IMG/VR virus record: IMGVR_UViG_3300009130_000010 | Span: 1-64,000 of that record | DNA from: a virus | Strand: one strand, 5' to 3' | DNA length: 64,000 nt | In this document: positions 1 through 64,000 of the stretch, one piece after another | Position numbering within the stretch: the first letter of the stretch is position 1 | Layout of the letters: each line of letters begins with the position of its first letter | Program-made: the position numbers and the translations under genes | The notes under the pieces: generated by a model | Seen by the model: only the letters and a program-made list of their open reading frames with translations | Told to the model about the DNA's origin: nothing | The model's database searches: none

Positions 1-1823
1 ATAAACTCTTTGTATCTCGCTACAGCGTCTTCATGTTCGCCTTCTGGTTGACCATCATATTTCATTAGTCCGCCAATCATAGTGCCTTCAGCAACTTTTT
101 TTGCTTCAATTTCTTCAACTGCCGCCTCTGCCTCAATTGGTAATTCTTTTGTTTCACCAACAACGCCTACCATTTTATTTAAAATTTCATTATGTGGTTC
201 TTCAAAGCCAGCCTTCGCGGCTTTTTTCAACCAAGCTATAATTGTAGGACGGGTATCTTCTTGTTCGCCTTGGTCTTTCCCAACAGCATATAGATCATCA
301 AATAATTGATCATCACCAAATATTTCACCAATTTCATCTGTTGCGGCTTGACCTTCTTCACCTGCGAAAACAGGTGTTGACATAATTTCTTTAAACCTTG
401 CTACGTCTTGATCACTTGATGGTAAATGCCATGTTCCTTCTTTTACAACTGAATCTGTCCATTTTTGAAATTCATCAACAGGTTCTTTAAGTTTAAATTT
501 AGGATCGAAGTCTTGTACTTCTACATCACCTTTAAGCCATTTACTAGCAACTGCTGTCATTAATTTAGCATCATGCTTATTTTCAAAACTATCATCTAAA
601 TTAAAAATAGCTCTTGCTAAATCATCATTTTTTGTACGAACTGATATTGTAGTTAAAATTCTTCTTACTAAAGCCTGTAAAGGATTCTCAGCATGATCTA
701 AACCTTGTGAATCGTTTGGCTTTTTAAACTTATTAGCTTTAACAAAGGCAAGTTGCTTTTTAATTAAAGCATCTTCTTCTTCATTAGGCGTAACAACAAT
801 TTTTTCTTTGCCTTGAATTATATCATGTAATGGTCCCATATCTTCTTGTACTTTCTTTCTTGCTTTAAGTACTGTAGGTAATAAACTTTCTAATTCTGTT
901 TGATCAACATTTCTTACTAACTTACCTTTTAATTCATTAATGTCTGATTCATCATATGTTGATTCTGTTGGTTTAAAGTTTTCAGCATACAATCTATATC
1001 CTTTTGGTCTACTAAGAGTTGTTATTGTTTCTCGTAAACCTTGATAACGTTTTTTAGCATCTAAAATAATATTAGCAGAATCTTCATCAACAAACCCGTC
1101 AGCACGGTTTAATTTGCGAACAAACTGTTTTAGCTCACGCATCTCTTTTATACATTCAATAATGTGTGTTCCTAATTCATCATGTGGATTGCCTCCAGCG
1201 TTGATGTGTCTTGCCATTGCTCTAGCACCTGGTAAGTACCTGTAAGGAAATTTAAATCTTTCTTTTGAACTATTTTCAATAAAGATTGCTTGTATTTGTC
1301 TACTTCTAGAACCCATTTTATCTTCATCTACTGCGGTTCTATGTTTTACTATAATTTTTGCTGATTCAACTGTTTGGTAACTTGTTTTAGTTGATCCCCA
1401 TAATTTGCTGACTGATTCCATGGTTATCTCATCCGTTGTGTATTGAGAACTATTTTTAGTAATAGCCTCATAATCTCGTTTATCTAACTGATTTTTACCA
1501 ATGTTTCTTACATCAAAATTCATCATATTTCTTTTAGCAAATTGTCTCATTTCTTTTAAAAATTTAAACCAACTATTTTGTATTGAGTCGGGTAAATCAC
1601 CACTTAAACTTTCAGCAAAATAAATTGTAAAATTAGCTGGGTCAATAATACTAATTGTTACAGGTCCGTACTTTTGTCCCTCGACAATGTAGTTAAAGTC
1701 AAATAATCTAGCTTGTTCTGACTCTAATACAGCACCTGCTGAACTATCAGCTATGTTTACTTCGCCGAATTTACTGGCTAAATTTTGATATAATGTATCA
1801 GCAATCTTATTAATCAGTTCCAT
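1..1823 (-). CDS. Conserved T4-like phage protein beside terL (3' end outside window)
   Basis: I read this frame from the reverse strand: it opens at the ATG at 1823 (MELINKIADTLYQNLASKFG) and stays open to the window edge, about 607 codons, so the C-terminus is missing. No enzymatic motif is visible. The first ~250 residues look globular; the later part is rich in Asp, Glu and Lys. It resembles a large uncharacterised protein found next to terminase genes in marine T4-like phages (recognised by pattern, not searched). It lies 15 bases downstream of terL on the same strand. There is no clear Shine-Dalgarno sequence; instead a late-promoter-like box ends five bases before the ATG. A virion-associated role is plausible but unproven. 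Confidence 0.8.
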   Translation of the reverse strand, partial: MELINKIADTLYQNLASKFGEVNIADSSAGAVLESEQARLFDFNYIVEGQKYGPVTISIIDPANFTIYFAESLSGDLPDSIQNSWFKFLKEMRQFAKRNMMNFDVRNIGKNQLDKRDYEAITKNSSQYTTDEITMESVSKLWGSTKTSYQTVESAKIIVKHRTAVDEDKMGSRSRQIQAIFIENSSKERFKFPYRYLPGARAMARHINAGGNPHDELGTHIIECIKEMRELKQFVRKLNRADGFVDEDSANIILDAKKRYQGLRETITTLSRPKGYRLYAENFKPTESTYDESDINELKGKLVRNVDQTELESLLPTVLKARKKVQEDMGPLHDIIQGKEKIVVTPNEEEDALIKKQLAFVKANKFKKPNDSQGLDHAENPLQALVRRILTTISVRTKNDDLARAIFNLDDSFENKHDAKLMTAVASKWLKGDVEVQDFDPKFKLKEPVDEFQKWTDSVVKEGTWHLPSSDQDVARFKEIMSTPVFAGEEGQAATDEIGEIFGDDQLFDDLYAVGKDQGEQEDTRPTIIAWLKKAAKAGFEEPHNEILNKMVGVVGETKELPIEAEAAVEEIEAKKVAEGTMIGGLMKYDGQPEGEHEDAVARYKEF

Positions 1824-1828
1824 ATTTT

Positions 1829-1836
1829 TATTTATC
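1829..1836 (-). promoter_or_regulatory. Late promoter box GATAAATA, 5 nt before ATG
   Basis: Reverse-strand GATAAATA followed by five bases and then the ATG at 1823. With T4 late spacing, transcription would start on the A of the ATG. No ribosome-binding site lies between. Confidence 0.55.
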
Positions 1837-1838
1837 CA

Positions 1839-3410
1839 TTATATAACTACAAAAGGCATTGGCTCAATAAAGTCATCTTCACTTGATCTCATATCTTTTT
1901 GTATACTAGGGTCGTATGTTCCTAAAAATACAGCAATTCTCAAAGCCAAAACAAGAGCCATAACTAAATCGTCATGTTCTCCTGGCTTACTTTGGTAGCT
2001 ATTACCACTCGCTACAAATGTTTTTAACTGTGATATAAGAGGTTTACTATGAACTACTAGCTTTTGATTTTCTACTAGTTCTTTTAACTTGGCACAAGAA
2101 GCCAATTTACTTTTATGTGTTGTATTAAATCCTTTTCTAAAGCGTCTAACGTGACCGCTTCTAGCAGGTTCACTCATAAAATATCCATGGATTGCTTCTT
2201 CGCCTACTTCTGCTATAGAAACTAGGGCCGCCTCTCCTAGCGTATTGTTTTCTACGCTGTAATAGATATTATTATTATCATTTGTAATGCCATAGATATA
2301 TTTTGTAATCTGTTTTAAAATAGTTATTTGTTCTTGTATTGTTGTTTTATTATGTTGCCATTCAGCACATTGTTTCATACCTGGTAATTCAAATACTTGA
2401 ATAGCACTATAGTCACCACCTGTACCTAAACTTGGATCTAATCCAAGCACATACGTCATTCCTTTTCTAGGTTTATGATACCAACGTACTTGTCCTTGTT
2501 TATATAAAGGTTCATGTCCTTCTAAACTTGCTAATATAATTGGGTTGATTAGCGTCTCGTCAAATATGATAGGCTCACATTCGTGTTCACGTTTGAACCT
2601 TTCAATTCCTATTCTTCCTCGCTCATCTTCAGCCCATTTTTTATCTCTATCAGGATGTTCATCCCATAAAGCCTTAAAGGCATGGAACCCGTTAACACCA
2701 ACTTCATTAGCATTACCAAAGTTATCTAAAATTTTATTTGCTTCAGTCCATAATAACCAAAACTGGTCTTCGTCTGAATTTGGTGTAGAAGTAATAATCG
2801 CTTTACCACCTGTTGCTAGTGTAGGTGAAATAGAAGTCCAAAATTCTGTTGCTATGTTATTTCGCACAAAGGCAAACTCATCACAATATAATAATGTAAT
2901 GGACATACCTCTTCCTGTATTTTCTGTAGTCGCTTGTGATACAATTCTACTACCGTTCTCAAATTCAATTGATCCTCTATTGTAATTTGTAACACCTGCC
3001 CTAATATAATCAGGACAAAGTTCATATCCATATCTAATACGTTGCATAATTTCTTGGGCGCCAGCGTATTTGTGTGCCGCAATTAATATTACACTATCGG
3101 GAATAAACATAGCATACCATAATAAGTATCCAGCCGCTGTTGTAGTTTTACCCATTTGGCGACTTAACAAGTTTATACTAAATCTATTTTTATGGTAACT
3201 ATCTGTTAATAATTCTTGGAATGGGTACGGTTTATATAACAACTTTCCATCAACAGGATGTTGTATATGGAAATAATTTTCAAGAAAATGCTTTGGACCA
3301 CCAACAGGGTCGGCACAAGCCACAAAACTGTCAATTTGTTCTTTAGTAAACTGTTGACCTTTGTTAGCTTTTTTAACTAAAACACCATCTAAAGTTTTAT
3401 TACTGCTCAT
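1839..3410 (-). CDS. 17: Terminase large subunit gp17: packaging ATPase and nuclease
   Basis: Motor protein that pumps DNA into the prohead and cuts concatemers at headful. Visible: Walker A SRQMGKTT (residues 83-90), Walker B with catalytic Glu in LLYCDEFAF (about 173-181), the coupling segment ITSTPNS (about 206-212), and an RNase H-like nuclease domain starting at LGLDPSLGTGGDYSA (Asp335) with a C-terminal acidic pair GEHDDLVMAL. It has 523 residues against about 610 in T4; the N-terminal portion is shorter. It sits downstream of a small acidic gene, a head-protein gene and gp16, with a terminator just upstream, so it may have its own expression signal. Identification is firm from the motif set. 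Confidence 0.97.
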   Translation of the reverse strand: MSSNKTLDGVLVKKANKGQQFTKEQIDSFVACADPVGGPKHFLENYFHIQHPVDGKLLYKPYPFQELLTDSYHKNRFSINLLSRQMGKTTTAAGYLLWYAMFIPDSVILIAAHKYAGAQEIMQRIRYGYELCPDYIRAGVTNYNRGSIEFENGSRIVSQATTENTGRGMSITLLYCDEFAFVRNNIATEFWTSISPTLATGGKAIITSTPNSDEDQFWLLWTEANKILDNFGNANEVGVNGFHAFKALWDEHPDRDKKWAEDERGRIGIERFKREHECEPIIFDETLINPIILASLEGHEPLYKQGQVRWYHKPRKGMTYVLGLDPSLGTGGDYSAIQVFELPGMKQCAEWQHNKTTIQEQITILKQITKYIYGITNDNNNIYYSVENNTLGEAALVSIAEVGEEAIHGYFMSEPARSGHVRRFRKGFNTTHKSKLASCAKLKELVENQKLVVHSKPLISQLKTFVASGNSYQSKPGEHDDLVMALVLALRIAVFLGTYDPSIQKDMRSSEDDFIEPMPFVVI

Positions 3411-3425
3411 ATACTGTATTTACTC

Positions 3426-3465
3426 AAAAAAAAGCCAGCTATATTACAAGCTGGCCATTTTTTTA
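3426..3465 (-). terminator. Bidirectional rho-independent terminator
   Basis: Stem GCCAGCT (3434-3440) with AGCTGGC (3449-3455), flanked by A-tracts on the left and a T-tract on the right. It therefore reads as a terminator on both strands. It follows the 199-aa acidic gene and precedes terL. Confidence 0.8.
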
Positions 3466-3490
3466 TCTTATTATATGCTTTAAAAAGCTA

Positions 3491-4090
3491 TTATTCCATA
3501 TCGTCGTATGATTTCTTTAATTTCATAACTATTCTGTTATGACCATCATTACCTACTGTTGGCATAGCTTTTGGTCTATTAATTCCACCTGATAATTTGT
3601 TTAATTGTGTATCAGCATCAGCATATTGCTCATCTGGTGAGTTAGAATATTCGTCAACTGGTTCAGCACCATCTTGTGGCTGATTAATATCAGCATCTGT
3701 AACAGGTTTTAGTCCTGCTAAATTTAGAAGTGTTGATAAAGTAGTTGTATCCATAGAAACCATTTCAGGTTGTTCTGTTACTTCTTCTTCAGCTACTTCT
3801 TCTTCAGCAACTGGTTTGTCTTTAACGACAGCAATAACAGGTGTTTCTTCTACTTTAACTATATCTTCAGAAACTTCTTCTTTAGTTTCTTCAACTGCTT
3901 CTTCTTTTGCTTCATCAGTAGTTTCATCAGCTTCTTCGACTGCTGAGTCATTGTCTGTTTCTTCTACTTCTTTAATTGTTTTTTTAAATTCTGATTCTTC
4001 TTTTGCTTCGTTTTTAGCGTACTCTTCTTCCTGAATTTCTCTAAAAAGACCAGCAACTTTATGTAAATCAATTAATTTATTGTCTTCCAT
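3491..4090 (-). CDS. Acidic, Glu/Thr-rich small protein between terL and the gp16 group
   Basis: 199 residues. The N-terminal ~35 residues (MEDNKLIDLHKVAGLF) look helical. Residues about 35-115 are extremely rich in Glu, Lys, Thr and Val, probably disordered. The C-terminal ~60 residues (LNKLSGGINRPKAMPTVGN) look more conserved and end in a basic stretch before YDDME. It starts two bases downstream of the preceding gene's stop and ends before a strong terminator, so it closes an operon running gp16, internal-head candidate, this gene. I do not recognise a function. Composition resembles phage head-core or internal proteins, but that is only an impression. Confidence 0.85.
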   Translation of the reverse strand: MEDNKLIDLHKVAGLFREIQEEEYAKNEAKEESEFKKTIKEVEETDNDSAVEEADETTDEAKEEAVEETKEEVSEDIVKVEETPVIAVVKDKPVAEEEVAEEEVTEQPEMVSMDTTTLSTLLNLAGLKPVTDADINQPQDGAEPVDEYSNSPDEQYADADTQLNKLSGGINRPKAMPTVGNDGHNRIVMKLKKSYDDME

Positions 4091-4092
4091 AA

Positions 4093-4647
4093 TTATCTCC
4101 CTGCCACCGGTGATTTTGTACCTTGTGGCAAATCACTAGTTGTTTTAGCTTTTTCTGTTGTACCGCCAGCAATTTCAATTTCAGGTGTTTCTTTTACATT
4201 ATTTAATTCTCTAATGAAACCTAATTTTGCTTCTGCTGGTGCTTCACCCGAAGCGTAATCGTTTCCAAGTTTTGTTTCATATTCTTGTCCTTGTGTTGCT
4301 ACTGCTTCTTCTCTAGCAATTTCTTCCGGGTGTTCGCTATTAATAACAACAACTTGGTTTCCAGGAATTCCTGCTAAATTTACTAAATCAGCATGAACAA
4401 CTTGAGGTGTACTTGGATATGTTAATGTAATTTCAAAAATTGTTACCTTGCTATTGCGAAGGTTTTGAAAGTCCATTGGGTGTTCTTGAATTGGCGTTAC
4501 TTTAGGAGCCGTGATATCTTTAACATCATACTTGCCTAGAACCCTTTCAATTAGGTCCATCAAATCAGGTTCAGCTTCTATTGCCAGTTTAACCTTAAAT
4601 TTATATTCTTTTATTGACTCTGTCAAGTATTCGTTAAATGACTTCAT
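4093..4647 (-). CDS. Candidate encapsidated internal head protein with T4-like capsid-targeting N-terminus
   Basis: An upstream ATG at 4659 would add MEIE, but GGAGA sits about six bases before the second ATG (4647), so I choose 4647 (184 aa). That start gives MKSFNEYLTES, which closely follows the T4 capsid-targeting sequence of internal proteins (MKTYQEFIAEA in IPIII). The LTE matches the gp21 protease rule (Leu/Ile)-x-Glu, predicting cleavage after residue 10. Residues ~12-110 alternate strand-like and helical segments (YKFKVKLAIEAEPDLMDLIE) in a small ferredoxin-like pattern. The tail is polar and Ala/Glu/Thr-rich. The targeting call is inference from a short motif plus the presence of gp21 in the same genome. 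Confidence 0.8.
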   Translation of the reverse strand: MKSFNEYLTESIKEYKFKVKLAIEAEPDLMDLIERVLGKYDVKDITAPKVTPIQEHPMDFQNLRNSKVTIFEITLTYPSTPQVVHADLVNLAGIPGNQVVVINSEHPEEIAREEAVATQGQEYETKLGNDYASGEAPAEAKLGFIRELNNVKETPEIEIAGGTTEKAKTTSDLPQGTKSPVAGR

Positions 4648-4670
4648 TTCAATCTCCATTTGTATTATAA

Positions 4671-5189
4671 CTATTTATTATCTTTTGTGTCATTTTTGCT
4701 AAGAATTCTCTCTAATAACTCGTTACGATTTAATATAGTTGCTTCGCCAGTTTCAGCACCATCACCTAGTTTACCCATATCACGGTCTATTCTAGCGTCT
4801 AAGGCCTTCTTACGAAGCTGTAATTCTACCATTTTTAGCTTTTTATCTATCTTAGCCTGCTTGGCATTCAATGTAATAGTTAACATTTTACTAGCTGTAT
4901 CAAATATTTGTCCACTAAATCTAGCTTCTACGTTCATACCTAAGTCCATTAGGTTATTAAAAGAATCTTCTGCCTTGCCGGCAATTTCATCCATTTCTTT
5001 ATCATTTGCTGTTAAATTCTCAACTCCTGCCAATGCTGATTCAATAGTATCTACTTGTTTTAACTCTTTTTCTACTTTATCTACTGTTTCCAAAGACTTA
5101 TGTGGATCAACCTCTTCAGGGAGAGCTGTACTATCATCTTTATCTACATTGGGGGCTATATTTAGAAGCTCTTCTAGTTTTTTTGTCAT
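4671..5189 (-). CDS. 16: Terminase small subunit gp16-like
   Basis: 172 residues, close to T4 gp16 (164). It has an acidic N-terminal segment beginning MTKKLEELLNIAP and a central pair of long helices (about residues 80-145, including FDTASKMLTITLNAKQAKID) of the kind that forms the gp16 ring core. The C-terminus is short and polar. Its role would be recognition and regulation of packaging by the large terminase. Support is the central-helix pattern, length, and position two genes from terL. No DNA-binding motif is obvious, as usual for T4 gp16. A late box and an AAGG precede the start. Confidence 0.75.
   Translation of the reverse strand: MTKKLEELLNIAPNVDKDDSTALPEEVDPHKSLETVDKVEKELKQVDTIESALAGVENLTANDKEMDEIAGKAEDSFNNLMDLGMNVEARFSGQIFDTASKMLTITLNAKQAKIDKKLKMVELQLRKKALDARIDRDMGKLGDGAETGEATILNRNELLERILSKNDTKDNK
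4672..4679 (-). promoter_or_regulatory. Late promoter box AATAAATA
   Basis: Reverse-strand AATAAATA overlapping the last codons of gp16. Predicted start lies five bases on, giving a leader of about 20 bases that contains the GGAG for the gene starting at 4647. Confidence 0.45.
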
Positions 5190-5214
5190 GTTTAAACCTT
5201 ATTAGTAATAAAGG

Positions 5215-5222
5215 TATTTAGC
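5215..5222 (-). promoter_or_regulatory. Late promoter box GCTAAATA before gp16
   Basis: Reverse-strand GCTAAATA about 25 bases upstream of the gp16 ATG at 5189, with AAGG in the intervening leader. It overlaps the end of gene 4. Confidence 0.45.
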
Positions 5223-5664
5223 GACGGCGTTTTCCTTGATGAAACAAATCGTTTTCTGTTACTACCCTAAAACGTATACCTTTTTGTTTACACCAGGCTG
5301 TTGCGGCCTCCCATTTAGCCATATTTTGTACTACAGCCATTTGTCTATTTTTACTTTTACCAGCGGCTTCCATTGTGGATTGGTTACTAGGTTTAATTTC
5401 AACTACTTCAGTTCTTTTCTTACCTTTAGCATCTTGATACTGTACAAAAAAATCTGGTACATAAGTTGTTGTTTTACCAGTTAAAGGATTTTTATAAGGA
5501 ATTCGTACAGCTTCACTGGCCCAGCCTATAACACCGTGACTATTATCACAAAACGTCATAAAAGCGTGTTCCCAGCTTGATCTATAAATTGGTGTTTTTG
5601 TGCCGGCGTATTTGTCTGGATTCTTTAATGTGTATCGACCGCGGGCAACTCCCTTGCCTATCAT
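5218..5664 (-). CDS. 4: Head completion protein gp4
   Basis: 148 residues, the size of T4 gp4 (150). The N-terminus GRYTLKNPDKYAGTKTPIYR and the following RSSWEHAFM are the typical gp4 signature. The core carries a PD-(D/E)xK-like nuclease arrangement: YVPDFF (about residue 70) and VVEIKPSNQ (about 88-96). Gp4 acts after packaging to finish the head for tail joining. The start ATG overlaps the stop of the upstream gene by four bases, so the two are probably translationally coupled. Ends in a basic tail (GKRRR). Confidence 0.9.
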   Translation of the reverse strand: MIGKGVARGRYTLKNPDKYAGTKTPIYRSSWEHAFMTFCDNSHGVIGWASEAVRIPYKNPLTGKTTTYVPDFFVQYQDAKGKKRTEVVEIKPSNQSTMEAAGKSKNRQMAVVQNMAKWEAATAWCKQKGIRFRVVTENDLFHQGKRRR

Positions 5665-6044
5665 TCAATGATGTTCCTTAATACATTTGGGTTTGCTGTT
5701 CTAGAATTAGCGTATCCTAAGACACTAGTTTTTATTCTATAACTGTTTATAATAGCTATTAAATTTTTTTGTACGTCATTAATATTTTCTGATTCTAATC
5801 TTTCTATTAAAGACATTATATCATATCCACCATTATAAGCAATCTCAAACAGACTATCTGTTAATGTACTTGCTGTTGTTTGATCATCATTTGTTTTTCT
5901 TAAAAAGAAAGATTTAACTGCTTGATGTTGTGCGGCATCAATAGATATATTTTGATTAAAATATCCATTAAAAAAATCTACTGTTTTTTCTTTTGATTCT
6001 ACGTTTTGATCTACGTTTGTACTAGCATATAAATTCTCAGCCAT
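5661..6044 (-). CDS. Small conserved virion-type protein (unknown)
   Basis: 127 residues, mostly alpha-helical by composition, with a polar N-terminus (about 25 residues) followed by VDFFNGYFNQNISIDAAQ and repeated helix-like segments to the end. No catalytic motif or signal peptide. It overlaps the stop of the 516-aa gene by one base and the start of gene 4 by four bases, so it is locked into the tail/head operon. I recall similar short proteins in marine T4-like genomes listed only as structural or hypothetical. No function assigned. Confidence 0.85.
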   Translation of the reverse strand: MAENLYASTNVDQNVESKEKTVDFFNGYFNQNISIDAAQHQAVKSFFLRKTNDDQTTASTLTDSLFEIAYNGGYDIMSLIERLESENINDVQKNLIAIINSYRIKTSVLGYANSRTANPNVLRNIIE

Positions 6045-7594
6045 TATTCACCTGCCTCTGGAGTCCAAGTACTAGAATTATTCTTTTTAACAATATATGG
6101 TTCGCCGTCAATTTCTGCTAGTTCTGAACCTTTAGCAATTGATTGTCCTGTATAAGCTGTAGCGTCTTGATGAGGATTACTTGCTGTTCCGTATGTTGTG
6201 CTTCTCGAAGAAGCAGACGAAGAACTTAATTGTGTGTTTACTTCACCTTTACTAGTTGTTGCTCCACCTAATGTGTTTATTATTGTACCTGCGGCCGCAC
6301 CAGCAATAACTCCTTTAACCATTCCTTTAATATCACCGTCCATGATAGCACCTGCGGCGGCTCCAACAATAAGAGATTTAGTCATTGTACTCATATTAAA
6401 TCCTGATTGTACTCTGCTATTTCCACCTTCTGGAACTCCCATTCCACCAAACTCCATCCCGCCAGCACTAGCAACTGATCCAGCACCACCACTCGCGTCA
6501 GCTTGTAAGTACGCCATTGGGCCAGCGGCAAACGGTTGTGTACCTTGAACAGCATTTCCGTCTTCACCAGTAACTGTGCCTGTGCCTGTTATAAAATTCG
6601 TTTTAGGTAATGGGTTAAATTTTCTTGCGACGCTTTGACCGGCTGATCCTGGGAAGGCAAATGGATTTTCACCTTTTAATGCTTTACGAACTCCCTGACT
6701 TATTTCAGAATTTACAAAACTTTTTAAATCAACATTTTGGAAATTTTGAAATGTTCTTAAACCTTGTATTGCGGCACTTCCAAATTTTCCTGAAGCTAAA
6801 TCCTGAGACATTTGTCCAGTAGCATCAAATAAACCGCCTACACCAAATAATGATGTTGTACCTCCGCCTTCTGGCGACAATGGACTTGCTTTTTTATCAT
6901 AGTGTAAATCACCAAAGCCTGTCGGCGAACCTACACCACCAATAAAACCAGTAGCATATTTTACAAGTTCATATTCAACTTGCATTATATTTTCTAATAC
7001 ATCACTTTGACTATGATCATGACTGTCATGATTATAATTTGTTAGTAATGGATTAATTAATGTGTATTCTGTAAACTTTTTACCGTATATACTATAAATT
7101 CTTATATCATCAAAAAACGGTTCGTGATTTGCTCTTTCATAACCAAACATTCTAGCAACTCTAGGGCCATATGTATCTTTATACCTATAAGTAGCGAAAT
7201 TTTCATATGCTTGATCAGTATAGTAATAATCCATGTAAGCATACCACATATTTCGTGATATGTCTGCCATATCATCGTGTATTCGTATGTTTATAGGGTT
7301 AAAATTTAATTTGGATTGAATATTTCTGACACGATTGTATTGATTCATCTGAGTTGTGTCAAAAGTGTATGTTGGTAATTCAACTGATTTTACCAACATA
7401 CTTATTTCTCTTTTTGTTTCGTCTTTTACTATAGCCGCCGCTGTTGGCGACAAGTTAAACACGACATAAAATAAAAACTTTTGCTTCGGTGCTAACCTAA
7501 AATTACCATCTCTAAAAGTTCTAGAGGCGTGTTGGTAATCTCTTATAGCTTTCCGACCGGTTAAGGCATTAAGAAAAGCGTTCATGCTCCCCAT
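6044..7594 (-). CDS. Tail-tube-fold structural protein (gp19/gp54-like) with Gly/Ala-rich C-terminus
   Basis: 516 residues. Residues ~35-230 contain the tube-type pattern: LVKSVELPTYTFDTTQMNQY, then strands and VNIRIH-like segments (INIRIHDDMADI) as in gp19/gp48/gp54 family proteins. The C-terminal half is low complexity, Gly/Ser/Ala-rich, with a hydrophobic stretch around AGAIMDGDIKGMVKGVIAGA (about residue 430). I use the first ATG (7594), with AAGG four bases upstream; a second ATG lies three codons in. It starts seven bases after gp19's stop. A tube-cap or tube-terminating role is likely. T4 counterpart uncertain. Confidence 0.7.
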   Translation of the reverse strand: MGSMNAFLNALTGRKAIRDYQHASRTFRDGNFRLAPKQKFLFYVVFNLSPTAAAIVKDETKREISMLVKSVELPTYTFDTTQMNQYNRVRNIQSKLNFNPINIRIHDDMADISRNMWYAYMDYYYTDQAYENFATYRYKDTYGPRVARMFGYERANHEPFFDDIRIYSIYGKKFTEYTLINPLLTNYNHDSHDHSQSDVLENIMQVEYELVKYATGFIGGVGSPTGFGDLHYDKKASPLSPEGGGTTSLFGVGGLFDATGQMSQDLASGKFGSAAIQGLRTFQNFQNVDLKSFVNSEISQGVRKALKGENPFAFPGSAGQSVARKFNPLPKTNFITGTGTVTGEDGNAVQGTQPFAAGPMAYLQADASGGAGSVASAGGMEFGGMGVPEGGNSRVQSGFNMSTMTKSLIVGAAAGAIMDGDIKGMVKGVIAGAAAGTIINTLGGATTSKGEVNTQLSSSSASSRSTTYGTASNPHQDATAYTGQSIAKGSELAEIDGEPYIVKKNNSSTWTPEAGE

Positions 7595-7600
7595 GGCGCC

Positions 7601-8227
7601 TTACCCCGTAATAACTTGTCCTGCCGCTCTAGCCACTGCCGCGCCTATACCTGCTCCGCCGGCTCCAGCTGGTAATTGTACCGCATTATCAAATCTAATT
7701 GACATAGTAACACTTGCTGGTTCTGATGAAGCATAGTTCAAGTCATTGTAATTAACATTCTCAATATAACAACCATATAGTTCCCACTCTTCTAATGAAG
7801 TAGGAGCAGATGATCCGTTACCGCCATCTAATAGCTCAAATCTTGTTAAGAACTTATAATCAATACCAGCTGAAGCTGATGCTTGTTCCATGAAGTCAAA
7901 TTGCTTCTGAACTTGCTCGCCTACTAGTTTTGATACATTACTTGAAACGTCATCTCTTATATTAACTGTAACGGGGTCCCACGTATGTTTCCCAATTATA
8001 TTAATCTTAGAGTTATAAACATCTACAGGAATTTGCTCAAAGTTAACGCTTGGACGGGTTACATCCATAACCTGTTTTGTAAGTTCTGCTCTTGAAGTAG
8101 ATACTCCAAAATTCTCAAAACTCACTCTAAAGCGATATTTAAGTTTTGGCATAAGCAGACCTTGTGAACTTGCACTTTGTCCGCCTGCTAGTGGAACAGT
8201 AAACTTGTTTAATGAACTTACTGACAT
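7601..8227 (-). CDS. 19: Tail tube protein gp19
   Basis: 208 residues (T4: 163). The pattern is typical of the inner tube: YRFRVSFENFG near residue 32, LTKQVMDVTRPSVNFEQIPV (about 48-67), then GKHTWDPVTVNIRDDV and a final strand ASVTMSIRFDNAVQ. It forms the hexameric tube inside the sheath. Position between gp18 and the tube-like 516-aa gene fits. AAAGGAG lies upstream of the ATG and a late promoter box lies about 30 bases further up. A terminator separates it from gp18, so it can be transcribed independently. Confidence 0.93.
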   Translation of the reverse strand: MSVSSLNKFTVPLAGGQSASSQGLLMPKLKYRFRVSFENFGVSTSRAELTKQVMDVTRPSVNFEQIPVDVYNSKINIIGKHTWDPVTVNIRDDVSSNVSKLVGEQVQKQFDFMEQASASAGIDYKFLTRFELLDGGNGSSAPTSLEEWELYGCYIENVNYNDLNYASSEPASVTMSIRFDNAVQLPAGAGGAGIGAAVARAAGQVITG

Positions 8228-8252
8228 TTGTACGTCTCCTTTATTATAATAT

Positions 8253-8260
8253 TATTTATC
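8253..8260 (-). promoter_or_regulatory. Late promoter box GATAAATA for gp19
   Basis: Reverse-strand GATAAATA, then five bases, then A (predicted start). The leader of about 20 bases contains AAAGGAG. Confidence 0.65.
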
Positions 8261-8276
8261 ATATCTTTCGACCTAT

Positions 8277-8303
8277 AAATTAGGCGGCATAACCGCCTAA
8301 TTT
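8277..8303 (-). terminator. Terminator after gp18
   Basis: Perfect 11-bp stem, AAATTAGGCGG with CCGCCTAATTT, and a five-base loop, 16 bases past the gp18 stop. The T-tract is short. Confidence 0.75.
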
Positions 8304-8318
8304 AATTGATTCAATTAA

Positions 8319-11300
8319 TTATACCCCTGATATAGACCCAGTATTCTGTATTCTTACTGGAATGTATATAAACTCAACACTCTTAACAGGTTCAACAGCA
8401 ACGTCAATATATAATTCGTTTCTATCTATTCTGTCTGATGTGTTATTAGTTTCATCACAAACTACCAAGTAGTCGTATAATCCACGTTTAGCAACCAAGT
8501 CATTCATTAGTGACTCAACAACACCTTTAACTTCATCTCTAGTTAACTTGTCGTTTGGTTCAAATACAAATGGTTTTGTAATTTCGCCTAGTCTTTCTCT
8601 AATATAAGCTACTAATCTAGCAACGTTAATTCTGTCTAACGCTGAAGCAGAGCTATGTCTTGTTTTGTTACCAAAGTTTAATATACCTACACCTGGGAAA
8701 AATGATATAGGATTAATTTTATTTTCATATAACGTATCTCTTAAAGATTCTCTAATACCTACAGTTTGGAATTCACCTGTCGCTTTGTCAATGTGACCCA
8801 ATGCTGTAGCATTATCTACGCCACCTCGTCTAGTACCAGCTGGAGCAAACCAAGGAAAACTAGCATCATCTGAACGTAATATTGTTCTCAATGCCATGTG
8901 TGTAGGCGGAACAACAACTTTGTTTCCGTCTAAGTCTGTTGTGTTACCCGCTGGATAAAACACACCTTGATAAGTGTCTGCTGTAACTAGTCCATCTTCA
9001 TCATTGTCAATAGCTAATTTAGTATTACTAGCCCAGTTCTGAATATCAGTACTATTTGGTGCTAATCTAAATGGAGCATCTCCAAGAATAAAGCCAGTGT
9101 TACGTCTTTCATTATTAAGAGCTACTAGGTTAGCCATAAGTTCTGGATATCCAGGAGCAACTAATAAGTTAAAGTTACGTTGTTCTTCACGAATCTCTGC
9201 TGATGTTTTAACAGCTGACTTCATAGCTGATACAACAACGTTACGTTGAGCAAATCTGCCCATAAACGGTGAACCATCATTTTTCAATCCTGAAGTTGTT
9301 ACCCAAGCATTTGTTTCTGTAGGTAAAGTTTCACCTGCGAAATCAGTAGCATTAAAGTAACTCTTAGTATATTTTTTAACACAATTCGAGCTTCTTCTTA
9401 AGTTATATGCTAGTGTGCCTTTTGGATATAAGGCGGCACTTGGAGCATCTAAGTCTAAGTAGTCACTCTTTAACAATGTTTTTGTTGATGTCATTGATGA
9501 TGTTGTTACATCATCAGTACCACTATCATGGAATCTAAAGTCAGCAAATACAATACCATCTTCAGTAGTTTGGTCAGCATTATCAATCAATACCCATTTA
9601 TCTTCACCAGATACACTTTCGTATCTGTTAAGTTTAGGATAAGCATCTAAATCTGAACTGTCTAACCATAAGTCACCATATACCAATGCTGTCTTATCTG
9701 ACTGGGCTGTGGGCTCACTTGCTGAAACAATTACACCATTTGGTGAAGTGTTTGACAAGTTAAAACCTCTAGCATCAGAAGTAACATTTTGGTAACCTTT
9801 CCAAGCTGACCCATCATGTATCATTACATCAACTTCATCTACAGCCGCACTAAACCAAAGTCTTCCATCTGCTGGATCGCTAGTTGGTTGTGTGTTTGAA
9901 GCTGTATATGTGTAAGTTTTCCAATTTGATATAATAAGATCACTGTTATTACCTGATCTTACTGTATCGTCGTCTGTACTAATACCAGCGTCAGCTATCG
10001 GAGTACCACTTGTATCTTTAACTACAATAACACCACCTAAATCATGTGTTAAAGTAATTTTATTAGTAGTAGTATCTCTTGATACTGATAAATTGGAAAT
10101 GTTTTTAGCTGTTAAGTCTGCTACAAACGTTTCAGCAGTTGTACCACTCATAGTAACTGTTACTGCCGCTGGTAAAGTTGCTGTCTTATCTGAAACTTGA
10201 ATTGTGAACGTTTCAGACGCTGTAAAGCTAGGACTATCAACACCGCTCGCTGTAGTAACTCCTTTGGCGTGTCTAGTATAGAATCTATATCCTACTCTTC
10301 CGTTGTCTGCTGGATCGTATTTTACATACATAGTATCAGCTTCAACATTTAATCCGCCGCCTGCTTTATCTAAACCAAAGTTAGCTGATTGATCATTTTG
10401 ATAAATCGGAGCTGTTAACGTTTCAAATAAAGAAGTATTAGAGTTATATTTTTTCAAACTAACATTAGCACCTAAGTTAGGTGTAGTAGTTTTAATCCAC
10501 ATAGCACCACTTGGTCTAGTGTAAGTATCTGCTGTTTTCCATTCAGGTACGCTAGTGTGAGCCGCTACTGTTAAAATAGGGCCATAATAAGTACCAGCAG
10601 TTAACCCACAGACTGTGAGGATTGTACCTGTGCCGTTCGCTAGTACGATTGTAGCATTAGCTGTTGAATCTCCACCTGATGAACTATCAGCATAAATCTG
10701 TAATTTGTTATTAACTACATCAGCAGTAACTCCAGTTAATGAAGCACCGTTAATATCTGATGCCATTGTAGTAACTGTAGTTCCTGAAGCTGTAACAACA
10801 TTACCATTAATAGAAATTGTATTACCAGCAACAATAGTTGGTGAACTTTCTGTTCCTGATATTGTTGGGAATGATTTCTGCCAAGTAGATGTTCCAACTT
10901 GTGTCCAAGCATTGTTAGACTTTTTGTAAAATAACGGGTTTTGTGTATTAGTAGCATCAATGGCGTAATCGCCTATTGATCCAAAAGCCGCTTTAGGAAC
11001 TGAACCGGAAATATCATTTGAATCTGTAATAACTTTTGGTACTTTGTTTTCGAACTTCTGTGTAGAAGCATTCCAAACTTGGACACCAAATAATGTTTTA
11101 CTAGTATCAAACCATTGTGTATTTGCCGCTGGTGTTCCTGTAGGTCTTCCAGCTGATGTAATTATTTCTGATAAATCTACATCTGCTCTTAATACATAAG
11201 CTCTGTTACTAACACCTAATACGCTGTAGGCCGCTAATAATCCGTACTCGTTTGGTTCAATACCATGTAACGGAGTACCACTTGTATTCTTATAAAAATT

Positions 11301-11519
11301 AGGCTCACCGTAGGTTGTCACCAACTCTCTTTGAGACCCAATTAAATATGTTTTTTCTGCATTTGCTTTAGTAGTACCTGCCGCCGTTGCGGTGCTTGTA
11401 CCACTAGTTTTGTCTTGGGCTGTGGCGATAACAATTAACGGAATCGTTCCAACTGCCGTTGGAGCGTATTGCGATTCGTCTGTTACACTAACCTGTATGC
11501 CCGGTGATATAAGTGCCAT
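8319..11519 (-). CDS. 18: Tail sheath protein gp18, enlarged
   Basis: 1066 residues against 659 in T4. The N-terminus ALISPGIQVSVTDESQYAP and the C-terminal core (KGVVESLMNDLVAKRGLYDY, then YIDVAVEPVKSVEFIYIPVR) are classic sheath features; these ends form the contractile mesh. The extra length lies in the middle (about residues 150-680), which is Ser/Thr/Gly-rich and carries repeated small beta-like units, probably protrusion domains on the outside of the sheath. It has a late promoter and GAGG before the ATG, and a terminator after the stop. Confidence 0.95.
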   Translation of the reverse strand: MALISPGIQVSVTDESQYAPTAVGTIPLIVIATAQDKTSGTSTATAAGTTKANAEKTYLIGSQRELVTTYGEPNFYKNTSGTPLHGIEPNEYGLLAAYSVLGVSNRAYVLRADVDLSEIITSAGRPTGTPAANTQWFDTSKTLFGVQVWNASTQKFENKVPKVITDSNDISGSVPKAAFGSIGDYAIDATNTQNPLFYKKSNNAWTQVGTSTWQKSFPTISGTESSPTIVAGNTISINGNVVTASGTTVTTMASDINGASLTGVTADVVNNKLQIYADSSSGGDSTANATIVLANGTGTILTVCGLTAGTYYGPILTVAAHTSVPEWKTADTYTRPSGAMWIKTTTPNLGANVSLKKYNSNTSLFETLTAPIYQNDQSANFGLDKAGGGLNVEADTMYVKYDPADNGRVGYRFYTRHAKGVTTASGVDSPSFTASETFTIQVSDKTATLPAAVTVTMSGTTAETFVADLTAKNISNLSVSRDTTTNKITLTHDLGGVIVVKDTSGTPIADAGISTDDDTVRSGNNSDLIISNWKTYTYTASNTQPTSDPADGRLWFSAAVDEVDVMIHDGSAWKGYQNVTSDARGFNLSNTSPNGVIVSASEPTAQSDKTALVYGDLWLDSSDLDAYPKLNRYESVSGEDKWVLIDNADQTTEDGIVFADFRFHDSGTDDVTTSSMTSTKTLLKSDYLDLDAPSAALYPKGTLAYNLRRSSNCVKKYTKSYFNATDFAGETLPTETNAWVTTSGLKNDGSPFMGRFAQRNVVVSAMKSAVKTSAEIREEQRNFNLLVAPGYPELMANLVALNNERRNTGFILGDAPFRLAPNSTDIQNWASNTKLAIDNDEDGLVTADTYQGVFYPAGNTTDLDGNKVVVPPTHMALRTILRSDDASFPWFAPAGTRRGGVDNATALGHIDKATGEFQTVGIRESLRDTLYENKINPISFFPGVGILNFGNKTRHSSASALDRINVARLVAYIRERLGEITKPFVFEPNDKLTRDEVKGVVESLMNDLVAKRGLYDYLVVCDETNNTSDRIDRNELYIDVAVEPVKSVEFIYIPVRIQNTGSISGV

Positions 11520-11563
11520 TTTTTGTCCTCACTAATAAGTTTGTTATATCTTTTTTATAAGTG

Positions 11564-11571
11564 TATTTACC
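11564..11571 (-). promoter_or_regulatory. Late promoter box GGTAAATA for gp18
   Basis: Reverse-strand GGTAAATA with five bases to a predicted A start at about 11558; leader of about 38 bases to the gp18 ATG with GAGG. Confidence 0.5.
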
Positions 11572-11594
11572 AATAATGTTGAAAAAGGCTCTAA

Positions 11595-11616
11595 ATAAAA
11601 GCCCTTTATAAAGGGC
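11595..11616 (-). terminator. 16-bp palindrome with T-rich tail, terminator-like
   Basis: GCCCTTTATAAAGGGC (11601-11616) is a perfect palindrome; on the reverse strand it is followed by TTTTATTT. It would end the dNMP kinase transcript after that has run antisense through the HNH-like gene. Confidence 0.5.
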
Positions 11617-11623
11617 ACCAGCG

Positions 11624-11631
11624 AATAAATA
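11624..11631 (+). promoter_or_regulatory. Late promoter box AATAAATA, 5 nt before ATG
   Basis: AATAAATA, then CTGTT, then the ATG at 11637. No Shine-Dalgarno sequence; leaderless geometry. Confidence 0.6.
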
Positions 11632-11636
11632 CTGTT

Positions 11637-11969
11637 ATGACCAGGCCTGTATGTATAACTTGTAATGCTCCAGCGGCAATAAATTACAAAAGAAAAGGAA
11701 AAATTTACTATCGTAGATTTTGTGATAGCTGTGTGCGACAAACTAAAAAACCTAATCCTTTTAAAGTACACGGATTTATTAAAAAAGACACTTGCGATCA
11801 CTGTGGATACAAGAGTAAATATCCTGATAGTTTTTTAATTTATTATTTAGATGGAAATAAAAGTAATACTAGAATGTCTAATCTTAAAACTATTTGTCAG
11901 AATTGTAAAGTGGTTCTAAGTCGGACCGGGTGGAGTAAGATTGCTGGTGATCTAACACCTGATCTATAG
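11637..11969 (+). CDS. Degenerate HNH-like zinc protein
   Basis: 110 residues. It has four CxxC pairs (CITC, CDSC, CDHC, CQNC), enough for two zinc sites, and an HNH-type core LDGNKSNTRMSNLKTICQNC (about residues 71-90). In active HNH enzymes the segment before DGN carries His-His; here it is Tyr-Tyr (IYYLDGN), so the catalytic His appears lost. It may be a DNA-binding remnant or a repurposed zinc protein. Its last 80 bases overlap the 3' end of the dNMP kinase gene on the other strand. It has no Shine-Dalgarno sequence and a late box placed for a leaderless message. Confidence 0.75.
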   Translation: MTRPVCITCNAPAAINYKRKGKIYYRRFCDSCVRQTKKPNPFKVHGFIKKDTCDHCGYKSKYPDSFLIYYLDGNKSNTRMSNLKTICQNCKVVLSRTGWSKIAGDLTPDL

Positions 11970-12573
11970 AGTGATATAACGTTTCAATAGTATCTTTATT
12001 TGTAAGTAAAATATCAAAATCCCAACCTGCCCAGCGCCATTCACTGCGATGAACATTTGGATGATTTTTTGCTACTGGGTTATCTTCTGGTGGGTTCGTA
12101 TGTAGCTTATTAAGTTTTCCTGCCATCTTCCAATACTCGGGTTCTTTATCTCGCCACACTTCCCAAGTATACCCTTTAAGCCCTTTAACCATTTCAAGTT
12201 CATTAAAGAATCTACAATCAGGTATTACAAAGTTTTTACTAGGATTTTCTAGTATTTGTTGTTTAACTAAACTAACCCAAATACCATCAAAAAATCCTCG
12301 TCTTAAACATTCAGTTCCATATAACTGTAATACAAGTCTAGGTGTTATTTCTCTGCCTGTTTCGTTGGACCAGTATTCGTCTACTGTTTCTCTAAATTCT
12401 CTTGACTCAACTGTATCGCCTTCAAGTAGTGCTCTATCCCAGCCAAACAAAGTTGATACACCATCCTTTAATCTATCAGCAAAACTTAATTTTATAAAGT
12501 TATGGTTATCAACTAGGTAGTCAGCTACAGTTCCTTTACCTGATCCAATTAACCCACATATTCCTATAATCAT
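11890..12573 (-). CDS. 1: Deoxynucleoside monophosphate kinase (T4 gp1-like)
   Basis: 227 residues. P-loop GLIGSGKGT at residues 7-15 opens a nucleoside-monophosphate kinase fold; SFADRLKDGVSTLFGWDR and the following region match the T4 gene 1 dNMP kinase pattern, as does RLVLQLYGTE (about residue 80). It phosphorylates dNMPs to feed phage DNA synthesis. A consensus sigma-70-type promoter lies just upstream, so expression should be early, unlike its structural neighbours. The 3' end overlaps the convergent HNH-like gene. Confidence 0.9.
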   Translation of the reverse strand: MIIGICGLIGSGKGTVADYLVDNHNFIKLSFADRLKDGVSTLFGWDRALLEGDTVESREFRETVDEYWSNETGREITPRLVLQLYGTECLRRGFFDGIWVSLVKQQILENPSKNFVIPDCRFFNELEMVKGLKGYTWEVWRDKEPEYWKMAGKLNKLHTNPPEDNPVAKNHPNVHRSEWRWAGWDFDILLTNKDTIETLYHSIDQVLDHQQSYSTRSDLEPLYNSDK

Positions 12574-12579
12574 ACTTGT

Positions 12580-12609
12580 ATTATACTATAAACACAAGTT
12601 GGTTGTCAA
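12580..12609 (-). promoter_or_regulatory. Early sigma-70-type promoter for dNMP kinase
   Basis: Reverse strand: TTGACA (12604-12609), 18-base spacer, TATAAT (12580-12585). Both hexamers are perfect consensus. Confidence 0.85.
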
Positions 12610-12621
12610 GTTCTTTTTTTA

Positions 12622-12629
12622 ATTAAATA
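12622..12629 (+). promoter_or_regulatory. Late-type box ATTAAATA, 5 nt before ATG
   Basis: ATTAAATA, then ATGGT, then the ATG at 12635. No Shine-Dalgarno sequence. Weaker match at the first two positions of the box. Confidence 0.45.
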
Positions 12630-12634
12630 ATGGT

Positions 12635-13402
12635 ATGAACGAGCTTATTAAAAAAACTCAAACAGTACTTGTATACTGTCCAGGAATGGGAGGTGAATAT
12701 ATTGCTTGTATGAAAACTCCAAAATCATATAGACCAGACTTACTAACAAAACACGGTTTAATGACTTCGTTTACTGATACTAATAAATGGGTATCTTGTG
12801 GTTTTCCTAGAGAAGATTTTTTACGAGAAAGAGTAATGGGGTTACAAAGTTTATCAAAAGAATATACTCCTGAACAACGACTAACTTTTAAAACACAAAA
12901 AGAAGCATTTGATTATTTGTACAAAATAGGTTTAGATCCTCACAAAACTCCTCCCCATACAGAACCATTACTTAATAATGCTTGGTTAAGTATACATTGG
13001 CATTATGGATTATGGGAGGATCATTGGAAATGGGTTGATTGGGATAATGATGATTGGATCTATCATTGGGGTATATGCCATAATTGGAAATTTAAAAATA
13101 GAGACGAAGACTGGACTAAATTAGATGATATTAGTTATAATAATGCTAACAATAACCCTAACTGGCTTCATGATCATATTAACTGGTTTAGATTACAAAC
13201 AACTCGCTATAAAGAATATTTTAATAAGCACTTTCCTAACAATGGATTTAATATAGACAGAAAAGATGGCGAGTTAATTGATTATAAAGGATGGGCAAGA
13301 AATAACCTAAAAGCACTTGAGGGTCAAGACTTTTACAAACAAGGGTTAGTACCAGATTATTATTTAAAAAAATTTAAAAGTGTAATTGATCAAACAACGT
13401 AA
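12635..13402 (+). CDS. Unknown Trp/His/Asp-rich protein
   Basis: 255 residues with no family I recognise. The N-terminus (VLVYCPGMGGEYIACM, about residues 12-27) has a Gly-rich turn after a strand, loosely like the start of a nucleotide- or PAPS-binding fold, as in sulfotransferases, but no further motif supports that. Residues ~115-180 are extraordinary: Trp, His and Asp alternate (HWHYGLWEDHWKWVDW), with many Asn further on. This could be a metal- or carbohydrate-binding surface. It stands alone on the plus strand between dNMP kinase and gp13, with a late-type box and no Shine-Dalgarno sequence. Confidence 0.75.
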   Translation: MNELIKKTQTVLVYCPGMGGEYIACMKTPKSYRPDLLTKHGLMTSFTDTNKWVSCGFPREDFLRERVMGLQSLSKEYTPEQRLTFKTQKEAFDYLYKIGLDPHKTPPHTEPLLNNAWLSIHWHYGLWEDHWKWVDWDNDDWIYHWGICHNWKFKNRDEDWTKLDDISYNNANNNPNWLHDHINWFRLQTTRYKEYFNKHFPNNGFNIDRKDGELIDYKGWARNNLKALEGQDFYKQGLVPDYYLKKFKSVIDQTT

Positions 13403-13527
13403 TTTACTTTCTGGTCATGGTAACATTTTTTACCACAATGTGGACAAAATAATTCTTTTGGAACCCACTTATCCATAGTAGCAATAGACCAAAATCCAGT
13501 ACAACTTTTACAAGTAAAATGCCAAAT
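13390..13527 (-). CDS. Small zinc-ribbon ORF in frame after the gp13 stop; start uncertain
   Basis: Directly after the gp13 TAA the same frame stays open for 54 codons and encodes a clear zinc ribbon: WHFTCKSC, about 20 residues, then LFCPHCGKK. No ATG, GTG or TTG precedes the first CxxC; the only ATG (13476) would lose it. I give an ATT start (13527) as one possibility. Alternatives are readthrough of the gp13 TAA, giving gp13 a zinc-ribbon tail, or a decayed gene. It overlaps the 3' end of the convergent Trp-rich gene by 13 bases. Coding nature is supported by the intact CxxC pairs. Confidence 0.45.
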   Translation of the reverse strand: MWHFTCKSCTGFWSIATMDKWVPKELFCPHCGKKCYHDQKVNYVV

Positions 13528-13554
13528 TATTTCTTTGGTTGTTTCGATTTGAAA

Positions 13555-14316
13555 TTATCCTATAACAAAACTTAAAGGAGTACTACCTTCTTCGTAGTTA
13601 TGTAGAGACGCTTCTAATTTCTCTATTAGTGCCGACGCTTCTTGTTTTAAAGCATCACCATTCATAGTAGTACCACCTTGTGGACCGGCTATTGTGGCAA
13701 ATTTGCTTCTAGCTTCACCAAGCATATACATACAATGAGCTTTTGTATAATCATATATCCAAGGTTGGCTTCTATGATCTTTTAAAAGTGTTACATCTGG
13801 TTTATGATTATACAACCAAAGTAACACACTTTCACCTGATTCAGGTACTTTTCTAACTATTGTAAGTTTTTTAGATACAGGATTAAAAGTAAAATTAATA
13901 AATCCACCAAACATTCTAGCAGTTAATTCTTGATATTGACTAAACAATTCATACGTTGCTAAACCACCTACTCGTCCTGCCTGCATTAAGTAAACATTAA
14001 CATAGCCTGCTTCAAATGGTTCAAATTGATTAGCACCATCGCCCTGACTAGAACCAATAGTTCTACGAAATACTTGTCTTACTTCAGTTACTATACTAGG
14101 TAATGTGTATTCTTGAGTTTCTTTTATTAGCTCTAAAAAGCCATAACTTTCTTCTACGCTATTTGAACTTCGTTGACGATATACAGCCGTTGCTTTTTTA
14201 AAAGCTATATTATAATGTTCTGGATCTAACTCCACATCAACCATACCATCGCCTAAGCTAAAGCGTACATAATCGATTAGTTTTGTTTTTTCAGTCTGTA
14301 GTTCTGTGTCAGCCAT
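13555..14316 (-). CDS. 13: Neck protein gp13
   Basis: 253 residues (T4: 309). The N-terminal block LIDYVRFSLGDGMVDVELDP (about residues 13-32) followed by AFKKATAVYRQRSS matches the gp13 pattern of a short helix, LG-x-x-x-VDVEL, then a helix. A central strand-rich segment (LTIVRKVPESGESVLLWLYN) and a C-terminal helical part with HCMYMLGEARSKF follow. Gp13 with gp14 seals the portal after packaging. A late box and AGGAAA lie upstream. Unlike T4, gp13 is on the opposite strand from gp14 and gp15. Confidence 0.85.
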   Translation of the reverse strand: MADTELQTEKTKLIDYVRFSLGDGMVDVELDPEHYNIAFKKATAVYRQRSSNSVEESYGFLELIKETQEYTLPSIVTEVRQVFRRTIGSSQGDGANQFEPFEAGYVNVYLMQAGRVGGLATYELFSQYQELTARMFGGFINFTFNPVSKKLTIVRKVPESGESVLLWLYNHKPDVTLLKDHRSQPWIYDYTKAHCMYMLGEARSKFATIAGPQGGTTMNGDALKQEASALIEKLEASLHNYEEGSTPLSFVIG

Positions 14317-14340
14317 TTATGTTTCCTACTTTAATAGTAG

Positions 14341-14348
14341 TATTTAGC
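14341..14348 (-). promoter_or_regulatory. Late promoter box GCTAAATA for gp13
   Basis: Reverse-strand GCTAAATA overlapping the stop of the upstream 419-aa gene. Predicted start five bases on; leader of about 20 bases with AGGAAA. Confidence 0.5.
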
Positions 14349-15603
14349 TCGTTAGCAATAGGATTGTTTCAGGATTAATACGGCCGTTTAGTTTGATTTC
14401 TGTAACTTTAAGGCCTTCAAAAAACTTTTTACGCTGTATTTTACCACACTTCTTAAATTCAGCTAGTTGTTCTGCTGGCTTTCTTAGTGTTTTACAAACA
14501 CTTTCATCTTCTTTAAAGCCAGTAATTGTAGTACCTTTAACACTTAATCCTGTTCCATCACGTTTTTGATGTAATGGATCTAGGTTAGATGCTACATATT
14601 TTCCTAGCTTTCTAGTTTTAGTATTATAAACCCAAAGCATTTCAGACTTAATAATATCAATAGGGTTAATACTAACAAGAGTTGTTTTTTCGTCTTGTAG
14701 TTTATATTTTATTTTAGTTACTAGTTTTTCAGCACTTTTTGGTTTTACTTTACGAGATTTCCTATTAACTTTAGCGTCAGCAATAAGCATATCACAAGCA
14801 TCTACAATTAATTTATAAGCACCGTATCTAGTTTGTATTTCTTCTTTAGTAAAACATTCAAAGCTCTCATCAAGTTGAGCTCTCCAATCAAGCTCTTGCT
14901 CTGTCATTTTTGCTTTTTCTTTTGCTTTTGGGGGATTAAGCAATTCATGTAATTCATCATAACCTGGTTTATAAAAGCCTTTAATAATTTTAGCGTGGTT
15001 TCCTTTACATTGATGATTCTGTAACCATTTTAAAGGTTTAAATGTTGTTAAATTAATAACACTATCATCAGCTTCTATAACATCATCTATCTCTTGTGTC
15101 ATTTTAATAGCCGCCTGATATAATCTTTGTTGTATAGTTGGCTGATAAAAGATAGATTTTTTTGCGTCTTCTTTTTTCTTTTTCTCAACAAGAACCTTAC
15201 CTTGTTCAATTCCTTTTGATATTTGGATTTTAACCCATTCAGTTGCTGGTTTAATATTTCCCATAGTTCCTGCTAACGTTTGCCAATGATCATCTTCCTT
15301 TTGATTAAAGTCTGGCATTCCGTTTGTTAGCATACGACAAGTTATATGTGTTGTAGTACCTATAACATATGAAGGGACAGCTTTAACACATTTAATTTCT
15401 TCTTTACTATAACCATTATTTTCCATCCACTCATATGTATGAGTGGAAAGTTCGTCTGGTTTAAACGTTTGGTAATACCACGAATGTATAGAATCTCTAA
15501 ATCGATGGTATTGTTGACCGTCCATATCTTCCCAACCTTCCCATGTAGGTTCGTTACTTTTCTCTTTTTTTGTGATACGACGTGCTTTACGTTTGATAGC
15601 CAA
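14344..15603 (-). CDS. Basic unknown protein under an early promoter
   Basis: 419 residues, strongly basic, starting AIKRKARRITKKEKSNEP and rich in Lys throughout. Residues ~25-80 contain aromatic helices (YHRFRDSIHSWYYQTF). Around residue 215 a Cys/His pair appears (HQCKGNHAK), but no full zinc site is evident. The C-terminal ~170 residues look like a compact beta-rich domain (KLVTKIKYKLQDEKTTLVSI ... LWVYNTKTRKLGKYVAS). I recall this as a conserved hypothetical next to gp13/gp14 in marine T4-like phages. The perfect early promoter upstream suggests a nucleic-acid or host-takeover role rather than a virion part; that is inference. Confidence 0.85.
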   Translation of the reverse strand: MAIKRKARRITKKEKSNEPTWEGWEDMDGQQYHRFRDSIHSWYYQTFKPDELSTHTYEWMENNGYSKEEIKCVKAVPSYVIGTTTHITCRMLTNGMPDFNQKEDDHWQTLAGTMGNIKPATEWVKIQISKGIEQGKVLVEKKKKEDAKKSIFYQPTIQQRLYQAAIKMTQEIDDVIEADDSVINLTTFKPLKWLQNHQCKGNHAKIIKGFYKPGYDELHELLNPPKAKEKAKMTEQELDWRAQLDESFECFTKEEIQTRYGAYKLIVDACDMLIADAKVNRKSRKVKPKSAEKLVTKIKYKLQDEKTTLVSINPIDIIKSEMLWVYNTKTRKLGKYVASNLDPLHQKRDGTGLSVKGTTITGFKEDESVCKTLRKPAEQLAEFKKCGKIQRKKFFEGLKVTEIKLNGRINPETILLLTS

Positions 15604-15683
15604 TTTTATCTCCTGTGTAATGCTTATATAGTAACATTATTAAAATTAGGGTTATTTCTGTCAGGGTTTCTGTTTATTGTATG

Positions 15684-15712
15684 ATTATAATGTCTTCTTC
15701 GAAACTTGTCAA
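15684..15712 (-). promoter_or_regulatory. Early sigma-70-type promoter for the 419-aa gene
   Basis: Reverse strand: TTGACA (15707-15712), 17-base spacer, TATAAT (15684-15689). Perfect consensus with ideal spacing. Confidence 0.9.
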
Positions 15713-15714
15713 CC

Positions 15715-15722
15715 GATAAATA
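15715..15722 (+). promoter_or_regulatory. Late promoter box GATAAATA for gp14
   Basis: GATAAATA, five bases, then A at 15728. It begins two bases from the -35 hexamer of the divergent early promoter. Leader of about 21 bases with AGGA. Confidence 0.65.
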
Positions 15723-15748
15723 ATACTATCGTAGAATAGGAAAAAAAT

Positions 15749-16900
15749 ATGCCCAGAATCTCAATGTGGAAAGAGAATAAAGGACTTGATTACAGCTTTC
15801 ATGACAATAGAATCAGTGAAATGTTCACTATTGGCGGAACTGGTGTTAATATCCACAAATATTTAGGTACTTTTGAACAAGCGGCTGGTGATGCCACACA
15901 ACCTAAATATGACACTATTACTGAAAATCGTATACAAGATTTACTATTCTTAGAAAACAGAGATCGTAAGTATGATCAAACAATATATCAATTAAGAGGT
16001 ATTTACAACGTACAAGATATTGATTTTGATTTAACACAGTTTGGTTTATTTTTAGCTAACGATACACTTTTTATAAACTTCCATATGCAGAATATGGTGG
16101 AAACATTAGGTAGAAAACTAATGAACGGTGACGTTTTAGAGTTACCACACTTAAAAGAATTCTACCCATTAGATACAGATTTACCTACAGCACTAAGAAG
16201 ATACTATGTTGTACAAGATGCGAGTAGATCCGCTGAAGGGTTTAGTCCTACTTGGTATCCTCATTTGTGGAGATGTAAATGTACACCACTAGTTGATGCT
16301 CAAGAATATAGAGATATACTTGGTGATGCTAGTGAATCAAATAGTTTAAAAAATTTACTATCTACATACAAACAAGAATTAGAACATAATAACGCTATTA
16401 TTGAACAAGCAGAAAAATATGTTCCTAAAACAGGTTATGATACAGAAAAATTTTACATCATTCCTACAAAGAACGACGGAACAGCGGCTGATCCAAAAGG
16501 TAATACCGCAGATGATACTAATATTAAAGCTAGTTCAACTACTCACGAAACAAGTAGTACATTGGTTAGTCCAAGTGGTGAAGGTTGGGGCAAAGGTTAC
16601 TTAACTGGTGATGGTTTAGCACCAAATGGATTTCCTGTTACTCCTGGAATAGTATTTCCATCCAATCCTATCGAAGGCCAATATGTATTAAGACTTGACT
16701 ATATGCCAAATAGATTATTTAGATATGATGGTGCTAGATGGGTTAAAGTTGAAGATGCTGTTAGAACAAAATTAGATGGAACTGGAGATAGACATCATGA
16801 TTCATTTATTAATAACACAGGAACATACATTGACAATAAAGGCAATAAGAAATCTGGCAGAACTGGATTAAGTAAAGCACTTGAGCCGGAGGAAGATTAA
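15749..16900 (+). CDS. 14: Neck protein gp14
   Basis: 383 residues (T4: 256). The N-terminal half carries gp14 features: MWKENKGLDYSFHDNRISEM, the FINFHMQNMVETLGRKLMNG block (about residues 108-127), and the typical FSPTWYPHLWRCKCTPLVDA (about 167-186). The extra C-terminal ~170 residues are Gly/Thr/Asn-rich with a small domain LDYMPNRLFRYDGARWVKV (about 315-333), a motif also seen in this phage's adhesin-like proteins and at the end of gp15. It closes the neck with gp13. Two bases separate its stop from the gp15 ATG. Confidence 0.88.
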   Translation: MPRISMWKENKGLDYSFHDNRISEMFTIGGTGVNIHKYLGTFEQAAGDATQPKYDTITENRIQDLLFLENRDRKYDQTIYQLRGIYNVQDIDFDLTQFGLFLANDTLFINFHMQNMVETLGRKLMNGDVLELPHLKEFYPLDTDLPTALRRYYVVQDASRSAEGFSPTWYPHLWRCKCTPLVDAQEYRDILGDASESNSLKNLLSTYKQELEHNNAIIEQAEKYVPKTGYDTEKFYIIPTKNDGTAADPKGNTADDTNIKASSTTHETSSTLVSPSGEGWGKGYLTGDGLAPNGFPVTPGIVFPSNPIEGQYVLRLDYMPNRLFRYDGARWVKVEDAVRTKLDGTGDRHHDSFINNTGTYIDNKGNKKSGRTGLSKALEPEED

Positions 16901-16902
16901 TA

Positions 16903-18321
16903 ATGAAAACTTTTTTCTATGATGAACAAATTCGCAGATTTATTTTACAATTTGTTAGAATGTTCTCACATTATCAAGTAGAATTTGGTAAAGGGAGAGA
17001 CGGTACTGTAACACTTTATCAAGTACCAGTACGTTATGGTGATGCTAGTAGACAAGCGTCAGCTATTATGAAACATAATAGTGAAAACGGTATTCCTACT
17101 TCACCTCTTATAACTGTTTATATAAGTGACTTACAATATGACAGGGATAGAATGCAACAACCAAGTCACGTTGACAAAATGCAGGTTCGTACAAGAGGCG
17201 TAGACGAAAACACAGGAGCATATACTCAACAACAAGGTGAAGCATATACTATTGAACGTCCTATGCCTACACCATACAGACTACAAATGAATGTTGATAT
17301 ATGGACAACTAATACAGAACAAAAATTACAATTATTAGAACAAATTTTAACTTTGTTTAATCCTGATTTAGAAATACAAAGTACAGACAATTACATTGAC
17401 TGGACTAGTTTAAGTTACGTTGAACTAACTAGTCAAACTTTTACAAGTAGAAGTATTCCTACTGGAACTGAAGACCAAATTGATATAGCAACATTAATTT
17501 TTTCAATGCCTATATGGTTGAGTTTACCTGCTAAAATTAAAAAACTAGGTGTTATTAGAAACATTGTTAGCGGTATACATGATAATTCAGGTACAATTAA
17601 AGAATTAGATGTAGGATTATTATACGGTAGTAGAATAGCTGTTACTCCTCAAGGTTATGGTATAATATTACTAAATGGTCAAGCACAATTAATTAGACAA
17701 GCAGATGCTACTGAAACTGATCCTATTAAACTAACTAAAACACTTAATAAAAATAGAAAGAAACCAAGCTGGGCTACTGTTATTAATGACTTTGGTAAAC
17801 TAACAAATTTACAACAAGCTACACTTAACAACGGAACCAGTCAATTGAGAGTAGTACAAGAAATTGGAAGTACTACAGAAGTAATAGGTACTGTAGCACA
17901 TCATCCCACAGATGAAGATATATTATTGTTTAGTGTTGATGCTGATACTATACCTACAAATACGTTAGGAGCCATTGATGCTATTGTTGATCCTACTAAA
18001 AATGGACCAAGTTCAGGTTTAACAGCATCAGTAGAAGGACAAAGATACTTAATTATACAAGACATTGGTGCTGAAGGTAATACAGATGGTGCTGATGCTT
18101 GGAAGGGTGCTAATAACGAAGATTTGATAGCATCAGCGAACGATATTATAGAATATAAGAGCAATAAATGGCAAGTAGTTTTTGACTCGTCAACAATGAA
18201 AACCGATGTACACTATATGACAAATACAAAAACCGGAATTCAATATAAATGGGACGGATCGAAATGGATAAAAAGTTACGAAGGCGAATACGAAGCAGGG
18301 AAGTGGAGGCTAGTACTTTAA
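16903..18321 (+). CDS. 15: Tail sheath stabiliser / tail completion protein gp15
   Basis: 472 residues (T4: 272). The N-terminus TFFYDEQIRRFILQFVRMFS followed by QVEFG and VPVRYGDASRQ is the gp15 pattern. The middle has LQMNVDIWTTNTEQKLQLLEQ and LTLFNPDLEIQ, also typical. The C-terminal ~200 residues are an addition ending in WDGSKWIKSYEGEYEAGKW, again a small surface-like module. Gp15 caps the finished tail and joins the head. Cotranscribed with gp14. The Nudix frame overlaps its 3' end. Confidence 0.88.
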   Translation: MKTFFYDEQIRRFILQFVRMFSHYQVEFGKGRDGTVTLYQVPVRYGDASRQASAIMKHNSENGIPTSPLITVYISDLQYDRDRMQQPSHVDKMQVRTRGVDENTGAYTQQQGEAYTIERPMPTPYRLQMNVDIWTTNTEQKLQLLEQILTLFNPDLEIQSTDNYIDWTSLSYVELTSQTFTSRSIPTGTEDQIDIATLIFSMPIWLSLPAKIKKLGVIRNIVSGIHDNSGTIKELDVGLLYGSRIAVTPQGYGIILLNGQAQLIRQADATETDPIKLTKTLNKNRKKPSWATVINDFGKLTNLQQATLNNGTSQLRVVQEIGSTTEVIGTVAHHPTDEDILLFSVDADTIPTNTLGAIDAIVDPTKNGPSSGLTASVEGQRYLIIQDIGAEGNTDGADAWKGANNEDLIASANDIIEYKSNKWQVVFDSSTMKTDVHYMTNTKTGIQYKWDGSKWIKSYEGEYEAGKWRLVL

Positions 18322-18740
18322 ATAGTGTTGGTTGCTTATTCTGGGCTCGTAAAACAAACCGCTTTCTTTTTGTTTTAAGAGCTACTAAAACATATAAGTT
18401 TACATGGGCCTTAGTAGGTGGTAAAGTTGATAGTGGTGAAACTGTTTATCAAGCTATGTGTAGAGAAATAGAAGAAGAACTTGGTTCGTTACCTGACATA
18501 ATTAAAACAATTCCTATAGAAAAATTCACTCATAAAAAAAATAAATTTGTTTATGAAACATTTGTAAACATAATCGAAGAAGAATTTATTCCTAAACTAA
18601 ATTGGGAACATACAGGCTATGCTTGGGTTGGCATTGATCACTTTCCTAAACCATTACATCCAGGTTTATATCAAACTCTTAATATTGATGCTATTGGTGA
18701 AAAGTTAAAAGTATTAATTAATCAGTATAATATTACATAG
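18249..18740 (+). CDS. Nudix hydrolase
   Basis: 163 residues from the first ATG. A complete Nudix box G-x5-E-x7-REUxEExG is present (GKVDSGETVYQAMCREIEEE, about residues 58-77), so it should hydrolyse a nucleoside diphosphate linked to another group; T4 NudE is the nearest functional parallel. The start is uncertain: ATG at 18249, ATG at 18264 or GTG at 18303 all fit, and the conserved domain begins after the GTG. All choices overlap the end of gp15, so expression is coupled to gp14-gp15. It converges on, and overlaps by eight bases, the minus-strand sialyltransferase-like gene. Confidence 0.88.
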   Translation: MGRIEMDKKLRRRIRSREVEASTLNSVGCLFWARKTNRFLFVLRATKTYKFTWALVGGKVDSGETVYQAMCREIEEELGSLPDIIKTIPIEKFTHKKNKFVYETFVNIIEEEFIPKLNWEHTGYAWVGIDHFPKPLHPGLYQTLNIDAIGEKLKVLINQYNIT

Positions 18741-19488
18741 ACCCAATGTCTAATTCACTTGTAAATTCTCTATAAGACATTTTTCTTAAATTTTTATACC
18801 AATTAAAATCATCTGGGTATCTAGCAGGGTTATTATCAACTAAAGTAAATGATACATCTGGATATGCTCCAAATATTTGACACATATTCCTCTCCCATTT
18901 GACACTAGATGTTGAATGTTGTTGTGGATTATAATGAGGTGTTCCGGCATATAAATTATTATTATATCCTTCACCACCATTTTGTCCATCAAAGCCTACC
19001 ATGTAAATATTTTTATGATTATCAAAAGCCGCAAGATACAAAGCAATACATCCAGCGTTCATTCTTACATTATTTGGAACCAAATGAAACTTTCCTGGGT
19101 TTTCTAAGCAACTTGTGGCAGAAGAGTAAACTATGTTCTCATCAGCAAATGGTATTTCATAAAATTCTGTGCTATTAGCAATTTCATCAACCATACCTTT
19201 ACCAGTTGCTACTAAAAAATCTGGTTTAAATTCTCTAGATAAAGCGTTACAGCCATACGTTTGGCAAGCCATGGACCCTAATAGTCCACCTCTATGTCCT
19301 TTTAATAAGTCGTGTCTGAAGGTTTTTCTACTTTCGCCATTACCAATAACTACAGCATATCCTAAATGAGTGTCATTAAATACTGTTCTTGGTATCCATT
19401 CTCTAGTTTCTTGACGTTTTCCAGCCTCATATTTTACTGAGGTTATAAAAAACTCACCTTCATAGTCGTTGGATGTTTTTCCTAGCAT
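18733..19488 (-). CDS. Sialyltransferase-like (GT42/DUF115-type) Rossmann protein, copy 1
   Basis: 251 residues. After an ~40-residue N-terminal extension comes YAVVIGNGESRKTF, then YGCNALSREFKPDFLVATGK, then MNAGCIALYLAAFDNHKNIY and MVGFDGQ, and NNNLYAGTPHYN. This order (GNGxS, CN, SG/AG helix, IYxxGFD) is that of CstII-type GT42 sialyltransferases and the related DUF115 fold. A paralogue lies at 31061-31714. The setting between tail genes and fibre genes suggests action on a surface glycan of host or virion, or a nucleotide-sugar function. Enzymatic activity is inferred only from motif order. Confidence 0.75.
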   Translation of the reverse strand: MLGKTSNDYEGEFFITSVKYEAGKRQETREWIPRTVFNDTHLGYAVVIGNGESRKTFRHDLLKGHRGGLLGSMACQTYGCNALSREFKPDFLVATGKGMVDEIANSTEFYEIPFADENIVYSSATSCLENPGKFHLVPNNVRMNAGCIALYLAAFDNHKNIYMVGFDGQNGGEGYNNNLYAGTPHYNPQQHSTSSVKWERNMCQIFGAYPDVSFTLVDNNPARYPDDFNWYKNLRKMSYREFTSELDIGSM

Positions 19489-19525
19489 ACTATTAATTAT
19501 CTTCCTATGGGGGGTATTGTAAATG

Positions 19526-19533
19526 TATTTATT
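19526..19533 (-). promoter_or_regulatory. Late promoter box AATAAATA for the 251-aa gene
   Basis: Reverse-strand AATAAATA, five bases, then start at about 19520; leader of about 32 bases with AGGAAG. Confidence 0.6.
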
Positions 19534-19569
19534 ATTAAGGGTTTTTGAGTATTAAATAAAATGGTCCAT

Positions 19570-19604
19570 AAAAAAAGGGCGACCCTAAAGCCGCCCTCTT
19601 TAAA
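19570..19604 (-). terminator. Terminator after the long fibre gene
   Basis: Stem AAAGGGCG (19574-19581) with CGCCCTCTTT (19592-19601, one bulged base) followed on the reverse strand by a T-tract. It lies 19 bases past the fibre stop. Confidence 0.8.
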
Positions 19605-19622
19605 ATTTCAATTGTTTTTGGC

Positions 19623-22600
19623 TTACATTCTGCCTACAACAACCTCAATCATACCTTCTTCACCGTCATGATCTTCTAATGCTTTACCAATTACTTGGCC
19701 CATTTTCGGATCTTCTTCGGCTCTTGCCGCACCATGTCCAGCACTTACCATCATGTCGCCTTTTGATACTTTTCCTTTAACTTTACAAGGAACTCTACCA
19801 ACCAATGCTACAGAACATTTGTTCTCAGCATCTAAGCCGTCATTCATTAAGTAAGCAGGATTAGATGTAACAACACCTGCAACGGATTTACAACCATCAA
19901 TATCACAAAGTGATACTTCATGCTCTCCACCAAAGTGGACAACTGTACCTGGAGCATATTCGGCGTCTGCCGCATAACACTCTGCCAAGTCAGCAAATTG
20001 AGCCTGTGTAGCTGTACCAGTAAGTGTATCTACTCTCATATTCGCATATGAAGTAATACCTACGTTACCTGCTGTAGTACCGTCTTCTGTAGTGTTAATA
20101 GCCGCGAATGTATCAGCACTTTCGTCCCAAATCATTCCAACATTAGCACTTGATCCACGCTCAACAACCCAACCTGAGTCATAAGCAGGAGATCCTGACT
20201 GTCCAGTAGCCCAAATCTGTAATGGATCTTCAACAGTTGTGTTAGTTGAACTAACAGTTGTTGTTGAACCGTTTACAGTTAAGTTTCCTGTAACAATCAT
20301 GTTTCCAGTAGCAGTAACTTCATCATCCAATTGAATGATACCAGTACCATTTGATTGTAATACTAGGTTTTCATTAGTAACAGCGTTTTTAACTGAGTTA
20401 CCTATAATAGTAACGTTACCAGCTTTAGCACCGTCGGATAATAGTACACCAGTAGCAGAGTCATCAGCATGAGCAGTAAGTGTAACACCACTTCCCATTT
20501 CTGTTGTTCTAAGCACCTGGATTCCAGCACCACCGTCTAATTGTAGTAAACCTGAGCCTGAACCTGAAGCAACTTTTAAGTTTTGGTTCGCATCAGTACC
20601 CATAGTTATTGTACCACTATCGTCTTGAAGTACTTCTTTACCATTAACGTACAATGATCCTGAGGATACATACAAGTCTTTCCATTGAGCACTTGATCCA
20701 CCTAAGTCAAATCCTGTTGAACCGTTGGAGTTAACGTTAGGTACAAGTCCACCACTTGTAAATTTAGCAATAGAAGTGCCACCACAAGTAAACTGAATTT
20801 CATCAGCATCAGCAGTAGCTTCTACACTAATTTTAGTATCAGCATCAGCATCTTGCATTTCAGTGATTGTTGATGTAGTAGTTAAAACTCTAGCATCAAT
20901 AACGTCGCCAGTTGCCGGAGCTTCTGTAAACGTTAGTGTTGTTCCACTTACCGCATAAGCTGTTGTTGGAATTTGTACCACACCGTTTATCATAACGATT
21001 GTAGTCGCTGTAGTTCCAGCTGAGCTTAATGTAAATGCTGTCGCACTATCATCACCGTTGTAAGAGTTAGCTGTAATTGTTGTAAAGTCAGCACCTGAGT
21101 TCCATTCAGATCCAGTATAGATCTCCATGTTACCCAATGTAGTGTTGAATCTAAACATACCAGCTGAACCACTTCCTGGTCTTTGAGCTGTTGTTCCAAC
21201 TGGAATCATCATAGAGTCCGTAGCTGAAACGTGTAATGTTACGTCTGTTGTAGGAGTACCAGTTCCAATACCAACACTTCCTGTAGAACCTTCTACAAAG
21301 AAAGCATTAGCGTCGTTATCTGATTCAACTCTAAAGTCGACGTCGGCACTTGCTTCGTTAATAACAATTTCTTGACCAGCAACACCTTCAACTATAAGTT
21401 TACCACTTGTAGAAGAAATTGTATTTGAATCAATGCTTATGTTATCAATGTCAACAGCACCTGCTGTTAATGTAGTACCATCAAAAGTTAAGTCAGCGTC
21501 ATCTTGTAACTCACCACCAGTACCAGCGTATGTAACGCGGCCTGCTGTTAAGTCTTCAACTTTAGCTGTAGCTAAAGTAGACGCACCGTCAACTTCTAAA
21601 GCACCACTAAACGTACCTTTACCAGTAACGTCTAATGTACCAGCAACTGTAGTATTACCTGACGCAACTGTAACCTGGAATTTTTCACTTCCAGCCGCAC
21701 CCACGTCTAAGGTTGTGCCGTTATATCTTAATGTAGCGTAGTCGTCCAAAGAACCAGATGTTCCAGCAACAACAACTCTTCCAGAAGTTAAATCTGAAAC
21801 AGTCGCACTATTCATAGTTACACCACCAGCAACAGCATTTAGTACTGTAGTTGAATCGACTTCAACAGCAAACGAACCTGTTCCTGAATCAGAAACAGTA
21901 GCAGTTGTATTACCCTGCTCTAATCTAGTTGAAGTTTGAGAATCAACGTATGCCTTAGTAGCCGCATCTTGAGCCGAAGTAGGATCAGTAACGTTAGTTA
22001 CTTTATTACTTCCCATGCTAATTGTTTGTGAGCCAGCTACGGTTAGTGAACCATTAATTGCTGTAGCACCATTTGATGTTAATGTACCAGCCACTGTAGC
22101 TGTTCCATCAACGTCTAAGTTACCACCCATATTAAGGTTTTCAGCAAGTCCTAAACCACCTAATACTAATAACGAACCTGAGTTGTTAGAAGTTGAAGTA
22201 GTTGTAGCATTTGCTGTTATAACGCCTGTACTTTCTAATGTACCAGCAACTTGAGTATTTCCTGAAGCCGCTGTAACGATGAACTTATTAGTGTTAACTG
22301 TAAAGTTTCCACCAACATCACCAGCGCCACTTATATTAAGTGTAGCACCAATGTATTCACCAGCACAAGTTAAGTTAGTACCATCGTATGTTAAACCAGC
22401 ATCATCTTCAAGTAAACCTGAAGCGCCAGCTGTTACAACACGACCGTCAGTTAACGTACCTGATTTTACAGAACCAACAATTATATTACCAGCTGTACCT
22501 GACATCACTTCTGATGTGTTAGTAACACCTGTCATATAAACAAAAGCATCTGCTGAATTGTCATAACCGAAGAAACCTAATTTAGCACTTCCGTCATAAT

Positions 22601-24614
22601 ATCTAAATTCAATACCTCTGTCTTTACCGTCGTCTGAACCAGGAGCAGAATCACCACCCAATGTAAATATTGGATCGTCAACTGTTACTGTAGTTGAGTT
22701 TGTAGTAGATGTTGTACCGTTAACTGTTAAGTTACCAGTTACAATTAAGTTATCTCCAACTGTCACGTTAGCGCCAGAAGAAGAAAGTGTACTTGCCGCA
22801 ATTGACAAGTCACCAGCTGTAAACGTTGTACCTTCCCAAGAACCAATTTCGGAACCATCAACTGTCATAGCAATTTTTCCGTTTGATCCTGTGTCAGTGA
22901 TAGTAATATTTGTATCACCTTTTTCGATTACATTACCAGCCGCTGAAATTGTATTATCAACATAGTATTTTGTAGCCAAGTCTTGGTTATCAGTTGTAGT
23001 GTATGACGTATGTGCTCTAATTTGTAAAGCACCTGCCGCCGTCGCACCAATTGTAAGTACTTCAGTATCAGTACCACCAACAACAGCCTGAACAACGACA
23101 GAGCCGTCTTCAGTACCATTTGTGATATCTACTGCCTTACCTTTAAGTTGAGCGAAAGTAGTAGTATTATTTCCGTCATCATAACCTTTCCAAGTTATTT
23201 GTCCACAGCTATCGCCGTCCGCCGGAGAAGCAGATTGTTTATTAAACAATAATTCTCCACCATAAGCATCAGCGTTAGAGTTAAGCATAGTCATTTGAGG
23301 TTTAGAACCACCTGATTGAGACATTAATACGTCTGAACCAATAGTACCATTAACTGTTATGGCATCGCCTGCGGCGTCACCTAAAGTTACAGCACCATTT
23401 AAAGTAGTAGTTCCTGCCGCTGTTAAAGTACCATCAATATCAGCGTTACCGCCCATATTAAAGTTCTCAGCAAGACCTAAACCACCATCAATTATTACAG
23501 CACCTGTAGTGTTTGTAGTTGATGTAGTAGTGTCGTTAAAGTTTGAGATACCTGTTACGTTTAAAGTAGCTCCAACAACTACGGCTCCTGCCGCACTTGC
23601 TGTAAATGAACCACCAACGTCTAAAGCACCTGTTGTGACAATTTGTCCACCAACATATATATCTTCAGCAACACCCATACCACCATCAACAATAACAGCA
23701 CCAGTAGTGGTACTTGATGAAGCGGTTGTATTATTAAAGTTAGCAACACCACTTGCGTCAAGTGTACCTACTGATGTATTACCAGTAGCATGAGCAATAG
23801 TGGCAGAACCAACTGTTAACGTTGTTCCGTCAAATGTAAAGTTAGCGTCGTCTTCAACAGCGCCAGAGGCACCTGCGATAACAACACGGTTATCTGTTAA
23901 ATCAGTAATCTTCGCTGATGCTACAGTAACATCTGAAGCATTAGCAGTAAACACAGTAGTTGAATCAAGTTCCATTGTAACTGAACCTGTACCACTGTCA
24001 CTTACTGTTACTGAAGTATTTCCCTCGATCAAGCGTGACGCCGAACCTAGTTGAGAATCAACATAGGCTTTGGTAGCCGCATCTTGGTTTCCTGATGGAT
24101 CAGCAACACCAGTAATTCTATTACTGCCTGCCGCTATATTACCTGCTGGATTAAGTGTAAAGTCACCAGCTGATGTAGTAATTCCATTGGAATCGAGAGT
24201 GGTATTATCAACAATTAAAGAACCAGCTTGAAAAGCCGAGTATGCCGATAATGTTATATTTCCTGCTGTTGTACCAGCTTCTGTAGTAGTCGCTACAACG
24301 AATTGATCAGCACTTTCGTCCCAACCAATAAACACGTTTGTATCGTCACCACGTTCAGTTACAAGACCGGCGTCAACCGCTCCTGAACCAGTAGCACCAG
24401 AGGATAATACCATTAAAGGATCAGCTACAGATGTATTTGTAGAGTCAACTGTAGTTGTTGTTCCTTGAACTGTTAAGTTACCAGTAATTGTTAAGTTCGA
24501 ACCGTATGTTATAGAATTAGCAAGTTTACCAGCCGTAATCGCATTATTGGCGATTTTAGCCGTTGTTACCGCTAGGTCTGTAATCTGATTCGATTTTATT
24601 CTTGTTACGGGCAT
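19623..24614 (-). CDS. Giant modular tail-fibre/adhesin with C-terminal autoproteolytic-type domain
   Basis: 1663 residues from the ATG at 24614; an in-frame TTG at 24623 lies directly against AAGGAG and is rejected. The protein is a mosaic of repeats: three copies of a block starting NLTVQGTTTT or NLTVNG, four of the kind LTDGRVVTAGASG then DDAGLTYDGTNL, three of DAATKAYVDSQ type, and several GLGLAENLNMGG units. The final ~110 residues (from FADLAECYAADAEY through SVALVGRVPCKVKGKVSKGD) match the Peptidase_G2/IMC-like end of marine phage fibres, which trims itself after trimerisation. Likely receptor-contacting fibre. It has its own late promoter with a ~110-base leader. Confidence 0.85.
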   Translation of the reverse strand: MPVTRIKSNQITDLAVTTAKIANNAITAGKLANSITYGSNLTITGNLTVQGTTTTVDSTNTSVADPLMVLSSGATGSGAVDAGLVTERGDDTNVFIGWDESADQFVVATTTEAGTTAGNITLSAYSAFQAGSLIVDNTTLDSNGITTSAGDFTLNPAGNIAAGSNRITGVADPSGNQDAATKAYVDSQLGSASRLIEGNTSVTVSDSGTGSVTMELDSTTVFTANASDVTVASAKITDLTDNRVVIAGASGAVEDDANFTFDGTTLTVGSATIAHATGNTSVGTLDASGVANFNNTTASSSTTTGAVIVDGGMGVAEDIYVGGQIVTTGALDVGGSFTASAAGAVVVGATLNVTGISNFNDTTTSTTNTTGAVIIDGGLGLAENFNMGGNADIDGTLTAAGTTTLNGAVTLGDAAGDAITVNGTIGSDVLMSQSGGSKPQMTMLNSNADAYGGELLFNKQSASPADGDSCGQITWKGYDDGNNTTTFAQLKGKAVDITNGTEDGSVVVQAVVGGTDTEVLTIGATAAGALQIRAHTSYTTTDNQDLATKYYVDNTISAAGNVIEKGDTNITITDTGSNGKIAMTVDGSEIGSWEGTTFTAGDLSIAASTLSSSGANVTVGDNLIVTGNLTVNGTTSTTNSTTVTVDDPIFTLGGDSAPGSDDGKDRGIEFRYYDGSAKLGFFGYDNSADAFVYMTGVTNTSEVMSGTAGNIIVGSVKSGTLTDGRVVTAGASGLLEDDAGLTYDGTNLTCAGEYIGATLNISGAGDVGGNFTVNTNKFIVTAASGNTQVAGTLESTGVITANATTTSTSNNSGSLLVLGGLGLAENLNMGGNLDVDGTATVAGTLTSNGATAINGSLTVAGSQTISMGSNKVTNVTDPTSAQDAATKAYVDSQTSTRLEQGNTTATVSDSGTGSFAVEVDSTTVLNAVAGGVTMNSATVSDLTSGRVVVAGTSGSLDDYATLRYNGTTLDVGAAGSEKFQVTVASGNTTVAGTLDVTGKGTFSGALEVDGASTLATAKVEDLTAGRVTYAGTGGELQDDADLTFDGTTLTAGAVDIDNISIDSNTISSTSGKLIVEGVAGQEIVINEASADVDFRVESDNDANAFFVEGSTGSVGIGTGTPTTDVTLHVSATDSMMIPVGTTAQRPGSGSAGMFRFNTTLGNMEIYTGSEWNSGADFTTITANSYNGDDSATAFTLSSAGTTATTIVMINGVVQIPTTAYAVSGTTLTFTEAPATGDVIDARVLTTTSTITEMQDADADTKISVEATADADEIQFTCGGTSIAKFTSGGLVPNVNSNGSTGFDLGGSSAQWKDLYVSSGSLYVNGKEVLQDDSGTITMGTDANQNLKVASGSGSGLLQLDGGAGIQVLRTTEMGSGVTLTAHADDSATGVLLSDGAKAGNVTIIGNSVKNAVTNENLVLQSNGTGIIQLDDEVTATGNMIVTGNLTVNGSTTTVSSTNTTVEDPLQIWATGQSGSPAYDSGWVVERGSSANVGMIWDESADTFAAINTTEDGTTAGNVGITSYANMRVDTLTGTATQAQFADLAECYAADAEYAPGTVVHFGGEHEVSLCDIDGCKSVAGVVTSNPAYLMNDGLDAENKCSVALVGRVPCKVKGKVSKGDMMVSAGHGAARAEEDPKMGQVIGKALEDHDGEEGMIEVVVGRM

Positions 24615-24729
24615 TTTCCACAACTCCTTTTTATATTATTATGCATAAGTGGCGCCGAAGAGCACCTGTAATTGGAGCATTACTGCCACCGTAATATTAG
24701 TCTAAAGATAGATTAATGTACGATAATGT

Positions 24730-24737
24730 TATTTATA
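24730..24737 (-). promoter_or_regulatory. Late promoter TATAAATA for the giant fibre gene
   Basis: Reverse-strand TATAAATA, full T4 consensus, in the spacer between two fibre genes. The leader of about 110 bases contains a small GGTGC/GCGCC hairpin and ends in AAGGAG. Confidence 0.75.
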
Positions 24738-24771
24738 CAATTTTGGAAAAAGATATAAGATCAGATCTAAA

Positions 24772-26052
24772 TTAATGTAAATCGACCCAGCCACCGTTAG
24801 CGTAGCCTTGGAACTTATTTGTTGTAGAATTATATATTACAGCACCATTAGAAGGTGATGTAGCATTTCTTTGTGTGGTCGTATAACTAGCAAACTGAAC
24901 TAGTTGACTATGTGTTGTTGCTGTATTTGTTATTGTTAACTTATCAGACCCTGCTACTTTTATATAAACAGTATCATCATCTGCTGTACGCTCAACTTCA
25001 ATTTTTGTATCAGCATCAGCGTCTTGTACTTTATCTAAATATGTTATACCTCTAAATATTCTAGCAGATATATGGTCAGTATTTGCCGGTGCTGATGTAA
25101 ATGTTAAAGTACTACCACTTATAGTATAAGCATTTGTAGGTTCCTGGACTACACCATTTAAAGTAACAATTACTGTATTGGTTGTGGCATCGCTGACGCT
25201 TAATGTAAAAGTTGTATCAGAGCCATCACCATTAAACTCATCATGTGTTACTGTTGATAAATCAGGATCACCTACTCTAACCCAAGCACTATTTTTATAT
25301 ACTTCAACATAATCTAAAGTTGAGTTATATCTAACTTCACCTTCAGATGGTGACCCAGGTCTCTGTGCTGTAGTACCAACTGGTAACAATAAAGATTCTG
25401 TAGAATTAATTTTAACTTTACCTGTACCTTGTGGCTCAAGTATTAAATCATCGTTAGTTGGAGTATAAAGTGTAGTATCTTCTGCTGTTATATCTCCTAA
25501 AGAACTACTTGCTCCACCTACACCAAATGTTCCTGTGTATCTAGCACCTGAAATATAAACTGACTTGCCTGAAAAAGAAATTCCATTTGGTAAATTTGTT
25601 CCTATAAAATGTACAACACCAGATTGATAATCAAAAAACCATTCGTCGTCATTACCAGAACCTGTAGCATATACCTGAGTTCCACCACTTGCGGCCGAAC
25701 CAGCATTTCCTGATGTATGTACATAAATTTTAAGTTGATATGTTGAACCTACCTCAGGTGGTATCCAATCAGTTAATCCTGATTTCCAAGTTCTGTTTGC
25801 TGTTGCTGTACCATCTACAGTACATTCACGAGGACTACCTGTAGCATATACTGTAACTACTCCAGAACTTGATCCTGGCATAACAGCAGGAATTGTATCT
25901 GCTTGTTGCCAAACTTTGTCACCTCTTAATAATAGAGGAGATGCTATAGCTTCGTTAGGTGCTTTTTTAACAGCATTTGTATCTGTTTTAGTTGCTCCGT
26001 ACCCTAGCTTCTTCCAAAGGTAATCAATTTTTTTACTATCAGGTATCGCCAT
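24772..26052 (-). CDS. Tail-fibre or baseplate-attached structural protein with shared modules
   Basis: 426 residues. The N-terminus (PDSKKIDYLWKKLGYGATKT) resembles attachment segments of marine phage fibre proteins. Residues ~230-265 form a module TTAQRPGSPSEGEVRYNSTL followed by YVEVYKNSAW, and ~285-325 a second, VTLNGVVQEPTNAYTISGST. Both modules recur in the giant fibre and in the 139-aa protein. The C-terminus ends with another copy of the first type (QRNATSPSNGAVIYNST). No catalytic motif. Its ATG overlaps the stop of the 1144-aa gene. Confidence 0.85.
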   Translation of the reverse strand: MAIPDSKKIDYLWKKLGYGATKTDTNAVKKAPNEAIASPLLLRGDKVWQQADTIPAVMPGSSSGVVTVYATGSPRECTVDGTATANRTWKSGLTDWIPPEVGSTYQLKIYVHTSGNAGSAASGGTQVYATGSGNDDEWFFDYQSGVVHFIGTNLPNGISFSGKSVYISGARYTGTFGVGGASSSLGDITAEDTTLYTPTNDDLILEPQGTGKVKINSTESLLLPVGTTAQRPGSPSEGEVRYNSTLDYVEVYKNSAWVRVGDPDLSTVTHDEFNGDGSDTTFTLSVSDATTNTVIVTLNGVVQEPTNAYTISGSTLTFTSAPANTDHISARIFRGITYLDKVQDADADTKIEVERTADDDTVYIKVAGSDKLTITNTATTHSQLVQFASYTTTQRNATSPSNGAVIYNSTTNKFQGYANGGWVDLH

Positions 26053-29000
26053 TACGCATCCTCAATCTCTAATAACGTAAGCGAGTCGCCACTTACTAGT
26101 TTGATTCTAACTAAAACAGTATTACCTGTAGAGTTGTTCATATTTTCAGTACCAAGTGTTAATGTTTTGCTTTCATTTGATACTGTTGAACCTGTTGTTA
26201 CTCTGTCACCTGATGTAAAGGCACAACCATCACTACCATTGCCACCATTACCTGTATCACTACCTGGAACTCCACTACCAGCATAAGTTGATGTAGCATC
26301 TATCCAACCACTTAATCCACTAGCACTATCAATAGCAGTACCAGGTGCCGCTATCCATACACCTGATAACTTTCCGCTAAATTTAAATTTAAAGTTAGCC
26401 GCTGGTGTTCTACGGAAAGCAAAAGTATAATATTGTGCTCCGCTTCTTCCTGTTGCTAAATCAGGACCTGCTGGTAAGTAACCAGAACTTAAATCTGTTG
26501 TAAAATGTTGTACTGTTCCAAATCTACAAATTGCTTCTTGTGTTCCTGCTACTGTTACAGCACCACTCCAAGCATTACTTGTATAGTAATTTGTTGCTCC
26601 TGTGAAACTAGGCGTGTCGCTGGCCGCACCAAAACCTGTAATTCTTTTACCATCATCTGTATGTGTACTTCCGTTACCTAAACTATCTGAAACTGGAATA
26701 CCTGCTTCATCGTCCATAGTTAATAATGTATTTGTGTATAACTGAATATTTGTACTTGCTGTACTATAAGAACTTGTACCATTACAGTTACTAGCTCTCA
26801 TTTTAATTTGTTGTACTGAACGTCTTTGAGTACTTAAAAGTGGTACAGTTAAAGTTCCTAAAGTATAAGCACTACTAACACCTGTGTTTACTTTTGGTAT
26901 CCCACCATTTAACATTGTTGTACTACCATCAACATTAGCGTATGTAAAACTCAAATTAGATATAACGTGTCCTGATGTTCCTTCTTGGTTACTACCTGGG
27001 TCAACTTCAACAGGATCAGTTGTATCTTTATATGCTTGTCCTGTAAAGTTTGCTACAGTTGATCCTGTAATACTTAAACTAGGTGAGCCTGTATTATAAT
27101 ATGGTACTCCTGAAATATATCTTTTAGAACCAGGTGTACCTTCTGCTACTGTTCCTATTGTTGCTGTAGGACTTGACGTCATATCATCTTTAACTACATA
27201 AACGAAATTAGTATTTCCACCGTCTGAACTTTCTATTCTTTGAGCACTAGATCCAACAGCATAACCAGTTAGGTTTAGTCTTTGCATGGCCGATGCTACA
27301 AGATATGCTCTCTGTGGATATGACGAAACTACTTCATCATAATCTTGGTGACCTGCTATTGCTAGAGTAGTATATGTGTTATTGTTTCCGCCACCTTCTG
27401 ATGTTGTAAGGGTATGACTTCCTCCAGTACCTGTATTATTAATTTCTGATGTAATAGTTTGATTGGTACCATCGTAATGGTTAGTTAAGAAATTCATAAC
27501 AAAGTTCGTGTCAATTGGGTTAGCAGTTGTATAACGTCTTGCTATGGTATTTGTTAATGCCGCACCTGCTGATTGTGACGTAAACGTTCCTGTATTATCT
27601 GTAAATCCATGACATAATTTTGGTGCCGTTCCTTGGTATGAGGTGCTTAATGTTAAACTCTTTGTACTTAAATTTGCCGGCGCCGCCGGTACAGAATTCA
27701 TTTGGAATGTTATTCCTGTATATGAATCTGTTTGTGCTGTTATGTCTGGTGTGGCACTTACACTAAGATTTAAATTATAATTTCCTGCTGACTCTCCAGC
27801 ATAGTTATGAGTTATAGCATTACCTACTGTACCTGGTGATGATCCGTTTTCTGTAGGTGTATCATTTGAACTTCCGTCAGCCCAATTAAATGTATAACTG
27901 GCTCCTGTTACTGTAGGACTAACAGCATTGGTTACTGTTACTAAAGCTCTATTGTTTCCGTCTATATCTGTATAATCATATATGTCATATTGGTTATCAC
28001 TACTACCATCACTTGTTGTTACAGCCGTACCAGTAGCACTAGCTCTCATATCTGGTTCAACGTGTACTGTAAAGTTTGATGTAGCAAAAGGTGAACTAGA
28101 ATGATCACTTAAAACTTCTAACTTACCTGTATAATCTACATCGGTGCCAGCATTTTGTTGAGCATTGGTTAATGTATAAGTGTGACTTAAATTACTTGTG
28201 CCTGTATCACCTGGGTTTCCACTACCAGTGTTAACTGTTGTTGTAGTTCCATCACCCCAAGTATATTTGTATTGAATTCCGTATGTTGAATGAGAACCAA
28301 TTGTGTTTTCTGTATTGTTTGTAAATGTTACAGGGTGTCCACTTGTTCCTATTTCATTAATTCCACTTGTACTCGACAACGATACTGTTGGAGTATGTGT
28401 ATCATAAATTTTATGTGCTGTTGATGTATCTCTAGGAATTTCACTTGGTGTTGCTGTAGAGTGAGCGTCAAGTGTTAATTCTACTGTACGAGTTTGTTCT
28501 TGTTCTGTACTTGCTGTAAATGTATGAGCTAGTCTTCCACCACCTACACCACCTGCTACAGCATCGCTGTTTATAACATTATCAGATTCACTGTCACCCC
28601 AATCCCAAGTATATTGAACTGTTGCTCCACTTGTATTTGTTGTATTGTTTTGGAAATAAACAGTATCGCCATCATCCCATTGTGTAATAGGTGAACCACC
28701 AGTTGAGGCCGCGTATGCGGCAAAACTTACCACAGGAGTAGCTGTGTATATAATAATATAACTTGCTCTTGTTTTGCTTACAGTTGAACCTTTTCCACTT
28801 CCACTATTATTTTTTGCTGTTACTATTACAGTAAAAGGTGAATTAGTATTTGAATTGTAAGTATGCGAAGGAGTAGAATCTGTTGTATTGCTTGTTGCTG
28901 TTTCTCCTGTACCCCAATCAATATCATAATGTGTAGGGTTACCGTCTGTTGAAATTGTAAGTGTTACAACTAATCCAGCACCACCTGACGTAACGTCTGC

Positions 29001-29486
29001 TGTAAAATCAACGTTAGCAACGGCAGTATTATTAATAATATTTTGTGATAATTCATTTAAATCGTCAATTGCTGTACTGACGTTAGTAGTATCTAACCAA
29101 GTATTAATAGCACCAGTAGGATATAATGAACTATCATCCGGCCAACTTAAAGTGACATCTCTTCCTGTAACTAGTCCGCCACTTGCGACACTTGTCCAAG
29201 ATAAGTTACCTGATCCATCTGTTGTTAAAACTTGATCACCACCACCACCAGTAATAGTAATATCTTCTACAGCACCTAAGTTTAAGTCACCAGATGTGCT
29301 TCGGATATTACTTCCGCTAATTGTAATGTTATCTACTTGTAGACTTGCTGAAGGAGTGTTTGTGTTGATGCCTATTCGGTCATTGACCACATCTATGTAT
29401 AACAGGTCTGTTTCAAAAGCTATGTCGGTACCTAATCGCTCAAGGTTAGCCTTAAGCATAGCACCGGATATTCGTCCTATGGCCAT
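26052..29486 (-). CDS. Large adhesin-like virion protein with PKD-type repeats
   Basis: 1144 residues. The N-terminal ~120 residues (IGRISGAMLKANLERLGTDI, then DRIGINTNTPSASLQVDN) are of fibre-attachment type. From ~150 to ~650 at least four PKD/Ig-like units appear, each with a W-x-x-G core: YDIDWGTGE, YTWDWGDSES, YKYTWGDGTTT, YTFNWADGSS, each followed by a SHTY/THNY-like strand. The C-terminal ~450 residues are Ser/Thr/Gly-rich beta structure. Such domains usually bind carbohydrate or protein surfaces. Full-consensus late promoter upstream; GAAGGAG before the ATG. Confidence 0.85.
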   Translation of the reverse strand: MAIGRISGAMLKANLERLGTDIAFETDLLYIDVVNDRIGINTNTPSASLQVDNITISGSNIRSTSGDLNLGAVEDITITGGGGDQVLTTDGSGNLSWTSVASGGLVTGRDVTLSWPDDSSLYPTGAINTWLDTTNVSTAIDDLNELSQNIINNTAVANVDFTADVTSGGAGLVVTLTISTDGNPTHYDIDWGTGETATSNTTDSTPSHTYNSNTNSPFTVIVTAKNNSGSGKGSTVSKTRASYIIIYTATPVVSFAAYAASTGGSPITQWDDGDTVYFQNNTTNTSGATVQYTWDWGDSESDNVINSDAVAGGVGGGRLAHTFTASTEQEQTRTVELTLDAHSTATPSEIPRDTSTAHKIYDTHTPTVSLSSTSGINEIGTSGHPVTFTNNTENTIGSHSTYGIQYKYTWGDGTTTTVNTGSGNPGDTGTSNLSHTYTLTNAQQNAGTDVDYTGKLEVLSDHSSSPFATSNFTVHVEPDMRASATGTAVTTSDGSSDNQYDIYDYTDIDGNNRALVTVTNAVSPTVTGASYTFNWADGSSNDTPTENGSSPGTVGNAITHNYAGESAGNYNLNLSVSATPDITAQTDSYTGITFQMNSVPAAPANLSTKSLTLSTSYQGTAPKLCHGFTDNTGTFTSQSAGAALTNTIARRYTTANPIDTNFVMNFLTNHYDGTNQTITSEINNTGTGGSHTLTTSEGGGNNNTYTTLAIAGHQDYDEVVSSYPQRAYLVASAMQRLNLTGYAVGSSAQRIESSDGGNTNFVYVVKDDMTSSPTATIGTVAEGTPGSKRYISGVPYYNTGSPSLSITGSTVANFTGQAYKDTTDPVEVDPGSNQEGTSGHVISNLSFTYANVDGSTTMLNGGIPKVNTGVSSAYTLGTLTVPLLSTQRRSVQQIKMRASNCNGTSSYSTASTNIQLYTNTLLTMDDEAGIPVSDSLGNGSTHTDDGKRITGFGAASDTPSFTGATNYYTSNAWSGAVTVAGTQEAICRFGTVQHFTTDLSSGYLPAGPDLATGRSGAQYYTFAFRRTPAANFKFKFSGKLSGVWIAAPGTAIDSASGLSGWIDATSTYAGSGVPGSDTGNGGNGSDGCAFTSGDRVTTGSTVSNESKTLTLGTENMNNSTGNTVLVRIKLVSGDSLTLLEIEDA

Positions 29487-29530
29487 TTTATCTCCTTCAC
29501 CTCATTTCATTCCAGGGTGAGCCCGGGTAT

Positions 29531-29550
29531 AATATAATAGGTAATCCTAT
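29531..29550 (-). other. Hairpin at the start of the 1144-aa gene leader
   Basis: TAATAGG and CCTATTA arms with a four-base loop sit just inside the predicted transcript, near its 5' end; a second GGG/CCC hairpin lies closer to the ATG. Could protect the mRNA end. Confidence 0.4.
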
Positions 29551-29558
29551 TACAAATG

Positions 29559-29566
29559 TATTTATA
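29559..29566 (-). promoter_or_regulatory. Late promoter TATAAATA for the 1144-aa gene
   Basis: Reverse-strand TATAAATA, 73 bases upstream of the ATG at 29486, in the spacer after the 139-aa gene. Confidence 0.75.
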
Positions 29567-29578
29567 TGAATGAAAAAA

Positions 29579-29998
29579 TTAAGATAATACGCTGGTTGTT
29601 GTACTATTCATACCTACAAAAGCATAAATTCTATGTGTGTTTGGAGGAGCAGAACCAAAAGTAAGATTAGTTCCTGATATTGTATAAGCCTGTGTAGGCT
29701 CTTGTACAACGTTACCTACTACAACAATAACGCTATTCACATCAACAGGTGCTGAAGTAAAAAAGCTATTGAATACTGTAGTTGTTCCGTCACCTACTTC
29801 ATTACCATCTTTAATCATAGCTACTGTACCTTGAGGAGTACTTGAACGCCATGATGTTGTACCTTTGTCATAGTATTCTAATCTACTAGTATCTGTATTA
29901 AAACGTATTGTACCTGATTTAGGATCTGCTGGACGTTGTGCTGATGTTCCAGATGCTGTAGTTTGTCCTGCTGTCTTATGCTTTAAAAAATATCCCAT
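29579..29998 (-). CDS. Small virion protein built from two shared fibre modules
   Basis: 139 residues. It consists almost entirely of the two modules found in the larger fibre proteins: AQRPADPKSGTIRFNTDTSR then LEYYDKGTTSW (about residues 20-50), and VIVVVGNVVQEPTQAYTISG (about 90-109). This makes it a minimal version of the neighbouring adhesins. It starts two bases after the stop of the 102-aa gene with only a weak ribosome site, so it is probably read by coupling. Virion location is inferred. Confidence 0.82.
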   Translation of the reverse strand: MGYFLKHKTAGQTTASGTSAQRPADPKSGTIRFNTDTSRLEYYDKGTTSWRSSTPQGTVAMIKDGNEVGDGTTTVFNSFFTSAPVDVNSVIVVVGNVVQEPTQAYTISGTNLTFGSAPPNTHRIYAFVGMNSTTTSVLS

Positions 29999-30000
29999 TT

Positions 30001-30309
30001 TTAAATACTCACGTATGAAACATTAGCATATACTGATGAAGCGTGAGAGCATTTTGCTTGTATTGTATCACCATTTGCTAATACAATTTTTTCAGCACTT
30101 AAAATATATGTGTCTGCTCCATCAATTGATAATTCTTTAATAATTCTATTTGTAGCATCTGCTGTTCCGCTGTTTGACACAAGATGAACGTCAATAGTTC
30201 TTGCCGCGGCATTATCATTTGTAAAAAATATTGATGTAGTAGCAGAATCATTAGTACTAGTATAAACTGTACCTATGCTTGTTCCTAAAGTTGCTTTTGC
30301 TAACGCCAT
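30001..30309 (-). CDS. Small beta-rich virion-type protein
   Basis: 102 residues, start ALAKATLGTSIGTVYTSTND, strands alternating with short turns, no Cys-rich or catalytic motif except a single KCSH. Small proteins of this style lie between fibre genes in marine T4-like phages and probably decorate or join fibres. AGGAAAAAG precedes the ATG. Position in a tight operon between the 242-aa and 139-aa genes supports a structural role, otherwise unknown. Confidence 0.8.
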   Translation of the reverse strand: MALAKATLGTSIGTVYTSTNDSATTSIFFTNDNAAARTIDVHLVSNSGTADATNRIIKELSIDGADTYILSAEKIVLANGDTIQAKCSHASSVYANVSYVSI

Positions 30310-30319
30310 TTTCTTTTTC

Positions 30320-31048
30320 CTAAAATATTAATCCGTATACGATTGCTTTACTCTTACTTACCATTTCTTCCGCATTACCTGTAGGTGCCTGAACGTATAC
30401 TCCTGTTCCTCCACCGCCTGGTGCTTTAGCATATACTAATGATTTGCCAGCTACCGCACTTGGATCTGTTGTTTGTGTTAATCTCATAAGGCCATCAGTA
30501 GTAATATTACCTGTAACATCTAATGTAGTTGATACAGTTGCGGCTCCTGTAACTGCCAATGTTGAACCATCGAAAGTTAAATTTGCTTCACCTGTAATAG
30601 CGTTAGCACCTGTAACAGTAGTAACTTGATTATTAGTTGACCCTGTTAATGCTGTTCCACTACTTAAACCATCTACATAACTTTTTGTTGCTAAATGATC
30701 TGAACTTGTCGGTGTTGCCGCTGATACAGTAGTTAATGAACCACCTTCTTTAAAAGTAAAACTATCAATACTGTCATCATACAGCATTGTTACGTTTGTT
30801 GCTGTACCTCTTTCTATTTCAATACCAGACGTTGTTGCTGTAATACCAGCACCAGTTTCGCCACTGTTTAAAACAATAGTATTATCTGATATTGTAGAAT
30901 TAGTTGTTTCTACTTCAGTTTTAGTACCTTGAACAACAAGATTTCCATCTACTGTAAGTGAATGAGTTTTTACTGTGACATTAGAATCGGCACCACTAGT
31001 GGTGATTTTATAATGTCCGTCAAACCGTTTTTCAGAAATTTTTGCCAT
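30320..31048 (-). CDS. Fibre-type structural protein sharing modules with the giant fibre
   Basis: 242 residues from ATG 31048; an in-frame TTG at 31054 is closer to AAGGAT and is rejected. Residues ~30-105 repeat the giant fibre block (NLVVQGTKTEVETTNSTISD then TSGIEIERGTATNVTMLYDD). Residues ~120-185 contain LATKSYVDGLSSG, EANLTFDGSTLAVTG and TLDVTGNITTDG, again module copies. The C-terminus (KSKAIVYGLIF) is hydrophobic. Expected to be a short fibre or fibre connector. A late box inside the end of the upstream gene provides a 15-base leader. Confidence 0.85.
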   Translation of the reverse strand: MAKISEKRFDGHYKITTSGADSNVTVKTHSLTVDGNLVVQGTKTEVETTNSTISDNTIVLNSGETGAGITATTSGIEIERGTATNVTMLYDDSIDSFTFKEGGSLTTVSAATPTSSDHLATKSYVDGLSSGTALTGSTNNQVTTVTGANAITGEANLTFDGSTLAVTGAATVSTTLDVTGNITTDGLMRLTQTTDPSAVAGKSLVYAKAPGGGGTGVYVQAPTGNAEEMVSKSKAIVYGLIF

Positions 31049-31060
31049 AATCAATTATCC

Positions 31061-31714
31061 TTATACATTATTTATTTCTTTTTCGAACTGTTCAAATGTT
31101 ATTTCACGGTGATTAGAGCAACAATCCCACTCTTTTGGCACATAATTGCTTAAAGCACCGACTCTAGTAAAATTTATTGCTGGATAATCTAACATTATTC
31201 TACGAATTTGATCAACCCAATTCATATAATATGTTGCGGTCGCTGTTTCAGGTTTATAAGCATTGGTTCCAGCATATATATTATTTAAATTATTCATCTT
31301 ATCACCAATACCTAAAAAATCAAATCCTATTATATAAATGAATTTGGGTGATTCTAAACAAGCATAAGTTAAAGCAACTTGACCACTACTGTATCCCCAA
31401 TTATGTTCTATTTTTCTACTGTAATTATTTTGATAATCTGTCTCCTGCCATTTCCTATTCATATGAGTTTTAATAAGTTTGCCAGGTCGTCTTGTATAAA
31501 AAGGAATTTTTTTTGGAATATTTTCTAAAACATCTGGATTTATTTCTGATAACTCTATTTCTTCCCTCATATTATCATCAGTACACACTAATACATCTGG
31601 TAAGAAATCTCTATATAGAGCATTACACCCGTATATAGTTCCTTTTCCTCTTAATGTATTTAAATCAAAATTTGATCTTGATGTTCCGTTACCTATAACG
31701 AATGCTTTTGACAT
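31061..31714 (-). CDS. Sialyltransferase-like (GT42/DUF115-type) Rossmann protein, copy 2
   Basis: 217 residues, starting directly with SKAFVIGNGTSRSNFDLNTL, then IYGCNALYRDFLPDVLVCTD, then GYSSGQVALTYACLESPKFI and YIIGFDF, then NNLNNIYAGTNAYKP. These blocks match copy 1 at 18733-19488 and the GT42 sialyltransferase order. It lacks copy 1's N-terminal extension. It is the first gene after a terminator and is followed directly by fibre genes, with GAAGGAAC before its ATG. Nucleotide-sugar transfer is plausible; a non-catalytic relative cannot be excluded. Confidence 0.75.
   Translation of the reverse strand: MSKAFVIGNGTSRSNFDLNTLRGKGTIYGCNALYRDFLPDVLVCTDDNMREEIELSEINPDVLENIPKKIPFYTRRPGKLIKTHMNRKWQETDYQNNYSRKIEHNWGYSSGQVALTYACLESPKFIYIIGFDFLGIGDKMNNLNNIYAGTNAYKPETATATYYMNWVDQIRRIMLDYPAINFTRVGALSNYVPKEWDCCSNHREITFEQFEKEINNV
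31069..31076 (-). promoter_or_regulatory. Late promoter box AATAAATA embedded in the preceding gene end
   Basis: Reverse-strand AATAAATA within the last codons of the 217-aa gene, five bases before a predicted start at 31063; leader contains AAGGAT. Confidence 0.55.
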
Positions 31715-31726
31715 TGTAGTTCCTTC

Positions 31727-31765
31727 AAAAAAAAATGACTGCTAACGTTAATTAGCAGTCATTCT
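31727..31765 (-). terminator. Strong terminator after the 153-aa virion gene
   Basis: Perfect 11-bp stem ATGACTGCTAA / TTAGCAGTCAT with a six-base loop and a long reverse-strand T-tract. Confidence 0.88.
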
Positions 31766-31793
31766 GTATTTCAAATTATGTATCTGAATTAGA

Positions 31794-32255
31794 TTATGCG
31801 TCTTCAGTGAAGTCGTCGTCATCTCCGCCGACTAACGTATTGTCGTCGCCAGATTCTTCCATTCTAACTTTACCAGTAGCCGCCGCTTCATCTAGAGACC
31901 ATTGAATTGATTCTCCGTCTAAAGCATTTGAACCTGTAGCACTTGGTTTAGCTAAAGTAACTTTACGACCTGAAATTTTGCTCACGCCATAAGTTTCTGA
32001 ATCAGCACCTTGTACTGAAATTGACATTTCAGTAGCCGCCAAAGCCGCAGGTAATTTTCCTGTAGTAAGTGTACAATCAAAAGTTCCAGCTGTGCCGATT
32101 TCTTCAACACGGAATTTTTTACTGCCAATTTGTTTTACGATATAGCCTTCTTTAACAGCCGTACCGTTATGAAAATTTACTTTGATTTCTAATCCTGAAG
32201 CAGTCGGGCCTACGCCTTCGACTCCAAAGAATTTTTTATTAAGTGGACGTCCCAT
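31794..32255 (-). CDS. Conserved virion-type protein of the MGRPLNKKFFG kind
   Basis: 153 residues beginning GRPLNKKFFGVEG, a start I recall from a small structural protein common in marine T4-like phages. Residues ~20-125 look like a compact beta barrel (VKQIGSKKFRVEEIGTAGTF and GVSKISGRKVTLAKPSA). The C-terminus is very acidic (GGDDDDFTEDA). It has its own late box, a leader of about 80 bases and a strong terminator, so it is a single-gene unit and likely abundant. Exact place in the particle is unknown. Confidence 0.85.
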   Translation of the reverse strand: MGRPLNKKFFGVEGVGPTASGLEIKVNFHNGTAVKEGYIVKQIGSKKFRVEEIGTAGTFDCTLTTGKLPAALAATEMSISVQGADSETYGVSKISGRKVTLAKPSATGSNALDGESIQWSLDEAAATGKVRMEESGDDNTLVGGDDDDFTEDA

Positions 32256-32342
32256 TTTTTTTCTCCTAAGTTACGTTCTATGTAATACGCGGTGGGTCAA
32301 TTCCGCATAAGTCCTCTGTTGAGGCACGATTTTCGACACTAG

Positions 32343-32350
32343 TATTTATC
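32343..32350 (-). promoter_or_regulatory. Late promoter box GATAAATA for the 153-aa gene
   Basis: Reverse-strand GATAAATA, ~90 bases upstream of the ATG at 32255; the leader carries a CCTC/GAGG hairpin and ends in AGGAGA. Confidence 0.6.
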
Positions 32351-32353
32351 CAA

Positions 32354-32953
32354 TTAAATGTGTTTTCTTACTACATCATAAACACATTTATGACCATAAG
32401 CATTTAATTTTCTATCGTTAGTACAATCTCTAAAAAACGATCCAACGTTTGTTAAATCAGGATGTTGTTCCATTACCCATCCCCAAAATTGAGGTATTTC
32501 TCCCCTCTTAAGATAAGGTATAATAAAAAGTTTATCAGTTGAAATGTTTCTATTTTCTTGTACAAAAAATAAACAACGTTTATCTTTTGACCATTGATCT
32601 AATATATTATAAACAAAATTAGATTGCCATTTACAATAATCATCTATTATTTGAGGTCCATGATCATCTGTATTATGTATTGGGCCTCTACTATCCCAAT
32701 TTAAAGATCTATGTGACGAGGGTACTACACTTATAAAAAAATTATCATCGATGTTACTGTTTATAATAATACTAGCATAATACAATGGACTTACTGAATG
32801 TGACGTAAATGGTCCTTCTAGTAATTCAGGTGTTAAACCTAGCTCTTCTGCTAATAATTCCCACCAATGTTCACCTTGTTTTACATTAAAATTATCATAA
32901 GCACCTGGGCTTGTTATTGTTTGATCACCGTACACTATTAACTTCTTACTCAT
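32354..32953 (-). CDS. SGNH/GDSL-hydrolase-like protein with altered catalytic block
   Basis: 199 residues. The start KLIVYGDQTITSPGAYDNF followed by HWWELLAEELG is the block I layout of SGNH esterases (GDS, then a helix with W-x-x-LLAeeLG), but the catalytic Ser is Gln (GDQ). Near the C-terminus DRKLNAYGHKCVYDVV mirrors block V (D-x-x-H...GH). Canonical blocks II and III are hard to place. It may be an inactive or repurposed esterase fold, for example glycan-binding. It sits between ferredoxin and a virion gene. Confidence 0.7.
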   Translation of the reverse strand: MSKKLIVYGDQTITSPGAYDNFNVKQGEHWWELLAEELGLTPELLEGPFTSHSVSPLYYASIIINSNIDDNFFISVVPSSHRSLNWDSRGPIHNTDDHGPQIIDDYCKWQSNFVYNILDQWSKDKRCLFFVQENRNISTDKLFIIPYLKRGEIPQFWGWVMEQHPDLTNVGSFFRDCTNDRKLNAYGHKCVYDVVRKHI

Positions 32954-32961
32954 ACTAATAC

Positions 32962-33306
32962 CTATAAAATGTGATGTGCTTTAACAATTAACGTATTTGT
33001 TTCTACATCTTTTAATTTACATTGACAACCTAATCGACTTTTAATAGATTCGTTATAATGCATTTTTCCAGCAAGTTCTAATACACGAATTTCTTGCCCA
33101 CTTAATTTAATATCCTGTCTTGTTTGATAACCTTGAATAATTTCAACATGACAAGTAGCACACTTCATATTGCCTCCACATTTACCCCATGGCTCACGTT
33201 GATTTATCTGAAATTGATCATATAGTGCTGTCATTATTGTATCATTATCGGAATATTCTACGTTAATTTCTTTTTCTTGACTTGTAATACATTTAAACGT
33301 TTTCAT
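32962..33306 (-). CDS. [2Fe-2S] ferredoxin
   Basis: 114 residues from the ATG at 33306 (an in-frame TTG at 33327 lies inside the gp23 terminator and is unlikely). Cluster ligands: CGGNMKCATC (C-x5-C-x2-C) and a fourth Cys in SRLGCQCKL, the adrenodoxin/plant-type arrangement, with one additional nearby Cys. It is an electron carrier for an unidentified partner; this phage also encodes a nitroreductase and a dioxygenase-like protein, but much further away. The ATG is preceded at five bases by TATAAATA and has no Shine-Dalgarno sequence. Confidence 0.9.
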   Translation of the reverse strand: MKTFKCITSQEKEINVEYSDNDTIMTALYDQFQINQREPWGKCGGNMKCATCHVEIIQGYQTRQDIKLSGQEIRVLELAGKMHYNESIKSRLGCQCKLKDVETNTLIVKAHHIL

Positions 33307-33311
33307 ATTAA

Positions 33312-33319
33312 TATTTATA
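33312..33319 (-). promoter_or_regulatory. Late promoter TATAAATA, 5 nt before the ferredoxin ATG
   Basis: Reverse-strand TATAAATA, then TTAAT, then ATG. Full late consensus in leaderless position, immediately past the gp23 terminator. Confidence 0.7.
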
Positions 33320-33325
33320 GAGGTC

Positions 33326-33353
33326 AAAAAGAAAGGCGCCTAAGCGCCTTTCT
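33326..33353 (-). terminator. Terminator after gp23
   Basis: Perfect 8-bp stem AAAGGCGC / GCGCCTTT with a four-base loop and reverse-strand CTTTTT, 26 bases past the gp23 stop. Confidence 0.92.
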
Positions 33354-33378
33354 TAATGTAGTAAAATCTAATCTAATA

Positions 33379-34551
33379 TTAGCTAAAGCTAATGTTAGAC
33401 ATTGCAATTTCACCCAAGTAGTCACCAGCATTACCAAGTGAAGATGCTGTGTTAGTTAACTCAACATATCCATATCTTGTCATAAAGCCAACAACTGGTT
33501 CTAATGTAGCTGGATCAAGCACAACGCCTGAGCTCATTAGAGGTACGTATGGGCAGTAGAACGCCGCCGCATCTGCTTCGCTTGAACCTTTGTATCCAAC
33601 TAGTACAGCTGAGTTATCAGCCGCATAAGTGTCAACGTAGATTTTCATAGCGCCATTCAATGTACCTACAAACTTGTTGTTTGTTGGTGCTTCAAATGAA
33701 CCTTCAGTTGTTCTTGCGAACGCTGAAGTAGAAGCAGACTGAAGTACTGTAAGAGCAAGTGGAGAAACCACAGCCCAGTTACCAGCACCACGTCTTGTTC
33801 TTTGTGCGATTTTATTAGCAACTCTGTTAATTAAAACAGCCAGAGCCGCGTGTTCATCACCAACGTAAGTAGCAGTACCGCTTACAGCCGCTTGGTTGTA
33901 AGTTTCTTCAGTAGCCGCTAATGATCTCAAAGAAGTAAGAACTTCTTGGTCGATCTCAGCAGTAATTTCTTGAGCCAGTGCGGCCATAATTTCTGCTTCA
34001 ACGTCGATTCCGTGCATTGATTGAGCATCTTGTGCCGATTCAAAAGTCCAACGAGCTGATAGCTTTCTTGTTTTAGCTTCAACAGGTTGCTTTAAAATCT
34101 GAATGTTCAATCTTTTACCTGCGTTACCCTCTAAAGCAGAAGTACTAGCACCTGCTCCTGGGTCACCGTCATTACCTGAGTAAGACTCAGCAATTTTAAA
34201 CGGACTTAATGCCTCGTCACCAGCGGCGATGTTTGTAGCACCACCAGTAGTAGCATCAGCATATCTCACACGAAGTGTGTGAATTTGGCCAACTGGACCT
34301 TGCATTGGTTGAACACCAACGATTTCGTTCGCGATCACAGTAGGCATAACACGTCTGATTACAGGTAGAATCACACGGTTTAGAGTAGCAACGTTGCCGG
34401 CAGATGTAGCGCCAGCCGTCGCCGCCTCTTTTAAGTAATTGCGGGTGTTTTCTAAAACAACACTCATAGTAGTTTTAGAAGAACCTTCTAAACCTTCCAT
34501 AAGAGCCGATTTAGTGTCATCCCAACGGCTTTCAATTAATGTATCTGACAT
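33379..34551 (-). CDS. 23: Major capsid protein gp23
   Basis: 390 residues, shorter than T4's 521. Signature blocks: NVATLNRVILPVIRRVMPTV (about residues 53-72), then LVGVQPMQGPVGQIHTLRV-like text, KTRKLSARWTFESAQD, and the C-terminal FMTRYGYVEL. A (Leu/Ile)-x-Glu site for gp21 is at YLKE (residues 39-42) followed by AATAG, giving a mature protein of about 348 residues. It forms the capsid hexamers. The missing length relative to T4 is consistent with a reduced insertion domain. Follows gp22 with AAAGGGAG before the ATG; strong terminator behind. Confidence 0.97.
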   Translation of the reverse strand: MSDTLIESRWDDTKSALMEGLEGSSKTTMSVVLENTRNYLKEAATAGATSAGNVATLNRVILPVIRRVMPTVIANEIVGVQPMQGPVGQIHTLRVRYADATTGGATNIAAGDEALSPFKIAESYSGNDGDPGAGASTSALEGNAGKRLNIQILKQPVEAKTRKLSARWTFESAQDAQSMHGIDVEAEIMAALAQEITAEIDQEVLTSLRSLAATEETYNQAAVSGTATYVGDEHAALAVLINRVANKIAQRTRRGAGNWAVVSPLALTVLQSASTSAFARTTEGSFEAPTNNKFVGTLNGAMKIYVDTYAADNSAVLVGYKGSSEADAAAFYCPYVPLMSSGVVLDPATLEPVVGFMTRYGYVELTNTASSLGNAGDYLGEIAMSNISFS

Positions 34552-34568
34552 TTTTTATGTCTCCCTTT

Positions 34569-35651
34569 TTACATTCCTGCCAATTTTCGAAGAAGAACAA
34601 TGTTATCCTCAGAATTTTGGCTAGTTTTATTAGATTTATTTCCAGTAACCTCTTTACGAGCTTCAGTAATAATCTTTTTACTTGGCGCTTCGTCTTTTAG
34701 TACTGCTGGCAAATATTTGTCGTAAGCTGATTGTATTTTATCAGTTGCGACGCTCTCGAGTAAACTATTCATTACTTCCGCCTGCTTGTTACCAAGTGGC
34801 TTCATTAATTCATTAAGTTTTGATTTTCTTTCGATACCCTCGTTAATTTTCTCAATTTTTGCCTTTTGAGTTTCAACTTCTTTAGCAGATGCTTCTGATT
34901 TCTCATTAGCTTCTTTTAATTGTTTGTCTTTATCAACTATTACTGCTTCTAAATCTTTCATTTCTTGATTTTCATTCAAGTAACTAGTAGAATATTCAGC
35001 GGCAAATGTTTCGAACAATTTACGTCCAAAGTTATTTTCACGAGCTTGTTTGATATCTTCTTTGAGTTGAGTTAGTTCATCCTTCAAAGAACCTGTTACA
35101 GCTTCTTTAACAAGTTTGCTTGATTTCTCTATGAATTTCTTCTTAAGATTATCTAATTGATCTTTTGCTTCAGATACTAATTTAACTTTAGTTTCAATGA
35201 CGTCTTTCTTGTCTTTGTGGAACTCGTTAATTTCTTCAGCAAGATTATTAATTACAAACTTTTCAAGTTTTTCCATTGTAGCTTTCTGAGACTTACGATC
35301 TGATCTAAGTTCTGTAATTTCTTCAGCTAATTTCTTAACCATAAAACTATTAAACTTTTCAGAAGCTTCAGTCATTTTCGTATTAAACTTAACACGATCT
35401 TCAGCTAGTGCTTTCTTTTCAGCAACAACTTTGCTAATTTCAGCACTCAGGTGTTCTGTAACCATCTTGTCAAGAGCCTCAACCATTGTTTGTTTGTCAT
35501 GCTCGTAACGACCTGCGAACTCCTCACGGAGGTCTTGACGAACCTCTTCACGGATTTCCTCTAACTTGGTATCCCAAGCTTCAGTAATCTGCTTACGAGT
35601 TTCTTCATTTACTAAATCGCTATCTAGCAATGGTTTGATGACTTCTAGCAT
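34569..35651 (-). CDS. 22: Prohead scaffold core protein gp22
   Basis: 360 residues from ATG 35651, with AGGAG nine bases upstream; an in-frame TTG at 35660 abuts that site and is rejected. Almost entirely charged coiled-coil (for example EEIREEVRQDLREEFAGRYE and LVSEAKDQLDNLKKKF), as expected for the scaffold that is later degraded by gp21. Possible gp21 sites of (L/I)-x-E type are numerous. The C-terminus VLLRKLAGM is conserved in style with other marine gp22. Lies between gp21 and gp23 as in T4. Confidence 0.92.
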   Translation of the reverse strand: MLEVIKPLLDSDLVNEETRKQITEAWDTKLEEIREEVRQDLREEFAGRYEHDKQTMVEALDKMVTEHLSAEISKVVAEKKALAEDRVKFNTKMTEASEKFNSFMVKKLAEEITELRSDRKSQKATMEKLEKFVINNLAEEINEFHKDKKDVIETKVKLVSEAKDQLDNLKKKFIEKSSKLVKEAVTGSLKDELTQLKEDIKQARENNFGRKLFETFAAEYSTSYLNENQEMKDLEAVIVDKDKQLKEANEKSEASAKEVETQKAKIEKINEGIERKSKLNELMKPLGNKQAEVMNSLLESVATDKIQSAYDKYLPAVLKDEAPSKKIITEARKEVTGNKSNKTSQNSEDNIVLLRKLAGM

Positions 35652-35656
35652 ATTGG

Positions 35657-36289
35657 TCAACTCCTAACTTTTAAGTCTTGGATGAGTTTTAATACTTCAT
35701 CCTTTAAGTATTTCTGTACCATATTATCATGCTGTGCCTCTTTAGCAATTTCTAAAACTTTATGACCATGTTTCATGTTCAAAAGTCCTTCGTATATTGC
35801 CTGAGGGTAGGCATTAGGTGCAGAAGGTTGAGCTACGACATCTATCGTAACTATCTCGAATTCGCTCACCTGTCCGGTGGCTTCATTGACGTTGCCGCTT
35901 CCGCGACTTGATACCCCTAATTTAACACCACTGTCTAACATAGTTTTCACTAGTTGTCCCATTGGCGTGGGTAAAATCTTTAACTTACCAAATCCGTTTG
36001 GACCATCCATCCACATACTTTCTACTAGGTGGCATACTCTTTCCAGGTTAACTTGTAACCCTTCAGGATGATCAACTTCGCCAAGCACACTATTGCCTGT
36101 CTGGACTTGATCGTTTAATTTCTTAACTGCCGAAGCAATTTCATTCACAGGATATACTCTTTCATTGGCGTTTTTAACTCCGCCTTGAATACAAATCCCT
36201 TTCATGTACAAGTCTTTGCCTTCGTTAGCGGACTCAACTATTAAGCCTGCTTGATCGAATGTTAAATTTTCTTGTAATAAAGGTTTCAT
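35657..36289 (-). CDS. 21: Prohead maturation protease gp21
   Basis: 210 residues, same as T4 (212). The active-site His is in GEVDHPEG (His74) and the nucleophile in GVKLGVSSRGSG (Ser127/128), the herpes-assemblin-like serine protease arrangement. It degrades the scaffold and trims gp23 and internal proteins after (Leu/Ile)-x-Glu. It is encoded directly upstream of gp22 with five bases between the genes. Its presence supports the predicted cleavage in gp23 and in the 184-aa candidate internal protein. Confidence 0.95.
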   Translation of the reverse strand: MKPLLQENLTFDQAGLIVESANEGKDLYMKGICIQGGVKNANERVYPVNEIASAVKKLNDQVQTGNSVLGEVDHPEGLQVNLERVCHLVESMWMDGPNGFGKLKILPTPMGQLVKTMLDSGVKLGVSSRGSGNVNEATGQVSEFEIVTIDVVAQPSAPNAYPQAIYEGLLNMKHGHKVLEIAKEAQHDNMVQKYLKDEVLKLIQDLKVRS

Positions 36290-36302
36290 GTTTTAAGTAT
36301 CC

Positions 36303-37247
36303 TTACTTTGTAACTGGTTTTGGTGCTGGTTTTAAAGCCTGCTTACCGCCGCCTTTTGTACCTGTGTTACCTGCATCTTCGATTTTTGGAGATGCCGCTT
36401 TAGCACCTTTTTCTTCAGCTGAACCTTTTGCGATATTACCGGCAGAGCCGCCCATATCATTTTTACCAGCAACTGGTCCACCTTTGCCGTCGCCTTCTTC
36501 TGAAGTTACTGGAGCAGGTGCTTTTGTTTTGTACTCAACAACCTTCTCTTTAGCTTCGTCAACAGCTTCGTCATCTGATGCTTCTTCGACTGCTTCGTCT
36601 TCTTTTGTTTCTGGAACAATTGACTCTTCAGGAGCAATTTCTGGCTCCATCTCTGGGTCCATTGCTGGCTCCATGTCATCAGCTGGTGCTTCTTCGTCAT
36701 CAGCAGGTGCTTCTTCTTTACCAGTCATTTGTTCAAATTCGCTTCTTAAATCATCAATAGCAGTTTGAAGATCTAAAATTTCGTCTTCCATGCGTTCAGC
36801 ATCGTCGTCATCCATTTTAGCTTCGCCTTCTTCACCACCATCAACACCAAGTTCGTCAGCTATATCACCAGCATCTGATTCAGGATCTTCATCGTCGTCA
36901 TCATCTTCTGATTTTATGCCAACTTCGTCAGCTTTAATATCGGCAACCATGTCAGCAGTTTCGTCATCGGAAAAGTGTTCTTCAACTTTTTCGTCTGATG
37001 CTTCTTCTACTTCATCGGTTGATTCTTTTGTTTCGTCGGCTTCTTCAACTTTTTCATCTTCATCTTTAGCTTCTTCGACTTCGTCTTCTTTTGAAGCTTC
37101 ATCGATATCAGCAAGATCTTCTTCGTCGATTAAATTTTCGTAAATTTTACGAGATTCATCAACCGCGATCTCATGAAAAAGTTCTTTAGCCTTATCTTCT
37201 TCCTCGTTAACTACTAATTCAACGAGAGATTTCCATTTGTCATTCAT
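36303..37247 (-). CDS. Acidic prohead core protein (gp67/gp68-like)
   Basis: 314 residues. The N-terminus (WKSLVELVVNEEEDKAKELF, then AVDESRKIYENLIDEEDL) has the helix pattern of gp67/gp68 core proteins. The rest is extremely acidic (runs of Asp/Glu between residues 40 and 240), and the tail is Lys/Gly/Pro-rich. T4 places gp67 and gp68 between gp20 and gp21, exactly this position. Much larger than gp67 (80) or gp68 (141). Long ~50-base leader with a late box; AAAGGAG before ATG. Confidence 0.8.
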   Translation of the reverse strand: MNDKWKSLVELVVNEEEDKAKELFHEIAVDESRKIYENLIDEEDLADIDEASKEDEVEEAKDEDEKVEEADETKESTDEVEEASDEKVEEHFSDDETADMVADIKADEVGIKSEDDDDDEDPESDAGDIADELGVDGGEEGEAKMDDDDAERMEDEILDLQTAIDDLRSEFEQMTGKEEAPADDEEAPADDMEPAMDPEMEPEIAPEESIVPETKEDEAVEEASDDEAVDEAKEKVVEYKTKAPAPVTSEEGDGKGGPVAGKNDMGGSAGNIAKGSAEEKGAKAASPKIEDAGNTGTKGGGKQALKPAPKPVTK

Positions 37248-37293
37248 ATTGTGACTCCTTTAATACATGAGATATGGCGCATTTTCGTAATAG

Positions 37294-37301
37294 TATTTAC
37301 A
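37294..37301 (-). promoter_or_regulatory. Late promoter box TGTAAATA for the head cassette
   Basis: Reverse-strand TGTAAATA followed by CTATT, ~47 bases before the ATG at 37247. Could drive core protein-gp21-gp22-gp23. Confidence 0.5.
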
Positions 37302-37322
37302 AATATGCTATGTTAATTAGTT

Positions 37323-37347
37323 AAAACGTCAGATTATTGACGGTTTT
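37323..37347 (-). terminator. Terminator after the 72-aa gene
   Basis: Stem AAAACGTCA / TGACGGTTTT (one bulge), six-base loop; on the reverse strand it ends in GTTTTAAC. Moderate strength. Confidence 0.5.
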
Positions 37348-37386
37348 GGCCGATTATCTGATATTTTAATTGGGGGTTTTATGATG

Positions 37387-37605
37387 TTATAAATCGTCGC
37401 CTGATTCTTGTTGCCCGTACTGTGCCTTAATCTTTTCTATCATTTTTGACTTTTCGAATTTTTTAGCATCGTACATTTTTCTCAGGCCATTTATTTGACT
37501 CAAAGTCAACTTACTCTTGCGAGTATTACCTTGTGCTAAAACACTATGATCTTTTTCTGGATCATAGAATTTATCATCTTGTTGATTTAATTCAAATAGT
37601 TTCAT
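37387..37605 (-). CDS. Small conserved protein of the portal-capsid cassette
   Basis: 72 residues from ATG 37605 (the in-frame TTG at 37623 is inside the upstream gene and inside the promoter box). MKLFELNQQDDKFYDPEKDH, then TRKSKLTLSQINGLRKMYDA. I recall near-identical small proteins beside gp20 in marine T4-like phages, all without function. Basic, mostly helical. No Shine-Dalgarno; an AATAAATA box ends five bases before the ATG. Confidence 0.85.
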   Translation of the reverse strand: MKLFELNQQDDKFYDPEKDHSVLAQGNTRKSKLTLSQINGLRKMYDAKKFEKSKMIEKIKAQYGQQESGDDL

Positions 37606-37610
37606 AACTG

Positions 37611-37618
37611 TATTTATT
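37611..37618 (-). promoter_or_regulatory. Late promoter box AATAAATA, 5 nt before ATG
   Basis: Reverse-strand AATAAATA, then CAGTT, then ATG at 37605. It straddles the stop codon of the 71-aa gene. Confidence 0.6.
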
Positions 37619-37829
37619 TCCAAGGACGGCCAGCAAATAAGCCTTTTGTGTTACCGTTATCTTTTACTTTATCTGTACGATTTTCACCAGGGGCATATAA
37701 CGTAGGTAATCTTCCTTTTATAAGTTGAGATGGTTTGCCATCTCTAGCACGTTTTTCAGCCGCGGCGGCTAATTTGGCTTCTTGCCTTTGTCTTTTATAT
37801 TGTAAATGTGATATACCGTTAGCACTCAT
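37614..37829 (-). CDS. Small basic conserved protein after the portal gene
   Basis: 71 residues: SANGISHLQYKRQRQEAKLA, an Ala/Arg/Lys-rich helix, then GRLPTLYAPGENR and a C-terminal GLFAGRPWK. Similar short proteins lie beside gp20 in marine T4-like genomes; no function known. Its strong positive charge contrasts with the acidic core protein encoded two genes on. No Shine-Dalgarno sequence; late box at five bases from the ATG. Confidence 0.85.
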   Translation of the reverse strand: MSANGISHLQYKRQRQEAKLAAAAEKRARDGKPSQLIKGRLPTLYAPGENRTDKVKDNGNTKGLFAGRPWK

Positions 37830-37834
37830 ACTAA

Positions 37835-37842
37835 TATTTATT
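37835..37842 (-). promoter_or_regulatory. Late promoter box AATAAATA, 5 nt before ATG
   Basis: Reverse-strand AATAAATA, then TTAGT, then ATG at 37829. Lies in the 16-base gap after gp20. Confidence 0.6.
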
Positions 37843-37845
37843 CAA

Positions 37846-39522
37846 TTAGATTGAAATATCTTCTTCGCCGCCGGCTTCTGGTTCTGCTCCAGCTTCGCCT
37901 TCACCACCTTCACCACCTTCACCTGTGTCAAGATCAGCGCCGCCGAGATCGCCACCCATAGTATCCATGTCAGCACCTAATCCACCAGGAGTAATACCAG
38001 CACTTCTAAGTGCCTTACCACCTAACACATTATCAGAATCGCCTTGTTCTTCACGCCACAGAATATCATTCTTTTTCATTTCTTCTTCAGTTAAACCTAA
38101 GAATCTTTCTAAAGCAAATCGTTTACTAATATAATTAATACCTTCTGTTTGTGTAAAGTTACTAATTCTACTAGCATCAATATCACTTTGTCTGTAACTA
38201 GCAAAGTTTTGAGGCTCATTAAATTCAATATCAAAAATTGAATTGTCAATGTTAACACCTCTCCAACGTAACCACAATTTAAATTCAGCGTCCATTGTAC
38301 TTGCTATTAAACTTTGTAGTCGCATACAATACTGATTAAATCTGTGTTCTTGGATTAATGCTACACCTACTTTACCATCTGCTACTGTATTAGTAGCGTC
38401 ATCACCTGATGTAGGTAGATATGTTGCTGGAATTCTTAAACCTCTATACAACTTATTAGTAAAGTATTTTAAGTCTGATATCTCACCAAGGTTTTCACCG
38501 CCTGGTAATGTTTCAACTTTAGAACCTCTACCTTCTGCTGTTTGAGGGAAGAAATAATCTTCATTAATTGATAATGGATTGTAAGTAGCATCCATCATAC
38601 TTTGTCCACCACCACTTTGTGTTGGAATACGTCTTTGGTGAATTTCGTTTTTAACTCTTTCAACATAGCCCATTGCCATATGTGTCGGCATATTACCTAC
38701 GTCAATATAAAACACTCTACGCTCAGGTGCTCTTTGTACCCTGTATATAATAATAGCGTCTTCTAATAATTCTTTTTGTTTGAATACTTTAAATATATTT
38801 TCTAATATACTTGTACCAAAAGGCCAGTTAGCATCTAAGCCTTCTGTTAAACTTAAATGTACAACGTTCTCAGCATCTATAGAGTTTTCAGTTGTTTCTG
38901 TTTGTCTGCCACTATACATACTAGCTTGATTGTAACCAGTTGTAGTTGAACTAGGTTGCATCTGTGCTGTTTCTGTATGTTGCGGTGCTGTAACTGTTAA
39001 GTTTTCAAAGTTAGGAGCAATATCTTTTAATACATAAACTTCAGGTTGTTTTCCTTTAGCTTCATTAACAACAACTTTTACCACGTTTTGTGGTTCAACC
39101 CAAAACCATTCAAAAGTTTCTGGATCTCTAATAAATGTTTGGTCGCCGTACTTGAGTACGTTGCGAAACATTTTAAAAATTCTTTTATTAAAATCGTTTA
39201 AGCTAGTCCAATTTTTAAGTTGTTCTGCTAAAACTTTCATTTCAGTTTCAGTTGGTGCTTCTTTAAAATTAAATGTAAATGGTGTTCCGTTTTCTGGGGA
39301 CTTCATTGTACAAAATTCTGCTAAAATATCAATTGCTGTATTAACTTCTGAATCCATATCCATAGATTCATATTGAGCATATCTTTCAATTCTATTCGGG
39401 TGACCAATATATACTTCGGGAAGTTGACTTTGATAGTTCTTAAAAGCTAGATCTGGGGTCGAGCCTCTAATAGGACTAATTGTTCCTGTATCTACTGTCT
39501 TAAAATATTTTTTCCAACTCAT
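37846..39522 (-). CDS. 20: Portal protein gp20
   Basis: 558 residues (T4: 524). Portal features: YESMDMDSEVNTAIDILAEF near residue 52, NVLKYGDQTFIRDP (about 121-134), VYRVQRAPERRVFYIDVGNM-like text, YFFPQTAEGRGSKVETLPGG (about 315-334), LKYFTNKLYRGLRIP, and WLRWRGVNIDNSIFDIEFN. The last ~60 residues are Gly/Glu/Asp-rich. It forms the dodecameric ring at the packaging vertex. Late box and AAGGAA lie upstream. Confidence 0.96.
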   Translation of the reverse strand: MSWKKYFKTVDTGTISPIRGSTPDLAFKNYQSQLPEVYIGHPNRIERYAQYESMDMDSEVNTAIDILAEFCTMKSPENGTPFTFNFKEAPTETEMKVLAEQLKNWTSLNDFNKRIFKMFRNVLKYGDQTFIRDPETFEWFWVEPQNVVKVVVNEAKGKQPEVYVLKDIAPNFENLTVTAPQHTETAQMQPSSTTTGYNQASMYSGRQTETTENSIDAENVVHLSLTEGLDANWPFGTSILENIFKVFKQKELLEDAIIIYRVQRAPERRVFYIDVGNMPTHMAMGYVERVKNEIHQRRIPTQSGGGQSMMDATYNPLSINEDYFFPQTAEGRGSKVETLPGGENLGEISDLKYFTNKLYRGLRIPATYLPTSGDDATNTVADGKVGVALIQEHRFNQYCMRLQSLIASTMDAEFKLWLRWRGVNIDNSIFDIEFNEPQNFASYRQSDIDASRISNFTQTEGINYISKRFALERFLGLTEEEMKKNDILWREEQGDSDNVLGGKALRSAGITPGGLGADMDTMGGDLGGADLDTGEGGEGGEGEAGAEPEAGGEEDISI

Positions 39523-39559
39523 AATATTCTGTTCCTTATCCCTTTATATGGGTATATTA

Positions 39560-39567
39560 TATTTAGT
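39560..39567 (-). promoter_or_regulatory. Late promoter box ACTAAATA for gp20
   Basis: Reverse-strand ACTAAATA at the end of the tape-measure gene, ~38 bases before the gp20 ATG. Confidence 0.5.
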
Positions 39568-42296
39568 TACGAATAGTTAGCATCTCTTAATTCACGAATA
39601 CCAAAACCTGTTTTTTGGTTTACATTCAAGATTTTCGATAAAAGATCTATTTGTTCAAATAATGCCGAATTGCTTGTGTTTAATCCTTGTCCAGTTTCAC
39701 CTGCTAAACGTGAAACCCCATCATTTAATTGTTGAAGTAAAGCTACAACACTCATATTACCTGATTTTGTAGCTAAATCATGTGACGGTGTAATTGTACC
39801 TGCTGTACTTGGTGAAAATAATTCTGCTCCACGCTCACCTACCCAATAAGGAGTATTCATTCCTACTGGTCCACCGTATTTTCTAAATGGAGCAGTAAGG
39901 CCGGCCGACATAATCTCATTGTTTATGTTGTGGCGTATCCACCACAAATCTCTTTTCTTAGGAGACCATCCTTGGAAAGTACCCATAAAATCTGGGTCCA
40001 TTTGTCCTGGACCACCATAATGCTGTGACGCACCAATACCATTGTTGGCAAAGATTTTTGACATCTCATCAATAGTTGGTGTAACAGTTGCTGGAATAGA
40101 TCCGCCATTCTGCCACATTAAGTCGATTAAATTCTTGGCAAAATTACTACTTGCTATTCTATATGAAGAACCATCTCCTATACCCATATCATCTCTAGCA
40201 GTAGACCATTGTGTTAACATAGACGCTAGTGCCGATTTATGACCATAGTTAGCAGTACCATCCTTACCATCAAGTTTAGGTGTAACAGTAGATTGAGCTG
40301 TTATTTCTTCTACAGCCGCCGCTGTATCAACTCTATTTCTCTCTCTAATTTTAGCAACTATACCTAGACCTTCTTTTTTGCTTCTACCAAATCCCATTAA
40401 TACAGCTCTAGCATCTTCACCAGATAAACCTGATATTTCATCTGAGGACATACCTGTTTTATCTCCTAAAGCAGTAACTTGGTCTCTTAATTCTGAAGTA
40501 CTTGTGCCTCCCATTAAGAAGTCCCATGGTGCCGCGGCAACTATACTAAACGAACTATAAAAATCTTGAAAGGTTATTAACATCGAAGCTAAAGAATTTT
40601 TTATCCCACTAGCAGATGTTTGGAATGATGCAATAGTAGTGCCTAAGTCTGATGTTGGTTTTGTAAGGTCAGAAACTGCTGTTTGGATCGAGTTAATATT
40701 ATCAAAAAACTCTGTTAAATCTTTTCCTACTTCTTCACTAAAACCATACTGTTCAGCTAAATTTGCCGCTGTATCTTGTAGCCCTTGAGCTATCTCACCA
40801 CTTAATTGATCTAGCTTACCTTTAATTTCTACAAATGTACCACCAATACCTGTTGCTTCTATACCTTCTTTAATACCTTTCCAAGTTTCTTCTTGGTCTT
40901 CTACTGCTTCAGTTTGCTTTTTGATAATTTGATTACCTTGCTCATTAATTTTCTTAAAACCGCCCGTAGCCAACAAGGCTTGAGTGGCAACATCATTAAT
41001 ACCATACAACCCTTGGAATTCTTTAGATCTATTAATAACTTGTCCTGACAATCCATGCATATTACTAAAGAATTGTTCTTGTGTTATTTGTCCATTAGCA
41101 ACTTGTTCCGACCATAAACGTATTTGTTCAGCCGCTTCTGGATTCGCCGCCATGAATTCTTTTACGCCTGGTGTACCTGCCGCAATTTCTGCCGCTAAAC
41201 TTCTGCCGGCAAAGCCAGCCATCATAATATTATCTACAGCACTACCTGGATCAAAGTATGATCTCATTAACGCCATTGCTTCTTTGGCATCTTGTGTCGC
41301 GTAACTTAATGCCAATTCGGCATCTGCTCTTAATTCCATTTGAGCAATTTCTGACGCTAACTGTTTTCTATTTTTACCTGTTAATGTAACTATCTTGCCT
41401 AAGTCTGAGATATACTCTCTATACATCTGACTTTGTGTAGCATAACTGGCATTATTGAAATCTGTATTTCTTTGTTGTGAAACCATGTAATCTGCTAATA
41501 ACTCTGCTTGTTCTTCGAACATAATACCCATAGCATATAAGTTACCACCAAATTGATTTTTTGTAATGTCAGCTAACTCGACAAAATGTTTTGTACCAGC
41601 TCTAACTGTACCACCAAATACAGCAAAGCCTTTAGCATTTTGTTGAACTAGTTGTGTGAAAGAATTTAAATTTAATCCTAGACCTCTAATATCTGCTGAT
41701 ATTTTAACAACGTCTGAATGATAATTAGCACCCTGTTGAGATAAAGCAACAAATCCATCTGTTACATTTTGAGCATAAGCGGCCACGGCCATTAAACCAG
41801 CACCAGCTACGGCAGTCGCACCTTTTACAACTGTACCCAATGAACCAATAACAGGTACAGCGCCTGCCATACCTTGAGTTAATTCTTCTGCTAATTCTCC
41901 TGCTTGGCTTAATCCTGATTGTGCGGCTCGACCTAATGTTTCAAAACTCATCGGTCCTCGAACAAGTTGGGTAATTACTGATCCAGTACTCTTGGCAATT
42001 TTGCCTAATTCTTTACCTATCTTGTTACCGATTTCTGTAAATGTCTTTGAGGAAGTTTGTTCGATATCGTCAAATGTTTCAACAACTTTGCCTAAATCAA
42101 CAGAAGCATTTTTCAGATTTTTAGCCGCTGTATTCATGGACTTTTCAGTTTCTTTTAATTTTGAAGCCCCGCCGACACCTGATCCTCCAGCAGAACCTTG
42201 CCTTTTTAACTCCTCAACAAGCTCTTTAAGAGTTTCTTCGCTCGCGGCATCATTTAATGTTATCTGATCACCATCTATTTGTATTGTTGTTGCCAT
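39567..42296 (-). CDS. Tail tape measure protein (gp29-like role)
   Basis: 909 residues. N-terminal coiled-coil region (to ~130), hydrophobic membrane-like stretch AVPVIGSLGTVVKGATAVAG AGLMAV (about 145-175), long helical middle, and a C-terminal signature KYGGPVGMNTPYWVGERGAE then LFSPSTAGTITPSH, typical of tape-measure C-termini. It sets tail length and may enter the host envelope. T4's gp29 is 590 residues, so a longer tail is expected if length scales. Its gene lies divergent from gp26, the hub protein, across a 57-81-base promoter region. Confidence 0.85.
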   Translation of the reverse strand: MATTIQIDGDQITLNDAASEETLKELVEELKRQGSAGGSGVGGASKLKETEKSMNTAAKNLKNASVDLGKVVETFDDIEQTSSKTFTEIGNKIGKELGKIAKSTGSVITQLVRGPMSFETLGRAAQSGLSQAGELAEELTQGMAGAVPVIGSLGTVVKGATAVAGAGLMAVAAYAQNVTDGFVALSQQGANYHSDVVKISADIRGLGLNLNSFTQLVQQNAKGFAVFGGTVRAGTKHFVELADITKNQFGGNLYAMGIMFEEQAELLADYMVSQQRNTDFNNASYATQSQMYREYISDLGKIVTLTGKNRKQLASEIAQMELRADAELALSYATQDAKEAMALMRSYFDPGSAVDNIMMAGFAGRSLAAEIAAGTPGVKEFMAANPEAAEQIRLWSEQVANGQITQEQFFSNMHGLSGQVINRSKEFQGLYGINDVATQALLATGGFKKINEQGNQIIKKQTEAVEDQEETWKGIKEGIEATGIGGTFVEIKGKLDQLSGEIAQGLQDTAANLAEQYGFSEEVGKDLTEFFDNINSIQTAVSDLTKPTSDLGTTIASFQTSASGIKNSLASMLITFQDFYSSFSIVAAAPWDFLMGGTSTSELRDQVTALGDKTGMSSDEISGLSGEDARAVLMGFGRSKKEGLGIVAKIRERNRVDTAAAVEEITAQSTVTPKLDGKDGTANYGHKSALASMLTQWSTARDDMGIGDGSSYRIASSNFAKNLIDLMWQNGGSIPATVTPTIDEMSKIFANNGIGASQHYGGPGQMDPDFMGTFQGWSPKKRDLWWIRHNINNEIMSAGLTAPFRKYGGPVGMNTPYWVGERGAELFSPSTAGTITPSHDLATKSGNMSVVALLQQLNDGVSRLAGETGQGLNTSNSALFEQIDLLSKILNVNQKTGFGIRELRDANYS

Positions 42297-42316
42297 ATTC
42301 TAAATTCACCATTATA

Positions 42317-42339
42317 TAGTCATATAAATACAATGACTA
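42317..42339. promoter_or_regulatory. Late promoter TATAAATA (+) inside a 7-bp inverted repeat
   Basis: TATAAATA at 42323-42330 on the plus strand, predicted start A at 42336. Arms TAGTCAT (42317-42323) and ATGACTA (42333-42339) flank it symmetrically. Drives gp26. Confidence 0.7.
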
Positions 42340-42377
42340 ACTACTATTATTAAATGTATTTAGCGGAGAAAAAATCG

Positions 42378-43316
42378 ATGGAAAAAGAAAAACAAAGTTT
42401 GGCTGAGGTTTTTGCGCCAGCTGACGAAAAAGGTGAAAAAGCTCCTATTAAACAACCAAATCCACTACAGGCATACTTTCGTAGGCCTTCAATTTATATT
42501 AAATTACCAACAGGTGGAAGGTATAATACAGTTGAAGAAATAGAAGTACCACCAAATGGTGAAATTCCTGTTTATCCTATGACAGCAAAGGACGAAATCT
42601 TAATGAGAACTCCTGATGCTTTAATGAACGGTGCTACTACTGTAGACGTTATCCAAAGTTGTGTACCAGCAATTAAAAATGCTTGGAAATTAACTTCTTT
42701 AGATGTCGACCTAGTACTTGTTAGTATTCGAATTGCTAGTTACGGAGAAACTACTGATGTTAAAGGTGTTTGTCCTAAATGTACTGAAGAAACAACATTT
42801 GAACTAGACTTACGAACAATTACTGACAGAGTATCGTCAATAAAATTTCAAGAAGACTTAACTATAGGTGACTTACAAATAAAGTTTGCTCCATTAACTT
42901 ATGATACAGCTACTAAAGGAGCACTTAAAAACTTTGAACAGCAACGTATGGTTCAATCTATTAGTAATACAGATGATCCAAATACTTCAGCAGAAGAAAG
43001 GCTTGAAAAATTTCAAAGTGCTTTTCTAAGATTAACAATGTATAATGTTGGAATTTTAGCAGATACTATTAAAAGTGTTACTACACCAACAGACGTTGTT
43101 ACTGATCGTAATATGATTTCTGAGTTTGTAGCAAACGCTGATCATAAAACTTTTAATGCTATTAAAGATCATTTAGGAAAAGAAAAACAACAAACAACTA
43201 TACCACCAATAAAATTCAAGTGTGATGGTTTTACTGATCTAGAAGGCAAAAAGACAGCGTGTGATGGCGAATGGGAACAACCATTTACAATAGATAATTC
43301 AACTTTTTTCGCATAA
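42378..43316 (+). CDS. 26: Baseplate hub protein gp26
   Basis: 312 residues from ATG 42378, chosen because GGAG lies nine bases upstream; the in-frame ATG at 42354 (MYLAEKKS) lacks a site. Pattern of the T4 gp26 family: SIYIKLPTGGRY, EIPVYPMTAKDEILMRTPDA, then DVIQSCVPAIKNAW, a CPKC zinc-like pair (about residue 135) and a C-terminal CDG...WEQPF. T4 gp26 is 208 residues. It belongs to the hub assembly pathway and its neighbour is the gp51-like small gene. Confidence 0.9.
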   Translation: MEKEKQSLAEVFAPADEKGEKAPIKQPNPLQAYFRRPSIYIKLPTGGRYNTVEEIEVPPNGEIPVYPMTAKDEILMRTPDALMNGATTVDVIQSCVPAIKNAWKLTSLDVDLVLVSIRIASYGETTDVKGVCPKCTEETTFELDLRTITDRVSSIKFQEDLTIGDLQIKFAPLTYDTATKGALKNFEQQRMVQSISNTDDPNTSAEERLEKFQSAFLRLTMYNVGILADTIKSVTTPTDVVTDRNMISEFVANADHKTFNAIKDHLGKEKQQTTIPPIKFKCDGFTDLEGKKTACDGEWEQPFTIDNSTFFA

Positions 43317-43321
43317 GGCTT

Positions 43322-43540
43322 TTGGCGTTAAGCAATGAAGAGATTGTTAAATTATTAGACGAATTTGACAAGCAGACAAAAGCCCTAGAAAAAGAACTCT
43401 TAGAAATAACCTGGTATATGAGGGGTGGGATATCCTATTCTGAAGCTACTGGTTTATCTTCTAGTGAGAGAAGACATATTAACGAAATCATTAAACAAAA
43501 TATTAAAAACGTTAACGAAACGAAACTTCCCCTATTATAA
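43322..43540 (+). CDS. Small tail/hub assembly protein (gp51-type position)
   Basis: 72 residues with TTG start at 43322 (AAGG four bases before; no ATG is available without losing the N-terminal helix). Content: a coiled helix LLDEFDKQTKALEKELLEIT, then WYMRGGISYSEATGLSSSER and RRHINEIIKQNI. The WYMRGG-x-S block recurs after gp26 in many T4 relatives, where it is called a hub assembly or tail chaperone protein. Catalytic function is unknown. Confidence 0.78.
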   Translation: MALSNEEIVKLLDEFDKQTKALEKELLEITWYMRGGISYSEATGLSSSERRHINEIIKQNIKNVNETKLPLL

Positions 43541-43555
43541 CAAAAACGTTCATCG

Positions 43556-43563
43556 AATAAATA
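43556..43563 (+). promoter_or_regulatory. Late promoter box AATAAATA for the exported-protein block
   Basis: AATAAATA followed by CTACT, then a leader of about 19 bases with GAGGAG before the ATG at 43588. Confidence 0.65.
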
Positions 43564-43587
43564 CTACTGAGTGAGGAGTATTATTAC

Positions 43588-44538
43588 ATGAACTTTCTAA
43601 AACTAGTTTTGGCCACTTGTATAGTGGCAATGTTGTCTATGTCTGCTTTAGCGGATACGTCAAGTACTGGCGCCACTACAAACACACAAACAGCAACAAC
43701 AGGATCTAACACTACTATATCAGGTGGTTATTCAGCTGAATCAACTACTACATATCAAGATGGTTCAACTAATGATACCACAAGTACTACTAATAATACT
43801 ACTAACAATAACAACAATACTAAAGTTCCAGTACCTACAGCGAGTGCTCCAAGCATGAGTGCTTACTCCCAAGATATATGTGCTGTTGGAAAATCAGGTG
43901 GAATACAAGCACCTGGATTTGGTATATCAGGTGGTACTACAACACGTGATATGAACTGTGAACGTATGAAGCTTTCTAAACTGTTGAACGATTACGGTAT
44001 GAAAGTCGCGGCTGTGGCAATACTTTGTCAAGATCCAAGAGTGTTTGAAGCTATGGAACAAGCAGGAACACCATGTCCGTTTGAAGGTAGAATTGGTTCT
44101 GCGGCAATGGAGCAATGGAAAAAGTATGACATTGAAAGACCTGATTACGAAAAATATGTTGAAAAAATGGACGAACGTTTAGAAATAGATGAACGTATTA
44201 TGAAAGAAGAAGGCGTACTTGAAGAAAACGAAACATTAAAAACAGACGTTAAAACTATTAGTAAAGAAAACAAACAGTTACAAAAAGATATTGAAGAATT
44301 AAAGAAAATGCAAGAAGAATTAATTAAAGCTCAAAAGGAAGAAGTTAAACGTCTTACAGCTTTAGTTCCTGAGGTTCATGAAGATGAAGAAGTTCCTGTT
44401 GAGGAGGAAATTATACTTCCTAAACCTAAACCAAATAACATATTTGTTGAAGAAGTAATTATTGAAGATCTTCCACCAATAGAAGATCCAGAAGACATAA
44501 CATCAAACCCGTTTGAAATTAAAAATATGGGTAGGTAA
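43588..44538 (+). CDS. Exported protein with signal peptide, Thr/Asn linker, Cys domain and coiled coil
   Basis: 316 residues. Signal peptide MNFLKLVLATCIVAMLSMSA with cleavage expected at ALA-D (about residue 22). Residues ~23-80 are Thr/Ser/Asn repeats. Residues ~90-170 form a Cys-containing domain (YSQDICAVGKSG, NCERMKLSKLLNDYGMKVAA, ILCQDPRVFEAMEQAGTPCP) that I recall from proteins of several marine phages. Residues ~185-255 are coiled coil, and the C-terminus is acidic and Pro-rich. Two bases separate its stop from the next gene. Role could be in the virion, periplasm or lysis; not decided by sequence. Confidence 0.85.
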   Translation: MNFLKLVLATCIVAMLSMSALADTSSTGATTNTQTATTGSNTTISGGYSAESTTTYQDGSTNDTTSTTNNTTNNNNNTKVPVPTASAPSMSAYSQDICAVGKSGGIQAPGFGISGGTTTRDMNCERMKLSKLLNDYGMKVAAVAILCQDPRVFEAMEQAGTPCPFEGRIGSAAMEQWKKYDIERPDYEKYVEKMDERLEIDERIMKEEGVLEENETLKTDVKTISKENKQLQKDIEELKKMQEELIKAQKEEVKRLTALVPEVHEDEEVPVEEEIILPKPKPNNIFVEEVIIEDLPPIEDPEDITSNPFEIKNMGR

Positions 44539-44540
44539 AA

Positions 44541-46301
44541 ATGAATAAGTGGCTCCTTGCTCTTATATTTGTTTTAGCATTAGGTTACACAAATGTTAAT
44601 GCTGAAACAACTACTACATCATCAGTTAGTTGCGTTGATACAGATAATACACCTGAAGAAGGTGATACAACTACAGTATGTACAACCACTACTGTTACAA
44701 CTGTAACCACACCAGAGTCAACTACAACTACAACAACTACATCAGAAAATCTTACAAGTTCAGGAGACATATTAACTAACTCAACTTTTGGTGGTCCTGG
44801 CACCGGATATGATGCTACAGGCTGGACTGTTGAAACTAATCCTGGCTACCACTCTGGTACTAACGCCTATAATAATGGAGGAAGTACAGTAGGTGGTGTT
44901 GTCGCAAGTGGTGACCAAACAGTTATTCATCAAACTGTTTCATCAGTTAAGACAGCAACTGGAATGTCAGAAGCAGAATTACAACATGGCTTCCGTTCAA
45001 CACTATCAGCAAGATTATGGTTTTGGAATGTTAAAACTAATACAATAACACTTAAACAAACTATTACAGACAATAGTGGAAATGCTACTGTACAAACAAG
45101 AACTCTTACTGATACAGGTTGTGGAAGTAATAACTGTGGTGCATGGGAATCTTTTGATGATACTTACATACAAGGTACCAATACAGCAACCGACTTCTCT
45201 ATTAAAGCAGAAGTAAGCAACGATGTTCATGGTGGCAACTGGCATCAATCAGTACACTACGGACCAGATATTGATGATATAGAATTAAATATACAACACA
45301 ACGAAATTACAACAACTACAACAACTGTTCCAGCAAGTTCAACTTCTTCAACAGCAACATCAACAGCAACTACAATAGAATACTGTTGGCAAAAAGTTCC
45401 ATCGACGTGTGCTGGTAATCAACCAGGATTAGATGATGTTGAGGAACAAATTACTGATGCTGTTACTAACATTACAACTGAAGATGTAACTGTTATTGAT
45501 GTTACAAACTTAGATGTTCAAACTATAGAAATTGTTGACGTTACAATAGACGAAGCAATAACTCAAGAACTATCAATATCAGAACCAGAAACAACATTTG
45601 AAGAAGCATTTAATAATATAATAGAAGAAGCAGGGTTAGAAGAAACATTCAACGACGCATTAGCAGAAGAAGATATAACTGAACAAGAATTTTTTGACGA
45701 AGTTGAAGAAGTAATGGAAGAAGAAATGGCATCTACTACAGAAGTAGAAACCGAAACAGAAGTTGAAACTGAAACTACGGAGACACCAAATGAAGAAACA
45801 ACAGAAACAGAAGAAATACAAGAGTCCGATAGTGATGTTGAAGAGCAAGTGGAAGGAAGTGGAGAGACCGAACTTGCGGAAACAGATGGTGAAGATGCGA
45901 ATATTGGAGAAGTTACAGTAGAAGATAAAGTTGCTGACATACAAGCAAAAATTGAAAAAGTTATTGCTAAAGTAGAAGCAAACTTACAACGTGTAGATTT
46001 AAAATTAAAAGCAACTGCCTTTATACTTGCTAAAGCAATGGTCGACCAACAACCAGATATGTCGGAATATACCCAAAAAGAATTTTATAAAACAGTCCAA
46101 TTACCCGATAATACAGATTGGTATGCTGAAGCTACAATTTTAGAAACGTATGGTAGATCAATTTACCAAGATATAACATTGGCGGCTTACCAGGCAACAG
46201 ATCCTGTTGCCCAATATGAACAAAAGATAAATACTGTAAATAATAATATCAGCGTATTAGAAGCTGAATTGGAGGTAATGAGAAATGAGCTTAATCAATA
46301 A
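44541..46301 (+). CDS. Exported acidic protein with a lectin-like domain and C-terminal coiled coil
   Basis: 586 residues. Signal peptide MNKWLLALIFVLALGYTNVN with cleavage near NAE. Residues ~25-70 are Thr-rich. Residues ~75-250 look like a beta-sandwich resembling carbohydrate-binding or discoidin-like folds (NSTFGGPGTGYDATGWTVET, later DDIELNIQHNE). Residues ~300-460 are highly acidic with Glu-Thr repeats, and ~460-586 helical with a coiled coil at the end (KINTVNNNISVLEAELEVMR). Overlaps the next gene by 17 bases. Function unknown; see the neighbouring exported protein. Confidence 0.85.
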   Translation: MNKWLLALIFVLALGYTNVNAETTTTSSVSCVDTDNTPEEGDTTTVCTTTTVTTVTTPESTTTTTTTSENLTSSGDILTNSTFGGPGTGYDATGWTVETNPGYHSGTNAYNNGGSTVGGVVASGDQTVIHQTVSSVKTATGMSEAELQHGFRSTLSARLWFWNVKTNTITLKQTITDNSGNATVQTRTLTDTGCGSNNCGAWESFDDTYIQGTNTATDFSIKAEVSNDVHGGNWHQSVHYGPDIDDIELNIQHNEITTTTTTVPASSTSSTATSTATTIEYCWQKVPSTCAGNQPGLDDVEEQITDAVTNITTEDVTVIDVTNLDVQTIEIVDVTIDEAITQELSISEPETTFEEAFNNIIEEAGLEETFNDALAEEDITEQEFFDEVEEVMEEEMASTTEVETETEVETETTETPNEETTETEEIQESDSDVEEQVEGSGETELAETDGEDANIGEVTVEDKVADIQAKIEKVIAKVEANLQRVDLKLKATAFILAKAMVDQQPDMSEYTQKEFYKTVQLPDNTDWYAEATILETYGRSIYQDITLAAYQATDPVAQYEQKINTVNNNISVLEAELEVMRNELNQ

Positions 46302-46752
46302 ACTTACAACCTACGCATCATTGATTGGAGTCATCGGTGCCATTGGAGGAGGCTTTTACGCTTGGGGTGAATTCAACACTCGTTTAACAGCTATTGAAAA
46401 TAAACAATTTGTAGTAAACGAAACTGTTGATCTTACACCAACAAATGATAGAATTTCAGCATTGGAAGTAGATCTAATCGATCGAATAAATGCTTTGAAA
46501 GAACAAGTAGAGTCAGGTCAAGAAATTGATCTTACTGAAATATCAGAAACTATTGTAGAACTAAACCGTTCATTAACAGCAAAAATAAACGAATCTAGCG
46601 ATAGTATTAAATCTGATTTAAATGCTATGAAAGAAACATTAACAGAAGTTGATAAAAAAGTTGCTATAGCATTAAAAGAGAATGAGTTACAAGACGAAAA
46701 AATAGAATCAAATAGACTTAAAGCAACAAACCCGTTAGCTAACTCAAACTAA
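46285..46752 (+). CDS. Membrane-anchored coiled-coil protein
   Basis: 155 residues. A single N-terminal transmembrane segment (YASLIGVIGAIGGGFYAWGE, about residues 10-29) and then a long helical/coiled-coil domain to the end. The topology (one anchor, coiled coil in the periplasm or cytoplasm) is that of spanin-like, holin-associated or virion-anchoring proteins, but no specific family is evident. GGAGG lies eight to nine bases before the ATG, inside the previous gene. It completes a three-gene exported/membrane block. Confidence 0.82.
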   Translation: MSLINKLTTYASLIGVIGAIGGGFYAWGEFNTRLTAIENKQFVVNETVDLTPTNDRISALEVDLIDRINALKEQVESGQEIDLTEISETIVELNRSLTAKINESSDSIKSDLNAMKETLTEVDKKVAIALKENELQDEKIESNRLKATNPLANSN

Positions 46753-46809
46753 ATTCCATTATTTAATGGCCGTACACCAAATAACATACTTTAATGTTTA
46801 GTACAGTCA

Positions 46810-46817
46810 TCTAAATA
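46810..46817 (+). promoter_or_regulatory. Late-type box TCTAAATA, 7 nt before ATG
   Basis: TCTAAATA then seven bases then the ATG at 46825; no Shine-Dalgarno. A near-leaderless case. Confidence 0.4.
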
Positions 46818-46824
46818 ATAACCT

Positions 46825-47013
46825 ATGTACACAAGATACAACGTGGTTAACAAGCAAACCAAAGATATTTATTGTACGGTTTTTTCGTTAGAAGAAGCCC
46901 AGCAAGTTATTGACATGGAAAAAATAAACCATCCTCATTGGGAATTAATCGTAGAAAAAATAGAAGTAAGTCCGGTTAAAAATGGTTTTGGCCGTGATCC
47001 TGATTTACATTAA
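46825..47013 (+). CDS. Small hypothetical protein
   Basis: 62 residues: YTRYNVVNKQTKDIYCTVFS, a helix EEAQQVIDMEKINHPHWE, and a final strand before VKNGFGRDPDLH. This strand-helix-strand layout suggests a tiny folded domain, possibly binding protein or RNA. No recognised family. It is followed by a clear terminator, so it is the last gene of the plus-strand block. No Shine-Dalgarno sequence. Confidence 0.65.
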   Translation: MYTRYNVVNKQTKDIYCTVFSLEEAQQVIDMEKINHPHWELIVEKIEVSPVKNGFGRDPDLH

Positions 47014-47074
47014 GAGCTCTTGAGCGACCAGTCAGAGTTTCCTGAAACATTAATATACTAGTAGAACTTTAACA

Positions 47075-47100
47075 ATATCAGCTTCGCTGATATGTTTTTT
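47075..47100 (+). terminator. Terminator of the plus-strand late block
   Basis: Stem ATATCAGC / GCTGATAT with a TTC loop and TTTTTT directly after. Confidence 0.88.
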
Positions 47101-47517
47101 CGCTTTCGCTCAAAACACTTATTTGTTATAACGAAATTTATTTCGTTTATCATTCAGATATTTTGCCCATACTTCACCCGCTAGGGGCAAAGTATAAGGT
47201 AGTTCATCATTCGAGTAACTCACCCATAACGTCTAAGAAGATTTAGTATTACTACTAACGGAGGCGGAAACCCGCTAACCCCCTACTTCAGCTTCACATA
47301 AGTTTCGGAACATTTATTCACCCAGAACGTCGAATGTTTAAATGTTGAAGTTGTATCTTTTTCACAGAGCTTCATCTTTTAGCCTTTAAGTATAATGGCC
47401 TTCACTTGCTACAACCCAGATCTGAGTACAGGTGTCTGTACCCTCAAGGGTATGTTTGTGAGGTAGCTATATAGTTGTTAATGTTTGCCTGAATGTTGCT
47501 GTTAATAGTATGTTATC
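47101..47517. other. Non-coding spacer with several stem-loops; candidate structured RNA
   Basis: No ORF of useful size on either strand. Visible pairings: ATAACGAAAT with ATTTCGTTTAT (about 47127-47150), TTTGCCC (47162-47168) with GGGCAAA (47185-47191), GCGG/CCGC around 47264-47275, GTACAG/CTGTAC around 47426-47440, and TACCCT/AGGGTA around 47438-47451. Local base composition is less AT-rich than the genes around it. No tRNA fold was found. It lies between two convergent gene blocks, so it could be a 3' end region or a small RNA gene. Confidence 0.4.
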
Positions 47518-48030
47518 TTAGGCACACAATGTTTTAACCAAATCTGAATTTCTTGTGAAAAATTCCTCAAAATTTGATATGCGCCAGTTAGAGCCTGTAG
47601 TGTTAGACCAGTAGTCTATATAGTTTTTTGATTTTGAATTGTGCCTAGTTTCTATGGCTATGAATTTGCCTACTTGATTGAATTTCATTATTAATATATT
47701 AAAGTCGTCTGGTACTGCTACATCCATTAGTTGAGATATCCACTCTTCTAACATTGGAATCGGTTCAGGTTGTAATAGTCTGTGAAACGGAAATGCTTTA
47801 TAAAATTTACATTCCGCATTTAGTTTAGGAAAACTTTGTCCAGGGACAATGTCTCCTTTGAAGGCTCTTACTTGACCTTCGTGAAGTATTTCCATTCTAG
47901 CTTTATTAGACCCGCCCACATAAGCACCGGAACCAGGAGCTCTTATAAAACTTTCATTGTATAGTCCGGACAAGAATCTTGCGACATCTCGCTCCCAACC
48001 TGATCCTTTTGCTTTTTGTGGGCTTGGCAT
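47518..48030 (-). CDS. Holliday-junction-resolvase-like PD-(D/E)xK nuclease
   Basis: 170 residues. The order KAKGSGWERDVARFLSG, RAPGSGAYVGGSNKAR, FKGDIV and LNAECKFYKA matches Hjc/Hjr-type nucleases: Glu in the first helix, Asp in GDI (about residue 60) and E-x-K in AECK (about 73). It could resolve recombination junctions or trim packaging substrates. Downstream of the small basic gene and in the same direction as gp46/gp47, which fits a role in recombination. No obvious promoter of its own. Confidence 0.78.
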   Translation of the reverse strand: MPSPQKAKGSGWERDVARFLSGLYNESFIRAPGSGAYVGGSNKARMEILHEGQVRAFKGDIVPGQSFPKLNAECKFYKAFPFHRLLQPEPIPMLEEWISQLMDVAVPDDFNILIMKFNQVGKFIAIETRHNSKSKNYIDYWSNTTGSNWRISNFEEFFTRNSDLVKTLCA

Positions 48031-48042
48031 AAATTTAAATTA

Positions 48043-48058
48043 CTTTCTTATAAGAAAG
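48043..48058. repeat. 16-bp perfect palindrome
   Basis: CTTTCTTATAAGAAAG, between the small basic gene and the resolvase-like gene. Could be a weak hairpin or a protein-binding site; not followed by a T-tract. Confidence 0.4.
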
Positions 48059-48066
48059 AACTCTAA

Positions 48067-48246
48067 TTACATAGCGTTCTTTTTTTCTTGTATTTCTGCT
48101 CTACGAGATTTGCCTAACTTAGATAATTCACCTAGTGCCTTACGAGCTCTAGTAGCCGCCGCTTTATTACCTTTGCTATCAAACTTGTCAGATTCGGTCA
48201 TATAATTATTATATGCCTCAGTTATTTGCTCATGTAGTGTTGACAT
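48067..48246 (-). CDS. Small basic helical protein, histone-H1-like composition
   Basis: 59 residues, read directly from the reverse strand: STLHEQITEAYNNYMTESDK, then GNKAAATRARKALGELSKLG, then KSRRAEIQEKKNAM. Helical, with a Lys/Arg/Ala-rich second half as in small DNA-binding or histone-like proteins seen in several marine T4-like phages. AGGAGA lies seven bases before the ATG. It could bind DNA, but this is composition only. Located between the methyltransferase and the resolvase-like gene. Confidence 0.78.
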   Translation of the reverse strand: MSTLHEQITEAYNNYMTESDKFDSKGNKAAATRARKALGELSKLGKSRRAEIQEKKNAM

Positions 48247-48325
48247 TTTTTTCTCCTATTAGCTGTATAATCCAGCTATTGTGTTTTATTTACTGTTTAA
48301 GGTACCTAGGACAACGATTTCTGAA

Positions 48326-48916
48326 CTATTTCTTCGTTTTCTCCCAAACTACCATGTTATGATACTTTTTTTCACCTTCTGGTGTGGTTATACTATGTAC
48401 TTTTTCAATACTAACAACTTTTAAATCAGTCTGTTTTTCCCAACCACCTTCTGTTATCCAATCTTTTGGAGTTATACACATACTACAATATAGTAACCCG
48501 TCGTCAGTTAAACTATCAGCTATATGCTTTGAAGCACTAGCATCAACGTGTCCAAATGTTAGTACGCCAATTGCTGTTAAGCATTTATATTTTTGTGGTA
48601 ATGGTGCTTTAGTTATATCGTGTATCTTAGTAGTTCTATAATTACCTGCCACAAATCTATTAAGCATAGGTTGATTTAAATCGTAACCATCAATTAAGTA
48701 TTTGTGATTTATTAATCCAAGTCCTACTTGACCGTTTCCACAACCAATGTCTCCTACTTCTGTTCCTTCTAGAAAATTATCTATAATCCAATTAGAAGCA
48801 ATAGTATGACATACCCATCCTCGTTCATTTATAACTTCGTCATGATAGTTATCCCAACCATCATACAATTCGCTATTACTTTTTTTATAAATTTCGTCTA
48901 ACCAATAATCAGTCAT
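48326..48916 (-). CDS. SAM-dependent class I methyltransferase
   Basis: 196 residues. Motif I is GDIGCGNGQVGLGL (about residues 55-68), and DGYDLNQPML (about 77-86) supplies the acidic residue for the ribose; IGVLTFGHVD (about 116) fits motif IV. It would methylate a small molecule or macromolecule; the substrate is not visible. It is the last gene of the metabolic cassette and overlaps the nitroreductase stop by eight bases, so the two are probably coupled. Confidence 0.88.
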   Translation of the reverse strand: MTDYWLDEIYKKSNSELYDGWDNYHDEVINERGWVCHTIASNWIIDNFLEGTEVGDIGCGNGQVGLGLINHKYLIDGYDLNQPMLNRFVAGNYRTTKIHDITKAPLPQKYKCLTAIGVLTFGHVDASASKHIADSLTDDGLLYCSMCITPKDWITEGGWEKQTDLKVVSIEKVHSITTPEGEKKYHNMVVWEKTKK

Positions 48917-49598
48917 AATATTTTACCATGTCATTTAGGTTTTCTCTAGCTGTTCGATATTTGTTAATTATGTTTTTAGTATCTTCGTATCCAATACTCA
49001 TACCACACAATACAATTTTTTCTTTATACTCAGGTAATTCTTGTCTTACTATATCAGCATACTCTCCTAATGACCCCTGTGGACAGGTTGCCAGGCCATG
49101 TTCAACAGCTGACAACATAATCGACTGTATAAACATACCATAGTCTACATAAGAACCTTTGCCTAATGCTCTGTCAATAAAAAATAATAACATAACAGGA
49201 GCATCAAACCCTCTATAATTTTTAGCATATAACAAATTTTTACGTTCTGTCATTTCTCTAGTAATACCTAGTTGATTATATAAAGCTAATCCACATTCTT
49301 TTCTTCGTTGCTTATACTCTCCAAACCATTCAGCATCTTTTTCACTAAACTTATCAAATGGATAATACTCGTAATCCATAACAGGTGTTATACCAGAACT
49401 AAATGCTTCTTCTAATTTGTTACATAAATTATTTTTTGACGTACCTGTAAGTACAGCTACTTGCCAAGGTTGATGATTATCACCACTTGGTGCTTGTTTG
49501 GCTTGCTCTAATATTTTGTTTATAGTATCAATAGAAACTTCTTTATTTAAAAAAGCTCTTGTTGACTTACGAGTTGCTAAAGCATCACTAACTATCAT
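48909..49598 (-). CDS. Nitroreductase-family FMN oxidoreductase
   Basis: 229 residues. Family signature: ATRKSTRAFLNKEV with Arg-x-Ser-x-Arg (about residues 8-14), then APSGDNHQPWQVAVL (about 36-50) for FMN binding, then GLATCPQGSL, and a C-terminal SIGYEDTKNIINKYRTAREN. These bind FMN and reduce nitro, quinone or enone-type groups, or oxidise azoline rings. It overlaps the ANL ligase stop by four bases. Partner substrate unknown; context suggests work on the product of the neighbouring ligase or dioxygenase. Confidence 0.92.
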   Translation of the reverse strand: MIVSDALATRKSTRAFLNKEVSIDTINKILEQAKQAPSGDNHQPWQVAVLTGTSKNNLCNKLEEAFSSGITPVMDYEYYPFDKFSEKDAEWFGEYKQRRKECGLALYNQLGITREMTERKNLLYAKNYRGFDAPVMLLFFIDRALGKGSYVDYGMFIQSIMLSAVEHGLATCPQGSLGEYADIVRQELPEYKEKIVLCGMSIGYEDTKNIINKYRTARENLNDMVKYYD

Positions 49599-51010
49599 AC
49601 TTCTGAATAATCCTTTACATTAACCTTAGAAATAATATGAGGAGGAAAACTATTTTTAACAATGGCAGGCAATTTACTTCTTTGAAATTTATTTGGACCA
49701 GAAAAATATAAATGTTCAGTTACATGATATATATCGTGTGGTCGTTTAGCCTTTTGAGCATTATCAGTAAAGTGTTTAGCTACATCATTAGCATTAGCTG
49801 TTCCTGTATATATTAAGTAATGAAGTTCATCTTGTTCGCAACTAGCAACATTTTCAACACCAGGAACTTCGAGTGCCAATGCTTCTACTAATCCTGTATA
49901 AATTTTTATACCACTTTTCATAAAGATAACATCATCAAACACTCTACCAGAATAATACCATGTACCATTTTCATCTCTAAACTTATCACCATCTGTTTGC
50001 CAATCTAGTGTTCCGTACTTGTACCAAAGTACGCCTTCTTTGTCAAGTTTTAACTCCCCGTTATAAAGATGTTTTGTAAATCCATAAAAGTTTTTTATTG
50101 GATCACCTGGTCTATAAACAGCAACTGAATGGCAATCTGCTTCTGTACTTGCCATCATATTGTAAATTGCTTTAAACTTAAATTTCTTTATAATACTTTT
50201 GAGAACTACTTCTGGTGTATGTCCTCCAGAACATTCCCAGTAATCTATAGGCCAATTGAAATCATCAGGACATTCATCAACTATCTTTTTAATAGCATTA
50301 GGATATGATATACAACAATTAGGTTTTGCTTTTACTATCTCCCCAGGTATATTATCTCCCCAATTTAAAAAATGTATACTACCACCTATTAAGTATATTC
50401 TTAACAAGTTATAAGGATTATAAGTAGCAGTAAATCCTGCTGTACAAAGAATTCTTGGTCGTTTATCTTTTGTAAATTCAGGTGCTATAGCAAATAAATG
50501 ATTAGTAGATGCCTGTGCTGTACATCCTAATAATGTCTGCCCATCTACAATAGCTTCTTCATGATCTTCGTAATCCCAAAAGAAAGGATACATTTCAAAA
50601 AACTCTTTAACTGTAGTTCCGCTTGTCATACCTCTATATATTTCTTTAGGATGTAATATAGTAGGTCCTGTTTCAGCTGGATCACTTAACATTGTTATTT
50701 TATTAGAACGTATAATACAAGTTGCTTTACAACCTTTAATCAATCCTTCACGCTCCATCTTAGATTGTCTAGCGTCAGCCTGTGTAGCTGATCCACCGTT
50801 TTTAATACTAGCAAGTATCCATAAGTAATCATCTATTGTAACTTGATCTTCTGCTATTACAAAAACAACGTGTGGTCCTATACCATGCTCTTTAAGTCTT
50901 TTAATTTTAGCATCTAAATTATCGTGTAACTCTCCCCAAGTAATTTGTTCAGTAGAATTACTTAAAAAAATATCATCTTCACTGAGAGGTCCTTGTGTTT
51001 GTTTTAACAT
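49595..51010 (-). CDS. Adenylate-forming (ANL) ligase
   Basis: 471 residues, somewhat short for the family (typically 500-600). Motifs: GMTSGTTVKEF (about residues 127-137) as phosphate loop, YNMMASTEA (283-291) for the A5 region, WQTDGDKFRDENGTWYYSGR (337-356) containing the ATP-binding Asp, and FDDVIFMKSGIKIY (358-371). The C-terminal Lys is likely in SGPNKFQRSKLP. It activates a carboxylate to an acyl-AMP, then thioester or amide. The start has AAGGAATAAT before ATG. One base separates it from the dioxygenase-like gene. Confidence 0.88.
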   Translation of the reverse strand: MLKQTQGPLSEDDIFLSNSTEQITWGELHDNLDAKIKRLKEHGIGPHVVFVIAEDQVTIDDYLWILASIKNGGSATQADARQSKMEREGLIKGCKATCIIRSNKITMLSDPAETGPTILHPKEIYRGMTSGTTVKEFFEMYPFFWDYEDHEEAIVDGQTLLGCTAQASTNHLFAIAPEFTKDKRPRILCTAGFTATYNPYNLLRIYLIGGSIHFLNWGDNIPGEIVKAKPNCCISYPNAIKKIVDECPDDFNWPIDYWECSGGHTPEVVLKSIIKKFKFKAIYNMMASTEADCHSVAVYRPGDPIKNFYGFTKHLYNGELKLDKEGVLWYKYGTLDWQTDGDKFRDENGTWYYSGRVFDDVIFMKSGIKIYTGLVEALALEVPGVENVASCEQDELHYLIYTGTANANDVAKHFTDNAQKAKRPHDIYHVTEHLYFSGPNKFQRSKLPAIVKNSFPPHIISKVNVKDYSEV

Positions 51011-51011
51011 A

Positions 51012-51824
51012 TTATTCCTTAAAAATATTTGTGTAATCTAATGCTACACGCCAAAGTTCTCTACTTTTGTTTACAACAGGTGAACGTCTGTGTATAGTAT
51101 ACAATTGATCCATTAATAATAAATCACCTTTTTTAAATACAAAATGTTTTTGATAAATTGATCTGTCTAATGTTTTTTTATATTTTTCTTTTACAATATC
51201 TACGTTTACTGGCTCACCGTTTTGCCATGCTTTTTCTAACAATGGTGGTTGCCAATATAAAAACTCTTGCCCATCTACAGGATGTTTATTTACTGCTGGC
51301 ATACAGTCATCACCGTCGTGATGAATTGGCATAACGTAATCATCTAAACTTGTATCAACATTTGATTCTTCTTTTGACCCATATATACCATAACTACTAA
51401 AATTGTTTAACTGTATATCAATAGAACGCCAATAGTCTTTTTCTTTTTCAGGTAACTCATTAAAAGCATCTCTATTGTTTAATAAACTAAAAACAGTATC
51501 AGGACATTCTCCTACACAATATAAAGCAATTAGTATTTCTTTAAACTCACCTAAATGATGTATTGTGCCATTGGCGTGCCATTGTAGTTCTGTTTCTCCA
51601 AACAATCCACCTGGCATTACTCTTGCTATGTCTGGATTTTCTTTTGGGTTATAATGAAATTGTCCCATTGTATCGTCGTCTGTATTTCCTATACGTCTAC
51701 AATAGTCAACTAGTTGAGGTTGTGTTAAATTTTGTTCATGATGAAATGTATATCCATCTTTTAATACTTGTTGAATTTCTGATTTTAATTCTGAATCTGT
51801 ATATTCTAATACTTGTACAGTCAT
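51012..51824 (-). CDS. TauD/gamma-butyrobetaine-dioxygenase-like protein with altered metal triad
   Basis: 270 residues from ATG 51824 (AAAGGG before it; an in-frame GTG at 51833 lies inside that site). The fold order matches Fe(II)/2-oxoglutarate TauD-type oxygenases: LQWHANGTIHH (His83), then ALYCVGECPDTVFSLLNNRD, then LMDQLYTIHRRSP (distal His) and RELWRVAL (Arg for 2OG). The canonical H-x-D is H-A-N here (residues 83-85), so the usual Asp ligand is Asn. The protein could still be active with a different reaction or a changed ligand set. Gene context (betaine-type transport) is inferred. Confidence 0.82.
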   Translation of the reverse strand: MTVQVLEYTDSELKSEIQQVLKDGYTFHHEQNLTQPQLVDYCRRIGNTDDDTMGQFHYNPKENPDIARVMPGGLFGETELQWHANGTIHHLGEFKEILIALYCVGECPDTVFSLLNNRDAFNELPEKEKDYWRSIDIQLNNFSSYGIYGSKEESNVDTSLDDYVMPIHHDGDDCMPAVNKHPVDGQEFLYWQPPLLEKAWQNGEPVNVDIVKEKYKKTLDRSIYQKHFVFKKGDLLLMDQLYTIHRRSPVVNKSRELWRVALDYTNIFKE

Positions 51825-51857
51825 TGATAACACCCTTTACTATGCTTTAATTACTTA

Positions 51858-52724
51858 TTATTTCTTCCAACGATCATCACGTTTATTGTATGCTTGAACA
51901 ACTCTATCAATAATAATTGCTAAAGCAACTATTGACAATCCACTTATAACACCTAATCCTAAAAATTGATTTCCAACAGCGTTCATAACTTGTGACCCTA
52001 ACCCTCTAACACCAATCATTGATGCTATTACTACCATTGCCAGTGCCATCATTATTGTTTGGTTAATACCACCAAAAATTGTTGCTCTTGCTAACGGTAA
52101 TTCAACAAGAGCTAAAATATGTTTAGCTCGTAATCCTAATGCTTCTGCTGTTTCTATTAAATCTTTATTAATTTCTCGAATACCGATATTTGTAAATCTA
52201 ATTACTGGTGGCATAGCATAAAAACATATAGCAATTAAGCCAGGGACTTTGCCAAGTCCAAATAACATTATAACAGGAATTAGATATACAAAACTAGGAA
52301 TAGTTTGCATGAAATCAAGCATAGGTAAAATTATAGATTGTGCTTTATCTTTTTTTGCCATTAGTATTCCGAGAGGAATACCAAATGTAACACAAATAAA
52401 TGTAGATACAGAAACTATAGCTAAAGTTCTCATGGTATCATCCCACATACCAACTAAACCTATAGCTATAAAGGCAGTCAATGATCCTAAAATTATTTTC
52501 CAGTTTTTAGTAAGAACCCATATTAATAATCCTACTACTAATAAGAATACATAATATGGCGTTGCTAATAATAATTTTTCAAACCAAATAAGAAAATAGA
52601 GGAGTGGGGAAAGAAAGTCTTGGAAACTTTCTCCCCACGTACTAGCAAATTCTCTAAACGTACTGTCAATAAATTTCTTAATCGCTACTATGTTACTCTT
52701 TTCCAATGATGGAAAATTACTCAT
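51858..52724 (-). CDS. ABC transporter permease of the glycine-betaine/proline (ProW/OpuAB) type
   Basis: 288 residues with about six transmembrane segments (YYVFLLVVGLLIWVL, WKIILGSLTAFIAIGLVGMW, LAIVSVSTFICVTFGIPLGI and later ones). The EAA-type cytoplasmic loop is ETAEALGLRAKHIL with LPLARATIFGG. MPPVIRFTNIGI is typical of the ProW group. It would form the membrane channel for a quaternary-ammonium compound. The gene is five bases from the binding-protein gene. No ATPase subunit is visible in this window, so it would have to borrow a host one or one encoded elsewhere. Confidence 0.93.
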   Translation of the reverse strand: MSNFPSLEKSNIVAIKKFIDSTFREFASTWGESFQDFLSPLLYFLIWFEKLLLATPYYVFLLVVGLLIWVLTKNWKIILGSLTAFIAIGLVGMWDDTMRTLAIVSVSTFICVTFGIPLGILMAKKDKAQSIILPMLDFMQTIPSFVYLIPVIMLFGLGKVPGLIAICFYAMPPVIRFTNIGIREINKDLIETAEALGLRAKHILALVELPLARATIFGGINQTIMMALAMVVIASMIGVRGLGSQVMNAVGNQFLGLGVISGLSIVALAIIIDRVVQAYNKRDDRWKK

Positions 52725-52729
52725 AGCTA

Positions 52730-53755
52730 TTAATCAAGTGTTACGTTCAAGCCTAGCTTTTCAGCCGCCTCCGGCGTTACCCATTTAGACCAAGTTTCTT
52801 TATGTGATTTAAGAAACTCTATAGCAACGTCAGTTGGTGATGCTTGATTATCATTAGAATATATTAATAAAGTGTTTAATACATCACCTGGCATTTGCCT
52901 TTTAGATAGATAAACCATTACATCTGGATGAAGACCCGATGTAACTACTGTGGCAATAATTGTTTCTGGATATGCTGATGGCTTTGGTCCAATACATTCA
53001 TCATCAGGTAATGTTATACACTCCCAATTTTCTTGTCCAGCGAATTCAGTTTCAAAAGGAAGTTTTGACAATCCTAATTTACCTACTAATAATGTTGGTG
53101 ACCAGTAATAACCGAAAAAGTTTTCCTTTTTAGTTACAGCACCAGTCCAAGCGGCATCTAAACCTACACCAGATCCAGGGTTAATAAGTTTCCAGCCTTT
53201 TGCCTCCATATCAAATGCTTCGAATAAATTTTGATGTTGCATTTGACAAGCCCAGCCGTCAGGACAAATAGCAATTCCGCCTTTTGTCGCATCTTCTGGA
53301 TGTGGAAATAGTTCTGGATGTTCAAGTACCTTTTCAAAAGAAGTTAATTCCGGATGTGCTTCTAACACATAATCAGGAACATAAAATCCTTCACCAGCAC
53401 CTTCAATAACTCCTATACTTGCTGTAAGTAATTTACCTTCAGCTACAGCTTCGTCATATCCAGCACCTAAAAATGAAGTCCAAGCTTCACTAAAAATATT
53501 AGGTGACTCTGTGGCTAACATTGACGTAATAGTAGCTTCAGTTCCACCTGGAACTATTTCTACTTTATGTCCATAGCCTATTTTAAGTATTACAGTATCA
53601 ATATGAGCCAATATCGTTCCCGATGGCCAATTGAGTTCTGCTATTTTAATTTCGTCAGCTTTTGCTTGTGCTGTAAATAACCCGGCTGTTGAAACCATAG
53701 ATATAAACAGCATACTGACTATAATTAAGAAACGTTTAATGTGTTTGCTAGTCAT
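52730..53755 (-). CDS. Periplasmic glycine-betaine/proline-type binding protein (ProX/OpuAC family)
   Basis: 341 residues. Signal peptide from HIKRFLIIVSMLFISMVSTA to AKA-DE (about residue 33). The mature protein has the family's Trp-rich ligand box: ELNWPSGTI, EAWTSFLG, GWACQMQHQ, DAAWTG and YYWSPTLL. These aromatic residues usually cage a trimethylammonium group. The ligand could be glycine betaine, choline, carnitine, TMAO or related osmolytes. It begins 11 bases after the gp46 stop with AAAGGAG overlapping that stop, so it is cotranscribed with gp46. Confidence 0.94.
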   Translation of the reverse strand: MTSKHIKRFLIIVSMLFISMVSTAGLFTAQAKADEIKIAELNWPSGTILAHIDTVILKIGYGHKVEIVPGGTEATITSMLATESPNIFSEAWTSFLGAGYDEAVAEGKLLTASIGVIEGAGEGFYVPDYVLEAHPELTSFEKVLEHPELFPHPEDATKGGIAICPDGWACQMQHQNLFEAFDMEAKGWKLINPGSGVGLDAAWTGAVTKKENFFGYYWSPTLLVGKLGLSKLPFETEFAGQENWECITLPDDECIGPKPSAYPETIIATVVTSGLHPDVMVYLSKRQMPGDVLNTLLIYSNDNQASPTDVAIEFLKSHKETWSKWVTPEAAEKLGLNVTLD

Positions 53756-53766
53756 TTCTTTCTCCT

Positions 53767-55530
53767 TTAGTTAACGTTAACGTCATTATTGTAACTGGTA
53801 AAACCGTTTTCTTTAGTAACGGTAAGCACGTTGTTTACTCTACCAGCAAGTTCATCTCTATGTGAGATAAGCCATATGCTTTTCTTTCTTTCTCTTGATA
53901 TCTTTTTCAAAACAGCAAGAGAGCTTTCAACTCCAGAGGTGTCCATGCCTGAGTCAATCAACTCGTCGATAAACAACAAGTTTATAGGTTGGTATAGATT
54001 TTCCCAAACATCGCGGAAAGACCAACTTAATGCTAATATCAATCTATTCCTCTCACCTCTGGATAAGTTATCAAAGTCAAGATCGCGACCTAACTCGGTG
54101 ATCTCAATTGATAAATCATTTTGGAATATCACTTTATGTGGTAATCCAATCTTGTCAAGATAGTATGTTAATCGTTTATTTAAGAATGCTAAATTCTGTT
54201 CAATAATACGTTTACGAACAAAACTATCTTTACTTGTTAGTAACTTGTATAAAAATTCTTGGTGTTCTTTTACGTTATTTAACTGTTCTAATACATCAAA
54301 CGAGATCTCTTGAAGACCAGACTCTTCCATTTCAGTTATTTGTTCATTATAGGTATTTTCTTCTGCTTGTTTATTTGTCAATTGATCTTCAAGAGTTGTT
54401 AACGTACTTTTATGATTGTGTGCTTCTGTGGCACTTTCATAAAAAGTTTCTGGTCGTTTACCAATATCAACTCTTAATAAAATTTGTTCAGCAACTCTAT
54501 TATTTGCATTTTCTAATTCTTTTGTTATATCTTTTTGTTCTTTCTGAAGATTTTTTAATTTTTCTTTATAATCTTTTAAATGTTTAATGTCTTGACCACA
54601 ACTATCACAAGTATGATTTTCAACAAGTTTTAGACTGTCAGCAATTTTTTCTGATTCTTTAATAAGTCTATCTACTGCTCGTTCACTACTAGCTACCTCG
54701 GTCTCTAATAACGATTGTTCGTTTTTAAGAGTCATAAAATCATTTAATTGCTCATGTTGTTTTAATTCAGCATCAATGTCTACATCACCTAAATCAGCAA
54801 TCGCTTTTTCTAATTTTTGTACTTGCTCGTCTTTACTATCTTCCCATAACTTACTTCTACGTTTAAGATTTTCTATTTGTTCTTTAATATGAGCATTTGC
54901 TTGTTCAACACCTTGTATTCTATATTCTTCTTCTTTAGCATCATCTCTATTTTTCTTCATCTGTTCTTTAAGTTTCTCAGATTTTTCACTTAATAAAGTA
55001 ATACCTAATAGTTGCTCAATAATAGCACGTTGGTCATTATTTTTAAGTGCTAAAAAAGGTTCCGTGTAAGTGTTCAGTGCCACAACGTGTTTAAACATTT
55101 CGTGACCCATTTCAAGTAAACGATTTATTTCATGTTGTGTTTCTCTACTATCACCTTGAGCATTATCTTCTGCTTCTTGCTCTTGCTCATCAATATAAAA
55201 TTTTAATAAGTTAGGTCTACGCCCACGTTCAATTTTATACTTCTTATCATTCTTTTCAAATTCTAAACAAACAAGCATATTCTTGGCGTTTGTTTTATTA
55301 ATTAAATTGTCAACTCTAATCTTAGTAAGTGCTTGTCCGTATAAAGCATAACTTAAAGCATTAATGATTGTTGTTTTACCAGTACCATTTCTAGCACCTG
55401 TATCATCACCACCTAAGTCTAAGTTCTCTCCGAGTACAAGTGTTAAATCATCTCTATTGAAATCTATTGCCTGTGTGCTGTTACCCACACTCATAAAGTT
55501 CTTGACTGTAATACTGTTTAAGTTAAACAT
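53767..55530 (-). CDS. 46: Recombination endonuclease subunit gp46 (Rad50-like)
   Basis: 587 residues (T4: 560). Walker A GARNGTGKTT at residues 45-54, long coiled coil interrupted by a zinc-hook CDSCG in the middle, signature LSRGERNRLILALSWSFRDV and Walker B LLFIDELIDSGMD near the C-terminus, then HRDELAGRV. With gp47 it makes the Mre11/Rad50-type complex that processes DNA ends for recombination-dependent replication. Its start overlaps the gp47 stop by one base. Confidence 0.97.
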   Translation of the reverse strand: MFNLNSITVKNFMSVGNSTQAIDFNRDDLTLVLGENLDLGGDDTGARNGTGKTTIINALSYALYGQALTKIRVDNLINKTNAKNMLVCLEFEKNDKKYKIERGRRPNLLKFYIDEQEQEAEDNAQGDSRETQHEINRLLEMGHEMFKHVVALNTYTEPFLALKNNDQRAIIEQLLGITLLSEKSEKLKEQMKKNRDDAKEEEYRIQGVEQANAHIKEQIENLKRRSKLWEDSKDEQVQKLEKAIADLGDVDIDAELKQHEQLNDFMTLKNEQSLLETEVASSERAVDRLIKESEKIADSLKLVENHTCDSCGQDIKHLKDYKEKLKNLQKEQKDITKELENANNRVAEQILLRVDIGKRPETFYESATEAHNHKSTLTTLEDQLTNKQAEENTYNEQITEMEESGLQEISFDVLEQLNNVKEHQEFLYKLLTSKDSFVRKRIIEQNLAFLNKRLTYYLDKIGLPHKVIFQNDLSIEITELGRDLDFDNLSRGERNRLILALSWSFRDVWENLYQPINLLFIDELIDSGMDTSGVESSLAVLKKISRERKKSIWLISHRDELAGRVNNVLTVTKENGFTSYNNDVNVN

Positions 55531-56543
55531 TAAAGGTCCCTGTAAATTTCTCTTAAAAGATCTTTATCATAAAAATCACTTTGTACAGCATCAAGTTGAC
55601 TATAAACAATACTGTCTACTGATTCAAAATTAATTTCTACTGTCTCATCAACATTTGTATCTTCTAACTTTTGTTGTATTAAACTTAATTCACGTATAGG
55701 ATATTGTTCCATAAAATTTTCTCTTATAAAATTAGCTTCTTCATAACTAATTTCAATATCAAGCATAACTCTAGCATACGTTTTTGGTAACAAATACTCT
55801 TCAGGTTTATCTAACAGTTGTCCTAACTTTAATGTTTTATACTTTGGAGCATCTGGCCATGCTGTATACTTGGGTTCTTTACCCCATTCTAAAGTCATTA
55901 TACCACGCTCGTCATCCCAAGCATCTGAGTAATTGTGTGGGAAAGCATTACCAATATATGTAATGTTTCCTCTTGTTTGTCTTTTATGAAAATGTCCACT
56001 AAAGGCGTGTTCGACACCACCAAAGTCTTTGTCATGTAGTTCACCAACATCGGGCATTTGTACCATGGCATTCATATAAAAGTGAGGAAGCTCTAGGTGT
56101 CCAAACATATATTTGGCTTTTAATTTTTTAATACTTTTATGTTCGTCACCTACTAGCCATGGTACGATCGCCACGTCACCATCTACAGTAACGTCGTTGT
56201 AAATTTTTATATTTGAATAATTTTTAATCCAAGCAATTGAATTAAAATCTCGTTTATCACGATAATATTCATCATGATTTCCTGGAATGAAAATCATTTT
56301 TTCGAATGCTTTACTTAAAGCATCGATGGCTTTAATACTATAATTGAGTGTAGCAACATTAATTGCCGCCCTGTGATGGTGCCAATCGCCGAGGAATATA
56401 CAAGTCTCACAGTCTTGTTCTTTACCTTGTTCAATAGCCCAATTAACGAAGTCTATACAGTCATCATTAAACAACGATGAATTGGACTTATTACCAAAAT
56501 GAATGTCTGTAAAGGCTAATGCCTTTTTAAATAAATTTGCCAT
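55530..56543 (-). CDS. 47: Recombination endonuclease subunit gp47 (Mre11-like)
   Basis: 337 residues (T4: 339). Metallophosphoesterase motifs in order: FTDIHFGNKS (Asp12/His14), CIFLGDWHHHR (about 48-58), IFIPGNHDEYY (about 94-104), FGHLELPHF and FSGHFHKRQT. Nuclease partner of gp46. A perfect sigma-70-type promoter lies just upstream, so expression should be early. AAGG precedes the ATG. Confidence 0.97.
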   Translation of the reverse strand: MANLFKKALAFTDIHFGNKSNSSLFNDDCIDFVNWAIEQGKEQDCETCIFLGDWHHHRAAINVATLNYSIKAIDALSKAFEKMIFIPGNHDEYYRDKRDFNSIAWIKNYSNIKIYNDVTVDGDVAIVPWLVGDEHKSIKKLKAKYMFGHLELPHFYMNAMVQMPDVGELHDKDFGGVEHAFSGHFHKRQTRGNITYIGNAFPHNYSDAWDDERGIMTLEWGKEPKYTAWPDAPKYKTLKLGQLLDKPEEYLLPKTYARVMLDIEISYEEANFIRENFMEQYPIRELSLIQQKLEDTNVDETVEINFESVDSIVYSQLDAVQSDFYDKDLLREIYRDL

Positions 56544-56563
56544 ATACCAACCTTATTATGACT

Positions 56564-56593
56564 ATTATACATTAACAATAATAGCTTTGTCAA
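56564..56593 (-). promoter_or_regulatory. Early sigma-70-type promoter for gp47-gp46 and likely the metabolic cassette
   Basis: Reverse strand: TTGACA (56588-56593), 18-base spacer, TATAAT (56564-56569). Perfect hexamers. No terminator was seen between gp46 and the cassette behind it. Confidence 0.88.
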
Positions 56594-56627
56594 TCTTTTT
56601 CCTAGGAAGAATCCAAAATATTTCCAT

Positions 56628-57497
56628 TTAGTCACGAACCTTTGGCCAAGCATCTTTTTTGATACTAACCACAGGTCCATTATTCTCACCTGGTTTCATT
56701 TTCCCAGATTTAATTTCATTTTCTGTTTGTCTTGTAAAGCTAGGCATTAAACCTGCTTCTTCAAGAATATCATCTCTAATAATTTGATTACGTTTTTCTA
56801 AATTTAAAACTCTTGTAAAACTATTTGTAATAGCCGCTGTATAATAAGCAAATGGGTTTTGTGATTTGGATTCGTCGAATTGTAATCCAATTTGACTTAA
56901 TTGTAATAGTGCTGTACTTCTCATTTCATCATTGTAAGTATAGCCACGCCAGTTAGATCTAGTAGCATAACGTTCACATAATTTTATAAACATTTTAGCT
57001 AATTCGTTATTAATAGCACCATGCTCTTTATTAAAGAATCCATTTTCCATACCACCTTCCCAGTGACTTTTACCAATAATTATTAGCTCACCTTCTTCAT
57101 TAAAGCGATAATGTTGATATGGTGGAAAGTTACATCGAACGTGTCGGTCAGCTATTGTTTTTGGGTTTTTCTTTCTACCTGGTTCTTCCGGTATATGCTC
57201 AAAAGTCATAATACGGAACACTACATCTGTTTTAAGAATTTTCTTCCAATCAACAGCAAATTCGGCTTGTTTTACTTTTTGTCCATCTTCGATGGCGGCT
57301 GTATAAGCCAATTTTGCTTGTCTATCTGCCCTATTACGTTTGGCTTCGGCTGTAGTTCTGATGTTTATTCTATCGATTGATGGCAAAATGATATCATATT
57401 GACTATCAGTTTCAGGATCAACATATGAACTATAACTATTTTTACTATTCGCGATCTCTTTTAAGAGGTCTCTATTATTTAAATATTTTTTTCTCAT
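56628..57497 (-). CDS. 55: Late transcription sigma factor gp55
   Basis: 289 residues from ATG 57497 (AAGGA about eight bases before); an upstream in-frame ATG at 57554 reads through the divergent promoter and is rejected. Gp55 features: NNRDLLKEIANSKN at the N-terminus, and a sigma-region-2-like part NELAKMFIKLCERYATRSNW, YNDEMRSTALLQLSQ, and FDESKSQNPFAYYTAAITNS followed by FTRVLNLEKRN. T4 gp55 is 185 residues; here about 110 extra residues lie between the first block and region 2. It should recognise the NNTAAATA boxes listed in this window. A -10-like TATAAT lies at 57513-57518 without a good -35. Confidence 0.88.
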   Translation of the reverse strand: MRKKYLNNRDLLKEIANSKNSYSSYVDPETDSQYDIILPSIDRINIRTTAEAKRNRADRQAKLAYTAAIEDGQKVKQAEFAVDWKKILKTDVVFRIMTFEHIPEEPGRKKNPKTIADRHVRCNFPPYQHYRFNEEGELIIIGKSHWEGGMENGFFNKEHGAINNELAKMFIKLCERYATRSNWRGYTYNDEMRSTALLQLSQIGLQFDESKSQNPFAYYTAAITNSFTRVLNLEKRNQIIRDDILEEAGLMPSFTRQTENEIKSGKMKPGENNGPVVSIKKDAWPKVRD

Positions 57498-57536
57498 AAA
57501 TGTTTTCCTTTTATTATATACCCATATAATAACACA

Positions 57537-57544
57537 TATAAATA
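57537..57544 (+). promoter_or_regulatory. Late promoter TATAAATA for the baseplate operon
   Basis: Full consensus TATAAATA, five bases, A start at 57550; leader of about 29 bases with AAAGGAAA before the ATG at 57579. Probably drives gp48, gp53, the 1274-aa gene and gp5. Confidence 0.82.
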
Positions 57545-57578
57545 CAAAGAGCAAGACAAAAAAAGGAAATAATTAGTA

Positions 57579-58619
57579 ATGGCAATTCATAACAGGACAA
57601 ACCCACACGTTGGAGTAAGTCACCCCGACAACTACGGAGCATACGTTACTGACGATGCTACTGGCAAAATAACTTGGCGTAATACTGGCCAAGGAGGCGG
57701 TCGCGAAGGCGGTCATGCTAACGTACACGGCGGTGCCGCGAGTTCTGGGTATAAAGAATTTAGAGGAGAAGGCGAAGGTAATTCAAAAACTGATAAAAAA
57801 CCTATATCATCTAAAAATCTTAATACTCTTATCACTGATTTCTTTTCCAATTTTAGACAGCAAAATTTACGAAGTACAGTTCCTGCTGGTGCTGAAGTAC
57901 CAAAAAGAACAAGGGGAAAAATAACAGATAACCGAGTAAACGACACACATGAAAGAAGGGTAAAATTATCTCTCCCTGATGGTTTGAGACGTTTTTACAA
58001 TGCTGACAACGGTGAAGAAGCTGGATTATTAAAACCATTAATTGAAAGTAGAGGAATAATTTTTCCTTATACTCCTCAAATTATTATGAATAATACAGCC
58101 GTTTATAATTCGCGTTCCCCTGTACATACTAATTATCCCTTTCAAATGTATTCTAACTCACAAGTGAGTACAATTAACTTACTAGTACAATTTACAGCTC
58201 AAAACGCCGAAGAGGCAAGATATGTTTTAGCTTGTATAACATTTTTAAGACTAGTAACAAAGAGTTTTAGAAACAATGATCCAGATGCTGGATCACCTCC
58301 TCCAGTATTACGATTATCAGGACACGGTAAAAATTTAATACCAAGGGTACCAGTAGTTGTACAAGACTTTGCTTTAACATTGCCTAACAATGTTGATTAT
58401 ATAACTATTGACGATAATCCATTACATGATACTGACAGAAGTTTTGCTTTACGAGCCATGGATAGAGCAGGTAAAGAAATGGCTGTTGACAGGGTTCCAA
58501 CAGTAACAGATATTTCTGTTACAATGATGCCTGTATACAGCAGAATGCAACTTGCTGATTATGATGTCCGAGATATAGTTTCAGGAGGATTGTTAGGTAA
58601 CCCAGAAGGATTCTTATAA
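57579..58619 (+). CDS. 48: Baseplate tail-tube-cap protein (gp48/gp54-type)
   Basis: 346 residues (T4 gp48: 364). The N-terminal ~110 residues are Gly-rich and polar. The core carries RVKLSLPDGLRRFYNADNGE (about 128-147), then GIIFPYTPQIIMNNTAVYNS, INLLVQFTAQNAEEARYVLA and LPRVPVVVQDF-like strands, the tube fold seen in baseplate cap proteins. It would join the tube to the baseplate hub. The assignment between gp48 and gp54 is not certain. Its TAA overlaps the gp53 ATG by one base. Confidence 0.75.
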   Translation: MAIHNRTNPHVGVSHPDNYGAYVTDDATGKITWRNTGQGGGREGGHANVHGGAASSGYKEFRGEGEGNSKTDKKPISSKNLNTLITDFFSNFRQQNLRSTVPAGAEVPKRTRGKITDNRVNDTHERRVKLSLPDGLRRFYNADNGEEAGLLKPLIESRGIIFPYTPQIIMNNTAVYNSRSPVHTNYPFQMYSNSQVSTINLLVQFTAQNAEEARYVLACITFLRLVTKSFRNNDPDAGSPPPVLRLSGHGKNLIPRVPVVVQDFALTLPNNVDYITIDDNPLHDTDRSFALRAMDRAGKEMAVDRVPTVTDISVTMMPVYSRMQLADYDVRDIVSGGLLGNPEGFL

Positions 58620-58918
58620 TGGCTGATTACTCACAAACTAGTCCTTATTACTCTACATCACAAATAAAACAAGAACTTCAAGTTTTAAATTATAGAGATA
58701 TACCACACGAAGCTGATGACTTGTCTTACGAGATAACAGCAGAATTTAATAATAGACCCGACCTATTAGCATACGATCTTTATGGAAATGCTAGTTACTG
58801 GTGGGTTTTTACAAACAGAAACCCTGATGTTCTAAAAGATCCAGTATGGGATTTCACAACAGGAAAAGTTATTTTTTTACCAAAGAAAAGTTCTATTAAA
58901 GAAGTACTAGGAACATAA
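58619..58918 (+). CDS. 53: Baseplate wedge protein gp53
   Basis: 99 residues, about half of T4 gp53 (196). The LysM-like core NNRPDLLAYDLYGNASYWWV followed by FTNRNPDVLKDPVWDF and VIFLPKKSSI is typical of gp53 in marine relatives. It locks wedges around the hub. Coupled to gp48 by a one-base overlap and followed one base later by the next gene. Confidence 0.88.
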   Translation: MADYSQTSPYYSTSQIKQELQVLNYRDIPHEADDLSYEITAEFNNRPDLLAYDLYGNASYWWVFTNRNPDVLKDPVWDFTTGKVIFLPKKSSIKEVLGT

Positions 58919-58919
58919 A

Positions 58920-61900
58920 ATGGCAGATAAAGCCTACCTATCATCAAAAGATTACACAGGTCATTATTCTAACATTGATAAACTTAATGCTGGAAGTATG
59001 ACATTGAGTGCTGTCCAATTTGCTAATCCTAATATACCTATATACAAAGACGGTGTAACTGGCAAGTATACAGGTAGTCCGACAGCTAATTATCCAAAAG
59101 ATATTAAAACTTGGTATAATACAAATTCTGCCAACGATGTTCTTGGTAAAAAATATATAGGACAATGGCCTTATAATGGTAATGGATCACTTACAAAAGC
59201 AGGTTATGAAAAATTTAAATCTGAAGTTGTAATTAATAAACCAGTAGCTGTTGATAGGGCTCTTTACGCCACTGAAAACAGAAAACCTGCTACTTCTAAT
59301 GTAGTTCATGACATAGCACAACTAGATTCTGATATTAGAGATTCTCGAATAAAAGCAACAATGCTAATATCACATCGATTGAAGATGACAGAAAAGTTTA
59401 CCACTTCGGGCTCACCAAATGCATTTAAGCCAGAAACTACATATATTGAGAAACAATATTATAATGCTTTAAACTTGGCTATTAAAGCCACAGCTTCAAT
59501 TACTAAAGTAGGTGGTATTGAAAGAATTGAAAGACAAAAAGATCCTGAGAACAAAGTATTTTCATCTTATAATAAACTAGTATCATCTGTTACTGAAAAA
59601 GGTAAGGATGTACCTCCTAAAAATCTTACAGCTGAAGAACTTGATAGTTCAGTACCACAGCCTGGAGAAGTAATAGAACATTCAGGACAATCTAACGAGT
59701 CAGAGGCAACTTTCGCCGCAAAATTAGAAGTAGCCAAAAGTGCTATTAATGACTCATCTGAAATAATAAAATCTATGAAGGACGCTAGTACTACAAGCGT
59801 CGCTATTACTACAGACGGTTTCCCATTTAGTGGAAACACAAAACCTACAGTTGTCGAAAGTGAAGTTGTTGATAAAAGTGATCCAAAAAACACTCAAAGT
59901 AAAACTGGCAGTACTGTATCAACTATAAAGAAAGAAAAGATGTTTGACAAATGGAGACAACACCCAGGTGGTACTCCAAGAGATAATATGCTACATTATT
60001 TTGCTAGTTATAATACACAATTTGATTTATTCTTAATGAACCCAACTGATTATAATCATATTAATCAAAGTATAGCTATTGACAAATGGAACGAACAATT
60101 ATTTTTTGATTTTACAAAATTACCAGAAAGATTATTAATAAGTTCTTCCGGTGTTAGAACCGACCATACAAAAAAAGGATCATCTAGTAATAGGTATTTT
60201 GCTGATAGAGATTATTTTATTGATAATGTAGCTGTCGAAAGTTATGTAGCACCAGGTAAAAAAAGTGGCGGTGCCAAATATACCAATTGTAATTTAGAAA
60301 TATTCGAACCATATGGTTCGACACTATTAGAAAATTTAATTAGAGCAACAAATGATTCACCAATCGAAGGTGAATCATATATAGATATGCCGTATATGTT
60401 AAGAATTAAATTTAACGGGTATGACGAAACTGGTGAAAAACTTAATACACGAATACCAACAAAAGCTAACGAATTACCACCAAATATGAGAGGTGAAACT
60501 GTTTACAGTCAAAACGATTATGGTGTAAAATACTTAATGTTAAAAATTGGTAAATTTAATTTTAAAGTATCAAATGAAGGAACTACTTACCAACTCGAAT
60601 TTTATAATTATAATTCTTTTGCTCTTGAAGATTATGGGGGAATGGTTTCTTCCAACCTTCAAGTTAATTCAACAACATTAGGACAATTTTTTGGTTTATA
60701 TTCTGGAGGAAACTCTGATAATTCCAATCCAGATATCCATGGTAATGGTATTACAGCATATAGTTACGAAACACAACACTATGATAACCAATTTGGTTAT
60801 GTTCAAAGTGTTAAAAGCACACCAGCAAAAAAGATAGCTGGACCTATTCAAGGTGTTGGCGACACTCCACAATACGACACTCAAAGATATTTACAAGGTA
60901 TACCTGTAAAAAGTTATAGTGATGTTAATGAAAAAGGTGAAATATTAAATAGCGATACTGGAGCATGGGTTAAACCAGACGGAATGGGACATAGATATCA
61001 AGAAGGGCCACCTTCAGTGCGAGAGAATCCTGATATTAATTCTTTTAAACCAAAAACACTTGTAAAGAAAGGAACGACCCAGAGAAGTTTTGATGCTATT
61101 TTAAATAGCATTGAAGCAGAAAAATGTGTACCTGATCCGAAGACTGGCTATCAAGCCCAAGAATATGCTGACACATATAATTTTAAATTTAAAGAAGGTT
61201 TGTTTGACCGTACATTTTTAGATAAAAGAATAGCAAAACCAGATTCTTTTGATATAAATCATGTACCTGTTTTTAATAATTTAGTTAAAGCGACATCTCC
61301 GTACATAGCTAATTGGACTTTTGGAATGCAAGAAGGATTTGAAACAGCATTTCAAATACCAGCCGGTAAATCGATTATGGAAGTTATTCATGCTGTTATT
61401 AGTTCTAGTACATTTATGACTGACCAAGTTGAAACTGTAACAATGTCAAATGTAGGACGAGGAAATAATATAAAACAAGACATGACAATAGTTGATTGGA
61501 AAGATACAAAGGATCAACCTATTATAGCTTATAAAGTTACACCTATTGTCCATATTGGTAAATGGGATAGGATAAGAAAAACATATCAAAAACATTACAC
61601 TTACATTATAGCTTTATGTGAATTACAAGGTGAAACCGAAACTGATATGGGGAAATATGCTGTTACTGATGTTTGTAAGCAATATGATTATATGTACACT
61701 GGTACAAACAGAGATGTGTTAGAATTTGATTTAAACTTTGACGCCGCTTATTACGAAACTAATGTTATAGGTGGTTGGACATCTAAACTAGCAGGACAAA
61801 CATCAGCTGAAAAAACTAAAAAAGCAACGCTTCAAAGAAATGCTGATGCTTTCGCAAGTGCTTTTGTAACATCAACTAAAAATGTTAGAACAAATCAAAC

Positions 61901-62744
61901 TAGATGGATGCCTGGTAGTGCTAGTGATTTCCAAGTTGTAAAAGCACAAAATCTTATGACAAGAATATATAATACTGGTGCTGATAGACTAGCAGGCGAA
62001 TTAACAATAATTGGCGACCCAGATTTTATTGTACAAGACGAAGGATTTAATCTTGAAGCTTTTGCTAATCATTATAGTCCAAACGGTAGTATAAGCACAC
62101 ACAAACAACCTATTATTTTAATAAACTTTTTAACACCAATTGACATTAATTCTAAAACAGGTACTATCTTTAATCCTAACGATTTAGCAAGTGAAGGACC
62201 GGCCGGACGGTACGGTACACAAAAACCTTCAACATCAGTCTTTAGTGGTTTTTATAAAATTATGAATATAACATCTGCGTTTGAAGGCGGTACTTTCCAG
62301 CAAGTATTAAGGTTAGTACGAGTACAAAACCAAGAATATGATTATCCTGAAGGAAAATTAAGAACAGCAATGGGAGATGGTGCTGTAACTCAAAGCCCAT
62401 TTAAACACGGCGTAACACATGACAAATCATTACTACGACAATTAGATAACACACCTTTAACTGACGACGAAAAAGCCGCCAATAAAATTGCCGCTGAAGA
62501 AAGATTAAAAATGCATCAACACAATATCAAACATGGCTATGATAGGAAAGCTGTTTTAAATTATGGAAAACAAAAACCTAAACTTTCTGACGCTACTACC
62601 ACAAATGTTAAGTGGACGGAAGGACCAGCTAGTCAATATAAACGCGAATTACCAATAACTCAAATTCAGTCTAGCAAATCTAATGTAACTGGAGTTCTAC
62701 CTCCAGGGCTAAAAGATAAATTAAAAAAAGGTAATCAGTCCTAA
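58920..62744 (+). CDS. Large baseplate/hub structural protein (gp27-like role possible)
   Basis: 1274 residues. No enzyme motif. Residues ~355-520 contain MLHYFASYNTQFDLFLMNPT and later a beta-rich region (YMLRIKFNGYDETGEKLN). The C-terminal part (about 1000-1150) reads AGELTIIGDPDFIVQDEGFN ... FYKIMNITSAFEGGTFQQVL, the strand pattern found in tail hub proteins such as gp27 and VgrG N-terminal domains. It is translationally linked to gp5 by a one-base overlap, matching a gp27-gp5 pairing. T4 gp27 is only 391 residues, so assignment remains an inference. Confidence 0.78.
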   Translation: MADKAYLSSKDYTGHYSNIDKLNAGSMTLSAVQFANPNIPIYKDGVTGKYTGSPTANYPKDIKTWYNTNSANDVLGKKYIGQWPYNGNGSLTKAGYEKFKSEVVINKPVAVDRALYATENRKPATSNVVHDIAQLDSDIRDSRIKATMLISHRLKMTEKFTTSGSPNAFKPETTYIEKQYYNALNLAIKATASITKVGGIERIERQKDPENKVFSSYNKLVSSVTEKGKDVPPKNLTAEELDSSVPQPGEVIEHSGQSNESEATFAAKLEVAKSAINDSSEIIKSMKDASTTSVAITTDGFPFSGNTKPTVVESEVVDKSDPKNTQSKTGSTVSTIKKEKMFDKWRQHPGGTPRDNMLHYFASYNTQFDLFLMNPTDYNHINQSIAIDKWNEQLFFDFTKLPERLLISSSGVRTDHTKKGSSSNRYFADRDYFIDNVAVESYVAPGKKSGGAKYTNCNLEIFEPYGSTLLENLIRATNDSPIEGESYIDMPYMLRIKFNGYDETGEKLNTRIPTKANELPPNMRGETVYSQNDYGVKYLMLKIGKFNFKVSNEGTTYQLEFYNYNSFALEDYGGMVSSNLQVNSTTLGQFFGLYSGGNSDNSNPDIHGNGITAYSYETQHYDNQFGYVQSVKSTPAKKIAGPIQGVGDTPQYDTQRYLQGIPVKSYSDVNEKGEILNSDTGAWVKPDGMGHRYQEGPPSVRENPDINSFKPKTLVKKGTTQRSFDAILNSIEAEKCVPDPKTGYQAQEYADTYNFKFKEGLFDRTFLDKRIAKPDSFDINHVPVFNNLVKATSPYIANWTFGMQEGFETAFQIPAGKSIMEVIHAVISSSTFMTDQVETVTMSNVGRGNNIKQDMTIVDWKDTKDQPIIAYKVTPIVHIGKWDRIRKTYQKHYTYIIALCELQGETETDMGKYAVTDVCKQYDYMYTGTNRDVLEFDLNFDAAYYETNVIGGWTSKLAGQTSAEKTKKATLQRNADAFASAFVTSTKNVRTNQTRWMPGSASDFQVVKAQNLMTRIYNTGADRLAGELTIIGDPDFIVQDEGFNLEAFANHYSPNGSISTHKQPIILINFLTPIDINSKTGTIFNPNDLASEGPAGRYGTQKPSTSVFSGFYKIMNITSAFEGGTFQQVLRLVRVQNQEYDYPEGKLRTAMGDGAVTQSPFKHGVTHDKSLLRQLDNTPLTDDEKAANKIAAEERLKMHQHNIKHGYDRKAVLNYGKQKPKLSDATTTNVKWTEGPASQYKRELPITQIQSSKSNVTGVLPPGLKDKLKKGNQS

Positions 62745-64000
62745 TGGCAAAGTATATTTTTAGAACAGATCCTAAAATGGCTGGCTCTAATTATAGAGCA
62801 GGAGAATTACCAGCTGGCCCATACATAGCAGAAGTAATGGCTATTGGCGACCCAACAAAAAATAATAGAGTTGCTGTTTCTATAATAGACCAAGACAATT
62901 CTGTTAGTAAAGATGATCCTGCCACATGGATTGATGTTACTATTGCTTTACCTCATTATGGTGCTGTACCTCATACGACAGGAAGATCTAGTAGATCAAA
63001 AGACGAACACGACGGTGGTACTAGTTATGGACTAACTATATCAGAACCTGATGTTGGTACAAATTGTCTAGTTACTTTTGCTAACGGTGACAGGTCACAA
63101 GGTTACATTATTGCTTTTATTCCAAACCCATTTCAAAGTGCTACAACTACAGGCAGAGGTATTGCTGTAGATAAAGAGCTAATAGCATGGACTGACTACG
63201 ATAAAGAAGAATGGTTTAACAGTGGTAAACAATTTCCTATCATAGAGAAAAACCTAAAAGCCGCAGATAAACCAAATTATTCTACTATTACAAAATTAAA
63301 ATACGGCTTTGATAGACTTATGTCTAGAATATTGTATGCTCAAGGATTATTATTTGATACTATTAGAGGTGTAACAAGTACTAGTACTGCCAGACAAGCA
63401 CCTAAGGGTATGATTGGTATGTCTACACAAGGACGTAAACTACCAGACCCAGCTGACGATTCAGAGCTATTAGAAAAATATCAAAGTAATCCATACGGAT
63501 TATCAACAAGTGAATTAGATATAACATCAAGAAAGCCAGGACATTCTTTTATAATGGATGATGGTGAAGTTAGTGGATCAAATGATTTAATTAGATTACG
63601 TTCGGGTACTGGGCATCAAATATTATTACATGATACAAAAGGCTTACTTTATATTGCTAACGCTTCAGGAACATCATGGATTGAAATGTCTAAGAGTGGT
63701 AAGATTGATATATTTGCTGGAGACTCGATGAGCATTCATACACATGGAGATTTAAATTTAACAGCCGATAGAAATTTTAATTTAACAGTTGGTGAAGATG
63801 TTAATATTTCAGCTAGTGGTAAAGTAAAATCACAATCTGGTAAAGGTACACATTTAACAGCAGGTGAATCTATAAGAACAAATGCTGGAACTAGTACAAC
63901 AATTAATAGTGGCACATTTATGGCCAACTATGCTGAGACAAATCAAACAATGATTGCTCAAGGAACTACTAACGTTGTAAGTAAAGGTATTCTATCACTT
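62744..64000 (+). CDS. 5: Baseplate hub spike protein gp5 (3' end outside window)
   Basis: First 419 codons visible. N-terminal OB-fold part AEVMAIGDPTKNNRVAVSII (about residues 27-46) with LVTFANGDRSQGYIIAFIPN (about 106-125), as in gp5/VgrG. A central linker (to ~235) follows, then a region entering a beta-helix-like repeat: GKIDIFAGDSMSIHTHGDLN, ADRNFNLTVGEDVNISASGK. In T4 a lysozyme domain sits between OB fold and helix; I see no Glu-Asp-Thr lysozyme triad here. Forms the cell-puncturing spike. The ATG overlaps the previous stop (TAATG). Confidence 0.9.
   Translation, partial: MAKYIFRTDPKMAGSNYRAGELPAGPYIAEVMAIGDPTKNNRVAVSIIDQDNSVSKDDPATWIDVTIALPHYGAVPHTTGRSSRSKDEHDGGTSYGLTISEPDVGTNCLVTFANGDRSQGYIIAFIPNPFQSATTTGRGIAVDKELIAWTDYDKEEWFNSGKQFPIIEKNLKAADKPNYSTITKLKYGFDRLMSRILYAQGLLFDTIRGVTSTSTARQAPKGMIGMSTQGRKLPDPADDSELLEKYQSNPYGLSTSELDITSRKPGHSFIMDDGEVSGSNDLIRLRSGTGHQILLHDTKGLLYIANASGTSWIEMSKSGKIDIFAGDSMSIHTHGDLNLTADRNFNLTVGEDVNISASGKVKSQSGKGTHLTAGESIRTNAGTSTTINSGTFMANYAETNQTMIAQGTTNVVSKGILSL

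Follow-up and report, generated by a model that had tools for sequence, protein, structure and literature searches.

A putative tag-recruited internal head protein in a marine relative of RaK2-like jumbo phages

Does a small protein encoded near the large terminase gene of a virus carry the address that would bring it into the phage head? The question arose at one locus of a 64,000-nucleotide stretch of DNA (IMG/VR record IMGVR_UViG_3300009130_000010, positions 1 to 64,000), called here the window. The reading favored here, with a probability of about 0.7, is that this is a late internal head protein recruited by its N-terminal tag, in a marine relative of RaK2-like jumbo phages. If so, a testable function would be given to a widespread jumbo-phage “virion structural protein”, and a ten-residue tag would be on offer for loading proteins into jumbo-phage heads. 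A shared origin of T4-type and RaK2-like internal head proteins would also be suggested.

Table 1. Features at the locus of the tagged protein and among the head genes of the window.
Feature	Position	Strand	Basis
Large terminase gp17, downstream	1839..3410	(-)	PF03237, PF17289
Acidic 199-aa neighbor between tagged gene and large terminase, pI 4.18	3491..4090	(-)	ORF reading
Predicted ferredoxin-like domain, residues 12-105	4333..4614	(-)	AlphaFold2, 36 sequences
L-T-E then S, codons 8-11, predicted gp21-type cleavage after E10	4615..4626	(-)	matches the T4 L/I-X-E rule
Capsid-targeting-like tag MKSFNEYLTE, codons 1-10	4618..4647	(-)	conservation in 49 relatives
Shine-Dalgarno GGAGA serving the second ATG	4653..4657	(-)	10 to 6 nt 5' of ATG 4647
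172-aa upstream neighbor	4671..5189	(-)	phrog_16202 (PHROG with no assigned function), main match
T4-late-promoter-like AATAAATA	4672..4679	(-)	TAAATA match
gp4-like head-closure protein	5218..5664	(-)	phrog_218
Major capsid protein gp23	33379..34551	(-)	PF07068
Candidate cleavage of gp23 between LKE42 and A43	34434-34423	(-)	gp23 alignment
gp22-position core/scaffold protein	34569..35660	(-)	between gp21 and gp23; many L/I-x-E sites
Prohead protease gp21, Peptidase_S77	35657..36289	(-)	PF03420, E 2.1e-25
Very acidic prohead-core-like protein, pI 4.05	36303..37247	(-)	position, charge

Gene, start codon and neighborhood

The open reading frame 4093-4659 (-) is real, and its second ATG, at 4647, is the true start. 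The gene of the tagged protein occupies 4093..4647 (-), and its 184-residue product begins MKSFNEYLTES. No GGAGA-type site lies upstream of the first ATG (4659). Relatives were collected with a mid-protein pattern (P[MLI]DF...), the N-terminus being unused in finding them; the best 80 of 194 were kept, by a ranking that favors close relatives, and 49 of them are distinct. A Shine-Dalgarno-like core stands upstream of the second-ATG start in 49/49, and an in-frame upstream ATG is present in just 9 of these proteins. Within the corresponding 4-codon extension of the relatives, the first ATG is replaced by TGG in L007, L008 and L013 and is missing in L012 and L014/L015. The alignment of PHROG 14802 also starts at the second Met of the window protein. 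The preliminary description of this DNA had chosen the start with the proper GGAGA site, and these observations bear that choice out. It had also warned that calling the first ATG hides the tag. The same concealment is found in the records of Atu_ph07 gp113 (L017:6001-6756) and RaK2 ORF047 (L020:6013-6561), whose GenBank starts differ from the tag Met. The case illustrates how a targeting tag can be masked by start calling.

The AATAAATA element contains a TAAATA that we take to match the T4 late promoter consensus. TAAATA occurs at most 60 nt upstream of the gene in 49/49 relatives and in 4.1% (399/9800) of random 60-nt windows. Should the element act as a late promoter of the T4 kind, just a few nucleotides would separate the first ATG from the end of the mRNA.

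The surroundings are conserved. Upstream, the 172-aa neighbor and the gp4-like gene are each present in 48/49 relatives. Downstream, the 199-aa neighbor is found in 31/49 and terL in 30/49, where 33 relatives have more than 1.5 kb of downstream sequence. Among the named jumbo phages, terL comes after the tagged gene in the portion read for PA5oct, Atu_ph07 and Phosso and is absent from the portion read for CBB, RaK2, PBECO4, GAP32 and Vibrio 2.275. PA5oct has, at the place of the 199-aa gene, a 498-aa protein with a virion-detection note. The earlier placement of the gene between the terminase genes is not established. The large terminase is downstream, with the 199-aa gene between, and a small terminase upstream found no support. 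The 172-aa gene was considered for that role and rejected, given its main match; the record, 102,929 bases long, contained no match to PF11053 (DNA_Packaging), the T4 gp16 family, in a search for which 3 of 14 control genomes gave a signal below the cut-off. The protein annotated as “terminase small subunit” in Phosso matches terminase large-subunit PHROGs, and PMC3622015 counts T4 gene 16 among those that RaK2 lacks. Elsewhere in the window, positions 48326-53755 hold a host-like metabolic cluster, with a methyltransferase-like protein, a nitroreductase (PF00881), an AMP-binding enzyme (PF00501), a TauD-type dioxygenase (PF02668), and both the permease (PF00528) and the binding protein (PF04069) of a glycine-betaine-type transporter.

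The tag and its predicted processing

According to PMC9026906, the first 10 residues of IPIII are enough for incorporation in T4, targeting depends mainly on residues 4 and 7 of the tag and processing on residues 8 and 10, Asp at position 10 stops processing and leaves targeting intact, and gp21 cuts following L/I-X-E. The same register is seen in the window family. M1, K2, L8 and E10 are each present in 49/49 distinct relatives, position 4 is F in 37 and L in 12, and position 7 is Y in 48 and F in 1. Just after the tag, position 11 is S in 42, N in 6 and A in 1, while positions 3, 5, 6 and 9 are variable (1.7-2.4 bits). Leu8 is written with five synonymous codons and Glu10 and Tyr7 with two each, and these silent changes suggest that selection maintains the tag residues. 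The likeness of MKSFNEYLTES to the T4 targeting tag, the L-T-E site before S included, had been noticed from the window alone. It stood up to the comparison of the N-terminal ten residues among relatives that the preliminary description had suggested, the key positions 2, 4, 7, 8 and 10 being conserved in 49/49. This register match between the conservation in the family and the T4 mutational data is the main argument for the idea that the tag may act in capsid targeting. In the literature searched, with supplements outside that search, there was no published account of this tag in RaK2-like phages.

The motif is also specific to the family. Among 4637 distinct Met-starting stretches of at least 45 aa, taken from the window and the relatives' loci, M[KR]x[FYL]xx[FY][LI]xE has 46 matches, all 46 in this family; a looser motif has 52, of which 3 lie outside it. 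The tag DNA pattern was searched in 11 virus records (2,433,918 bases), three picked via this family and eight via the capsid protein, with the family present in 10 of the 11. All 8 of its matches fall where the family gene begins, on codon 1; the reversed pattern has 0 in the same records. A T4-type pattern search recovered T4 ipII and ipIII as expected. The strict motif revealed no other tagged genes in the window, L103 or L104, and the L8 pattern had 2 matches in 9 named genomes, one antisense inside a CBB helicase gene and one at JS98 orf135. The latter (L222:232-849) is a hypothetical protein that starts MKTYNEFLNES and may be an unrecognized internal head protein.

A short N-terminal amphipathic helix could resemble such a tag by chance and have no relation to capsid targeting. 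The tag is just ten residues long, and HMM support is weak without it; nevertheless, the concentration of 8/8 pattern matches at one gene in 2.43 Mb and the exact register with the T4 mutational data make a coincidence very improbable. Tag-based head targeting, by close analogy and probable descent, can be expected with good confidence.

The predicted cleavage site is less uniform among the named jumbo phages. The L-x-E is kept in 5 of 8, namely Atu_ph07 (MKTLQDYLTES), Vibrio 2.275 (MKDLNTILTES), CBB and GAP32 (both MNKLQKILTEL) and PBECO4 (MNRLQQILTEK). The cleavable Glu10 is missing in PA5oct (MKSFRDYYDAS), Phosso (MKNFYEYLSSV) and RaK2 (MINLQKILTDN), where residues 8-11 read YDAS, LSSV and LTDN, respectively. 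Of the loci L214-L220, seven in all, [LI]-x-E is retained in six, while L220 reads FLQDS, shifted by one residue. RaK2 and L220 thus carry Asp, the change that in T4 blocks processing. The hydrophobic pair at positions 4 and 7 is kept in 8/8 named phages, and since it is kept while Glu10 is lost, docking looks more general than cleavage.

The capsid protein bears on the specificity of the protease. The window encodes gp20 (PF07230 match) as well as gp21 and gp23, and residue 45 of its gp23 corresponds, in the alignment, to residue 15 of the mature T4 protein. Immediately ahead of the mature gp23 segment there is an L-x-E, with A, S, N, T or V as the next residue, in the window, in 7/7 named phages and in 29/29 loci, the gp23 N-termini of 29 of the 80 loci having been read. 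For PBECO4 gp23, a cut at L-x-E gives a computed change from 42.18 to 37.24 kDa; for 121Q gp23, PMC5646251 gives 42.2 kDa and, from SDS-PAGE, about 37 kDa. As L-x-E occurs at the expected cut in the gp23s of this clade, the motif at the end of the tag is very likely a target of the clade's gp21-type protease. Judged from these motifs, the cleavage site is absent in some lineages, and cleavage of the tag in the window phage is a likely prediction. At the extreme N-terminus of gp23 (34551-34528), a conserved LIES/LLES at residues 5-8 was also observed, beside L-x-E sites at residues 17-19 and 40-42. Neither the gp22-position protein nor the prohead-core-like protein has a Pfam match.

Presence in virions and place in the particle

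The profile of PHROG 14802, “virion structural protein”, matches 36/36 members of alignment A2, which holds the window protein and 35 of the 49 distinct relatives (P0002, E 3.1e-11). The homology spans residues 1-138, most of the window protein, which has no Pfam or NCBIfam match. In PMC5259590 (Table 4), CBB_210 is one of 55 proteins detected by mass spectrometry, with 13 unique peptides that cover 60.5% of it; the capsid protein reached 68.06%. CBB_210 is the gp210 homologue of the record, as the numbering agrees between the paper and the record for gp4 (208) and the sheath (204). The record of PA5oct gp282 carries an ESI-MS/MS note, and that of its gp22-position gp330 carries none. In phAPEC6, gp270 (16.2 kDa, 41.1% coverage) may be a family homologue with a late start. 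The preliminary claim of encapsidation is therefore supported in its virion-protein part, through relatives, by CBB_210 and PA5oct gp282. For the CBB homologue, the predicted peptide starting at residue 11 is LTPEYSYR, and the intact peptide spanning the site is ILTELTPEYSYR. 121Q and phAPEC6 hold an inner-body rod, whose proteins lack assignment in PMC5646251 and PMC7247149.

The mature window protein has a pI of 4.90, and its relatives are acidic in 47/47 cases (pI 4.49-5.41; L035 and L082, cut at contig ends, were excluded from full-length work), whereas T4 IPI-III and three Ip7s range from 8.98 to 9.65. Because the mature protein is acidic, DNA binding in the manner of the T4 internal proteins is unlikely. 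The acidity (47/47), the loss of E10 (3/8) and the conserved synteny oppose a simple reading as a T4 internal protein.

The protein could instead be a prohead core component: its tag would bind the core, and the protein would help in prohead construction or size determination, be retained or lost once gp21 has acted, and not serve as cargo for the host. This alternative shares its first steps with the favored reading; the protein has its acidity in common with the core-position proteins encoded here, and its gene is conserved rather than accessory. However, CBB_210 is found in mature virions at a coverage near that of the capsid protein (60.5 versus 68.06%), while T4 core proteins are mostly removed, according to PMC9026906. 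A role confined to the core seems unlikely, if not strongly so.

The neck genes next door would also fit a connector protein, which counts against the favored reading. In such a protein, the N-terminal helix would dock permanently on the portal or a gp4-type partner and remain uncut, with L-x-E as an interface. The conserved place beside gp4, the loss of E10 in 3/8 named relatives with the hydrophobic residues 4 and 7 staying in 8/8, the high coverage reported for CBB and the acidity all agree with it. It leaves unexplained why L8 and E10 are invariant (49/49) around a variable residue 9, and why the protein resembles Ip7 internal head proteins, so that we regard it as improbable.

For the tag-recruited internal head protein, the following course can be envisaged. 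Its gene would be expressed late, under a late promoter of its own. Folded as a short amphipathic helix, residues 1-10 would attach the precursor to the prohead core in the manner of the T4 tag, as their sequence and T4 genetics suggest. In most lineages, gp21 would then cut after E10 and free a mature protein of 174 residues, a ferredoxin-like domain with a disordered acidic tail, which would stay in the particle, as virion detection in relatives indicates. Ejection with the DNA is possible and is the weakest step; delivery of the protein into the host is rather doubtful. Given the acidity and the conserved place between gp4 and terL, an injected effector is no better an explanation than a structural protein of the head interior or core.

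Resemblance to Ip7 and comparison with known systems

What is new here is that the body of the protein, too, resembles Ip7 in the register of the tag. A tblastn search with the relative L038 gave, after true relatives, “ip7” internal head proteins of T4-type phages over residues 1-53 (E 0.004-0.09). The second family for A2 is phrog_2667, “internal head protein”, matched by 10 of its 36 members at E <=0.1 (best 4.4e-5), the window protein not being among the ten. This match disappears without the first 11 residues (0/7 proteins scanned), and the hhalign value for Ip7 falls from 75% with the tag to 2.8% without those residues. The tag thus carries both signals, and the link to Ip7 rests on weaker tests. 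In a gapless comparison in tag register, residues 12-42 scored z 4.3-5.9 against five Ip7s (0/1000 shuffles each), values that pool related sequences as one averaged profile and serve as a guide rather than a probability. The comparison covered 47/49 relatives, with L030 and L035 excluded for a two-residue insertion and one L117 residue skipped for register. T4 IPI, IPII, IPIII and JS98 orf135, which share the tag type alone, gave z -0.3 to -1.7, and other registers against Ip7 gave far lower scores.

The predicted structures point the same way. The AlphaFold2 model of the window protein (mean pLDDT 66, block means 73-88 between residues 11 and 100) has a helix at 4-10, a strand at 15-21, a helix at 27-40, strands, a helix at 81-92 and a strand at 99-103. 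The Ip7 model (mean pLDDT 67, tag below 50) has a helix at 4-9, a strand at 15-20, a helix at 27-39, strands, a helix at 64-69 and a strand at 75-79. With the window protein as a Foldseek query against viral models, Ip7 is at rank 10 (E 4.9e-4); with Ip7 as the query, the top matches of the window protein recur at ranks 2, 4, 5, 9 and 17 (E from 1.6e-3). A known fold with a function was also sought: with a best Z of 7.4 and a best E of 1.1e-3, the PDB matches (S6, ACT, HPPK) all have a ferredoxin-like fold of a common kind, from which no function was read. Since many proteins share this fold and neither model is more than modest, descent from a common ancestor is likely but falls short of proof. 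Sequence and model comparison make it probable that the precursor and Ip7 are divergent relatives. It is a speculative and, as a whole, unlikely extension that tag-based capsid targeting is ancestral to T4-type and RaK2-like jumbo phages, with the Ip7-like protein as an old conserved cargo whose acidic jumbo form would be a main internal protein (perhaps of the 121Q/phAPEC6 inner body) delivered to the host.

Among known systems, the RaK2-like members of PHROG 14802 (CBB_210, GAP32_204, 121Q 557, PA5oct gp282 and RaK2 ORF047) are homologues of the window protein, with 21-32% identity to it in alignment A1 and a common order of sheath, tube, gp4, coil and tagged gene. With the T4 internal-protein type of capsid-targeting sequence, it shares hydrophobic residues at 4, 7 and 8 and E10 (49/49); the T4 tags read MKTYQEFIAE in IPII and IPIII and MKTFKEF in IPI. 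The bodies of these three T4 proteins have no similarity to that of the window protein. T4-type internal proteins are usually, not strictly, basic, and those of T4 are basic, unlike the window protein. PMC3012670 describes the T4 internal proteins as diverse between phages, whereas the window gene is conserved and syntenic rather than variable and accessory. Ip7 (phrog_2667; JS98 gp112, VR26 ip7) has the tag MKTYQEFITE in the same register and the same predicted order of elements: a strand at 15-20 and a helix at 27-39, followed by two strands, a helix and a further strand. Ip7 is a basic protein of 99-102 aa and adjoins denV in JS98 and VR26; the family described here is acidic, 163-195 aa long, lies near gp4 and terL and has a disordered tail.

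Follow-up and report, generated by a model that had tools for sequence, protein, structure and literature searches.

A phage cargo cassette with a DmpX-type binding protein probably helps an infected bacterial host to import a DMSP- or betaine-like nutrient and process it

DMSP ranks with the most abundant organosulfur compounds of the ocean and is the source of DMS. In terms of phage-borne nutrient uptake, pstS of cyanophages is a familiar auxiliary gene. The viruses of SUP05 bacteria carry tctA (PMC4164917), the ABC importer of DMSP in roseobacters and SAR11 is DmpXWV (PMC10030565), and pelagiphages reduce host proVWX, with one of them increasing dmdABC (PMC12753301). Nothing found in the open literature searched describes a phage-encoded importer or lyase for DMSP. 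The locus analysed here resembles DmpXWV in its binding-protein family, in all eight pocket residues and in the adjoining permease, but the phage lacks the DmpV ATPase, most other viral members carry Ile in place of Thr64, and the genes sit behind gp46. As with the pstS and tctA auxiliary genes, importer subunits are supplied by the phage and the remainder is left to the host; unlike them, the locus brings both a binding protein and a permease, predicted to serve an onium solute, and links them to a conserved group of enzymes.

The window, a stretch of 64,000 nt, is part of IMGVR_UViG_3300009130_000010 (G000), a 102.9-kb IMG/VR record of a T4-like virus. The open reading frames and family searches agree with the sequence-only reading that six close-packed genes follow one another on a single strand: ProX, ProW, a TauD-like protein, an ANL ligase, a nitroreductase and a methyltransferase. 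The upstream neighbour is gp46, an SbcC-like recombination endonuclease subunit (53767..55530, minus strand; phrog_77, 1.5e-93), and the right-hand border of this variable cargo site is a PDDEXK nuclease/RusA-like gene (47518..48030, minus strand). Gaps of 11, 5 and 1 bases separate gp46 from ProX, ProX from ProW, and the TauD-like gene from the ligase, whereas the ligase and nitroreductase overlap by 4 bases and the nitroreductase and methyltransferase by 8. The letters upstream of ProX read TTAACTAAAGGAGAAAGAA-ATG, so that its ribosome site abuts the gp46 stop; this placement and the 11-base gap had both been noted earlier and are plain in the sequence. The gap of 33 bases previously given between the permease and the dioxygenase-like gene holds when counted from the ATG at 51824, which has a better ribosome site than the GTG start, from which the gap is 24.

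A sigma-70-type promoter (56564..56593, minus strand), seen purely as a pattern match at 12 of 12 consensus positions (TTGACA-18-TATAAT), lies 20 bp before gp47 and is likely an early promoter for gp47, gp46 and the cassette. Probably gp46 and the cassette share one transcript. A motif search found no late-type TATAAATA before gp47 or within the cassette, and cassette expression would be early in timing.

The nearest solved structure to ProX (52730..53755, minus strand; OpuAC, 9e-39), a periplasmic binding protein with a signal peptide, is RnDmpX (7YLE; E = 7.5e-48 for the single sequence, 1.2e-56 for the profile). With the ProX profile, 7YLE is the only PDB match at E ≤ 1e-6, no other PDB family being related. 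Cellular DmpX-like proteins score 335–387 bits against 23–54 for other OpuAC paralogues; among OpuAC proteins the window ProX is closest to DmpX, and its sequence places it with this DMSP-binding protein of marine bacteria. The eight residues of the DMSP pocket in RnDmpX (W35, T64, W84, E113, W152, A153, Y200 and W202) correspond to W43, T72, W92, E122, W168, A169, Y216 and W218 in the window ProX, an 8/8 match (WTWEWAYW). Loss of the aromatic cage had been named beforehand as grounds for abandoning the earlier proposal, and the cage is intact, as judged by alignment to the solved structure rather than from a model. The proposal of trimethylammonium uptake thus keeps its onium-solute pair and its cage, but the DmpX (DMSP) branch is closer than betaine, carnitine or TMAO as such, and TMAO is the weakest substrate option, the pocket being of the type that binds carboxylate zwitterions.

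The cage, the Glu and the Tyr are retained in 13/13 viral ProX sequences. The carboxylate-binding Thr (T64) is replaced by Ile in nine of the 13, so viral substrates may differ; A153 is likewise changed, to Ser, in most of the other viral members. In the ProX tree, whose long 7YLE branch we distrust, the viral proteins form a single clade (100/99) of 13 diverged sequences, and no donor can be named since the cellular lineages form a polytomy.

ProW (51858..52724, minus strand; BPD_transp_1, best match ProW/choline permease) is a DmpW/ProW-type ABC permease with an EAA-type loop. The uptake pair proposed earlier is accordingly present as binding protein and permease, but lacks an ATPase of its own: whereas ProV adjoins ProW in cellular relatives outside SAR11, record G000 holds no ATPase gene that would partner ProXW. 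The one above-cut-off ABC ATPase of the record, at 94.7 kb, was rejected as the missing ProV, as it reads as SufC. Since the phage encodes no ATPase for ProXW, the pair would have to use that of the host. TctA, as a further part of the system, is absent from G000, and a scan for tRNAs across the remainder of the genome did not point to any host. Among 50,697 GenBank phages, relatives of ProW come mostly from unannotated Firmicutes phage records at ≤49% identity, and ProX and the ligase have no relatives.

All or most of the six genes recur together in about 10 distinct viral lineages, and the same order in independent viral contigs argues that the arrangement is not due to chance; the conserved co-occurrence that had been called for is thus borne out, with ProXW beside the enzymes in relatives. 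ProX and the ligase occur together in 14 of the 28 records examined and in eight of the 10 ligase lineages, the other two having no ProXW on their contigs. The site between gp46 and the PDDEXK gene, a border common to L012 and L014, is filled in three related viruses with ProXW alone, with ProXW, ligase, DddP and TauD, or with the window set. A second cargo site holds the methyltransferase, ProXW or both.

In L014 the gp46-to-nuclease site reads ProX-ProW-ligase-DddP-TauD, with a homologue of the DMSP lyase DddP (M24 fold; RdDddP 4B28, RlDddP 4RZY) at 5353–6573, between ligase and TauD. It matches DddP structures in the PDB at 1e-70 to 1e-65, the next family following at 2e-17, and retains 8/8 of the active-site residues compared (PMC4108388), namely the six metal ligands together with Tyr366 and Asp377, both proposed to be catalytic. 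This putative enzyme likely splits DMSP, although it shares 34% identity and falls under the NCBIfam equivalog cut-off (278.5 versus 600 bits). DddP was seen in one viral record, and the window has none.

We give about an even chance to the reading that the phage expresses this cargo cassette early to acquire and process a small onium zwitterion bearing methyl groups, of which DMSP is the likeliest. On its side, ProXW in SAR11 has MTHFR-like and DmdA-like genes behind it, and the divergent operon there encodes a homologue of the window methyltransferase (L102 and others). Somewhat doubtful, and second to it, is the same cassette logic with a quaternary ammonium zwitterion (glycine betaine, gamma-butyrobetaine or carnitine) as the solute and the ligase as an analogue of betaine/carnitine-CoA ligase. 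The aromatic cage suits any onium zwitterion, and SAR11 relatives of ProXW adjoin genes for BHMT, dimethylglycine dehydrogenase and a GbcA-like Rieske protein. The same transporter family lies by gamma-butyrobetaine dioxygenase and ProV in L103, L110, L123 and L144, L123 adding carnitine dehydrogenase. The phage shares ProXW and the methyltransferase with the L102-type loci but carries none of their onium-demethylation genes, having ligase, nitroreductase and TauD-like protein instead. Weighing against a quaternary ammonium solute are the DMSP specificity of the nearest solved ProX relative, the occurrence of DddP in a single viral set and beside ProX-ProW-ProV in a roseobacter locus (L079), the lack of the GBBH N-terminal domain and of HxD in the phage TauD-like protein, and the lack of a specific tie between the ligase and CaiC.

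The TauD-like protein (51012..51833, minus strand, with the ATG at 51824 the likely start; PF02668, 5e-12) has a TauD fold, its predicted model (pLDDT 85) aligning with TauD-family structures at Foldseek TM-scores of 0.62–0.74. Of the oxygenase assignment made earlier the fold stands, whereas the iron motif does not: the distal H248 of the triad and the 2OG arginine R262 are conserved, but H86-A-N88 (HxN) replaces the iron-binding HxD. HxN is also found in most relatives, HxD being confined to second TauD-like copies and the L040/L043 type.

The ligase (49595..51010, minus strand; AMP-binding, 2e-8) is a divergent ANL-superfamily adenylating enzyme with the motifs TSGTT, STE, TDGD, GRxxDD and a C-terminal Lys; past TSGTT its P-loop is unusual (VKEFF versus GxPKG). 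No PDB ligase matched its profile at E ≤ 1e-5, nor did any named ligase, DmdB included. One GTDB scan gave no relatives, and in 385 sampled genomes of the class to which a SAR11 genome belongs the profile made generic C-terminal matches only; so far, the family appears to be seen in phages only. Its structure model (pLDDT 45) was too poor, and the corresponding Foldseek list was not used. The nitroreductase (48909..49598, minus strand) is FMN-dependent and NfnB/3GR3-like (8e-24), and the class I SAM methyltransferase (48326..48916, minus strand) gives a weak match under Pfam cut-offs. PADLOC returned no defence-system reading, only one weak methyltransferase-domain match.

Isonitrile clusters pair an enzyme of the SfaA/ScoE/Rv0097 type with an ANL ligase, and those isonitrile-forming enzymes are the first Foldseek matches by E-value to the TauD-like model. 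The four enzymes might thus form a separate biosynthesis module, for instance for an isonitrile- or amide-type product, with ProXW merely a frequent neighbour. The module does occur without ProXW in L026 and L039–L044, and relatives carry further genes that look biosynthetic (radical SAM, NodU-like carbamoyltransferase). Ordinary TauD and AAD-1 structures, however, fit equally by TM-score (0.70–0.74), the motif is HxN rather than HxD, a carrier protein is lacking, the ProXW association is strong (8/10 lineages), and TctA importers lie near most of the sets without ProXW. An unrelated second half, which the sequence-only reading had allowed for, is weakened by the shared cargo sites, and we consider it unlikely. 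That the genes are non-functional hitch-hikers from a host, or an assembly chimaera, is very improbable: phage cargo sites do gather genes and the TauD metal motif is altered, but frames, signal peptide and pocket are intact, the viral ProX clade is single and diverged, the ligase is 60–82% identical across lineages with motifs retained, and three related viruses fill the same site.

In the DMSP reading, phage ProX would bind the solute in the periplasm through its four-tryptophan cage, and phage ProW would replace or supplement the host permease, both working on a host ProV/DmpV ATPase at a time when expression of the host's importers may be reduced. The infected host would gain carbon, reduced sulfur and methyl groups from the solute; the ligase might activate a carboxylate, either that of the solute itself or that of a product derived from it, for further modification by the TauD-like protein, nitroreductase and methyltransferase. 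A bolder and less likely version would be a modular marine-phage DMSP pathway, with DmpX/DmpW on a host ATPase, a phage-only ligase-dioxygenase-nitroreductase-methyltransferase route that is not known from bacteria and a lyase in at least one lineage, through which infection would alter DMSP/DMS flux. Were phages to bring both a lyase and subunits of a DMSP importer, uptake and cleavage of DMSP in infected cells could proceed on viral terms, and the L014 lyase, if true, would place viruses directly in the ocean sulfur cycle. The ligase family, which is conserved and had no relative in the 385 sampled genomes, would offer a new enzyme to characterise.

Among the 50,697 GenBank phages a relative of the TauD-like protein occurs only in Pelagibacter phage Mosig EXVC030M (MT647606). 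Although its cluster lacks ProX, ProW and a window-type ligase, and its methyltransferase is only 23% identical, the TauD-like relative (33%, HxN) is likewise followed by a methyltransferase, with other redox and transferase genes nearby.

DMSP-type uptake and conversion is the most likely reading of the cassette, with moderate confidence. ORF and family searches bore out the sequence-only reading of six minus-strand genes behind gp46 at 48326-53755, in the families ProX, ProW, TauD-like, ANL ligase, nitroreductase (NTR) and SAM methyltransferase (MT). Intergenic gaps from gp46 onward are 11, 5, 24 or 33, 1, -4 and -8 bases, the ProW-TauD gap being 24 bases from a GTG start and 33 from an ATG start. 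The IMG/VR record of the virus spans 102,929 bases (G+C 33-35%), the window being positions 1-64000. Its gene content marks the virus as a tailed phage of T4-like type: next to the cassette are gp46, gp47 and a gene for a late sigma factor, and the terminase is T4-like, with a best identity of 52% to Pseudomonas phages such as PA5oct. Record 3300008740_000351 is a near-identical virus, and a SAR11-type or another marine bacterium is a plausible host. A pattern scan of 10.3 kb gave a single sigma-70 match at 12 of 12 consensus positions, on the same strand as the cassette and 20 bases ahead of gp47. Five copies of the late-promoter-like motif TATAAATA are present in the window (24730, 29559, 33312, 42323 and 57537), mostly in intergenic positions next to structural genes, and a pattern scan of the window found none before gp47 or within the cassette; the cassette is therefore probably carried on an early gp47-gp46 transcript.

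The closest solved structure to the window ProX is RnDmpX (PDB 7YLE), a binding protein of the DMSP importer, whose pocket comprises four Trp together with Tyr200, Glu113, Thr64 and Ala153 (PMC10030565). Alignment to 7YLE reveals the aromatic cage on which the earlier proposal of trimethylammonium binding depended, with W43, T72, W92, E122, W168, A169, Y216 and W218 forming the same residue set. The cage, Glu and Tyr are kept in 13 of 13 viral ProX rows, in nine of which Ile replaces Thr. The corresponding residues are WTWEW(G/N/S)YW in cellular relatives (SAR11, roseobacters, Gammaproteobacteria), apart from a single WTWDWGYW. Scores are much lower for the other OpuAC paralogues encoded in these genomes, yet a similar cage occurs in two of those paralogues, and thus the cage alone cannot fix the substrate.

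A further link to DMSP comes from L014, a single viral record of 27.8 kb that also contains gp46, gp47 and more phage-type genes. Its gene between ligase and TauD matches structures of the DMSP lyase DddP at 1e-70 to 1e-65 and prolidases at 2e-17, and its best NCBIfam family is DddP (278 bits, below the 600 cut-off). DddP is described with metal ligands Asp295, Asp297, Asp307, His371, Glu406 and Glu421 and proposed catalytic residues Tyr366 and Asp377 (PMC4108388), all of which are conserved in the L014 homologue by alignment. Independently of L014, DddP also occurs in a roseobacter, where at locus L079 (Amylibacter) it follows ProX-ProW-ProV after a single small gene. Genes resembling MTHFR and the DMSP demethylase DmdA adjoin ProXW in 33 of 80 cellular loci, all Pelagibacteraceae; the DmdA-like gene scores best against DMSP demethylase in NCBIfam (237 of 410 bits) and against 3TFH, a Pelagibacter DmdA, in the PDB. 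The divergent operon at these loci holds BHMT-, DMGDH- and Rieske-type genes and, in many, an MT-type gene; this MT is a homologue of the one in the phage (31% over 113 residues, 2e-10; hhalign 97.7%). At L102 and other SAR11 loci, ProX-ProW-MTHFR-DmdA-like faces a divergent BHMT-DMGDH-MT-Rieske, with no ProV alongside. Uptake of a trimethylammonium compound followed by modification or CoA/AMP activation had been proposed and is partly supported; the onium uptake pair beside enzymes stands, and the 7YLE match, the pocket and the L014 DddP refine its substrate toward DMSP type. That the cassette instead serves quaternary-amine uptake is possible but doubtful, and this alternative stays alive because other SAR11 loci carry gamma-butyrobetaine dioxygenase and ProV genes, with carnitine dehydrogenase too in one.

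Co-occurrence of the six genes, a check that the sequence-only reading had proposed, extends beyond the window. ProX was found at 19 viral loci and the ligase at 23; among 28 records, 19 carry ProX, 23 the ligase and 14 both, these counts being lower bounds because exact-pattern scans catch only part of the existing loci. With ligase genes grouped at 95% nucleotide identity, ProX lies on the same record in 8 of 10 ligase lineages, and all six gene types cluster in six viral lineages (the window, L023-L025, L029-L032, L033, L035 and L036). Gene order varies, ProX-ProW preceding or following TauD-ligase-NTR-MT; two TauD genes are present in many sets, and in L006 a radical SAM gene separates the ligase from NTR. 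L039 and L044 lack the TauD gene between ligase and MT, where 129 bases remain, and are otherwise near-identical to L040-L043. Genes of tripartite tricarboxylate transporters (TctA and TctC-like) occur close to the ligase cassette in 14 of the 28 records (at L006, L013, L015/L035, L018/L021 and L039-L044) and in no record without the ligase; the genome of the window virus lacks them.

Between gp46 and the PDDEXK nuclease gene, L012 contains only ProX-ProW, L014 contains ProX-ProW-ligase-DddP-TauD, and the window contains ProX-ProW-TauD-ligase-NTR-MT. A second site, in another phage lineage, is flanked by genes for a 143-aa membrane protein and a DnaB-like helicase, and holds ProX-ProW in L009 and L010, MT-ProX-ProW with one further gene ahead of MT in L002, and MT alone in L232, L233 and L235. 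ProXW and the enzymes therefore come and go at the same places, jointly or separately, which is evidence for, though not proof of, a common purpose, and a reading of the enzymes as an unrelated biosynthesis module is unlikely.

For the four enzymes, sequence points to families rather than to reactions. The ligase keeps its ANL motifs, and no named relative was found in the PDB, in GTDB by pattern or in 385 genomes by profile; the NTR is similar to NfnB-type FMN nitroreductases. The TauD-like protein (51012-51833) is predicted to adopt a TauD fold (pLDDT 85), and by E-value its model matches the isonitrile-forming SfaA, ScoE and Rv0097 first, with plain TauD and AAD-1 equally close by TM-score. 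A TauD profile run against the 385 genomes returned only generic cellular matches (<=46 bits). Together with most of its viral relatives, the window protein forms a large TauD-fold family of phages in which HxN substitutes for the iron-binding HxD and the distal His and Arg are intact; HxN is found in nearly all relatives, and HxD in second copies and the L040/L043 type. Asn at this position would be expected to weaken or alter iron chemistry. Biosynthesis-like genes are densely clustered in the related phages L013, L026, L035, L036, L037 and L040, and include NodU-like carbamoyltransferase, radical SAM, 230-aa partial ANL and amidinotransferase-like proteins.

Reduced organosulfur is a requirement of SAR11, and phage-borne DmpX and DmpW could sustain onium uptake in the infected host. 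Host proVWX transcripts fall during infection by pelagiphage HTVC022P or HTVC027P, and the latter also raises dmdABC (PMC12753301). ProV directly follows ProW in relatives outside SAR11. The window virus has no above-cut-off ABC ATPase except SufC, in a SUF cluster at about 92-96 kb, and among ProX-bearing relatives only the near-identical virus has one; the phage ProXW, if functional, would have to use a host ATPase. The SUF iron-sulfur assembly genes, at about 92.4-95.9 kb of the virus record (L156:8907-12445), encode SufB, a glyoxalase-fold protein, a SufE-like protein, SufC and a SufBD-core protein, and a ferredoxin-reductase-like gene lies close by.
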